A stretch of 35,452 bases of DNA, taken from positions 1 through 35,452 of the forward strand of contig NZ_RCFQ01000031.1 of NCBI RefSeq assembly GCF_003665155.1, given 5' to 3'. The DNA comes from Mariprofundus sp. EBB-1. Lineage in GTDB: Bacteria > Pseudomonadota > Zetaproteobacteria > Mariprofundales > Mariprofundaceae. A program made the position numbers and the translations under genes. Positions 1-35,452 of this stretch are shown here, one piece after another (positions within the stretch are counted from its first letter, which is position 1; the number at the start of each line of letters is the position of its first letter). The notes under the pieces are model-generated. The model saw only the letters and a program-made list of their open reading frames with translations, searched no databases and was not told where the DNA came from.

Positions 1-150
1 CTGCCCTTCACCCCTACGGGGCCACCGCAAGCGGTGTTCGAATCGGCTATCCTGCCGATGTCGTCGAACCCAATTCGAGCGTTCTCAACCCTCTCTATTG
101 AGGAGTAAAAATGTGCTGGGTAGATGACAGTTTGAAGATATAAATAGCAC
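1..150. other. gene-poor left edge with a run of short hairpins
   Basis: No gene is recognised here. Five small inverted repeats follow one another: 11-21 (CCCC/GGGG), 23-36 (CACCGC/GCGGTG), 42-59 (ATCGGC/GCCGAT), 64-78 (TCGAA/TTCGA) and 84-102 (CTCAA/TTGAG). Plus-strand frame 1 is open from base 1 to a TAA at 106-108 (35 codons) and could be the end of a gene cut by the window edge, but I do not recognise the peptide. On the minus strand this region lies downstream of tRNA-Ser(GCT). Confidence 0.4.
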
Positions 151-240
151 TGGCGGAGAGAGAGGGATTCGAACCCTCGATAGGTTTAAGCCTATACACC
201 CTTAGCAGGGGCGCGCTTTCGGCCACTCAGCCATCTCTCC
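151..240 (-). tRNA. tRNA-Ser (anticodon GCT)
   Basis: Read on the minus strand this is a 90-nt class II tRNA. The acceptor stem GGAGAGA pairs with TCTCTCC, followed by discriminator G and an encoded CCA. The anticodon loop CTGCTAA sits between CCC and GGG, giving GCT. A long variable arm (about 184-201) follows, then a T arm with GGTTCGAATCC. It reads AGC/AGU serine codons. A second tRNA-Ser lies 29 bp upstream on the same strand, so the two may be co-transcribed. Confidence 0.96.
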
Positions 241-269
241 GTGCATGCATGCGTGTTGTAAAAACTAAC

Positions 270-357
270 TGGCGGAAGGGGTGGGATTTGAACCCACGGT
301 AGGTTTCCCTACGCCGGTTTTCAAGACCGGTACATTCAGCCGCTCTGTCACCCTTCC
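270..357 (-). tRNA. tRNA-Ser (anticodon TGA)
   Basis: This is a minus-strand class II tRNA of 88 nt. Acceptor GGAAGGG pairs with CCCTTCC, with G and CCA at the 3' end. The anticodon loop CTTGAAA is flanked by the stem CCGGT/ACCGG, giving TGA for UCA-type serine codons. A long variable arm and a T loop with GGTTCAAATCC are present. A 60-codon plus-strand open frame across it is only its antisense shadow. Confidence 0.96.
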
Positions 358-461
358 ATTAGTTAAGATCTGTGCAGGATTCGTCATTGATCAATCCGGC
401 TCAGTTTTTGCAGGCCGGAAAGATAGCATGGCTTTTGAAGATGGCAATGGCGTAAATGAAT

Positions 462-495
462 AAAAAAAGGCGACTCCGCAGGAGTCGCCTTTTTT
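462..495 (-). terminator. bidirectional Rho-independent terminator after the peroxiredoxin gene
   Basis: A perfect 9-bp stem (469-477 GGCGACTCC with 481-489 GGAGTCGCC, loop GCA) is flanked by A7 on the left and T6 on the right, so it can terminate on both strands. It lies just beyond the stop codon of the minus-strand peroxiredoxin gene, which it most likely serves. Confidence 0.92.
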
Positions 496-514
496 CAATC
501 AAAATTGTGACTAT

Positions 515-1162
515 TTACAGCTTGTCAGCTTCAGCTGCCAGGTAAGATGCAACACCATCTGCATCTGCTACCATGGCTTTGTCGCCTTTGTTCCAGCCGG
601 CAGGACATACTTCACCGTGTTCTTCATGGAACTGCAACGCGTCGATCATGCGTAGCATCTCATCAATATTGCGACCCAAAGGCAGATTGTTTACCACCTG
701 ATGTTGAACAACATTGTCTTTATCAATCAGGAATGAACCGCGCAATGCGATAGAGCCGCCCAACAGATGAACTGCATCACCATCTTCATCTTCAACAGAT
801 TCGTTGTCGATAAGAACATCATAATCAGCAGCAATAGTTTTGGTCAGATCGGCAACCAGCGGGTATGCAACAGGGCCGATGCCGCCGTCGTTGACGGCAG
901 TATTGCGCCATGCGGCATGGCTGAAGTGAGAATCAACGGAACAACCGATGACCTGTACGCCACGCGATTCAAATTCTTTGATGCGATGATCAAATGCGAT
1001 CAGCTCAGAAGGACAGACAAAGGTGAAGTCCAGCGGGTAGAAAAATAGTACAACGTATTTTCCCTGATTATCAGAAAGGGAATACTCCTCATTGATGGAA
1101 CCATCTGCCATTACAGCAGCGGCGGTAAAATCGGGGGCTTGTTTGCCAACCAGTACACTCAT
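515..1162 (-). CDS. typical 2-Cys peroxiredoxin (AhpC/Tsa family)
   Basis: This 215-residue cytosolic thiol peroxidase reduces hydrogen peroxide, organic hydroperoxides and peroxynitrite. The peroxidatic cysteine is C50 in FTFVCPSE, preceded by the FFYPLDFTF strand typical of the Prx1/AhpC class. The resolving cysteine is C186 in the C-terminal HGEVCPAGW, so this is a typical 2-Cys enzyme working as a disulfide-linked dimer or decamer. The length fits the family. A clear AAGGAG ribosome binding site lies about 7 nt before the ATG. No dedicated AhpF-type reductase gene is adjacent, so thioredoxin is a likely reductant (inference). The gene has its own terminator downstream and is separated by 115 bp from darP upstream, so it may be transcribed alone. 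Confidence 0.95.
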   Translation of the reverse strand: MSVLVGKQAPDFTAAAVMADGSINEEYSLSDNQGKYVVLFFYPLDFTFVCPSELIAFDHRIKEFESRGVQVIGCSVDSHFSHAAWRNTAVNDGGIGPVAYPLVADLTKTIAADYDVLIDNESVEDEDGDAVHLLGGSIALRGSFLIDKDNVVQHQVVNNLPLGRNIDEMLRMIDALQFHEEHGEVCPAGWNKGDKAMVADADGVASYLAAEADKL

Positions 1163-1277
1163 AAAAAACTCCTTGGTAGTTAAACGACTAACCTCTGCAG
1201 GTTAAAATTCGGATAGCAATTGTAAGCAGATATATAGATGAATACCACCTTACTCATTTTCAGGATAAAGCTGGGGT

Positions 1278-1796
1278 TTATTCCACAATGGTATCGCGCA
1301 ACAGTCGGAACAGAGCGCGTGATGATTTGCGTGGCTTGTCCTGGCTGATTTCTTTGTTGGCATTACGCACCAGTTGGCGGATCTGGCCGGCATCTCCGTG
1401 TGGAAATTTGGCCATAAATTCAGTGACTGCAGTATGCCCATCTTCTATTAAACGATCTCGCCAACGTTCAACTTTATGAAATTGTTTATCTTGATTTGCC
1501 TTTTTACTATCAAGCTCTTGAAAGGTCTCTTGCATCTCTTCGGTATTGATTTGACGAAGCAGTTTGCAAATGCGTTTGAATTGACGCTTTTCAGCGCCGA
1601 GCTTCATGGATTGAACGTCCAGCAGAGCTTGTTGGAGCTCCGATGGAAGATCAAACTTTCCAAGTGTGATGGCGTCGCATTGGGCCAATCGCTTACCCAG
1701 ATCGAGCAGAGCCTGAATCTCACGCTTCTGCTGAGATTTGTTCAGGCGTTCTGCCAGCTCAAATTTATCGTAGTCCTCATCGTGTGTATCATACAT
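1278..1796 (-). CDS. darP: DarP/YjgA-family ribosome maturation protein (DUF615)
   Basis: This is a 172-residue, highly charged helical protein. It matches DarP (YjgA) of E. coli in length and in several motifs: a KREIQALLDLGKRL-type N-terminal helix, MKLGAEKRQFKRICKLLRQ in the middle, FHKVERWRDRLIEDG and the C-terminal QIRQLVRNANKE-KPRKSSRALFRLLRD block. The family acts late in 50S subunit assembly, promoting maturation around the peptidyl transferase centre. The gene lies 81 bp downstream of prfC on the same strand, a pairing that makes translational sense and may reflect co-transcription. The family is mainly beta- and gammaproteobacterial, a weak taxonomic hint. Confidence 0.93.
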   Translation of the reverse strand: MYDTHDEDYDKFELAERLNKSQQKREIQALLDLGKRLAQCDAITLGKFDLPSELQQALLDVQSMKLGAEKRQFKRICKLLRQINTEEMQETFQELDSKKANQDKQFHKVERWRDRLIEDGHTAVTEFMAKFPHGDAGQIRQLVRNANKEISQDKPRKSSRALFRLLRDTIVE

Positions 1797-1877
1797 GGGC
1801 GGGAGTGTAGCGAGCGATCTCGAAACTGTCTTATAATAACTGTTTTAAGAGTGCTGAATCTATTTTTTCAAGGTTGT

Positions 1878-3458
1878 CTAAATATGTTCGCGGGTTTTGT
1901 GGAAGGTGATGGCCGGCCATTGCTCTTCGGTGTAATTCAGCTTCCATGCACTGGGTGCCAGATAAGAGAGAAAACCATCTGCGTCTTCCGACAGGCTGGA
2001 TTCAAACAGACGACGGAATTCAGACATTTTTTTATCATCCTCAGCGGTGACCCAACGGGCGATCTGGAAGTCGGTGGCGACATAATCTGCATCAACTTTG
2101 TACTCTGCATTCAAGCGCGCAACGGTTACATCAAACTGTAATACACCCACAGCACCTAGAATATAATCTCCACCAAGCAGGGTTTTAAATACTTGTACCG
2201 CGCCCTCTTCAGAGAGCTGAACCAGTCCTTTGTGTAGCTGTTTGCGTTTCATTGGGTCTTTCAGGCGAATGCGGCGGAATAGTTCTGGAGCAAAATTGGG
2301 AATGCCTGTAAATTTTAAGGCTTCTTTCGTGGTGAATGTGTCACCGATTTTGATGGTGCCATGATTATGGATGCCAATGATGTCACCGGCATAAGCTTCT
2401 TCAATATGGGCACGATCCTGGGCCATAAAAATGGTGGCGTTAGGAATTTTCACATCCTTACCCAGGCGATGGTGGCGTACGGTCATGCCCTTTTTAAACT
2501 TACCGGAGCAGATGCGGAAGAAGGCGATGCGGTCACGGTGGGCTGGGTCCATATTGGCTTGAATTTTAAAACAGAAAGCAGAAAAACCTGGCTCATCAGG
2601 GTGAACAGTGCGCTCTACTGCCTCACGTGGGCCGGGGGCGGGTGATAACTCTACAAAGGCATCCAAGAGTTCTTTTACGCCGAAGTTATTCACAGCCGAG
2701 CCAAAAAATACAGGTGTCTGTGAGCCTAGTAAAAACTGTTCCAGATTAAATGGATCGGCAGCACCCTCAAGTAGCTCAATGTCTCCGCGTAGTTCATCAG
2801 CCTGGGAACCAAGTAGTTCATCCAGTTTAGGGTCACTCAGATCATTGATTTTAACGGTATCAAAATCGTTGGTTTTAGCGCCCGCCTTGAACAGGTTCAG
2901 TTCTTTTTTGTACAGGTTATATACACCCTTAAAACGTTTGCCCATACCAACCGGCCATGACATTGGTGTGCATTCGATCTGCAACTTTTCTTCAATGTCG
3001 GTGAGCAAGTCAAGTGGCTCAAGTCCTTCGCGGTCGAGTTTGTTGATGAAGGTAACGATAGGGGTATTACGCATGCGGCAGACTTCCATCAATTTCTCAG
3101 TCTGTGCTTCCACACCGCTGGCCGAATCGATCACCATCATAGCTGAATCGACGGCTGTGAGTACACGGTAGGTATCTTCTGAGAAGTCCTGATGGCCGGG
3201 GGTATCGAGCAGGTTAATCTCGAAGTCGCGATAATTGAACTTCATGACTGAGGAGGCGACTGAGATGCCGCGTTCCTGCTCAATCTTCATCCAGTCGGAG
3301 GTGGCATGTCTGCTCGCCTTGCGCGCTTTTACAGCACCGGCCATCTGAATAGCACCACCAAACATCAATAGTTTTTCTGTCAGTGTTGTTTTACCCGCAT
3401 CAGGATGCGAGATAATGCCAAATGTGCGGCGTTTTGCGATTTCAGTGGAAAAGCTCAT
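1878..3458 (-). CDS. prfC: peptide chain release factor 3 (RF3)
   Basis: This 526-residue translational GTPase recycles RF1/RF2 from the ribosome after termination. The N-terminal G domain shows G1 (SHPDAGKTT near residue 17), the switch region with [12 protein letters not shown]3 [14 protein letters not shown] and G4 NKLDREG. Downstream are the EF-Tu-like domain 2 and the RF3-specific C-terminal domain ([20 protein letters not shown], near residue 415). RF3 rather than EF-G is indicated by the length, the 12-residue [14 protein letters not shown] pattern and the C-terminal block. The ATG is preceded by AAAGAGGAAC, a usable ribosome binding site. It is the first gene of a minus-strand group with darP. 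Confidence 0.97.
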
Positions 3459-3865
3459 GTGTTCCTCTTTGTGGCAGGAGATGTGTTTTTAACTGCATCT
3501 CTTTCATGGCGCGGAGTGTAGCCAAATTAGTCTGATTTATGAATAGACCAGGATAATCGCTTTAAAATATTTAAAATCGTTTGCCGGCCGAGCATGTGCA
3601 TCACTGATTTAACTCAGGGTATCTCACTCTCGTAAACTTAGTTCACCTTGCACCCCAGGGTGCTTTCTCTGGCTTCGCCATTCACCTCGTCGCAGAGAAA
3701 TCGCAACAAGGACCAGAAAAACAATATTTATCGGAGAGCAATGGATGTGGATTGCAGTCGTTTTTGTCTTTACTTTGCGGAACTTTGCGTCCTCTGCGGT
3801 GAAACGCATGTTGTCTGTATTCATGCAGTCATTGCGTGGCAGAGGGCAAACCGTAGAGTGCTCGC
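3459..3865. repeat. 407-bp intergenic space holding an interspersed palindromic repeat with nested insert
   Basis: There is no convincing gene between prfC and dnaX, which are divergently arranged. The right part (about 3641-3812) is an imperfect palindromic element. Its right arm (about 3771-3804) carries CTTTGCG-ACTTTGCGTCCTCTGCGGTGAAA, as also seen after dnaX and after lpdA. The left arm is interrupted by a 46-bp insert (3641-3686) made of two small hairpins (3650-3663 and 3671-3679). The same insert recurs in opposite orientation at 17890-17935. Promoters for prfC and dnaX should lie here, but I could not pick convincing boxes. Confidence 0.7.
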
Positions 3866-5641
3866 ATGTCTTATTTGGTACTAGCGCGGCGCTGGCGACC
3901 GCAGAAATTTGCTGATCTTGTTGGTCAGGATGTGGTGGTTCGCACACTTAAAAACGCGTTAATTAGCGGTAATTTGGCGCATGCCTATCTGTTATGCGGT
4001 ATTCGCGGTGTGGGTAAAACCACTATCGCACGGCTGATGGCGATGGCGGTGAATTGCGAAACCTCCACATCAGGAGAGCCCTGTGGTGTGTGTGCAGCGT
4101 GTAAAAGTATTACCGATGGTACCAATTTGGATGTTCAGGAGATGGATGCCGCCAGTCATACCGGTGTGGATGATGTGCGTGAAATTCTGGATGGTGTGCG
4201 TTATCCGCCAACTACGCTGAAGACTAAAGTCTATATTATTGATGAAGCGCATATGTTGTCCAAGAGCGCATTCAATGCGTTGCTGAAAACGCTGGAAGAA
4301 CCGCCTGCACATGTATTGTTTATTTTAGCGACGACCGAATCAGACAAATTGCCGGTGACCGTGCGTTCGCGCTGCCAGCGATTTGATTTGCGCCGCTTAG
4401 GGCAGGGTGAAATCAGTGCTTACCTTAAACATGTGTTCAGTAAGGAATCGATTCGTGCTGATGATGATGCACTTACAGCCATTGCACAGGCTGCTGATGG
4501 CAGTGTGCGTGATGCGCTTTCTCTGGCTGAGCGGGTGTTGGCCTATTCACGCGAACATCTCAAAGCAAGCGATGTGATGTCGGCGCTCGGTTTGGTCGGT
4601 TATGCGTTGAATCGTTCTCTTTCTGAGGCTGTGTTTGACGCAGATGCTGCCACGGCTGTGCAGCGTTTTAGAAGTGCGATTGGCAGCGGTCACGGAGCAC
4701 GTAGCCTGTTGGAATCATTAAGCCGGTTATGGCACCAGCTGGCCTGCCTGCAGGTTGATAGCGGATTGCTTGATGCTGAAATTGATGCCGAGCACCGTGA
4801 TTGGTTGGAGCAGCAGCACGCTCGATTAAACATGCAGGCATTGGATTTGCGGTATCAGGTGTTGTTGCAGGGTATTCGTGACCTGAGCCTGGTGGAAGAG
4901 CGCATGGGTGCTGAGATGGTGTTGATGCGCTTGTGTGGTTTGCATGCTATTTCTAATGTGCTTGCGTCTAAAGTAACGGCCTCTCATCACGCAGATGATG
5001 CTCGGTCGTTCTCTTCAGGATCTTCGACCGTTACAGAGGCTGGGCCGACAATTGTTGATGCTGCGACTTCTGCAGCAGAGTCGCATGTACCACCGGCGTT
5101 TCGGAATATTGAAGAAACAAACAAACGATCTGTTGACGTGCAACCGGAACCAAACAATAGCGTTGCACCTAACCCTGCTATGGCAGATGAGGTTAGAGAA
5201 CCGGATGCATTAGAAACTGCCGATAACCTGCCTTTGCATGAACAAAGCACAGGCAATGGTAGTGGTTTTGCAACCTGGCAGCAGGCTGTCGATGCTTTTG
5301 GTGCTATAAAGCCCGGTGTGTCGGCGATGTTGGATCATGTCGTGTGTGCCGAATATGGTGATAAAGTACGGCTGGGTTTGAATAAACATCAGGAGAACGC
5401 CATCTCGGCACCTGATCGCACGGCTTTTGCCGAATGGTTGGGGCGTGAAGTGTTGTGGGAGTCGGCGCAACAACATAAGGGTGCATCGCTATCACAAGAG
5501 CGCGCCAAGCAGACTAAGATGGAAGAGGCCCGTTTGCGCAAAGGGGCGGAAGATGATCCGCATGTGCAGGCATTAATGCGGGAAATGGATGCGAAACTGG
5601 TGAAAGTGTTGCCTGCCGGTGTGTCGGATCAGGTAGAATAG
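3866..5641 (+). CDS. dnaX: DNA polymerase III subunit gamma/tau (clamp-loader ATPase)
   Basis: This 591-residue AAA+ subunit loads the sliding clamp and, as tau, links the polymerase cores. The family N-terminus (YLVLARRWRPQKFADLVGQ) is followed by Walker A GIRGVGKT at 45-52. The zinc-binding cysteines are C64, C73, C76 and C79. Walker B is VYIIDEAHML near 122, and the SRC sensor motif is VRSRCQRF. The C-terminal third (about 370-591) is variable with a low-complexity linker, as expected for tau. I saw no A6G-type slippery site for making gamma by frameshift. Only a weak AGAG precedes the ATG. The TAG stop lies inside a 13-bp sequence that also begins the repeat copy after lpdA. ebfC and recR follow, the usual dnaX cluster. 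Confidence 0.96.
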   Translation: MSYLVLARRWRPQKFADLVGQDVVVRTLKNALISGNLAHAYLLCGIRGVGKTTIARLMAMAVNCETSTSGEPCGVCAACKSITDGTNLDVQEMDAASHTGVDDVREILDGVRYPPTTLKTKVYIIDEAHMLSKSAFNALLKTLEEPPAHVLFILATTESDKLPVTVRSRCQRFDLRRLGQGEISAYLKHVFSKESIRADDDALTAIAQAADGSVRDALSLAERVLAYSREHLKASDVMSALGLVGYALNRSLSEAVFDADAATAVQRFRSAIGSGHGARSLLESLSRLWHQLACLQVDSGLLDAEIDAEHRDWLEQQHARLNMQALDLRYQVLLQGIRDLSLVEERMGAEMVLMRLCGLHAISNVLASKVTASHHADDARSFSSGSSTVTEAGPTIVDAATSAAESHVPPAFRNIEETNKRSVDVQPEPNNSVAPNPAMADEVREPDALETADNLPLHEQSTGNGSGFATWQQAVDAFGAIKPGVSAMLDHVVCAEYGDKVRLGLNKHQENAISAPDRTAFAEWLGREVLWESAQQHKGASLSQERAKQTKMEEARLRKGAEDDPHVQALMREMDAKLVKVLPAGVSDQVE

Positions 5642-5748
5642 TCAAAAGACCTTTTTTTACCGCAGAGGACGCAGAGTAGAGTCAATAAATGATAATTATG
5701 GGGCTTTAATGTGTTACTCTGCGAAACTTTGCGTCCTCTGCGGTGAGA
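5640..5748. repeat. interspersed palindromic repeat, copy after dnaX
   Basis: The left arm (ACCGCAGAGGACGCAGAG, from 5659) and right arm (ACTTTGCGTCCTCTGCGGT, ending 5744) form a long imperfect inverted repeat around an AT-rich centre. The flank GAATAGTCAAAAG (about 5636-5648) is shared exactly with the copy at 17719-17731. The dnaX stop codon falls in that shared flank. This copy lacks the nested two-hairpin insert, so it looks like the basic form. Confidence 0.8.
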
Positions 5749-5776
5749 GCTTATTAGACTTTGTCAGGAGAAACAG

Positions 5777-6091
5777 ATGAATATTGGAAAAATGATGCAG
5801 CAAGCCAAGAAGATGCAGGAAGATATGAAAATTATGCAGGCTGAAATGGCAAAAATGGAAGTGTATGGTGAAGCTGGTGGTGGCATGGTCAAAGTGATGA
5901 TGACCGGTGATCAGATGGTACGCAAAGTGGATATCGACGCTTCATTATGGGAAGAACAGGACAAAGGTTTGATTGAAGATTTGATGGCTGCGGCGGTCAA
6001 TCAGGCATCTCAGAAGGTTGCTGATACCCAGAAAGATAAACAGAAAGGTTTGATGGCTGGTATGCCATTGCCACCGGGTTTTTCTCTTTGA
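5777..6091 (+). CDS. ebfC: YbaB/EbfC-family nucleoid-associated protein
   Basis: This 104-residue protein has the YbaB/EbfC pattern. An N-terminal helix rich in Met and Lys (IGKMMQQAKKMQEDM) is followed by the VYGEAGGGMVKVMMTGD strand region, then a C-terminal helix and the PLPPGF tail. The family forms dimers with a tweezer-like shape that bind DNA and compact the nucleoid. A good AGGAG lies before the ATG. The stop overlaps the start of recR by 4 bp (TTGA), so the two are probably translationally coupled. The dnaX-ebfC-recR order is conserved widely in bacteria. Confidence 0.94.
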   Translation: MNIGKMMQQAKKMQEDMKIMQAEMAKMEVYGEAGGGMVKVMMTGDQMVRKVDIDASLWEEQDKGLIEDLMAAAVNQASQKVADTQKDKQKGLMAGMPLPPGFSL

Positions 6092-6717
6092 ACCATTTGC
6101 CGGGTGTACCAGCTCCATTGGGGCGGGTGATTGAGATGTTATCGTCTCTGCCCGGTGTTGGTCCGAAAACAGCGATGCGGCTGGGTCTGAACCTGCTCTC
6201 GCGCCCTGCATCGGATGCCAGTCAGTTGGCTGAAGCATTGATCTGCCTGCATGAGCAGGTGGGGTTTTGTGATGTGTGCGGTTGTTTTGCAGAGCAGGGG
6301 CGTTGCCAGTTCTGTGACGATGTGCGTCGTGATGCTTCTACCGTGTGTCTGGTGGAACAGCCGGTAGATGTGTTGATGATGGAGCGCGGTCAGGGCTATC
6401 GCGGTAGTTATCATGTATTGCACGGACGTTTGAGCCCGATTGATGGTATGGGGCCTGATCAGCTAAACCTGGAGCCTCTGGACAGGCGTATTGGTAATCA
6501 AGACGACGGTGATATTGCCGAGTTGATTCTGGCGACCAGTGCAACGGTGGATGGTGAAGCGACAGCACATTATCTGGCCAATCGCTATCAGAGCTGTGAA
6601 GTGAAAGTGTCGCGTATTGCCCGCGGTGTGCCGGAAGGTGGCGAGTTGGAATATCTCGATGAACATACCTTGAGTCGGGCTATGGACCAGCGTATTTTGT
6701 GGGATGCGGCGGTATGA
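6088..6717 (+). CDS. recR: recombination mediator RecR
   Basis: This 209-residue protein acts with RecF/RecO to load RecA on gapped DNA. An N-terminal helix-hairpin-helix (SSLPGVGPKTAMRLGLNLL) is followed by a C4 zinc finger (CDVCGCFAEQGRCQFC), then a Toprim domain (VCLVEQPVDVLMMERG). The family signature LHGRLSPIDGMGPDQL and the C-terminal SRIARGVPEGGELEYLDEHTL also match. The start is taken as TTG at 6088, overlapping the ebfC stop; the first internal ATG would remove part of the conserved N-terminus. Confidence 0.95.
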   Translation: MNHLPGVPAPLGRVIEMLSSLPGVGPKTAMRLGLNLLSRPASDASQLAEALICLHEQVGFCDVCGCFAEQGRCQFCDDVRRDASTVCLVEQPVDVLMMERGQGYRGSYHVLHGRLSPIDGMGPDQLNLEPLDRRIGNQDDGDIAELILATSATVDGEATAHYLANRYQSCEVKVSRIARGVPEGGELEYLDEHTLSRAMDQRILWDAAV

Positions 6718-7408
6718 TACCTTGGAGCTGATTAGACGCTGGCGTGAGTTGACTGAGAAGCTGGATCAGGCAAGTGTAAAACTGCTGGCGGTGAGTAAAT
6801 ATGCACCGGATGACGCTGTTCAGATGTTGATAGATGCCGGGCAGAGTGATTTTGGTGAATCGCGCGCACAACAGTTGCGTGATCGCGCTATGCGATGGCC
6901 GCATTGTGCATGGCATATGATTGGGCCGGTGCAGAAAAATAAAGCTAAATATATCGGGCGCCATGCGTCTATGTGGCATAGCTGTGAGAATCTGGAAACA
7001 GCGCAGGTAGTTGCCAGGTATGTGAAAGAACGATCCAGTGAGCAATCTGATGCTGTGAGTCCGTTACCTGTATTGATTCAGGTGAATATTGCAGATGTGC
7101 CGGCTCAGCATGGTATCAGGCCTGCGGCAGTGCCTGGGTTTGCTGCGGATTTGATGAAGATTGATGGTTTAAAGCTGGCTGGTTTGATGTGTATGGCTCC
7201 GAAAGGTGGCGATGCAGCGCAAGCCTTTCAGGCATTGTCTTCGTTGCGGGAAACACTATTGAATGGATGTTTTGCTGATGTCGGATCACTGGCACTGTGT
7301 ATGGGGATGAGCGGCGATTATGAGGTGGCCATCGGAGAAGGGGCTACAATGGTGCGTCTGGGCTCAACCCTGTTTGGCGGTTGGGATGTGCGTCATCAAG
7401 ATGTGTGA
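6704..7408 (+). CDS. yggS: YggS-family pyridoxal phosphate-binding protein (PLPBP)
   Basis: This 234-residue single-domain protein has the alanine-racemase-like TIM-barrel fold. The PLP-binding lysine is K32 in LLAVSKYAPDD. Other family motifs are DFGESRAQQL, WHMIGPVQKNKAKYI, LIQVNI, GLMCMAP and the phosphate-binding GMSGDYEVAIGEGATMVRLGSTLFG. The family has no catalytic reaction of its own; it binds PLP and influences PLP and amino-acid homeostasis. The gene overlaps the recR end by 14 bp and precedes proC, the usual yggS-proC-yggT neighbourhood. Confidence 0.94.
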   Translation: MRRYDTLELIRRWRELTEKLDQASVKLLAVSKYAPDDAVQMLIDAGQSDFGESRAQQLRDRAMRWPHCAWHMIGPVQKNKAKYIGRHASMWHSCENLETAQVVARYVKERSSEQSDAVSPLPVLIQVNIADVPAQHGIRPAAVPGFAADLMKIDGLKLAGLMCMAPKGGDAAQAFQALSSLRETLLNGCFADVGSLALCMGMSGDYEVAIGEGATMVRLGSTLFGGWDVRHQDV

Positions 7409-7479
7409 AATCACTATGTTCGAAAGCAGATTGAATAAAAACGTGAATGATACAAAACAAAAGAATTTGTGAGGCAATG

Positions 7480-8280
7480 ATGCAACAACTGAATATAGCG
7501 TTTATCGGCGGCGGAAATATGGCCGAAGCACTGATTGCAGGCCTGCGTGGAGCTGGCCATGAGGGGGGCCGTATTACGGTGTCTGATCCTCAAGAAGTGC
7601 GTTGTGATTACCTTGCCGATCAATACGGTGTTGCTTGTGTGCAGCAAAACAGCCTTGCGGCAAGTAGTGCTGATGTGCTGATTATGGCGGTGAAGCCGCA
7701 GCAAATGCAGGGTGCTTTGAAAGAGATCTCTGGGCATTTGAAGGCGGGTGCGACGGTGATCAGTATCGCCGCTGGTGTGAGTACGGCCTCTTTGAAACGC
7801 TGGTCGAATGAGCATGCCAATATCGTGCGGGTGATGCCCAATACTCCAGCTTTGTTGGGTGCTGGTATGTCGGTGCTGTTCAGTGATGCCGATGAGTTGC
7901 ATAAGCAGCGCACGGAATATGTGTTAAATGCCTGTGGTGAGTGTCTGCGGGTAGATAAGGAGCAGATGATGCACGCTGTTACGGCCGTTTCGGGTAGTGG
8001 GCCTGCTTATCTGTTTTTAATGGCGGAAGTGATGCAGGCCACCGGCGAAAAACTTGGCCTTAGCAATGAAGTAGCTGCAAAGCTGGCAGCGCAGACCGTG
8101 TTTGGAGCCGGAAAGATGCTGTCAGAGAGTGGTCGTTCAGCGAAAGACTTGCGTACTCAGGTGACCAGCCCGGGTGGTACAACTCAGGCTGCTCTTGATG
8201 TGATGTATGAAGTTGGCTTGCCGGCTGCAGTTCGACAAGGGATTGAAGCTGCCAGTAAACGTTCACAGGAGTTGAGTTGA
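7480..8280 (+). CDS. proC: pyrroline-5-carboxylate reductase
   Basis: This enzyme catalyses the last step of proline synthesis, the NAD(P)H-dependent reduction of 1-pyrroline-5-carboxylate. The Rossmann motif FIGGGNMAEALIAGL is near residue 8. The C-terminal dimerisation and substrate domain shows AVSGSGPAYLFLMAE and LRTQVTSPGGTTQAAL. I place the start at the ATG at 7480 (266 residues), because GAGG at 7471-7474 is correctly spaced. ATGs at 7477 and 7447 are in frame and possible. The gene abuts yggT (the stop TGA shares its A with the next ATG). Confidence 0.95.
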   Translation: MQQLNIAFIGGGNMAEALIAGLRGAGHEGGRITVSDPQEVRCDYLADQYGVACVQQNSLAASSADVLIMAVKPQQMQGALKEISGHLKAGATVISIAAGVSTASLKRWSNEHANIVRVMPNTPALLGAGMSVLFSDADELHKQRTEYVLNACGECLRVDKEQMMHAVTAVSGSGPAYLFLMAEVMQATGEKLGLSNEVAAKLAAQTVFGAGKMLSESGRSAKDLRTQVTSPGGTTQAALDVMYEVGLPAAVRQGIEAASKRSQELS

Positions 8281-8585
8281 TGTTTATTTTCGGTTATTTT
8301 TTACAGGCTCTGGCAGGCGTGCTGCATATCATCCTGATGACCGCTACCATCGTGGTGATTGCTCGGGCTGTGTTGTCATGGGTATCCCCTGACCCATACA
8401 ATCCGATCGTGCGCATTATCAATCAACTGTCCGAGCCGATGTTATACAGGGTGAGAAAATATGTGCCATATATTGCAGGTATTGATTTCTCTCCGTTGAT
8501 TTTGTTGCTGATTATTATGTTTATGGATAATTTCCTTGTAGCGACCCTGAACCGCATTGCTTTGCCAATGATTCAGGCTGGTTAG
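8280..8585 (+). CDS. yggT: YggT-family inner-membrane protein
   Basis: This is a roughly 101-residue hydrophobic protein with two membrane-spanning segments (about residues 3-27 and 64-85). Between them is the family motif VLSWVSPDPYNPIVRIINQLSEP, followed by FSPLILLLIIMF. Family members have one or two such units; this is the single-unit form. The function is not firmly known: osmotic-stress and cell-division links are reported for relatives. An AGGAG 8 nt upstream supports the ATG at 8280, one base overlapping proC; a TTG at 8277 is less likely. The yggS-proC-yggT linkage supports the call. Confidence 0.9.
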   Translation: MFIFGYFLQALAGVLHIILMTATIVVIARAVLSWVSPDPYNPIVRIINQLSEPMLYRVRKYVPYIAGIDFSPLILLLIIMFMDNFLVATLNRIALPMIQAG

Positions 8586-8595
8586 TGTCTCTTTG

Positions 8596-10272
8596 ATGCA
8601 TTCTCAAAACAGATTGTTTGATCAGGTTTTGAAACAGCCACTGTTTTGGTTGCTGATTCTGTGTGCCATCAATTTCTTTGCCTTCCTGGGTGGGCATACC
8701 TTGTGGGATGTGGATGAACCCAATAATGCCGTTTGTGCCCGTGAAATGTTGCTGGCTGGCAATTGGTGGGTACCAATGTTTAACGGTGATTACCGGTTTG
8801 ATAAACCGATATTGATTTATTGGCTGATGATGCCGATAGATGCCCTGTTCGGCGTGAATGAGTGGTCTGCCCGCTTACCCTCGGCGCTGTCGTTGACTGG
8901 GCTGGTCTTGGTTGTGTGGGGTATGACGCGTCGATTGATGCGTGTGTTTGATGCCGATGCAAACAAATCTGAACGCGCGGCTTTGATGGCGGCAGGCTTG
9001 TTTGCTACAGCGCTGCATATGATTGTTATTGCCAGAGCAGCTGTGCCTGATCCGCTGCTCATGCTGGCGCTCGGAATTGCTCTTCCTGCTTTGTTGATTG
9101 TGTATCTTGAAGGGAAGAAAAAAACACCGGCTAAAATACCGGGCATGTTGGTGTTGGCTTTTGTGGCTATTGGTTTCGGTACACTGGCGAAAGGGCCGAT
9201 TGCAGGCTTAATGCCTTTGTTGATTGTCGCAGCATTCCTGACGCTGATGCAGGATTGGAAAAGCTGGCATCTGTTTCATCCGTTCAAGGGGGCTGCGATT
9301 GCTCTGGCTATCGCATTGCCGTGGTATATTGCAGTCGGTGTGCTGACCGATGGTGTATGGCTGGAGGGTTTCCTTTTTCATCATAATCTGGATCGCTTCA
9401 CAGACCCTTTGCAAGGGCATCGCGGTTTCCCCGGCCTGTATGTGATTAGTATTCTGGTGGGGTGGTTTCCGTGGTCGGGCCTGCTGGCTGCGATGTTGTG
9501 GTTTGGTAGCTGGCGCTTGCAGGCACTGCGAGAAGAACCCGTACGCCTGTTTATGTTGTGCTGGATTGGCGCATATATCCTCTTCTTCAGTGTGGCGCGT
9601 ACGCAGCTGCCGAATTATGTGTTGCCGGTGTTTCCAGCCGCCGCGATACTGATGGCATGGGGCTGGGCGTATGCCTCGGACGTTGTGCGGCAGCAGGCGA
9701 TAAAATGGTTGGCATGGTCGGTGTTGGTACTCTCTTTGGGGGTACTCATTGGTGGTGGCCTGGCGATTGAGAAAATGTGGCCTGCTGAGGGCTATTATAT
9801 TCTGGCCATGTTGCCGATGTTGCTGGTATCGCTCTTATGGTTGTTGAAAAAAGAGTGGTTGGTGGATAAGCAGTTGGATTTAAGACTGTTGCTGGTTGCG
9901 GGTATGGCTATCTCGATGTTGCTACTTTCCGGTTGGTCTGTGAAAGGTATCGATCATCATAAAATAAGCAGTGTGCTGGCTGAAAAAGCCAGTGATGCGG
10001 GTTTTGATGGTAGTGAATTGGCTACATTCAGATATTTCCAGCCATCGTTGCTGTTTTACCATGGTGGGCGCTTGCCGATGTTGCCGGATACGCAGCAAGT
10101 GGGTGAATGGATGGCGGCCGGAAAAGCTGTGGTGATGCCGCAGGATAGCCTGGAAGCGTTGCCAAAAGAGATTATTCCTTATCTTATTGTGCATGCACGT
10201 GTACATGGCATGTATGCGCGCAGATGGTTGTTGTTGGTGAGCTTGCAGCCTGTGAGTGAGGTGGTTCAGTGA
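8596..10272 (+). CDS. GT39-type (ArnT/PMT-like) membrane glycosyltransferase
   Basis: This roughly 558-residue polytopic inner-membrane protein has about eleven or twelve hydrophobic segments. Its first periplasmic loop carries the family's acidic motif (LWDVDEPNNAVCAREML, near residue 36) followed by WWVPMFNGDYRFDKPILIYWL, strongly typical of ArnT/PMT_2 enzymes. These transfer a sugar from a polyprenyl-phosphate carrier to lipid A, a protein or another acceptor on the periplasmic side. The acceptor and sugar cannot be read from the sequence. A DPM1/ArnC-like GT2 follows 16 bp downstream and would make the polyprenyl-phosphate donor. No arnA/arnB/arnD genes are nearby, so true aminoarabinose transfer is not supported. 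Confidence 0.85.
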   Translation: MHSQNRLFDQVLKQPLFWLLILCAINFFAFLGGHTLWDVDEPNNAVCAREMLLAGNWWVPMFNGDYRFDKPILIYWLMMPIDALFGVNEWSARLPSALSLTGLVLVVWGMTRRLMRVFDADANKSERAALMAAGLFATALHMIVIARAAVPDPLLMLALGIALPALLIVYLEGKKKTPAKIPGMLVLAFVAIGFGTLAKGPIAGLMPLLIVAAFLTLMQDWKSWHLFHPFKGAAIALAIALPWYIAVGVLTDGVWLEGFLFHHNLDRFTDPLQGHRGFPGLYVISILVGWFPWSGLLAAMLWFGSWRLQALREEPVRLFMLCWIGAYILFFSVARTQLPNYVLPVFPAAAILMAWGWAYASDVVRQQAIKWLAWSVLVLSLGVLIGGGLAIEKMWPAEGYYILAMLPMLLVSLLWLLKKEWLVDKQLDLRLLLVAGMAISMLLLSGWSVKGIDHHKISSVLAEKASDAGFDGSELATFRYFQPSLLFYHGGRLPMLPDTQQVGEWMAAGKAVVMPQDSLEALPKEIIPYLIVHARVHGMYARRWLLLVSLQPVSEVVQ

Positions 10273-10288
10273 AGCTTAGGGAGATGAA

Positions 10289-11242
10289 ATGATGATCAAA
10301 TCAATGATTTCTATTGTCGTGCCGCTATATGAAGAAGAAGAGAATGTGCCGCTGTTGGTGGCCGAAGTAGCCGATAAACTGAGTGATTATCCGTATGAGC
10401 TGATTTTGATTGATGATGGTTCTACCGATGGTACGGTGAAGGCAATCAAACAGGCGCGTGCGGCTGATGAGCGGGTGGTGCTGGTGGCGTTGCGCCGTAA
10501 TTTTGGTCAGACAGCCGCGATGAGTGCTGGCTTTGAAGCTGCTCGTGGTGAATTTGTCGTGTATATGGATGGTGATCTGCAGACGGATCCTGCCGATATT
10601 CCCAAGTTGCTGGAGCGTTTAAAACGTGATGATCTTGATATGGTCAATGGGTGGCGTAAAGACAGGCAGGATGCGAGTTTATCTCGCAATTTACCATCCA
10701 AGATTGCTAATGCCCTGATTCGCCGCTCTACCAAGGTGCGCATGCAAGATTATGGTTGCCCGATGAAGTTGATGCGTGTTGAAGTTGCCAAGAATTTGCG
10801 GCTGTATGGTGAAATGCACAGATTTATCCCTGCTCTGGCAGATTTGTACGGCACGCGCATGGCGGAAGAGCCTGTGTCACATCGACCACGTCAGTTTGGT
10901 GAAAGTAAGTATGGTATTGGTCGCACTGTCCGCGTGGTGATTGATTTGATGCTGGTGGTCTTCTTTCAGCGTTTTACGGATCGACCCTTGCAACTGTTTG
11001 GTCCGGTAGGTTTGATATCACTGGCTTCAGGTTTGTTTGTTGATCTGTGGTTGAGCATGGATAAGCTGGTGTTCGGTGCGGAGTTGGCTGGCCGCCCGAT
11101 GTTATTGCTGGGCTCCATGATGATTGTAACGGGTATTTTATTGTTTGGCATTGGTCTGATTCTGGAGATGCAGACTCGCACCTACTATGAAGCTACCGGA
11201 CGTAACCATTATAGTGTGCGCAAGGATGACGATAAGGAGTAG
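10289..11242 (+). CDS. GT2 polyprenyl-phosphate glycosyltransferase (DPM1/ArnC-like)
   Basis: This 317-residue protein has a GT-A catalytic domain (about 1-225). SIVVPLYEEEENVP is followed by LIDDGSTDGT, RRNFGQTAAMSAGF and the metal-binding MDGDLQTDP; near 200 is the GESKYGIGR motif of the DPM1 group. Two C-terminal membrane helices (about 235-255 and 265-292) anchor it in the inner membrane. The predicted reaction is transfer of a sugar from a nucleotide donor to undecaprenyl phosphate. It lies between the GT39-type enzyme and the UPF0104-like protein with very short spacers, so the three are likely one operon. AGGGAGATGAA precedes the start; ATGs at 10289 and 10292 are both possible. Confidence 0.9.
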   Translation: MMIKSMISIVVPLYEEEENVPLLVAEVADKLSDYPYELILIDDGSTDGTVKAIKQARAADERVVLVALRRNFGQTAAMSAGFEAARGEFVVYMDGDLQTDPADIPKLLERLKRDDLDMVNGWRKDRQDASLSRNLPSKIANALIRRSTKVRMQDYGCPMKLMRVEVAKNLRLYGEMHRFIPALADLYGTRMAEEPVSHRPRQFGESKYGIGRTVRVVIDLMLVVFFQRFTDRPLQLFGPVGLISLASGLFVDLWLSMDKLVFGAELAGRPMLLLGSMMIVTGILLFGIGLILEMQTRTYYEATGRNHYSVRKDDDKE

Positions 11243-11244
11243 GC

Positions 11245-12162
11245 GTGTTATGGCTTAAGCTCGGTCTTTCAGGGTTATTGCTGGCTTTTTTAGCATGGAC
11301 TCTGGACTTAGGTGGTATCGTGGTTGTGTTGAATGGTGCGGACTGGAGCATGTTTGTTGCAGCTTGTCTCTGTTTGATTTTAGGGCAGTTTTTGTCTGCC
11401 ATACGTTGGGCGTGGTTGGCGCGCGGTCTGGGCTTGACAGTGCTGACGGCACGAAAAATTCAACTCTATTTCTTAGGTATGTTCTTGAGCCTATTTTTGC
11501 CTTCCATCATTGGTGGCGATGTGGCGCGCGGCTGGTTGCTTGCGAAAGGTAAAAAAGATGCCGGTTGGCCGGCTGCGGCGAGTGTGGTGTTGGAACGCCT
11601 GAACGGTGTGCTGGCTTTGATGCTGGTGGTTTCACTGTGTATGTGTTTTCTGGATATTCCTGTGTTGTGGATCGTGCTTTGGAACAGTGGTTTGCTTGTT
11701 TTGCTGCTATTGATTTGTAGCACTCCCTGGTGGTGGCCACGACTGCTGGTTGCTGGTTGGTTTGAAAAACATCAAAAGATAGCAGGCTGGAAATCATTGC
11801 AGTTGAATAGCTCTACCTTTTATATGGCTTGGTGGAAAAGTCTGCCTGTATCCTTGCTGTTTCAGGCTTTGGTGGTGCAGGCGCATGTGTTTCTGGGTAT
11901 GGCTGTTGGTTTGGAATTAACATGGCCAGTCTATGGTTTTATGGTTTGTCTGATTGCGCTGGCCTCGGCATTACCACTCTCTTTTAATGGATTCGGTATC
12001 CGGGAGGCGGGTTATATCGGTCTGGTGTCCTGGTTTGGTGGTTCAACAGAAGCCGCTGCTGCGATGGCGGCACTCTGGGTGTTGGTGCTGCTTATTGCGG
12101 CCTTGCCGGGAAGTGTGGTTCTCTGGCGAATGGGTGGTGCCGGTATATTAAAGAAAGCGTGA
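11245..12162 (+). CDS. UPF0104 / LPG-synthase-TM-like flippase-domain membrane protein
   Basis: This 305-residue protein is nearly all hydrophobic, with about seven or eight membrane segments. The family shows FLSAIRWAWLARGLG near residue 50, FLSLFLPSIIGGDVARGWLL near 80, LERLNGVLAL and the later ASALPLSFNGFGIREAGY. It belongs to the lysylphosphatidylglycerol-synthase transmembrane / UPF0104 family, which often sits beside polyprenyl-phosphate glycosyltransferases and is proposed to act in lipid-linked sugar translocation. That role is inferred from context. The start is GTG at 11245, only 2 bp after the GT2 stop, with AAGGAG 6 nt before it. Confidence 0.85.
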   Translation: MLWLKLGLSGLLLAFLAWTLDLGGIVVVLNGADWSMFVAACLCLILGQFLSAIRWAWLARGLGLTVLTARKIQLYFLGMFLSLFLPSIIGGDVARGWLLAKGKKDAGWPAAASVVLERLNGVLALMLVVSLCMCFLDIPVLWIVLWNSGLLVLLLLICSTPWWWPRLLVAGWFEKHQKIAGWKSLQLNSSTFYMAWWKSLPVSLLFQALVVQAHVFLGMAVGLELTWPVYGFMVCLIALASALPLSFNGFGIREAGYIGLVSWFGGSTEAAAAMAALWVLVLLIAALPGSVVLWRMGGAGILKKA

Positions 12163-12437
12163 GTGACAGGATTGTAAGTAGAAAAAAACGAGATTTTTGT
12201 TTCTGCGTGATGATTTTGGCATGAGGCAATAAATCAACATCTCCATGGCAATGGCTACGCTACGACGTGTGCACAGATGCATTCGCGTGTTGTTCTCAAG
12301 ATTATTTTTGAGTTTAACCATAGAAAAATAATGGTGAATAAAATGACCATACAAAGCTTATGTGAATGGCGAATAGGCTTGCTGCTCGCTTCAAGGGTAG
12401 GCATGATTCGCAACAATATTTTTTAGTTGGGGTCGCT
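12163..12437 (+). promoter_or_regulatory. intergenic region upstream of the pyruvate dehydrogenase operon
   Basis: This is about 275 bp between the flippase-like gene and the chosen pdhA start. The promoter of the pdh operon is expected here, since the upstream cassette is functionally unrelated. The segment 12290-12345 is AT-rich with a small hairpin (CTCAA/TTGAG, about 12296-12312), but I could not identify a convincing -35/-10 pair or a clear terminator for the upstream gene. Confidence 0.3.
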
Positions 12438-13481
12438 ATGTCTGCAGAGCAGAAATCCGGCATCACACATGAGGGGGACTTCTATAGTGAAGAAGCCCTG
12501 CATGAGATGCATGACAGTATGTTGTTTATTCGGCGTTTTGAAGAAAAAGCCGGTCAACTCTATGGTTTGAAAAAAATCGGTGGTTTTTGCCATCTGTGTA
12601 ATGGTCAGGAAGCCGTCTGTGTCGGGCTGAATTCGGCGGCAGACGCCAAAGATTACATGATGACCAGTTACCGTGATCACGGTCATATTCTGGCGCGTGG
12701 TACTGATCCGACAGCAGTGATGGCTGAATTGCTTGGTCGTGCCGGTGGTGTGGTAAAAGGTAAAGGCGGCTCGATGCATATGTTTGACATCGAGAAAAAC
12801 TTTGCCGGCGGTAATGGTATTGTTGGTGAGCAGGTGCCTATTGGACTTGGTTTCGGTTTTTCCAGTTGGTATAAAGAAGATGGTCGTGTGACTATCTGTA
12901 TTATGGGTGATGGCGGCATCAATCAGGGTGCAGTGTATGAGTCATTCAATATGGCCGCGTTGTGGAAGTTGCCGATTGTGTTCCTGGTAGAAAACAATCA
13001 ATACGCTATGGGTACCTCTTTGGATCGTGCATCGGCTGAAACCCAGCTTTATAAGCGTGGTATTTCGTTCAAAATTCCAGGTATTAAAATTGATGGCATG
13101 GATGTGCTTGAGTTTGATAAGAGGATGCGTGAAGCCATTGAGCATGCACGTTCCGGTAAAGGCCCTATGCTGGTTGAAGCCAATACCTACCGTTATCGCG
13201 GTCACTCCATGTCTGATCCGGCGACTTATCGTACGCGTGCAGAAGTAGATGAATGGCGCTCTGGGCGTGATCCTATTGCCCGTCTGCAGAATCAGATGAT
13301 TGCGGCTGGTTTGAGTACAGAAGAAGCCTTTAAACAGAAAGATAAAGACATTAAAAAGGAAGTTGCGGCGATTGCCAAAGCAGCCGAAGCGCAGCCGGAA
13401 CCGGGTGCCAGTGAATTGTGGACTGACATTTATAGTGACCCGATTGAAGGTGCTTATCCAGAAACGGGCAAGGTGTATTAA
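12438..13481 (+). CDS. pdhA: pyruvate dehydrogenase E1 component, alpha subunit
   Basis: This is the thiamine-diphosphate-binding alpha chain of the two-subunit (alpha2beta2) E1, which decarboxylates pyruvate and passes the acetyl group to the lipoyl E2. Seen in order are MLFIRRFEEKAGQLYGL, GFCHLCNGQEAVCVG, MTSYRDHGHILARG, KGKGGSMHMFD and the ThDP motif MGDGGINQGAVYES...VFLVENNQYAMGT; YRYRGHSMSDP follows. I choose the ATG at 12438 (347 residues) because family members start near MSAEQ... and GGGG lies 6 nt upstream. The frame stays open to 12366, so a 371-residue form is possible. pdhB follows after 2 bp. Confidence 0.95.
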   Translation: MSAEQKSGITHEGDFYSEEALHEMHDSMLFIRRFEEKAGQLYGLKKIGGFCHLCNGQEAVCVGLNSAADAKDYMMTSYRDHGHILARGTDPTAVMAELLGRAGGVVKGKGGSMHMFDIEKNFAGGNGIVGEQVPIGLGFGFSSWYKEDGRVTICIMGDGGINQGAVYESFNMAALWKLPIVFLVENNQYAMGTSLDRASAETQLYKRGISFKIPGIKIDGMDVLEFDKRMREAIEHARSGKGPMLVEANTYRYRGHSMSDPATYRTRAEVDEWRSGRDPIARLQNQMIAAGLSTEEAFKQKDKDIKKEVAAIAKAAEAQPEPGASELWTDIYSDPIEGAYPETGKVY

Positions 13482-13483
13482 TC

Positions 13484-14464
13484 ATGAATAAAATTACCTA
13501 CCGCGAGGCTCTCAATCAGGCTATGGCTGAAGAGATGACACGTGATGATCGTGTGTTCCTGATGGGTGAAGAAGTCGCCGAATATAATGGTGCTTATAAA
13601 GTATCACAGGGTCTGCTGGATAAATTCGGCCCTAAACGGGTGATTGATACCCCGATTACCGAGCTGGGTTTTGCCGGTCTAGGTGTTGGCGCATCGATGA
13701 CTGGTCTGCGCCCGGTGGTTGAATTTATGACCTGGAACTTTGCTATTCTGGCGCTCGATCAGATTGTGAATGCGGCTGCTAAAATGAAATATATGTCCGG
13801 TGGTCAGTACAGCTGTCCGATGGTCTTCCGAGGTGCAGGCGGTTCTGCTGCGCGTGTGGGTGCGCAGCATTCACAGAGTCTGGAAAACTGGATAGCCAAT
13901 GTGCCGGGATTGAAGGTGGTGATGCCATCGAATCCTGCTGATGCGAAGGGGTTGTTGAAGGCATCGATCCGTGATAACGATACGGTGATCTTTATTGAAA
14001 ATGAGATTAACTATGGTGATGTGGGGCCTGTACCTGAAGGTGAATACATTATTCCATTGGGCAAGGCGGATATTAAACGCGTAGGCACCGATGTCACCAT
14101 CGTGGCGCATTCGCGTATGACCGGCTTTGCACTGGAAGCAGCTAAAATTCTTGCTGAGCAGGGTATTGAAGCTGAAGTGGTGGATCCACGTACCATTCGT
14201 CCGCTTGATGAAGATACTATTGTTGCATCTGTGGTGAAAACCAACTGTGCAGTAGTGGTGGAAGAAGGCTGGCGTTTTGCTGGTATTGGCGCAGAAATTT
14301 CTGCCCGTATCATGGAACGTGCGTTTGATGATCTGGACGCTCCAGTGATTCGCGTAACCGGCAAGGATGTGCCGATGCCGTATGCTGCCAACCTGGAATT
14401 GATGGCGCTGCCATCTGTTGCAGATATTGTTGAAGCTGCTCGTGTCGCTTGTGGCCGGGCTTGA
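13484..14464 (+). CDS. pdhB: pyruvate dehydrogenase E1 component, beta subunit
   Basis: This 326-residue chain pairs with PdhA to form the E1 active site. Family motifs are ITYREALNQAMAEEM, FLMGEEVAEYNGAYKVSQGL, VIDTPITELGFAGLGVGASM, EFMTWNFAILALDQIVNAAAK, the GGSAARVGAQHSQSLENW loop and the C-terminal VEEGWRFAGIGAEI...RVTGKDVPMPYAANLE. It is the short form without the fused N-terminal lipoyl domain seen in many alphaproteobacteria; here the extra lipoyl domain is on E3 instead. It starts 2 bp after pdhA, so translational coupling is likely. Confidence 0.96.
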   Translation: MNKITYREALNQAMAEEMTRDDRVFLMGEEVAEYNGAYKVSQGLLDKFGPKRVIDTPITELGFAGLGVGASMTGLRPVVEFMTWNFAILALDQIVNAAAKMKYMSGGQYSCPMVFRGAGGSAARVGAQHSQSLENWIANVPGLKVVMPSNPADAKGLLKASIRDNDTVIFIENEINYGDVGPVPEGEYIIPLGKADIKRVGTDVTIVAHSRMTGFALEAAKILAEQGIEAEVVDPRTIRPLDEDTIVASVVKTNCAVVVEEGWRFAGIGAEISARIMERAFDDLDAPVIRVTGKDVPMPYAANLELMALPSVADIVEAARVACGRA

Positions 14465-14471
14465 TATCATT

Positions 14472-14550
14472 CGCTACTAAGACGCTAAGACACAAAGAAA
14501 TGCATGGTAGGGATGCCTTAGCGCCTTGGTGTCTCTGTGGTAAAATTATT
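14472..14550. repeat. imperfect palindromic repeat between pdhB and pdhC
   Basis: A 100-bp gap inside the pdh operon is mostly filled by an imperfect inverted repeat. The left arm TACTAAGACGCTAAG (14475-14489) pairs with CTTAGCGCCTTGGTGT (about 14518-14533), and the right end reads GTGTCTCTGTGGTAAAAT. Its base pattern differs from the GCAGAGGACGCAGAG family at 5640 and 17723, so it is a second repeat type. A folded transcript here could influence the pdhB/pdhC expression ratio. Confidence 0.7.
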
Positions 14551-14564
14551 ATTGAGGTTCTGTA

Positions 14565-15857
14565 ATGCCGATTGATCTGTTTATGTCGCAACTCTCACCG
14601 ACCATGACCGAGGGTAAAATTGCCCGTTGGTTAAAGAACGAAGGTGATACGCTGGAATCCGGTGAAGTGCTGGCCGAAGTGGAAACCGATAAAGCAACGA
14701 TGGAAGTAGAAGTCGTTGATGAAGGTATTCTTCACAAAATTCTGGCACCTGCGGGATCAACTGTTGCTGTTGGTGTACCGATTGCTGTTATTGCCGAAGA
14801 AGATGAAGAGGTACCAGCAGATTATATGCCGGCTAATGGTGATGCTCCATCTGCAGAGCAAGCTGCACCGGTTCCAGAAGCAGTGGCTGCACCTGTCGCG
14901 GCTGCTGCGCCTGTGGCGCCGGTTACACCAGCGCCTGTGGCTCCAGCCCCAAGAACAGGGCGCATTAAGGCCAGTCCTTTAGCGCGTCGTTTGGCGAAAC
15001 AGAAGGGTATCAATCTGGCTGCGATTCAAGGAACGGGTCCAAAAGGACGAATTGTTAAGGCTGATGTGGAAAACGCATCAAGACGTGGCATCTCTCTGGG
15101 TGGTGCAATGGCTGGGATGACACCTCCTCCGGTGCGTCCACTGCCACAAGGGCCTTTGCCATATCATGAAGATGAATTTGAGCGCATTGAAAATAGTATG
15201 ATGCGCAAAGCGATCTCGCGCCGTTTGACGGAATCTAAACAGAGTGTGCCGCATTTCTATTTGAGTGTGGATGTTGCGATGGACCGTTTGATGGATCTGC
15301 GTGCCCAGCTCAATGAAGCTGCTGATGGTGCATTCAAACTCAGTGTAAATGATTTTATTGTGAAAGCCGTGGCCAAAGGTTTGGTTGATGTACCTGCTGC
15401 CAATGCCAGCTGGACGGATAGCCATACATTGCAACATAAACATGCCCATATTTCTATCGCAGTAGCGATTGAGGGTGGCCTGATTACACCGGTAATTCGT
15501 TTTGCTGAACAGAAAGCGATTACGGATATTTCAGCTGAAGTGAAAGAGTTGGCAGCGCGTGCCAGAACAGGTGATTTGCAGCCGAATGAATATTCTGGTG
15601 GCACATTCTCGATTTCCAATCTCGGCATGTATGGCGTCAAACAGTTCTCTGCCATCGTGAATCCACCGGAAGGTGCTATTCTGGCTGTTGGTGGTACCGA
15701 TGAGCGCCCGGTTGTTGAAAACGGCACGATTGTTGTGAAGAAGATGATGACGCTGACACTATCGTGTGACCACCGCGTTGTAGATGGTGCTGTTGGTGCT
15801 GAATTCCTGGCAGCATTGAAGAAACATATTGAGTGTCCAGCGGGCGTTTTAATCTAA
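14565..15857 (+). CDS. pdhC: pyruvate dehydrogenase E2, dihydrolipoamide acetyltransferase
   Basis: This 430-residue core subunit transfers the acetyl group to CoA. One N-terminal lipoyl domain (about 1-80) has the lipoyl lysine K43 in ETDKATMEVEV. An Ala/Pro-rich swinging linker (about 95-130) follows, then the peripheral-subunit-binding domain (KASPLARRLAKQKGINLAAI, about 135-168). The C-terminal catalytic acetyltransferase domain (about 205-430) shows SISNLGMYGVKQFSAIVNPPE and the catalytic motif SCDHRVVDGAVGAEFL. The N-terminal domain is nearly identical to that of the next gene. The start ATG follows TTGAGGTTCTGTA, with a usable GAGG. Confidence 0.96.
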   Translation: MPIDLFMSQLSPTMTEGKIARWLKNEGDTLESGEVLAEVETDKATMEVEVVDEGILHKILAPAGSTVAVGVPIAVIAEEDEEVPADYMPANGDAPSAEQAAPVPEAVAAPVAAAAPVAPVTPAPVAPAPRTGRIKASPLARRLAKQKGINLAAIQGTGPKGRIVKADVENASRRGISLGGAMAGMTPPPVRPLPQGPLPYHEDEFERIENSMMRKAISRRLTESKQSVPHFYLSVDVAMDRLMDLRAQLNEAADGAFKLSVNDFIVKAVAKGLVDVPAANASWTDSHTLQHKHAHISIAVAIEGGLITPVIRFAEQKAITDISAEVKELAARARTGDLQPNEYSGGTFSISNLGMYGVKQFSAIVNPPEGAILAVGGTDERPVVENGTIVVKKMMTLTLSCDHRVVDGAVGAEFLAALKKHIECPAGVLI

Positions 15858-15890
15858 ATTTTTTCTTAGTTCTTAATGAGGTGAACTAGC

Positions 15891-17708
15891 ATGCCGATTG
15901 ATGTATTTATGAGCCAGCTTTCTCCAACCATGACAGAGGGTAAAATTGCCCGATGGTTGAAAAAAGAGGGTGACGAACTGGTGTCAGGTGAAGTGCTGGC
16001 CGAAGTGGAGACCGATAAAGCGACGATGGAAGTGGAAGTCGTTGATGAGGGGATCCTGCATAAAATCATTGCACCGGAAGGCTCTGTTGTAACCGTGGGC
16101 GCTGCTATTGCTGTGATTGCTGAAGATGATGAAGAGGTGCCGGATGATTATATGCCGGAAAGCCTGGCAGACGCATCTGTGCCGGAAGCAGAGGCTGTCT
16201 CTGAGCCCGCCGTTGAACAGATTGCTGCAACCGTAGCAGAAGCGGTGGCTGAAACAGGTCATGATGAAGATGTTGATGCACTGAACCTGAAAGCTGCCGG
16301 TATATTCAATGCCGATGGTGAATATGATGTGGTTGTGATTGGTGCGGGCCCTGGTGGTTATGTCGCAGCTATTCGTGCTGCCCAGCTTGGTCTGAAAGTG
16401 GCCTGTATTGAATCGACCCATTTGGGAGGCATCTGTCTGAACTGGGGTTGCATTCCAACCAAAGCACTGCTCAGAACAGCTGAAGTGATCAATATTATTC
16501 AGCATAGTGGTGACGTGCTTGGTCTGGGTGTGAGTAAGGCCAACCCTGATCTGGAAAAAGCAGTGGCGCGTTCGCGTGTTATTTCGGGTAAGCTTAATAA
16601 TGGTATCGGGTTTCTGTTTAAGAAAAACAAGATTGAACATATCGAAGGTCATGCAACATTCGAAGCAGATAATGTATTGATGGTCAAAGATGCCGATGGC
16701 AAAGCTAAGCAGGTGACTGCCAAGCATGTCATTGTAGCGACTGGTGCGCGTGCGCGTGCATTCCCGGGCATGGATGTCGATGAAGAAGTGATCATTACCT
16801 ATAAACAGGCACTGGCTCCTAAAGCCTTGCCGAAAAAGCTGGTAGTGATTGGCTCTGGCGCGATCGGAATGGAATTTGCCTATTTCTATAATGCTATGGG
16901 TGCTGAAGTAACAGTGATTGAAGCCGCAGATCAGATTTTACCGTTGGAAGATCATGAGATATCCAACGTGGTGGCGCGCTCATTCAAGAAACAGAAGATT
17001 AAAATTATTACTGGTGCGATGGTTTCATCAGCAAAAAATATTGATGGCAAAGCCGTGGTGGAATATGAAGCCAAGGGCAAGAAGACCACGCTTGAAGGTG
17101 ATGTCTGTCTGGTAGCCGTTGGTGTGGTTGGTAATACCGACAGTATTGGTGCTGAACACACATCCATGAAAATAGATCGCAATACCATTGAAGTCGATGA
17201 CTGGTATCGCACCGATCATGCTGGCATTTATGCCATTGGTGATGTGGTTGGTGCACCTGCACTGGCGCACGTGGCCAGCCATGAAGGCATTGTCTGTGTG
17301 GAAGCAATTGCTGATAAGTCTCCGCATGCTGTGGATTACGGCAATGTGCCGGGTTGTACCTACTGTCAGCCACAGGTGGGTTCATGCGGTAAAACCGAGA
17401 ACCAGTGTAAGGCAGAAGATATTCCATACAAAGTCGGTCGTATGGGTTATGGCACCAACGGTAAAGCGATGGGGTTGGCAGAAACTGATGGTATGGTGAA
17501 AACCATTTTCCATGCTGAAACAGGTGAACTGTTAGGGGCACATATTGTAGGCGCTGAAGCGACTGAGATGATTGTATCTCTCGGTGTAGCTAGAACACTG
17601 GAAACCACCGAAGCGGAACTGGCACATCATATGTTCCCGCATCCGACCCTGTCCGAAATGATTCACGAGTCAGTACTTGATGCAGACGATAAGGCGATTC
17701 ATATCTAG
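15891..17708 (+). CDS. lpdA: dihydrolipoamide dehydrogenase (E3) with N-terminal lipoyl domain
   Basis: This 605-residue fusion has a lipoyl domain (about 1-85, lipoyl lysine K43), an acidic/Ala linker (85-140) and a full FAD/NAD(P) disulfide oxidoreductase. The FAD motif VVIGAGPGGYVAAIRAAQLG is near 146 and the redox-active pair is C182/C187 in GGICLNWGCIPTK. The NAD motif VVIGSGAIGMEFAYF is near 319. The C-terminal His-Glu pair lies in HPTLSEMIHE. It reoxidises dihydrolipoyl groups with NAD+. Lipoyl-bearing E3 enzymes are known for some PDH complexes. An unusual cysteine cluster (GCTYCQPQVGSCGKTENQC, near 486) marks the dimerisation domain. AATGAGGTGAAC precedes the ATG. Confidence 0.95.
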   Translation: MPIDVFMSQLSPTMTEGKIARWLKKEGDELVSGEVLAEVETDKATMEVEVVDEGILHKIIAPEGSVVTVGAAIAVIAEDDEEVPDDYMPESLADASVPEAEAVSEPAVEQIAATVAEAVAETGHDEDVDALNLKAAGIFNADGEYDVVVIGAGPGGYVAAIRAAQLGLKVACIESTHLGGICLNWGCIPTKALLRTAEVINIIQHSGDVLGLGVSKANPDLEKAVARSRVISGKLNNGIGFLFKKNKIEHIEGHATFEADNVLMVKDADGKAKQVTAKHVIVATGARARAFPGMDVDEEVIITYKQALAPKALPKKLVVIGSGAIGMEFAYFYNAMGAEVTVIEAADQILPLEDHEISNVVARSFKKQKIKIITGAMVSSAKNIDGKAVVEYEAKGKKTTLEGDVCLVAVGVVGNTDSIGAEHTSMKIDRNTIEVDDWYRTDHAGIYAIGDVVGAPALAHVASHEGIVCVEAIADKSPHAVDYGNVPGCTYCQPQVGSCGKTENQCKAEDIPYKVGRMGYGTNGKAMGLAETDGMVKTIFHAETGELLGAHIVGAEATEMIVSLGVARTLETTEAELAHHMFPHPTLSEMIHESVLDADDKAIHI

Positions 17709-17718
17709 GTTGGCTTAC

Positions 17719-17944
17719 GAATAGTCAAAAGCTATTTACCGCAGAGGGCGCAAAGTTTCGCAGAGTAAACCCTTATGTTTTAATATATTGGGTTTTACCT
17801 GTATAAACCACACGATAGCGATCAGATACAGATCTCTATTTTTTACAAGCTTAGTCTTTGACTTACTTTGCGTAACTCTGCGTACTGAAGGTGAATCGCG
17901 AAGCGAGAGAAGCCACCCTGGGGTGTTGCGGTGAAAGCCTCTTG
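17719..17944. repeat. interspersed palindromic repeat with nested two-hairpin insert, copy after lpdA
   Basis: This element fills the 238-bp space between convergent lpdA and the CorC-like gene. It begins with GAATAGTCAAAAG, shared with the dnaX copy. The left arm is TTACCGCAGAGGGCGCAAAG (from 17736) and the right arm starts at ACTTTGCGTAACTCTGCG (about 17865). The right arm is interrupted by a 46-bp insert (17890-17935) with hairpins CGC-GAA-GCG and CACCC-TG-GGGTG, after which GCGGTGAAAGC resumes the arm. No classical terminator is visible, so this palindrome may serve that role. Confidence 0.78.
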
Positions 17945-17946
17945 TT

Positions 17947-19215
17947 CTATTGCTCTTTTGTGGCGGGAGTAAGGCGAACGCGCTGGATCCAATTGCGACG
18001 TACGCTTAATACTTCAACATTGATGTCGTTGATGGTCAGGCAGAGGCGACCTTCAGGAATGTCGCCCAGAATATCGACAATAAGCCCGCCGATGGTGGTG
18101 GCACTCTCTTCAGGTAGATCGACATCCATGGCTTGATTGATATCGTGCAGAGCCACGGTTGCAGCTGTCACAAGCGATCCATCCGGTTGCGGCCACATTT
18201 CTAGCTGCGGCAGGATGTCGGACTCGTCATGAATTTCCCCAACAATTTCCTCAATAATATCTTCCAGCGTGACTAAACCTTCGATATCGCCAAACTCATC
18301 AACAATGATAGCCATGTGCTGGTGGTTGCTTTGAAAGTCGAATAGTTGAGCCAGCGCATTTTTGGTGGTGGGTATATAACTCAGGTTCTTCCAGATAATG
18401 GCATTCGAAAGCTGCATGGCTGGATATTTGAGTTTAAGCAGATCTCTTATATGGACAACGCCAATAAGATTATCCGGTTCATTCAGAAATACCGGATACC
18501 GCGAGTGGGGTTCTTTGAGCACTAACTTCAGGCAGGCAGCAACAGAGAGGGAGCCATCAAGCATGCGGATCTGTTTGCGCGGTGTCATCAGTGCTTTTAC
18601 AGCCACTTCATGCAAGGTCAAACTGTTGGTTAGCATCTGTTCGCGGGCTTGATCCAGTAAGCCAGACTCAGCACTGATATCAATCATGCTGGCCAACTCT
18701 TTGTGCGTTAACGGTGTTTCTGTCTGTTCCGGGATACGTAGTAACTGTTTGAGGCTGGCGATAATGGCCATTAACAGTGTGATTAATGGAGAGGTTAGCG
18801 TTTGTATGCTGCTCATTGGCCCGGCTACTTTGCAGGCGATGCTTTCAGCGTGAGCTACAGCGATGGTTTTGGGCAGTATCTCTGCGAAGACCAGTACCAC
18901 GACAGTCATCGCCATTGTGGCATAGATGATGCCAGCCTCACCATATTCTGAGATGAAGAGTGTGGTAGCAAGGGCAGAAGCTGCAATGTTGACGAAGTTG
19001 TTACCGAGTAAAATGGTTGAAAGCATGCGCTCAGGTTGATCAAGGAGTGCTTCTGCTTTTTCTGCCCCTGCATCACCTTGTTCACGACGCAGACGTAACA
19101 GTGCGCGGCGAGCTCTGGTCAGGGCTGTTTCTGATCCTGAAAAGAAAGCCGAAAGTAGAAGCAGAAAAACAAGCGTGCCCATGGCCAATGAGACGGGGAA
19201 CCCCTCAATGTTCAT
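17947..19215 (-). CDS. CNNM/CorC-type (HlyC/CorC family) membrane protein with CBS pair
   Basis: This 422-residue protein has an N-terminal DUF21/CNNM membrane domain (about 10-190, three to four helices). It includes the SAFFSGSETALTRARR motif and VFAEILPKTIAVAHAE. Two CBS domains (about 205-325) contain MTPRKQI, PHSRYPVFL, VVHIRDLL and IVDEFGDIEGLVTLEDIIEEIVGEI. The C-terminal CorC_HlyC domain (about 345-415) has the TIGGLIVDILGDIPEG motif. Relatives (CorB/YfjD, MpfA) are linked to magnesium and cobalt efflux. It lies downstream of a YpjD-like gene on the same strand, the CorB-CorE type pairing known in enterics. Only a weak ribosome binding site is seen before the ATG. Confidence 0.92.
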   Translation of the reverse strand: MNIEGFPVSLAMGTLVFLLLLSAFFSGSETALTRARRALLRLRREQGDAGAEKAEALLDQPERMLSTILLGNNFVNIAASALATTLFISEYGEAGIIYATMAMTVVVLVFAEILPKTIAVAHAESIACKVAGPMSSIQTLTSPLITLLMAIIASLKQLLRIPEQTETPLTHKELASMIDISAESGLLDQAREQMLTNSLTLHEVAVKALMTPRKQIRMLDGSLSVAACLKLVLKEPHSRYPVFLNEPDNLIGVVHIRDLLKLKYPAMQLSNAIIWKNLSYIPTTKNALAQLFDFQSNHQHMAIIVDEFGDIEGLVTLEDIIEEIVGEIHDESDILPQLEMWPQPDGSLVTAATVALHDINQAMDVDLPEESATTIGGLIVDILGDIPEGRLCLTINDINVEVLSVRRNWIQRVRLTPATKEQ

Positions 19216-19260
19216 GTGAAGATCCGTAGTTGCTCATGCGTTTGTGAATCTATCCGGCAC

Positions 19261-20085
19261 TCAGCCTTGTAGGGAATGAATCAGTTCGACACCAAAATAC
19301 GATGCCAATAGTAGTGCAAAAGCCGTTAACACAGTTTGGCTGGCAACGCGTGTCGGCCAGCTGGCTTGCTGATGTTTGATTTGTAAGAGGATCAGAATGC
19401 CAAGAGAGAATAGAGCCAGTAATACCTTGTGATTGAATAGTGCAAAGTGATGTAGTTCAACCCATTGCCAGGCCAGGCCGGTCAAAACACTGATGCCAAT
19501 CAGGACTGTGGCAGCTTTTACTTGCGCAAACATGTGGCGCTCAATATCCATCAGTGCTGGTAGTGCCTGTACAAAGGTGGACAGCTGTTTTTTCTTCAGC
19601 GCGCGATCCAGCAGTAGTTGCATCACTGCATGAATCGCAGCCAGTGTCAGAATGGCATAAGCGCCCATGGAAAGTAGCAGATGACTGGTTTCAAGTAAGG
19701 ATGACGTATGTACCCAGTTAGCGACATGGGCATCGGGCAATATTGGAATCAGGAACAGCGGCAGAGCCGTGACAGGTAGCAGAAATAGCCCCAGCCCTTG
19801 AATGCCATGGCGCAGAATACCAATGGTATAAATCAGATGAACCATCAGTGTTAATACTGCTGCACCGGTCGCGAGATTGAAGTTAATACCTTCGGCAGTT
19901 ACTGAGTTGAGCAGGTGAATAGCCCAGATGTTCAGGATAATGGCAACAGATAACAGGCCGGCAATGCTATTGGCAGAACCTTGGGCTGGTTTGTTGCGAC
20001 TCTGCAGGGCATTGCGCCAGATGATGACCGAGCCCAATAGTGAGAGCAGGCCTGCCGCAAAAAACAAAATGGATGAAGTCATCAT
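19261..20085 (-). CDS. ypjD: cytochrome c assembly-domain membrane protein (YpjD/CcsA-like)
   Basis: This 274-residue integral membrane protein has about eight hydrophobic helices. The CcsA/CcmC-type pattern is present: HLIYTIGILRHGIQGLG near 85, TSSLLETSHLLLSMGAYAILTLAAIHAVMQLL near 130-160, and a late WQWVELHHFALFNHKVLLAL segment with conserved histidines. Gene position beside the CorC-like protein fits E. coli YpjD (CorE) rather than a true cytochrome c maturation factor; no ccm or ccs genes are nearby. The exact function is uncertain. An AAGGA lies about 10 nt before the start; ATGs at 20085 and 20082 are both possible. Confidence 0.85.
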   Translation of the reverse strand: MMTSSILFFAAGLLSLLGSVIIWRNALQSRNKPAQGSANSIAGLLSVAIILNIWAIHLLNSVTAEGINFNLATGAAVLTLMVHLIYTIGILRHGIQGLGLFLLPVTALPLFLIPILPDAHVANWVHTSSLLETSHLLLSMGAYAILTLAAIHAVMQLLLDRALKKKQLSTFVQALPALMDIERHMFAQVKAATVLIGISVLTGLAWQWVELHHFALFNHKVLLALFSLGILILLQIKHQQASWPTRVASQTVLTAFALLLASYFGVELIHSLQG

Positions 20086-20255
20086 TATATGGCGTCCTTA
20101 AATAGGGAAGGGGTGATTTGAGTGTGTAGCATCGTTACATAATTCAACATGATGGCTGGATTATTTCCGATGTGTCGCCGCAGTGCAATGGTCGGCGACA
20201 GACAGATGCTTTTTGTACCATTGACCATATCATGCAAACGGACACAATCAGCACT

Positions 20256-20954
20256 ATGAGAATAGGCATTTTATTGTTGGCCGCAGGCAGCGGTAGCCGT
20301 TTTGGTGGTGATATCCCTAAACAATATGTGGAAGTTGCAGGGCAGGCGATTATCTTACATACGCTGGCATCGCTGGCAGCAGAATCGCGCATTGCTGTGG
20401 TTCAGCCGGTACTTGCTGCAGGTGATGAGCATTTTGCAGCGTTGGTGGAAGATAAGCATTATCCGTTTGAACTCCTGCCTGCTGTGAGTGGAGGAGCCGA
20501 GCGTTCGCTTTCGATGCAGCGCGGCTTAGATGCTCTACCTCAGGATGTTGAGCTGGTGGCGGTTCACGATGCAGCCAGACCCTTGCCATCTCGGGCTTTG
20601 TTGGCCGATGTGCTGGATGTGGCTGAACGCTATGGCGCTGCTGTACCCGGTGTTGCCGTGGTAGATACCATCAAGCGTATTGATGCCAATGGTAAAGTGT
20701 TACAGACCTTGCAACGCAATACGTTGCGTGCAGTGCAAACGCCTCAGGTGGCGCGGCGTGTCTGGTTTGAGCAGGCGTTGCAGCAAGAGACTGGTTCGCT
20801 GCACAAGCATACCGATGATGCCTCATTGCTTGAAGCTGCGGGTTTCGATGTTTATATGAGTCGGGGTGATAGCAGAAATCGTAAGATTACGACGATAGAA
20901 GATTTGAACTGGCTGGAATCAGAATTACAAGATGACGGTGGGGTGACACGATGA
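20256..20954 (+). CDS. ispD: 2-C-methyl-D-erythritol 4-phosphate cytidylyltransferase
   Basis: IspD makes CDP-methylerythritol from CTP and MEP in the non-mevalonate isoprenoid pathway. The N-terminal nucleotide-binding signature LLAAGSGSRFGGDIPKQY is followed by SGGAERSLSMQRGLDAL, VAVHDAARPLPS, the VVDTIKRID strand and the dimer-region TPQVARRVWFEQAL...TDDASLLEAAG. The frame is open from 20172, but the family begins just before the signature, so I use the ATG at 20256 (232 residues); 20232 is a second option. The stop overlaps the start of ispF (ATGA). Confidence 0.95.
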   Translation: MRIGILLLAAGSGSRFGGDIPKQYVEVAGQAIILHTLASLAAESRIAVVQPVLAAGDEHFAALVEDKHYPFELLPAVSGGAERSLSMQRGLDALPQDVELVAVHDAARPLPSRALLADVLDVAERYGAAVPGVAVVDTIKRIDANGKVLQTLQRNTLRAVQTPQVARRVWFEQALQQETGSLHKHTDDASLLEAAGFDVYMSRGDSRNRKITTIEDLNWLESELQDDGGVTR

Positions 20955-21442
20955 CATTGAACATTCGCGTAGGGCATGGTTATGACGTGCATGCTTTTGC
21001 CGATGACAGAGCGTTGATGTTAGGCGGTGTTGAAATACCTTATGAGCGTGGTCTGGCAGGGCATTCCGATGCAGATGTCCTGATTCATGCTCTTTGTGAT
21101 GCTCTGTTGGGTGCGGTGGCCCTCAATGATATCGGCCACCATTTCCCCGATCATGATCCGCAATATAAAAACAGAGATAGTACGCTTTTTTTGCGTCATA
21201 CGGTTCAACTGCTCAAGCATAAAGGTTGGTGTGTGGGCAATGTGGACTGCACTATCATGGCGCAGGAGCCCAAAATCGGGCCTTATGTGACAGCCATGCA
21301 ACAGCGTTTGGCAGCGTTGTTATTGGTGGATCAGGATGCTGTGAATATCAAGGCGACTACTACAGAGCGCTTGGGTTTCGTCGGGCGGGTAGAAGGCATT
21401 GCGGCAGAAGCAGTGGTGTTGGTGACACGTATCCCCGAGTAA
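20951..21442 (+). CDS. ispF: 2-C-methyl-D-erythritol 2,4-cyclodiphosphate synthase
   Basis: This 163-residue trimeric zinc enzyme catalyses the cyclisation step two reactions after IspD. Family motifs are RVGHGYDVHAF (metal ligands D12 and H14), LAGHSDADVLIHALCDALLGA, DIGHHFPDHDPQYKNRDS and KATTTERLGFVGRVEGIAAEAV. It is 4 bp overlapped with ispD, and the ispD-ispF pair is a common operon. Confidence 0.97.
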   Translation: MTLNIRVGHGYDVHAFADDRALMLGGVEIPYERGLAGHSDADVLIHALCDALLGAVALNDIGHHFPDHDPQYKNRDSTLFLRHTVQLLKHKGWCVGNVDCTIMAQEPKIGPYVTAMQQRLAALLLVDQDAVNIKATTTERLGFVGRVEGIAAEAVVLVTRIPE

Positions 21443-21707
21443 TAAGAGCTGAGCGGTGTTTTGTGGGGCTTTATTTTTACCAGGAGCCTGTCGGGGCGAC
21501 TTTTTATACAACGCGTTCTTCTGCGCTAAGGTGATGCGAGCTTACGCAAGATCAGGTGAGTCGCGAAGTGAGGGCGTATTCTTCGGGGCAACGCTGCAGT
21601 GGAAATGCTCGATAATGATAGCGAAAAACAATTTCATTATGCGCTATCCTGTGTTTGAAGTGTTCATCTAATGACAGCGCGGCTTCGCACAGCTACCGTT
21701 TGGGTCT
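21443..21707. other. 265-bp intergenic space before ftsE with a degenerate repeat insert
   Basis: No gene is recognised. At about 21554-21605 a sequence resembling the two-hairpin insert of the 3641 and 17890 repeats is found: AGGTGAGTCGCGAAGTGAG, then CTTCGGGGCAACGCTGCAGTGGAA. It looks like a decayed third relative. A promoter for ftsEX should lie between here and 21707, but I cannot pick one with confidence. Confidence 0.4.
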
Positions 21708-22394
21708 ATGTCCATTGATCAAACCAAATCTCAAATTCAGATGCAGCAGCTGATGGTGCGCTACCCTACCGGTAAGGTTGCGCTCTCCGGGGTGACGCTG
21801 GATATTAAGCAGGGACAGTTTGTTTACCTGGTTGGTGAGAGTGGAGCTGGTAAATCCTCTCTGTTGCGCACGTTTTATGGCGGTATTCGCCCAAGTTCGG
21901 GCACCTTAATGGTGCAGGGAACAGATATGCGTCAGGCTGGTGAAACAAAAATACGCGATTTAAGGCGGCATACAGGCATTATTTTTCAGGATCATCGATT
22001 ACTGTTTTCGCGCACTGTATTTGAAAATGTGGCGTTACCATTGCGTGTGCAAGGCTGGAAAACGGAACGTTTAATTCCGCGTGTACGTAAGGTGTTGAGT
22101 TATGTGGGATTGGGTGATCGCTTGTGGTCATATCCTGAAGCGCTCTCTGGTGGAGAACAACAGCGTGTCGCTATTGCACGGGCCATGACTGCTAAACCAG
22201 CAATTATTCTGGCTGATGAGCCAACGGGCAATCTGGATGTTGATACCGCACGGCGGGTATTGGACTATTTGATGGATCTGAATCGTCAGGGTGCCACTGT
22301 TATTATGGCAACGCATGATCTACACCTGTTGGAATCTCATCCGGGTCGAGTGATTCAGTTGCATGCCGGCTCGCTGGCCAGAGTCGAACCATGA
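21708..22394 (+). CDS. ftsE: cell-division ABC transporter ATP-binding protein FtsE
   Basis: This 228-residue ABC ATPase partners with FtsX at the divisome to control septal peptidoglycan hydrolases through periplasmic activators. Walker A is GESGAGKSS (K49) and the Q-loop is [21 protein letters not shown], characteristic of FtsE. The signature is [15 protein letters not shown], Walker B is [11 protein letters not shown] and the switch histidine is in ATHD. The stop overlaps the ftsX start by 4 bp (ATGA), implying coupled translation. Confidence 0.96.
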
Positions 22395-23284
22395 ATCAGC
22401 GCAACAGTGCAGTTATTCCTGATAAAGTGAATCCGAGATTACCCGGAGGCTTTAATTTGCCTCCATTCGGTATTCAACAGATATTGGCATTGATGATCGT
22501 ATGTATTGCTTTATGGGCTGTCGGTGTGATTTGGCTCGGGATGCAGGGCGCATCCCAGTGGGTAGGAAGTTGGCAGGATGAAATTCGTATCCATGTGTAT
22601 CTGCATAGTAAAGATACTGATAAAGCCACCGCACTTAAACAAAAATTAGAGCTCGTTGAGAAAGTCGAATCGGTGCGACAGGTCTCTGCACAAGAGGCTG
22701 CAGCCTGGATGCAGGGCTGGTTAAGTGATGCGCGTATGAATCAGCAGGAATTGGCTGATCATTTGCCGGTAAGTTTTGAAATTTCTCTGGCTGAGGGAGC
22801 ATCTGAATTTCTATTTTCTGATATTCGAGACGCAGCCACGCAATTTGGTGCGGTTGTAAATGAGGATGAAGTGAATCTGGCCCAGGCTCATCAATGGATT
22901 TCTCAAGCGGGATATTTAGCAGGTTTTGCATCATTGATTTTGGCCTTGGCGATGGCGCTTATTATATCGAATACGCTACGCATGACGTTGTTGGCCAGGT
23001 CAGATGAAATTCATTTGATGCGTTTGATGGGCGCACAGGAATGGTTTGTACGCATGCCATTTATTCTTGAAGGCATGGTGCTGGGCGCAGGTGCCGGTAT
23101 TGCAGCCTGGGTGTTGCTTTGGCCTGTGGTGATTGGAACAGGAGATTGGTTGTACACCATGCAGATTGATCTTAATAGTTGGGCTATGTTGTTGCCGTTA
23201 TTATTTGGTGGAGGCCTTGTTGGTACTGTAGGAGCATTCATTGCAACGGCGAAAGTTTCATCAGGAGATATACCAAGTAATTGA
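22391..23284 (+). CDS. ftsX: cell-division protein FtsX (permease-like)
   Basis: This 297-residue inner-membrane partner of FtsE has a cytoplasmic N-terminus and a first helix (about 28-53). The periplasmic domain (about 55-170) has the VESVRQVSAQEAAAWM family region. Three further helices (about 175-200, 225-250, 262-290) follow, with the cytoplasmic motif NTLRMTLLARSDEIHLMRLMGA between the second and third. Its TGA stop lies inside the -35 box of the promoter for tRNA-Gln. Confidence 0.94.
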   Translation: MNQRNSAVIPDKVNPRLPGGFNLPPFGIQQILALMIVCIALWAVGVIWLGMQGASQWVGSWQDEIRIHVYLHSKDTDKATALKQKLELVEKVESVRQVSAQEAAAWMQGWLSDARMNQQELADHLPVSFEISLAEGASEFLFSDIRDAATQFGAVVNEDEVNLAQAHQWISQAGYLAGFASLILALAMALIISNTLRMTLLARSDEIHLMRLMGAQEWFVRMPFILEGMVLGAGAGIAAWVLLWPVVIGTGDWLYTMQIDLNSWAMLLPLLFGGGLVGTVGAFIATAKVSSGDIPSN

Positions 23285-23309
23285 CGAACAATATCAACCG
23301 CATTATTGT
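23281..23309 (+). promoter_or_regulatory. sigma70-type promoter of tRNA-Gln
   Basis: TTGACG (23281-23286) and TATTGT (23304-23309) are separated by exactly 17 bp, which would start transcription near 23316, about 12 nt before the mature tRNA. The -35 box overlaps the ftsX stop codon. Confidence 0.7.
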
Positions 23310-23327
23310 GCGCGCCATCGGAAGAGA

Positions 23328-23401
23328 TGGGGGATCGTCTAATGGTAGGACAGCGGTCTCTGACACCGTCAATCGTGGTTCGAATCCACGTCCCCCAGCC
23401 A
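23328..23401 (+). tRNA. tRNA-Gln (anticodon CTG)
   Basis: This is a 74-nt tRNA with encoded CCA. The acceptor TGGGGGA pairs with TCCCCCA, discriminator G. The D arm is TCGTCTAATGGTAGGACA, and the anticodon loop CTCTGAC within CGGT/ACCG gives CTG for CAG codons. The T arm is CGTGGTTCGAATCCACG. It marks the border between the housekeeping region and the AT-richer island, as tRNA genes often do. Confidence 0.97.
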
Positions 23402-23431
23402 TTTTAAAAGCTATATATAGCAACAAATAAT

Positions 23432-23467
23432 AAGAGTCTTCGAGGAATCGGAGGCTCTTTTTTTATG
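23432..23467 (+). terminator. Rho-independent terminator after tRNA-Gln
   Basis: The stem AAGAGTCTTCG with CGGAGGCTCTT (one or two mismatches, loop AGGAAT) is followed by a run of seven or eight T. It lies about 30 nt beyond the tRNA-Gln CCA end. Confidence 0.8.
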
Positions 23468-23880
23468 GTTTGGTTTGCAGTTTGGTTTGCGTAAATTAAA
23501 AGCATTGTATTTGAATGGCAATTTATCACTCTGCCGACTATGAGGTGGGAGTATTATACAAGCTATGGGTTCTAAAAGGTTTTTCTTGCAATTCCCGCAG
23601 AATCCCGTATAGTGTTTTGCATTGGCTGTATGGTTCTTACAGGAAGAGCCTCTGAAACCCCTACCAGTATATATGGGTGAAGTAGTAACGTGATGATAGC
23701 TACTTCTACAGTGTGGCGCTGCAAAGCGGGCTGAGGCTGTGAAAGCACACTTAAAGTAAGCACACTAAATAAGAAAGCCTTCGAAGAGAAAATCGAAGGA
23801 CATCATTAAAAGCCTGTAGTCGCATCAAGCGGGGCTTTCCGAATTTGGAAACATGTCATACTCTATTAACGAGTCTTTTC
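23468..23880. other. non-coding start of the island with direct repeats, hairpins and iteron-like motifs
   Basis: No gene is supported in these 413 bp. Two tandem copies of GTTTGGTTTGC (23468-23478 and 23480-23490) open the segment. Further right are the inverted repeats GAAGTAG/CTACTTC (23679-23706, loop 14) and CCTTCGA/TCGAAGG (23778-23799, loop 8). Between these are two iteron-like copies of GCACACTWAA, 15 bp apart (23745 and 23760). Beside a Rep-type endonuclease this looks like a replication or control region (inference). Confidence 0.5.
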
Positions 23881-24168
23881 ATGCTCCATCATTCAACACA
23901 ACCATTTTATACACATGAATACATAGCTGACATCATTGGCAAAAAAGCAAAGACATTGCTTAATGTCATAACGTCGAAAAAACCAGAAGACAATCGCAGA
24001 AAGAAACTATTGCCACCATTTATCAAAATTGCAGGCAAATTCGTAGTTTCTGCTACTGACTTGGCTGCATGGTTGCAGCAACAGCCTGTTGTCGCTGGCG
24101 CTATCGAAGCCCCTGCTCGTAATAGCAGGGGCGGCAGGCCAAGGAATACACCCACTAATTACAAATAA
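23881..24168 (+). CDS. small putative helix-turn-helix DNA-binding protein
   Basis: This is about 95 residues, basic. A first helical part (THEYIADIIGKKAKTLLNVI) is followed by KKLLPPFIKIAGKFVVSATD and LAAWLQQ near residues 42-67. The latter resembles the C-terminal wing and last helix of small regulators such as PrtN or AlpA/excisionase-like proteins (a pattern match by eye only). I chose the ATG at 23881; an in-frame TTG at 23845 would add 12 residues. It sits between the candidate origin region and the rep gene, so a role in rep control or excision is plausible. A 9-bp hairpin (24109-24132) lies within its coding sequence. Confidence 0.5.
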   Translation: MLHHSTQPFYTHEYIADIIGKKAKTLLNVITSKKPEDNRRKKLLPPFIKIAGKFVVSATDLAAWLQQQPVVAGAIEAPARNSRGGRPRNTPTNYK

Positions 24169-24169
24169 T

Positions 24170-24195
24170 AACAGAGAGCAAAACTGCTCTCTGTT
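24170..24195 (+). terminator. perfect hairpin after the small HTH gene
   Basis: An 11-bp perfect stem (AACAGAGAGCA with TGCTCTCTGTT, loop AAAC) starts 2 nt after the stop codon. Only three T follow, so it is either a weak terminator or a structural element. Confidence 0.55.
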
Positions 24196-24311
24196 TCCAG
24201 CCTGCCTTATAAACAGTTTATTAATATTTTATTTGAACAGAAAGTGATGTTTATTTAGCGCAATGTAATGGTTATGGGTCAAGCGGTTTTGCTTTCTCTT
24301 CGGAGAAGGAC

Positions 24312-25628
24312 ATGGCTAATAAAAGCACCACCAAAAATACAATTGAAAGGCACACAGGCCATCCTGAGCCTCTTCTTGGGTTATCAGGCAGGGAATTACA
24401 GGAAATGGCTTTGCAGCAGGCTCAGCTTGGCACAAGCCTACGGTCTCAAGACCCTTCAGTTCACCTGCGTAAGTTGTACGAGCTTAAAAAAATCCAAGAA
24501 GAAACTGAATCGATAAAATTTAGGGCTGTGAAGAAATGGTGTTCATTGCGAACTCTTAAGGAAAGCCTGCAACAAAAAGAACGGTTCGATTCAATTAACT
24601 TAAATAAGTTTCTTATCGCCGATAGTGGTGATGGCATATCAATGAAAGATGTTGTTGATGAGTCAAAAGAGAATTTTGTATGGGAAGCTTTAGAGCGGGG
24701 TAATGCGCTCAATAAAATCCGTGAAGAAAAAAACTGGATAGCAGCTTCAGTAACTCTGACTTGCTGTGCTTTCATGCATCATTCAAGCAGGCGTTGGAAT
24801 GGCAGTACCCCGATTGAACAACAAGAACATTTGCAGCGTTGTTGGGAGAAATTTCGTTCGGCACTATTAAAGCATGGCATAGTGGCTGGTGAAGACTGGC
24901 TCGCACTAAAAGGTGCGGAACCACATCAAGACGGAACTGTACACTGGCAGCTATGCATCGTTGCCAGCAAGGTACACATGAAGGTTATCTCAAAGTTATT
25001 AAAGAAATATTACCTTTATGACCATCACCCAAATGAATGGGGAGCTAAAAAGCGACGTGTTAAGATTAAGGTTGCAGAAAGTGGTGAAGATGCAAACAAG
25101 ATTGCAAACTATGTTGCCAAGTATGCATTGATGAGCCACTTGCCTGAATTCATGCATAAAACTGAAGAGCATATTGATAATGCTCGAAGGTATGCTGCAT
25201 GGCGGAAGAGATGGAAAATCAGAGGGTTTTCGTTCTGTGGATTGGCACCGGTAGGGCTTTGGCGTGAGTGTCGAAGCAGGCAGTTTGATTTAGACAACGA
25301 AATGGATTTGGTGAAGTACGCACAAGCAGGTGATTATTATGCATTCCATAATGAGTGGAAACATCTTGGTGGTCGTTCAGAAGTAAAGTCTATCCATATA
25401 GAGTACATCAATAAATACAGTGAGAAAATAAAGAAATGTATCGGTCATTTCATTAAGCATTCAGCCGAGGTTATTGCAGTAAAAGTCCGTAACGCAGTCA
25501 TAAAAACTATTAATGCTGCAAAGACATTGGTTACACTTGTAGTAAATAAACCAAGTAGGCAAGAAGATTCAATTGAGGCTGTGATTTCACAGAAAGAATC
25601 GATTAATGACGATGAATTACCATTTTGA
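24312..25628 (+). CDS. HUH replication endonuclease, phage P2 GpA-like (Rep)
   Basis: This 438-residue protein matches the GPA family of rolling-circle initiators. The motif-II block EPHQDGTVHWQLCI (E203 to I216) corresponds to the usual PHxDGTPHWH pattern. Here the second metal-binding His is Q213, so it reads HUQ. The catalytic block NKIANYVAKYAL carries two tyrosines four residues apart (Y267, Y271), as in phiX174 gpA and P2 gpA. The protein is predicted to nick a specific origin, become covalently linked to the 5' end and start rolling-circle replication. A strong GGAGAAGGA lies just before the ATG. Its AT-rich sequence and its position after a tRNA and beside hairpins and iterons suggest an integrated phage, satellite or plasmid-like element. 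No capsid or integrase gene is seen. Confidence 0.78.
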   Translation: MANKSTTKNTIERHTGHPEPLLGLSGRELQEMALQQAQLGTSLRSQDPSVHLRKLYELKKIQEETESIKFRAVKKWCSLRTLKESLQQKERFDSINLNKFLIADSGDGISMKDVVDESKENFVWEALERGNALNKIREEKNWIAASVTLTCCAFMHHSSRRWNGSTPIEQQEHLQRCWEKFRSALLKHGIVAGEDWLALKGAEPHQDGTVHWQLCIVASKVHMKVISKLLKKYYLYDHHPNEWGAKKRRVKIKVAESGEDANKIANYVAKYALMSHLPEFMHKTEEHIDNARRYAAWRKRWKIRGFSFCGLAPVGLWRECRSRQFDLDNEMDLVKYAQAGDYYAFHNEWKHLGGRSEVKSIHIEYINKYSEKIKKCIGHFIKHSAEVIAVKVRNAVIKTINAAKTLVTLVVNKPSRQEDSIEAVISQKESINDDELPF

Positions 25629-25800
25629 TACCGAACTGACTGCTCTTAATCCAAATAGTTATTGTGCTGCCAGTTGGCGGCAGGAGTTGCTTTTGAAGAA
25701 AAACAGTATGGAAAACAGGGCTTTTCTATGGCGTGATAGGTTTTCTATGCGGCCATCACATGATGATGGGATTCTACAAATATTGATGAATGATTTATAA
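25606..25800 (+). CDS. small hypothetical protein overlapping the rep end
   Basis: A 64-codon frame starts at an ATG 23 bp before the rep stop, in another frame, and runs to TAA at 25800. A second ATG lies two codons on. No family is recognised and there is no membrane segment. The overlap would allow translational coupling with rep, but nothing else proves expression. Confidence 0.3.
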   Translation: MTMNYHFDTELTALNPNSYCAASWRQELLLKKNSMENRAFLWRDRFSMRPSHDDGILQILMNDL

Positions 25801-25857
25801 ACAGCTAAAAAGAGCATATCGTAAAGCCACTTTTAACAAGTGTGGGATGGGGATTTA

Positions 25858-27363
25858 ATGGCAACTGAAAACGGCAACTTTGAAGCAAGTCTGTTTAAGA
25901 CGGCTGATAAGCTACGCAAGAATATTGATGCAGCAGAGTATAAAAATGTGGTTCTTGGCCTCATCTTCCTTAAATATATTTCTGATTCATTCCAAGAGCT
26001 GTATGAGCGATTGGAAGCAGATGAATACTCTGACCCTGAAGATAGGGATGAATACATTGCTGAGAACTGCTTCTTTGTGCCTGAAATCGCACGTTGGAAG
26101 AACTTGCAAGCCAAAGCCAAACTGCCGGAGATTGGTGTCGCTATTGATGATGCCATGAGCATCATTGAAAAAGAAAATGCGGAGCTGAAGCATGTTCTCC
26201 CCAAGGTGTTTGCCAAGCCGAACCTTGATAAAGCCTCTTTGGGTCAACTGATTGATGTTATTTCTGACATTGAGCTTAAGGCTGCCAATGAAAACTCCAA
26301 AGACCTGCTTGGTCGGGTGTACGAATATTTCTTGGGTGAGTTCGCCAACGCCGAAGGTAAGAAGGGCGGTCAGTTCTACACGCCAAAATCTATCGTAAAA
26401 CTCATGGTTGAGATGATTGAGCCATACAAAGGCAGGGTCTATGACCCTGCATGCGGTAGTGGCGGCATGTTTGTCATGAGTGAAAAGTTTGTCGAAGAGC
26501 ATCAAGGCAACATTCAGGACATTACGATTTACGGGCAGGAGTCTAACCAGACGACTTGGAAGCTCTCCAAAATGAATCTGGCTATCCGTAATGTGAACTC
26601 ACAATTCGTAGCATGGAATACTGAAGGTACTTTCTTAAAGGATATGAACCCTGATTTAAAAGCGGATTACATCCTTGCCAATCCACCATTCAACCAATCG
26701 GAGTGGGGTCAGGATATTTTGCAGGAAGATGGACGCTGGAAATATGGTGTTCCACCTGCTGGCAATGCCAACTTCGCATGGATGCAGCACATGCTTTATC
26801 ACTTGGCACCTAATGGCGTGATGGCAACGGTATTGGCAAATGGCTCTCTAAGCTCCAACACATCGGGTGAAGGCGATATTCGCCAAGCCATTGTGAAAGC
26901 CGACTTGGTTGATTGCATCGTGGCTCTGCCAAAACAGCTTTTTTATAACACAGGTATTCCAGCAACAATCTGGATTCTACGCCGAGGAAAAGAAGTTCGC
27001 CGTGGTGAGACCTTATTCATTGATGCTTCAGAAATGGGCTTTATGAAAGACAGGGTTCACCGTGAGTTTGCCCCTGAAGATATCGAGACGATTGAGCAGG
27101 CTTACCATAGCTGGAGAAAGAGTGATGGCTATGAGGATGTTAAAGGTTTCTGCAAGTCTGCAACGCTTGCCGATATCGAGAAACATAGCTTTGTGCTTAC
27201 GGCAGGGCGATATGTAGGCATTCCTGATGAAGAGGATGATGGTATCCCTTTCGAAGATAAGATGAGGGATTTAACAACCACTCTTGCTGCCCAAATGCAG
27301 AAAGAGAAAGAACTGGATGAGCAAATCAAAACGCAACTTGCCAAGATTGGATTTGAGCTATGA
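25858..27363 (+). CDS. hsdM: Type I restriction-modification system, methyltransferase subunit HsdM
   Basis: This roughly 501-residue N6-adenine methyltransferase subunit has an N-terminal helical HsdM_N domain (about 10-140, with VVLGLIFLKYISDSF). The catalytic domain has the AdoMet motif DPACGSGGMF (196-205) and the NPPF motif (275-278). KGGQFYTPKSIVKLMVEMI precedes the first motif, as is standard. It works with HsdS to methylate the target and with HsdR for restriction. ATG 25858 is preferred, with GGGG five bases upstream; GTG 25840 is also in frame. It is the first gene of the operon; the next gene begins 148 bp later. Confidence 0.96.
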   Translation: MATENGNFEASLFKTADKLRKNIDAAEYKNVVLGLIFLKYISDSFQELYERLEADEYSDPEDRDEYIAENCFFVPEIARWKNLQAKAKLPEIGVAIDDAMSIIEKENAELKHVLPKVFAKPNLDKASLGQLIDVISDIELKAANENSKDLLGRVYEYFLGEFANAEGKKGGQFYTPKSIVKLMVEMIEPYKGRVYDPACGSGGMFVMSEKFVEEHQGNIQDITIYGQESNQTTWKLSKMNLAIRNVNSQFVAWNTEGTFLKDMNPDLKADYILANPPFNQSEWGQDILQEDGRWKYGVPPAGNANFAWMQHMLYHLAPNGVMATVLANGSLSSNTSGEGDIRQAIVKADLVDCIVALPKQLFYNTGIPATIWILRRGKEVRRGETLFIDASEMGFMKDRVHREFAPEDIETIEQAYHSWRKSDGYEDVKGFCKSATLADIEKHSFVLTAGRYVGIPDEEDDGIPFEDKMRDLTTTLAAQMQKEKELDEQIKTQLAKIGFEL

Positions 27364-27386
27364 ATAATAGGTTAACTCTTTCAAGC

Positions 27387-27419
27387 GTTGAACTGGTCAC
27401 AAATTGTGACCGGTTCAAC
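27387..27419. promoter_or_regulatory. 33-bp near-perfect palindrome, candidate operator
   Basis: GTTGAAC at 27387 and GTTCAAC at 27413 are the outer arms, with an inner perfect 15-bp palindrome GTCACAAATTGTGAC (27396-27410). Only one symmetric position pair is mismatched. The inner motif fits GTCRCAAWTTGYGAC, found again at 27473-27487 and 27721-27735. It lies between hsdM and the ORF6N gene. Confidence 0.6.
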
Positions 27420-27472
27420 AGCGTGATGGATTGGAAATCACATCTTATTATATCCAATGATAATAGTTTGTG

Positions 27473-27487
27473 GTCGCAATTTGCGAC
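27473..27487. repeat. 15-bp palindrome, second copy
   Basis: GTCGCAATTTGCGAC is a perfect palindrome about a central base, 25 bp before the ORF6N start codon. The 33 bp from here match 27721-27753 inside the gene at 28 positions. Confidence 0.65.
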
Positions 27488-27511
27488 TGCAAGTGGCTAT
27501 GGTGGTGTCTC

Positions 27512-28393
27512 ATGAGCCATGAAGTGAGTATTATCAATAGCAATGAGCTTCAGAGTAAGATTTTCACTATCCGTGGCTTGCAGGTGATGATGGATAGCGA
27601 TTTAGCAGAACTTTATGGAGTGGAAAACAAACGCCTTAATGAACAGGTGAAAAGAAATATAGAACGATTTCCTGAACAGTTTCGTTTTCAACTTACCCAA
27701 GAGGAGCTTGAAAACTTGAAGTCGCAATTTGCGACCTCAAGTGCGCATGGTGGGCGTAGAACTCTACCCTATGTGTTCACAGAACAAGGCGTGTCTATGC
27801 TTTCGGCAGTGCTGCGGAGTGACACAGCCATCAATGTCAGTATTCAAATCATGGATGCGTTTGTCGGTATGCGGAAATTCATCTCCAACAATGCTGTAAT
27901 TTTCCAACGCTTGGACAGTATAGAGCAGAAGCAACATATCACTGACACCAAACTGGATAAGGTCTTTGAGGCCATCGAGGCGAAGGATATCAAACCTGAG
28001 CAAGGTATCTTTTATAATGGGGAAGTTTTTGACGCCTATGTGTTCGCGGCCGATTTAATCAAGAGTGCCAAGAAGTCGATTGTATTGATTGATAACTATG
28101 TCGATGAAACTACGTTGACCCTGCTTACCAAACGTAATGCAGGTTGCACTGCCACCATTTATACGCATACCTTTGGACAGAAGTTACAACTCGATTTAGA
28201 AAAGCATAATGAACAATATCCAGCAATCACAATCAAAACATTCAAAAAATCCCATGACCGTTTTTTGATAATCGATGATAATGAAGTTTATCATTTCGGT
28301 GCATCCCTCAAAGACTTGGGTAAGAAGTGGTTTGCATTCTCCAAATTTGATAAAGGGGCGTTGGAAGTGTTAGGGAAGTTAGGTCATGAGTAG
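27512..28393 (+). CDS. ORF6N-domain protein with C-terminal PLD-like domain
   Basis: This roughly 293-residue protein has two parts. The N-terminal ORF6N domain (about 8-95) is clear from IRGLQVMMDSDLAELYGVE, NEQVKRNIERFPEQFRFQL and LPYVFTEQGVSMLSAVL; this is a DNA-binding domain known from phage and restriction loci. A short coiled segment (about 115-150, HITDTKLDKVFEAIEAKD) follows. The C-terminal domain resembles phospholipase-D-type folds: SIVLIDNYVDETTL, then SHDRFLIIDD (H248) and VYHFGASLKDLGKKW. Only one HKD-like half motif is visible, so nuclease activity is unproven. The gene lies inside the hsd operon and overlaps hsdS by 8 bp. Control of the operon or an accessory effector role are both possible. 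The start ATG at 27512 follows the palindromes. Confidence 0.85.
   Translation: MSHEVSIINSNELQSKIFTIRGLQVMMDSDLAELYGVENKRLNEQVKRNIERFPEQFRFQLTQEELENLKSQFATSSAHGGRRTLPYVFTEQGVSMLSAVLRSDTAINVSIQIMDAFVGMRKFISNNAVIFQRLDSIEQKQHITDTKLDKVFEAIEAKDIKPEQGIFYNGEVFDAYVFAADLIKSAKKSIVLIDNYVDETTLTLLTKRNAGCTATIYTHTFGQKLQLDLEKHNEQYPAITIKTFKKSHDRFLIIDDNEVYHFGASLKDLGKKWFAFSKFDKGALEVLGKLGHE
27721..27735. repeat. 15-bp palindrome, third copy, inside the ORF6N coding region
   Basis: GTCGCAATTTGCGAC recurs exactly here, in the codons for K-SQFAT of the ORF6N domain, 248 bp after the second copy. It could be an intragenic operator or simply coding sequence that the upstream copy derives from. Confidence 0.65.
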
Positions 28394-29681
28394 TTTGCCT
28401 GAGGGGTGGATTAAAACTTCTCTTGGGGAAGTAACTTATTATGCCAGTGGAAAAATGCCTATCAGTGAAATTGATTTAGACAATTATATTTCAACTGAAA
28501 ACTTGTTGGTAGATAAAATGGGAGTAACACAAGCTGCAGCCTTACCTAAGGTGTCTAAGGTCAATGCTTTTGATGTTGGCGATACTTTGTTTTCAAACAT
28601 TAGAACATACTTCAAGAAGGTTTGGTACAGTAATAAAATTGGTGGCTCATCAAATGATGTTTTGGTGTTTCGGCCAATTGATAATGAGCAACTAAATAAA
28701 AAATATCTTTACTATCTGATTTCAAATGATGGATTTATTGAGTACACGGTCATTACCGCAAAAGGTACAAAAATGCCTCGTGGTGATAAGGATGCTATTA
28801 AACAATATCCGTTAAGACTTCCCACTCTTTCCGAACAAAAGGCCATTGCGGATATGCTGTCTTCTTTTGATGAAAAAATAGAGCTGCTGCGTGCGCAAAA
28901 CAAAACATTGGAAACTCTTGCCCAAACGGTTTTTAAAGAGTGGTTTGTGAATTTCAATTATCCCGATGAGACTGGTGAGATGGTCGATTCCGAACTCGGC
29001 GAAATCCCCAAAGGCTGGCGGATAGGTTCTTTTGATGAGGTGATTGAATTCAGTAATGGTTATGCTTTTAAGTCAAAGGAGCTTATTAAAGAGCCTGCTA
29101 ATAATAGCTTTGCTGTTTTTAAAATGGGGCATATTAAAAAAGGTGGTGGATTTAACCCATCAAAGACCAAAGATTACATAGCTAAAGAAAAATGCGTTAA
29201 CCTATCAAGATTTGTTTTAAAGAAAGGTGATATTTTGATGTGCATGACCGATATGAAAGATAGCACATCTTTACTTGGTCATACGGCATTAATGTTTGAT
29301 AATGAATATTATATAGTGAATCAACGAGTTGGCTTAATTCGAGCAAGAAATGAAGTAAATATTGACTACCCTTGGCTTTATATACTTACCAATAGCATTG
29401 ATTTTATTTCTGACTTAAGGAAGAGAGCAAATAGTGGTGTACAGGTTAATTTATCTACTTCCGAGATTAAGAATAGCAGAGTTATCATTCCAAATATTCA
29501 AACTAATATTGAGTTTGATAAACTGGCTAAGCCGATATTTGAAAAAATACAAAACAATGCAGTGCAAATTCAAAGTCTTTCAAAGACCAGAGATGCTCTT
29601 TTGCCTAAATTGATGAATGGACATGTGCGAATTCATGAGTTCAGCAGAGAGGGCGCAAATGACCAGAGGATTGCACTATGA
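28386..29681 (+). CDS. hsdS: Type I restriction-modification system, specificity subunit HsdS
   Basis: This 431-residue DNA-recognition subunit has two target recognition domains. TRD1 (about 1-150) is followed by the central conserved helices (LPTLSEQKAIADMLSSFDEKIELL...LETLAQTVFKEWF, about 138-185). TRD2 starts at IPKGWRIGSFDEVIEFSNGY, about 208-385. The C-terminal conserved region has QSLSKTRDALLPKLMNGHVRI. The two recognition domains set the bipartite target sequence, which cannot be read by eye. The sequence is clearly more AT-rich than hsdM. It overlaps the previous gene by 8 bp and the next by 4 bp (ATGA), so all three are coupled. Confidence 0.95.
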   Translation: MSSLPEGWIKTSLGEVTYYASGKMPISEIDLDNYISTENLLVDKMGVTQAAALPKVSKVNAFDVGDTLFSNIRTYFKKVWYSNKIGGSSNDVLVFRPIDNEQLNKKYLYYLISNDGFIEYTVITAKGTKMPRGDKDAIKQYPLRLPTLSEQKAIADMLSSFDEKIELLRAQNKTLETLAQTVFKEWFVNFNYPDETGEMVDSELGEIPKGWRIGSFDEVIEFSNGYAFKSKELIKEPANNSFAVFKMGHIKKGGGFNPSKTKDYIAKEKCVNLSRFVLKKGDILMCMTDMKDSTSLLGHTALMFDNEYYIVNQRVGLIRARNEVNIDYPWLYILTNSIDFISDLRKRANSGVQVNLSTSEIKNSRVIIPNIQTNIEFDKLAKPIFEKIQNNAVQIQSLSKTRDALLPKLMNGHVRIHEFSREGANDQRIAL

Positions 29682-31786
29682 CTCTTGATGTAAGAGGAAG
29701 TCTTAAAAACACTAAAATTAATCAAAATTATTATGTCGTGATTGATGAGCTTCTTTCTAATGCAATTGATTCATATCTTATACGAAAAGAAACAGATGCA
29801 CATGTTTCTGGATTGAGGGTCAGTTTTCAGGTGGAGCTTTTTGAGAAAGAATTGTTCGATGAAGAGTTAGACCTGAAAATTACTTGTGTGGATAACGGCG
29901 CTGGTTTGGGCAACCAAGAGACGAAAGCTTTTGTCACAAAAGACACCTCTTACAAAGATGATTTGGCTATCACAGGAATTGGTAAATGTAAGGGGTCTGG
30001 TCGTGTGCAATTCTTCCATTATTTCAGCAAGTTGGAAATAGATAGCATATACAACTCAGATGGAATATTTAAACGGAGAACTTTAAGGGTTGATGATAGC
30101 ATCAAAGAGATAAATGAAGGCTCCTTTATACTTGAGGATACCCTTGAAACTGATACGAAAACGAGAATAACACTCGATATTATAAAAGAAGAAATTTATA
30201 AAAAATGTTTTTTAAACATGGATTTAAAAGAGAAATTTTCTGCTGAATCATTAAGAAAATATGTGATGATATCTTTTCTTCAAAGGTTGGTTGGCCTAAA
30301 GCAGGTTCTCGGTGACTTTTGCATAGAATTTAAAACACTGTGCGGTGATAAAGAGGCCATTCAACAACTGCATCGAGAAGACCTTCCTGAGGTCACGACA
30401 AGGAAAGATGTTAATATTCCTTATAGCAGAGAAACGGAGTCGTTACTGTCTCCAGAGCTGTGTAAAATATCACATTACAAGCTAAATGAGTCTGATTATA
30501 AGCTGTCAGGAAGTACAATTGCCCTATGTGCAAAATCATCCATTGTAAAATTAATAACTAAAAATTATCTAAAGACTAAAACATTAGAAAACAACCCTAT
30601 TAATGGATTTTATCATATCATTTTAATCGAAGGTGACTTCTTAGATAATCATGTGAATGAGCAACGTGATGATTTCAATTTACCTATAGATATTGAATCC
30701 ACTGAATCTTTTTTAGAAAGGAGGATTTCATTTCAGGAAATATATGATGCTTTAGATGAAGATATAATGGCAATGCTGACACCTCCTGATTGGGATAAGC
30801 AGGGAATTATAAATACTGTTGGTAATAAGTATGGTATCTCATCCAGTATGATTACAGAAGTTAATGTGCGTGTTCACTATGGAGATACAGAAGAAGGTAT
30901 AGTGCAGCGGGTTTTGAAGAAGTATCAAGATATAATTATTCAGGATACATCTGAAATATTTGATGTTCGGTCAGAGATTCTAAACTCCGACCCTAATAGT
31001 GATGAGTTTAGAGATAAGGTAAATGAGCTGGCTTGGAAATATACTTCTTCGCTAAAGAACATTGATATGGCGAATTTATCTCAAGTTGTTGTGCGCCGTA
31101 CTGCGATTCTTGAGATATTATCATTGGCGATAAATAAGCGCTTAAATATTCAGAATGCTGATGATAAGAAACGACAGGAAAATGAAAAAATTATTCATAA
31201 TATTTTCTTTCCTATGAGAAAAGATAGTGAAGAAATAAAAGACCATGATATTTGGATACTTAATGAAGAATATCATTACTATGACTATATCGCTTCAGAC
31301 CAACTGTTATCTAAAATGTCATGGGATGGAAGTGAGAACCTGTTTGATAGTGATATTGATGATGAACTATCTAAAATCCTTCAAGAAAACTATGAGAATA
31401 ATTCGGGGAAACGCCCTGATATAGCTATTTTCAATAATGAAGGCTCTGTGATAATTATTGAGTTTAAAGCACCGGATGTTGATATGGATAGGCATATTGG
31501 TGACTTGATGGAGTATGCTCAGTTATTGGCAGCTAAATCTAATGGCAAGTTGAAAAAGTTTTATGGGTACCTTATTGGTTCAAGTTTGAATCCAAATAGG
31601 TTGACGAACTATACACGTTTTCCGAATGGTCAAGGTTGGTTTAATACTTCCGGAGTTATAGAGCATTCTACAGGTCAAAGGGTGGGTGAACTTTATTCTG
31701 AAATACTGTTTTACGATGACATTGTTGACCGAGCAAATAAACGGCTGGATGTGTATAAAAAGCGTCTAAACTTGGATTTGGGCTAA
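29678..31786 (+). CDS. GHKL ATPase fused to a PD-(D/E)XK nuclease domain
   Basis: This 702-residue protein sits between hsdS and hsdR. The N-terminal Bergerat-fold ATPase shows the N box VIDELLSNAIDSY (E24, N28), G1 motif VDNGAGLG (D72, G74, G76) and G2 motif TGIGKCKGSGRVQFF (about 99-113), a MutL/Hsp90/MORC-like set. A long middle part (about 180-560) has no motif I recognise. The C-terminal domain has a nuclease core, RPDIAIFN (D581) then VIIIEFKAP (E595, K597), followed by a QLLAAK helix near 612. This suits ATP-gated DNA cleavage or clamping in defence. MutL/MORC-like ATPases in restriction operons are known from comparative genomics, but their mechanism is little studied. The gene overlaps hsdS by 4 bp and is 12 bp from hsdR. 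It is strongly AT-rich. Confidence 0.85.
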   Translation: MTLDVRGSLKNTKINQNYYVVIDELLSNAIDSYLIRKETDAHVSGLRVSFQVELFEKELFDEELDLKITCVDNGAGLGNQETKAFVTKDTSYKDDLAITGIGKCKGSGRVQFFHYFSKLEIDSIYNSDGIFKRRTLRVDDSIKEINEGSFILEDTLETDTKTRITLDIIKEEIYKKCFLNMDLKEKFSAESLRKYVMISFLQRLVGLKQVLGDFCIEFKTLCGDKEAIQQLHREDLPEVTTRKDVNIPYSRETESLLSPELCKISHYKLNESDYKLSGSTIALCAKSSIVKLITKNYLKTKTLENNPINGFYHIILIEGDFLDNHVNEQRDDFNLPIDIESTESFLERRISFQEIYDALDEDIMAMLTPPDWDKQGIINTVGNKYGISSSMITEVNVRVHYGDTEEGIVQRVLKKYQDIIIQDTSEIFDVRSEILNSDPNSDEFRDKVNELAWKYTSSLKNIDMANLSQVVVRRTAILEILSLAINKRLNIQNADDKKRQENEKIIHNIFFPMRKDSEEIKDHDIWILNEEYHYYDYIASDQLLSKMSWDGSENLFDSDIDDELSKILQENYENNSGKRPDIAIFNNEGSVIIIEFKAPDVDMDRHIGDLMEYAQLLAAKSNGKLKKFYGYLIGSSLNPNRLTNYTRFPNGQGWFNTSGVIEHSTGQRVGELYSEILFYDDIVDRANKRLDVYKKRLNLDLG

Positions 31787-31798
31787 ATTGGTGTTTGC

Positions 31799-34700
31799 AT
31801 GATAGACTTGAACGAAGATGCCATTGAGCAGAACCTAATCGACCTGTTACAACATCAGGGGTACACATATTTTAATGATTCAACCATTGCACCCAATAGC
31901 GACAACCCGCAACGTGATGCCTTTGATAGTGTTGTATTGGAAAAACAGTTTAATACTTCTCTGAGGAAGCTGAACCCTGACCTGCCTGAGCCAGCTTTGC
32001 ATGAAGCCTTTCAGCATGTACTTCACCTTGGCTCAAATGACATCATGACCAACAATGAGAAATTCCACCAAATGCTTTGTGATGGTGTGACTGTTGAACA
32101 TTTTCAGGATGGGCAGTCTGTTGGTTTGCAGGTGAAGCTGATTGATTTCGTAGACCTTCAAAATAATGACTTTTGGGCGGTGAATCAGTTTGTCATCAAA
32201 GAGAATAACCAGTCCAAGCGCTTGGATGTTATTCTGTTTGTGAATGGCCTTCCTTTGGTGGTGATTGAGCTTAAAAGCGCGACCAGTGAAAAGGCGACAT
32301 TAGAACGAGCTTATACGCAGATTCAGAACTATAAGACGGCCATCCCCTCTATTTTCTTTTACAATGCGCTGAGTGTTATCTCAGATGGACTGGATGCACG
32401 AACCAGTACTTTGTCTGCTCCATATTCACGATACCTTGCATGGAAATCACCAACGAAAGAAGAGAATGGAATTTTGCCTGAATTACAAATTGTGGCAGAA
32501 CAGATGTTTAAGCCTGATGTCTTATTGAAATTGATTCGTTTTAATACCGTTTTTGAATCTGAAGAAATCAAAGATGATAAAACTGGCATTTTATCACTGG
32601 TGAAGATTAAGAAGGTTGCTGCTTATCATCAGTATTATGTTGTTGAAAAGGCTGTGCAGTCTACTTTGCGAGCTATTAAAACGGTTGAAAGTGAAGCGCA
32701 TGAAGACCCTGCCCACTATGGCTTGGCATCGGTTCAAGACCAGCCAGAGGGTGACCGTAAAATCGGTGTGGTCTGGCATACGCAAGGCAGTGGAAAATCA
32801 CTTTCGATGGTGTTTTATGCGGGGCGCTTGGTCGTCGAGCCAGCTATGAAAAATCCGACCCTTGTTATTCTTACCGATAGAAATGATTTGGATGACCAGC
32901 TTTTTTCCACGTTTGGCAATTGCACATCACTTTTAAGGCAAACACCTGTTCAGGCAAATAATCGAGAACATTTAAAGGAGCTGTTGACCGTCACTGGTGG
33001 CGGCATTGTATTTACGACCATTCAGAAATTTTACCCTGAAGATGGTAGTGAAACATTTGATGCATTATCAGACCGAACCAATGTTGTGGTTGTAGCTGAT
33101 GAAGCACACCGCAGCCAATATGGATTTACAGGCAAGGTCGATAAAGAAGGAAATATTAAATATGGCAATGCCAAACATTTAAGGGATGCCTTGCCTCACG
33201 CTTCGTTTATCGGCTTTACCGGAACACCGATTGAGAAAGAAGATAGGGATACACAGCAAGTCTTCGGTAACTATATTGATGTGTATGATATTGCTCAGGC
33301 AGTAAAAGATGGCGCTACTGTTCCACTCAGCTATGAAAGCAGGCTGGTGAAGATTCGATTCAATGATGAAGCCACTAAGAAGATTGATGCTTTAGTCGAT
33401 AGCGTTGAAGGCGCAACGGATATTCAGCTTGAGAAATCCAAAAAGAAGAATGCACAAATCAATGCCATCGTAGGTCACCCTGACCGACTTGCAGATATTG
33501 CAAAAGATATAGTCAGTCATTTTGAAGCAAGGCAGGAGGTCTTTGAAGGCAAGGGTATGATTGTCTGCATGACACGCCAGATTGCAGTAGATTTGTATGA
33601 ACAAATTGTTGCGCTGAAACCTGAATGGCATGATATCGACTTGAATAAAGGCGCAATCAAGGTGGTGATGACCAGCTCATCGGATGACCCTGCAAGCTTC
33701 CAGCCTCACCATACCAACAAGAAAGATAGAAAAGCTCTGGCAATCAGGCTTAAAGATGCACATGACCCGTTACAGTTGGTGATAGTACAATCCATGTGGC
33801 TGACAGGTTTTGATGCGCCACCACTGCATACACTTTATGTTGATAAGAAAATGCAGGGCGCTGGTTTGATGCAGGCCATTGCAAGGGTAAATAGAGTCTA
33901 TAAAGATAAACCGCACGGCTTGATTGTTGACTATATTGGCATCGGCCAAGACTTACGCTCGGCAATGCAGGTATACGTTGATAGTGGTGGTCAGGGTGAA
34001 GTCGCTCCTGATATTAAAGAAGTCATTGCTGGCATGCTGGCAAAATTCGAAGTTGTTCAGCAGATGTTTCATGGTTTTGAATATCAGACATATTTTAAAG
34101 CTGAAACGGGCGAAAAATTGAAGGTGTTGCTTGCGGCTCAAAACTTCATCTTGAATGATGACAAGCTAAAAGACCGTTTCTTATCCGAGGTGACAGCACT
34201 CTCTAAATTGTATGTCATGGCTGTGCCAAGCTATGAATCAGAAACTATCAAAGATGATATGGCATTTTTCCAAGCGATAAAATCACGCATAAATAAGTTT
34301 ACACCTACTGGCGGTAAAACAGATGCTCAAGTTGATTCAGCCATCAAGCAGATTGTGGATGATGCATTAAGCAGTGATGGGGTAGTTGATATCTTCGAAG
34401 CGGCTGGAATTAAAGCACCTTCACTGGATATTCTGTCTGAAGAGTTTTTGCTTGAAGTGAAAAATATGGTTCACAAGAACCTTGCCTTTGAGCTGCTTAG
34501 AAAGCTACTCAATGACGAGGTCAAAGTCAGAAAGCAGAAGAATATGACGCAGGGTAAAAAGTTTTCTGAGATGCTTTCATCTGTGATTAAACGCTATCAC
34601 AACAATCAGATTGATACGGCTCAGGTTATTAAAGAACTCTCGGATATTGCCAGAGATATGAAGCTGGAAGATAGCAAGGCGCATGACTTAGGCTTAACGC

Positions 34701-34978
34701 CTGAGGAGTATGCTTTCTACTCTATCCTTGCTCAGAATGACTCCACCTCATTTTTAGAAGACCACAAGATGAAAGAGCTGATTCATTTGATTGTCGATAT
34801 CATCAGGAAGAACGCTACTGTGGATTGGAATAAGCGTGACGATGTAAAAGCAAAGCTTCGGCTATTAGTTAAGAAAGTGCTGATGCGCTATGGCTATCCA
34901 CCTGATTTAGCCAAGATGGAAGCCGACAGAGTGCTTGAGCAGAGTGATTTGTTGGCGAGTGAATTTTCAGCCAGCTAA
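31799..34978 (+). CDS. hsdR: Type I restriction-modification system, endonuclease/translocase subunit HsdR
   Basis: This 1059-residue motor and nuclease subunit starts with a PD-(D/E)XK endonuclease (D143 in RLDVILFVNG, E157 and K159 in VVIELKS) and a Q-motif-like QIQNYK just after. The SF2 helicase core follows: Walker A HTQGSGKSLS (K333), VILTDRNDLDDQ, DEAH box VVADEAHRSQ (D434-H437), motif III FIGFTGTPIE and motif VI MQAIARVNRVY near 695. A helical C-terminal domain (about 800-1059) binds the methylase. It translocates DNA and cuts unmodified DNA at a distance. All motifs look intact, so the system is probably active. It is the last gene of the operon. Confidence 0.97.
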   Translation: MIDLNEDAIEQNLIDLLQHQGYTYFNDSTIAPNSDNPQRDAFDSVVLEKQFNTSLRKLNPDLPEPALHEAFQHVLHLGSNDIMTNNEKFHQMLCDGVTVEHFQDGQSVGLQVKLIDFVDLQNNDFWAVNQFVIKENNQSKRLDVILFVNGLPLVVIELKSATSEKATLERAYTQIQNYKTAIPSIFFYNALSVISDGLDARTSTLSAPYSRYLAWKSPTKEENGILPELQIVAEQMFKPDVLLKLIRFNTVFESEEIKDDKTGILSLVKIKKVAAYHQYYVVEKAVQSTLRAIKTVESEAHEDPAHYGLASVQDQPEGDRKIGVVWHTQGSGKSLSMVFYAGRLVVEPAMKNPTLVILTDRNDLDDQLFSTFGNCTSLLRQTPVQANNREHLKELLTVTGGGIVFTTIQKFYPEDGSETFDALSDRTNVVVVADEAHRSQYGFTGKVDKEGNIKYGNAKHLRDALPHASFIGFTGTPIEKEDRDTQQVFGNYIDVYDIAQAVKDGATVPLSYESRLVKIRFNDEATKKIDALVDSVEGATDIQLEKSKKKNAQINAIVGHPDRLADIAKDIVSHFEARQEVFEGKGMIVCMTRQIAVDLYEQIVALKPEWHDIDLNKGAIKVVMTSSSDDPASFQPHHTNKKDRKALAIRLKDAHDPLQLVIVQSMWLTGFDAPPLHTLYVDKKMQGAGLMQAIARVNRVYKDKPHGLIVDYIGIGQDLRSAMQVYVDSGGQGEVAPDIKEVIAGMLAKFEVVQQMFHGFEYQTYFKAETGEKLKVLLAAQNFILNDDKLKDRFLSEVTALSKLYVMAVPSYESETIKDDMAFFQAIKSRINKFTPTGGKTDAQVDSAIKQIVDDALSSDGVVDIFEAAGIKAPSLDILSEEFLLEVKNMVHKNLAFELLRKLLNDEVKVRKQKNMTQGKKFSEMLSSVIKRYHNNQIDTAQVIKELSDIARDMKLEDSKAHDLGLTPEEYAFYSILAQNDSTSFLEDHKMKELIHLIVDIIRKNATVDWNKRDDVKAKLRLLVKKVLMRYGYPPDLAKMEADRVLEQSDLLASEFSAS

Positions 34979-35315
34979 AACCTCAGCTACTTTCCGCAGT
35001 CAAAACCTTTATGGCGTGATTGCTTTCAGAAATTATATGCAATATGAAAACCTGTGCTGTTAGTGATATACAGAAACAAGAACCTTGCATTAAATATACA
35101 AGTATATTATAATGTACTTATGTATTAGTGATTAGTGTGATTAATGCAGCAGATTTCTAATCCCACTCGGAAGACTGCCTTTTTATATTTATTTATTTGT
35201 TTATTAGCAAAATAGGTACTCACTACCTAATTATCTCGCCGTTGGCGATATATTTAGGCGTTCGCCCGAAGGGCTGTCCTGTTTACCTATTTCATATAAC
35301 GGTAGAGGTATAAAA
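34979..35315 (+). promoter_or_regulatory. intergenic leader with promoter and hairpin set
   Basis: This 337-bp region has no gene. It contains the promoter at 35085-35113 and a run of short hairpins at 35213-35274: TAGGTA/TACCTA, TCGCC/GGCGA, GGCG/CGCC and GCCC/GGGC. The last two share bases and cannot form together. The segment would be the 5' leader of the gene starting at 35316. Confidence 0.5.
35085..35113 (+). promoter_or_regulatory. near-consensus sigma70 promoter
   Basis: TTGCAT (35085-35090), exactly 17 bp of AT-rich spacer, and a perfect TATAAT (35108-35113). AAGTA and TACTT flank the -10 box as an inverted repeat, a possible operator. The start of transcription would be near 35120, giving a leader of about 195 nt. 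Confidence 0.75.
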
Positions 35316-35452
35316 GTGTCTAACGAAACAGCAGGTACATTAAGAGCAAGGCAAGCAGCGAAAGATGCAAAGCGTGAAGAGCGAAAAGCAATTCGAAGTT
35401 CAATGAAAGCAGTAAAGAAAGCTTTCGCAGTTATGCGGGTAAAAAAACTTAA
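35316..35452 (+). CDS. small basic protein, cut by the window end
   Basis: The frame begins at GTG with AGAGG seven bases upstream and stays open for 45 codons to the window edge, with no stop seen. The product is very rich in Lys, Arg and Ala (ARQAAKDAKREERKAIRSS, then MKAVKKAF), with a helical pattern and no membrane segment. No family is recognised. Nucleic-acid binding is possible from composition alone. It lies behind a strong promoter and a structured leader. Confidence 0.55.
   Translation, partial: MSNETAGTLRARQAAKDAKREERKAIRSSMKAVKKAFAVMRVKKL

Follow-up and report, generated by a model that had tools for sequence, protein, structure and literature searches.

The window analysed here is the entire contig C25 (35,452 bases) of the genome of Mariprofundus sp. 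EBB-1, a marine iron oxidiser with a short-read assembly (PMC6763651) of 2,877,040 bases in 63 contigs. Its forward strand carries, behind ftsX, a tRNA-Gln gene (ctg; 23328..23401; ARAGORN, Rfam) followed by a segment with a terminator (23406..23467), a pair of direct repeats (23468..23490), a gene for a small HTH protein (23845..24168), a gene for a gpA-family Rep (24312..25628), a 64-aa frame of uncertain reality that overlaps the end of Rep (25606..25800), and a type I restriction-modification (RM) operon (25840-34978; Pfam, PADLOC). A last small frame, recognised from sequence and translation, is open at the contig end (35316..35452). The tRNA-Gln, HTH-like gene, Rep, overlapping frame and RM operon named in the preliminary description are thus all present (ARAGORN/Rfam, Pfam, PHROG).

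The tRNA-Gln gene is the insertion site of foreign DNA. We compared the region behind ftsX across 15 genomes of the genus, which have tRNA-Gln (11 genomes), tRNA-Pro (three) or tRNA-His (one) at this place. In all 11 tRNA-Gln relatives, DNA similarity to the window stops at 23401, the last base of the tRNA; the four genomes with tRNA-Pro or tRNA-His have no stretch matching the window. Among the relatives listed, the unoccupied tRNA-Gln site continues with a different terminator and then with chromosomal genes, which in G019:C11 and G013:C86 resemble hflK, hflC and tyrS (named by eye). The GC content, taken in 1-kb steps, changes from 47-51% before tRNA-Gln to 34-46% behind it. An insertion at the tRNA 3' end, with unoccupied sites of the kind that the preliminary description had proposed to look for in related genomes, marks this DNA as an island. 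One relative, G019, has two versions of the ftsX/tRNA-Gln site (L006/L058 and L028/L029; contigs C47 and C11) and is therefore possibly a mixed assembly. Its ftsX protein is 99% identical to that of the present genome on C47 and 86% identical, over the last 29 residues, on C11; C47 stops 117 nt past the tRNA, with a segment resembling the one beside the tRNA in the window.

The right flank of the site in this genome is contig C52, whose base 1 corresponds to 149 nt past the tRNA end of G019:C11. The right border of the island therefore lies in the gap from C25:35452 to C52:1, and as C25 ends inside the island, the latter is at least 12 kb long. The earlier statement that the module lacks structural and integrase genes holds for the visible part, where the 12 kb contain no structural genes; it does not extend to the island in general, because the contig ends inside it and the flank is another contig. 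Among nine integrase-family matches in the genome, none lies at a fitting contig end (judged by eye), and the tRNA-Gln end is not repeated anywhere in the assembly. Searching the terminal 34980-35452 against the other contigs of the genome gave no meaningful match, and the sole match across the class is a 131-base stretch in G044. No primase family was found in nine frames scanned from the HTH gene to the contig end.

The segment next to the tRNA is also present behind further tRNAs in the class. It contains a terminator-like hairpin with a T-run (23432-23459), just before the stretch first singled out (23468-25800), and is matched, in full or in part, at 10 further loci in the class; an eleventh match, to another part of the query, was excluded. 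A tRNA adjoins the segment at eight of the nine counterpart loci scanned with ARAGORN, while at the ninth, and at the unscanned tenth, a tRNA 3' end is visible in the sequence. Directly behind the segment stand the two repeats GTTTGGTTTGC with a 12-bp step, a pair beyond chance within its 75-nt stretch (p 0.007); the repeat scan gave, in addition, one 12-nt pair 15 bp apart. Of the "hairpin and iteron region" described before, the hairpin stands, and an iteron array was rejected because the repeats occur in two copies only. We applied the same direct-repeat test to 10 loci (window included, L121 left out), using dinucleotide-keeping shuffles with a plain shuffle as fallback. A direct repeat past the T-run was found at p < 0.01 at 4 of these 10 loci, versus none of 11 unoccupied sites; the test failed at five loci (p 0.17 to 0.95) and gave p 0.063 at one more. 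From sequence, we infer that 23406-23467 may be an attachment end, with the repeats behind it as putative arm-type integrase sites. Some loci with a similar segment run straight into chromosomal genes, and these may be scars or plain terminators. A segment of the same type is also seen in G037 (L131:1-5179), where a cut tRNA end and the segment directly precede a type I RM-like operon whose HsdM-like gene is a different one. A structured RNA before the HTH gene was considered and rejected: the 316 nt there fold no better than shuffles (z -0.71), Rfam matches the tRNA only, and phages and plasmids have no DNA match.

The HTH gene encodes 107 aa from a TTG start, with an alternative ATG start possible at 23881. 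Its product resembles AlpA/excisionase-like proteins, matching PF12728 HTH_17 at E 1.4e-4 and 22.5 bits, which is under the Pfam cut-off of 27, and phrog_66 (‘excisionase and transcriptional regulator’) at E 0.0039. The 438-aa Rep is assigned more firmly, with matches to PF05840 Phage_GPA (E 9e-22; 77.9 bits vs a curated cut-off of 31.4) and phrog_91 (E 6.6e-37). It retains the metal-binding motif of the gpA family with one substitution, EPHQDGTVHWQ having Q for the third HWH position, together with the two tyrosines (Y267 and Y271) aligned with those of P2. All 293 matching phage records are below 60% identity (23.5 to 28.0% among the matches listed), and no close relatives occur in genome contigs or viral contigs. 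A two-row alignment search found one viral contig (27%), and the nearest relative found is a fragment in G037, 36% identical. No solved structure matches Rep, and its single-sequence fold was useless (mean pLDDT 38.1). The overlapping frame has no Pfam match, and its best PHROG match is at E 0.27.

Complete islands with gpA-type Reps exist elsewhere in the phylum, where 35 of 397 genomes have a Rep match. We inspected the surroundings of 14 Rep-bearing loci and tested the five with a tRNA near Rep for end duplications. Duplications of the tRNA end, about 35 to 51 bp long, were found at four (L132, L134, L136 and C7 of the present genome); L133, the fifth, is truncated where its contig ends. 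A gpA-type Rep and a tyrosine integrase occur together in all four complete islands (the integrase judged by eye in L132, as was its small HTH), and inspection by eye revealed no structural genes in any of them. A Pfam run on their proteins (nine from L134, five from C7, three from L136, two from L132) identified integrases and gpA-type Reps in L134, L136 and C7, HTH_17 in L134 and L136, and no structural families. Read from the tRNA, their genes follow an order unlike that in the window. The C7 element (L044:8482-14790; 6.3 kb) has a gpA-type Rep, a P2-type nick motif, an integrase and a tRNA-Leu end duplication, and also encodes a 543-aa protein without a Pfam match. Islands with both a gpA-type Rep and a tyrosine integrase, and without structural genes, occur in more than one family of a single phylum, this iron oxidiser included. 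Other gpA-type Rep loci resemble PM2-like or P2-like prophages (L138, L140; by eye).

The nick site of P2 lies inside gene A (a feature in the P2 record), and passages in two studies describe a nick site in the A-type gene that is conserved among P2-like phages (PMC8537503, PMC3986222). We built a 24-nt nick-motif model on seven sites. The motif scores at least 26.6 at each of 37 additional gpA-family Rep loci, against a maximum of 15.3 in 100 shuffles; five of the 37 are training places (L004, L084, L086, L087, L099) and two places are counted twice (L092/L134, L089/L136), so that 30 different places remain on which the model was not trained. Individual inspection of 18 rep genes placed it on the strand of the gene every time and never on the opposite one. 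At L132, L133, L134 and L137 the motif is out of frame or past the rep stop, which makes it a DNA signal and more than a by-product of a protein motif; in P2 it is in frame, read as PRSPVNNC. Such a motif makes replicons of this kind easy to find. In PM2 (L083), the P2-type nick motif is at 3507, in the same gene as the ‘cleavage site’ of the record (2253-2254), which was dropped as a second nick site since it is off the motif position.

The visible island has no P2-type nick motif. Its best-scoring site, 25533-25556 of the minus strand, reaches 7.6, which means nothing by itself, being below the shuffle median of 8.1. This top match of the whole visible island nevertheless adjoins the place that the alignment gives for the motif, and the G037 contig with the Rep fragment scores best at the equivalent position of the same strand, with 15.3, a value level with the shuffle maximum. 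In a codon alignment of Rep with that fragment, a 27-nt stretch at the site ranks first in conservation among 187, with 22 of 27 positions identical and third positions identical in 8 of 9, versus 38% overall. An earlier codon comparison (29 of 69 identical residues share their codon; 5 of 14 for Leu/Ser/Arg) was too weak alone. Compared with one form of the family motif, the site agrees at 15 of 24 positions read backwards and 14 of 24 forwards, so that an inverted orientation is tentative. Motif model and codon alignment together suggest a diverged origin-like site where the family has its nick motif, and judging from sequence alone the origin of this Rep may have changed. It is conceivable, if on balance doubtful, that this Rep represents a gpA-type sub-lineage in which a diverged inverted copy at the equivalent gene position, reading ACTTGG-N12-AAGTGT on the minus strand, took over the role of the nick motif. 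In that case, rolling-circle copying would proceed in the direction opposite to that of the rep gene, and neither P2-like phages nor the other gpA-type element of this genome would cross-react with the replicon. The exceptional Rep offers a test case for joint change of a Rep and its origin.

The RM operon behind the module comprises HsdM (25840..27363), an ORF6N-domain protein (27470..28393; PADLOC candidate PDC-S05), HsdS (28386..29681), a 702-aa protein (29678..31786) and HsdR (31799..34978), all on the plus strand, with HsdM, HsdS and HsdR recognised by both Pfam and PADLOC. The 702-aa protein has an HSDR_N-like part and a weak match to a GHKL-type ATPase (Pfam), and no PADLOC match. It recalls the GHKL ATPases described inside RM operons, and its relatives are found in a Ghiorsea MAG (72%), Gilvimarinus and two Massilia (46-48%). 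A 38-nt direct repeat (82%) has one copy at the start of the ORF6N gene (27468-27505) and the other within its first part (27716-27753). Across the class, 48 of 78 genomes encode a relative of HsdR, with protein identity reaching 97%. At four loci (L159, L160, L162, L164) a similar operon stands without the HTH gene or Rep, with DNA pieces 70.5-97.6% identical to those of the window and HsdR 80.5-90.9% identical; the similarity sets in either where HsdM begins or further inside it, and none of the four genomes has a Rep match. Matches at L161, L163 and L165 cover HsdR only, whole or in part, and L145 duplicates L164. The RM operon therefore appears to be a separate cassette that circulates apart from the module. 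The preliminary description had suggested that the module may carry the operon as cargo, and had itself named separate arrival as counter-evidence; by that standard the suggestion is weakened. This is a warning that adjacency alone is insufficient to call neighbouring defence genes ‘cargo’.

We consider it probable, with modest confidence, that the window holds the left end of an integrative, integrase-type, satellite-like island in tRNA-Gln; the unoccupied sites and the four complete islands make this the most likely explanation. The earlier idea of a rolling-circle mobile element or satellite is retained as to the foreign insertion, the rolling-circle-type Rep, the small regulator and the lack of a structural gene, and loses its iterons. 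We infer that the island has, or once had, an integrase. A tyrosine integrase would recombine the island at the tRNA 3' end, assisted by the AlpA-like HTH protein as a directionality factor and by the arm sites beside the tRNA. Once the island is excised, the gpA-type Rep would nick its origin, the circle would be copied by rolling-circle replication, and a helper phage would probably provide for its spread. The type I RM operon would be a cassette with its own history. Against an integrase-type island speak the sub-threshold HTH match and a gene order unlike that of the complete islands.

Other observations against it are shared with a different account, in which the left end of a decayed island (regulator and Rep) lies in a hot spot, an unrelated RM cassette was added later, and no unit is mobile today. 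Such accretion is the less likely course, yet it carries appreciable weight: the usual origin motif of the family is absent, neither an integrase nor a second tRNA end is seen in the assembly, similar repeat-bearing segments occur at tRNAs followed by chromosomal genes, and similar RM operons lack the module at four other loci. However, the HTH and Rep frames are intact, Rep keeps both tyrosines, and the right end of the island is simply not assembled. We regard it as improbable that a P2-like or PM2-like prophage lost its structural genes and left this remnant. Its Rep family is that of such phages, as the 293 matching records attest, but their low identities, the 12 kb free of structural genes and the existence of complete islands with such Reps and no structural genes all argue otherwise. 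An element free of integrase, integrating via Rep or a host recombinase as the preliminary description had left open, would fit the visible part; the insertion exactly at the tRNA 3' end, and the tyrosine integrases and tRNA-end duplications of all four complete islands, speak against it and leave it very little probability.

Searching the literature by title and abstract opening, we found no description of a solitary gpA-type island; a lone P12-like gene is mentioned in Vibrio vulnificus in part of one report (PMC1950889). Like P2 gpA and PM2 P12, the Rep described here has the PF05840 domain and two spaced tyrosines at the aligned place. It is shorter (438 aa; P2 gpA has 762 and PM2 P12 635 codons with stop), carries HWQ instead of HWH, and lacks the nick motif of both. 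The C7 element shares with the island a tRNA site, a gpA-type Rep and, by eye, the lack of structural genes; it differs in its Rep (28% identical), its usual nick motif and its integrase beside tRNA-Leu. The PICMI satellites of Vibrionaceae, as outlined in sections of PMC10803314, are likewise small islands without structural genes that have an AlpA-type regulator (PF05930 or PF12728 in their model), a replication gene and defence genes, in some cases a type I RM system. They use a primase and a site beside fis, neither of which is found here; the present island has a gpA-type Rep (PF05840) and a site at tRNA-Gln behind ftsX, with no integrase in view, and its HTH protein matches PF12728 below the cut-off. 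The tmRNA islands I23/I44/I55 of Pseudomonas, which according to parts of PMC12595487 are spread by a jumbo phage, resemble the island in their RNA-gene site, an AlpA towards one end and defence genes. As portrayed there, they have an inovirus Gp2-like gene near the AlpA end, an integrase at the other end and no transfer genes. They differ from the island in their site, a tmRNA, and in a replication-type gene of another family, and the end that carries their integrase corresponds to the one unseen here.
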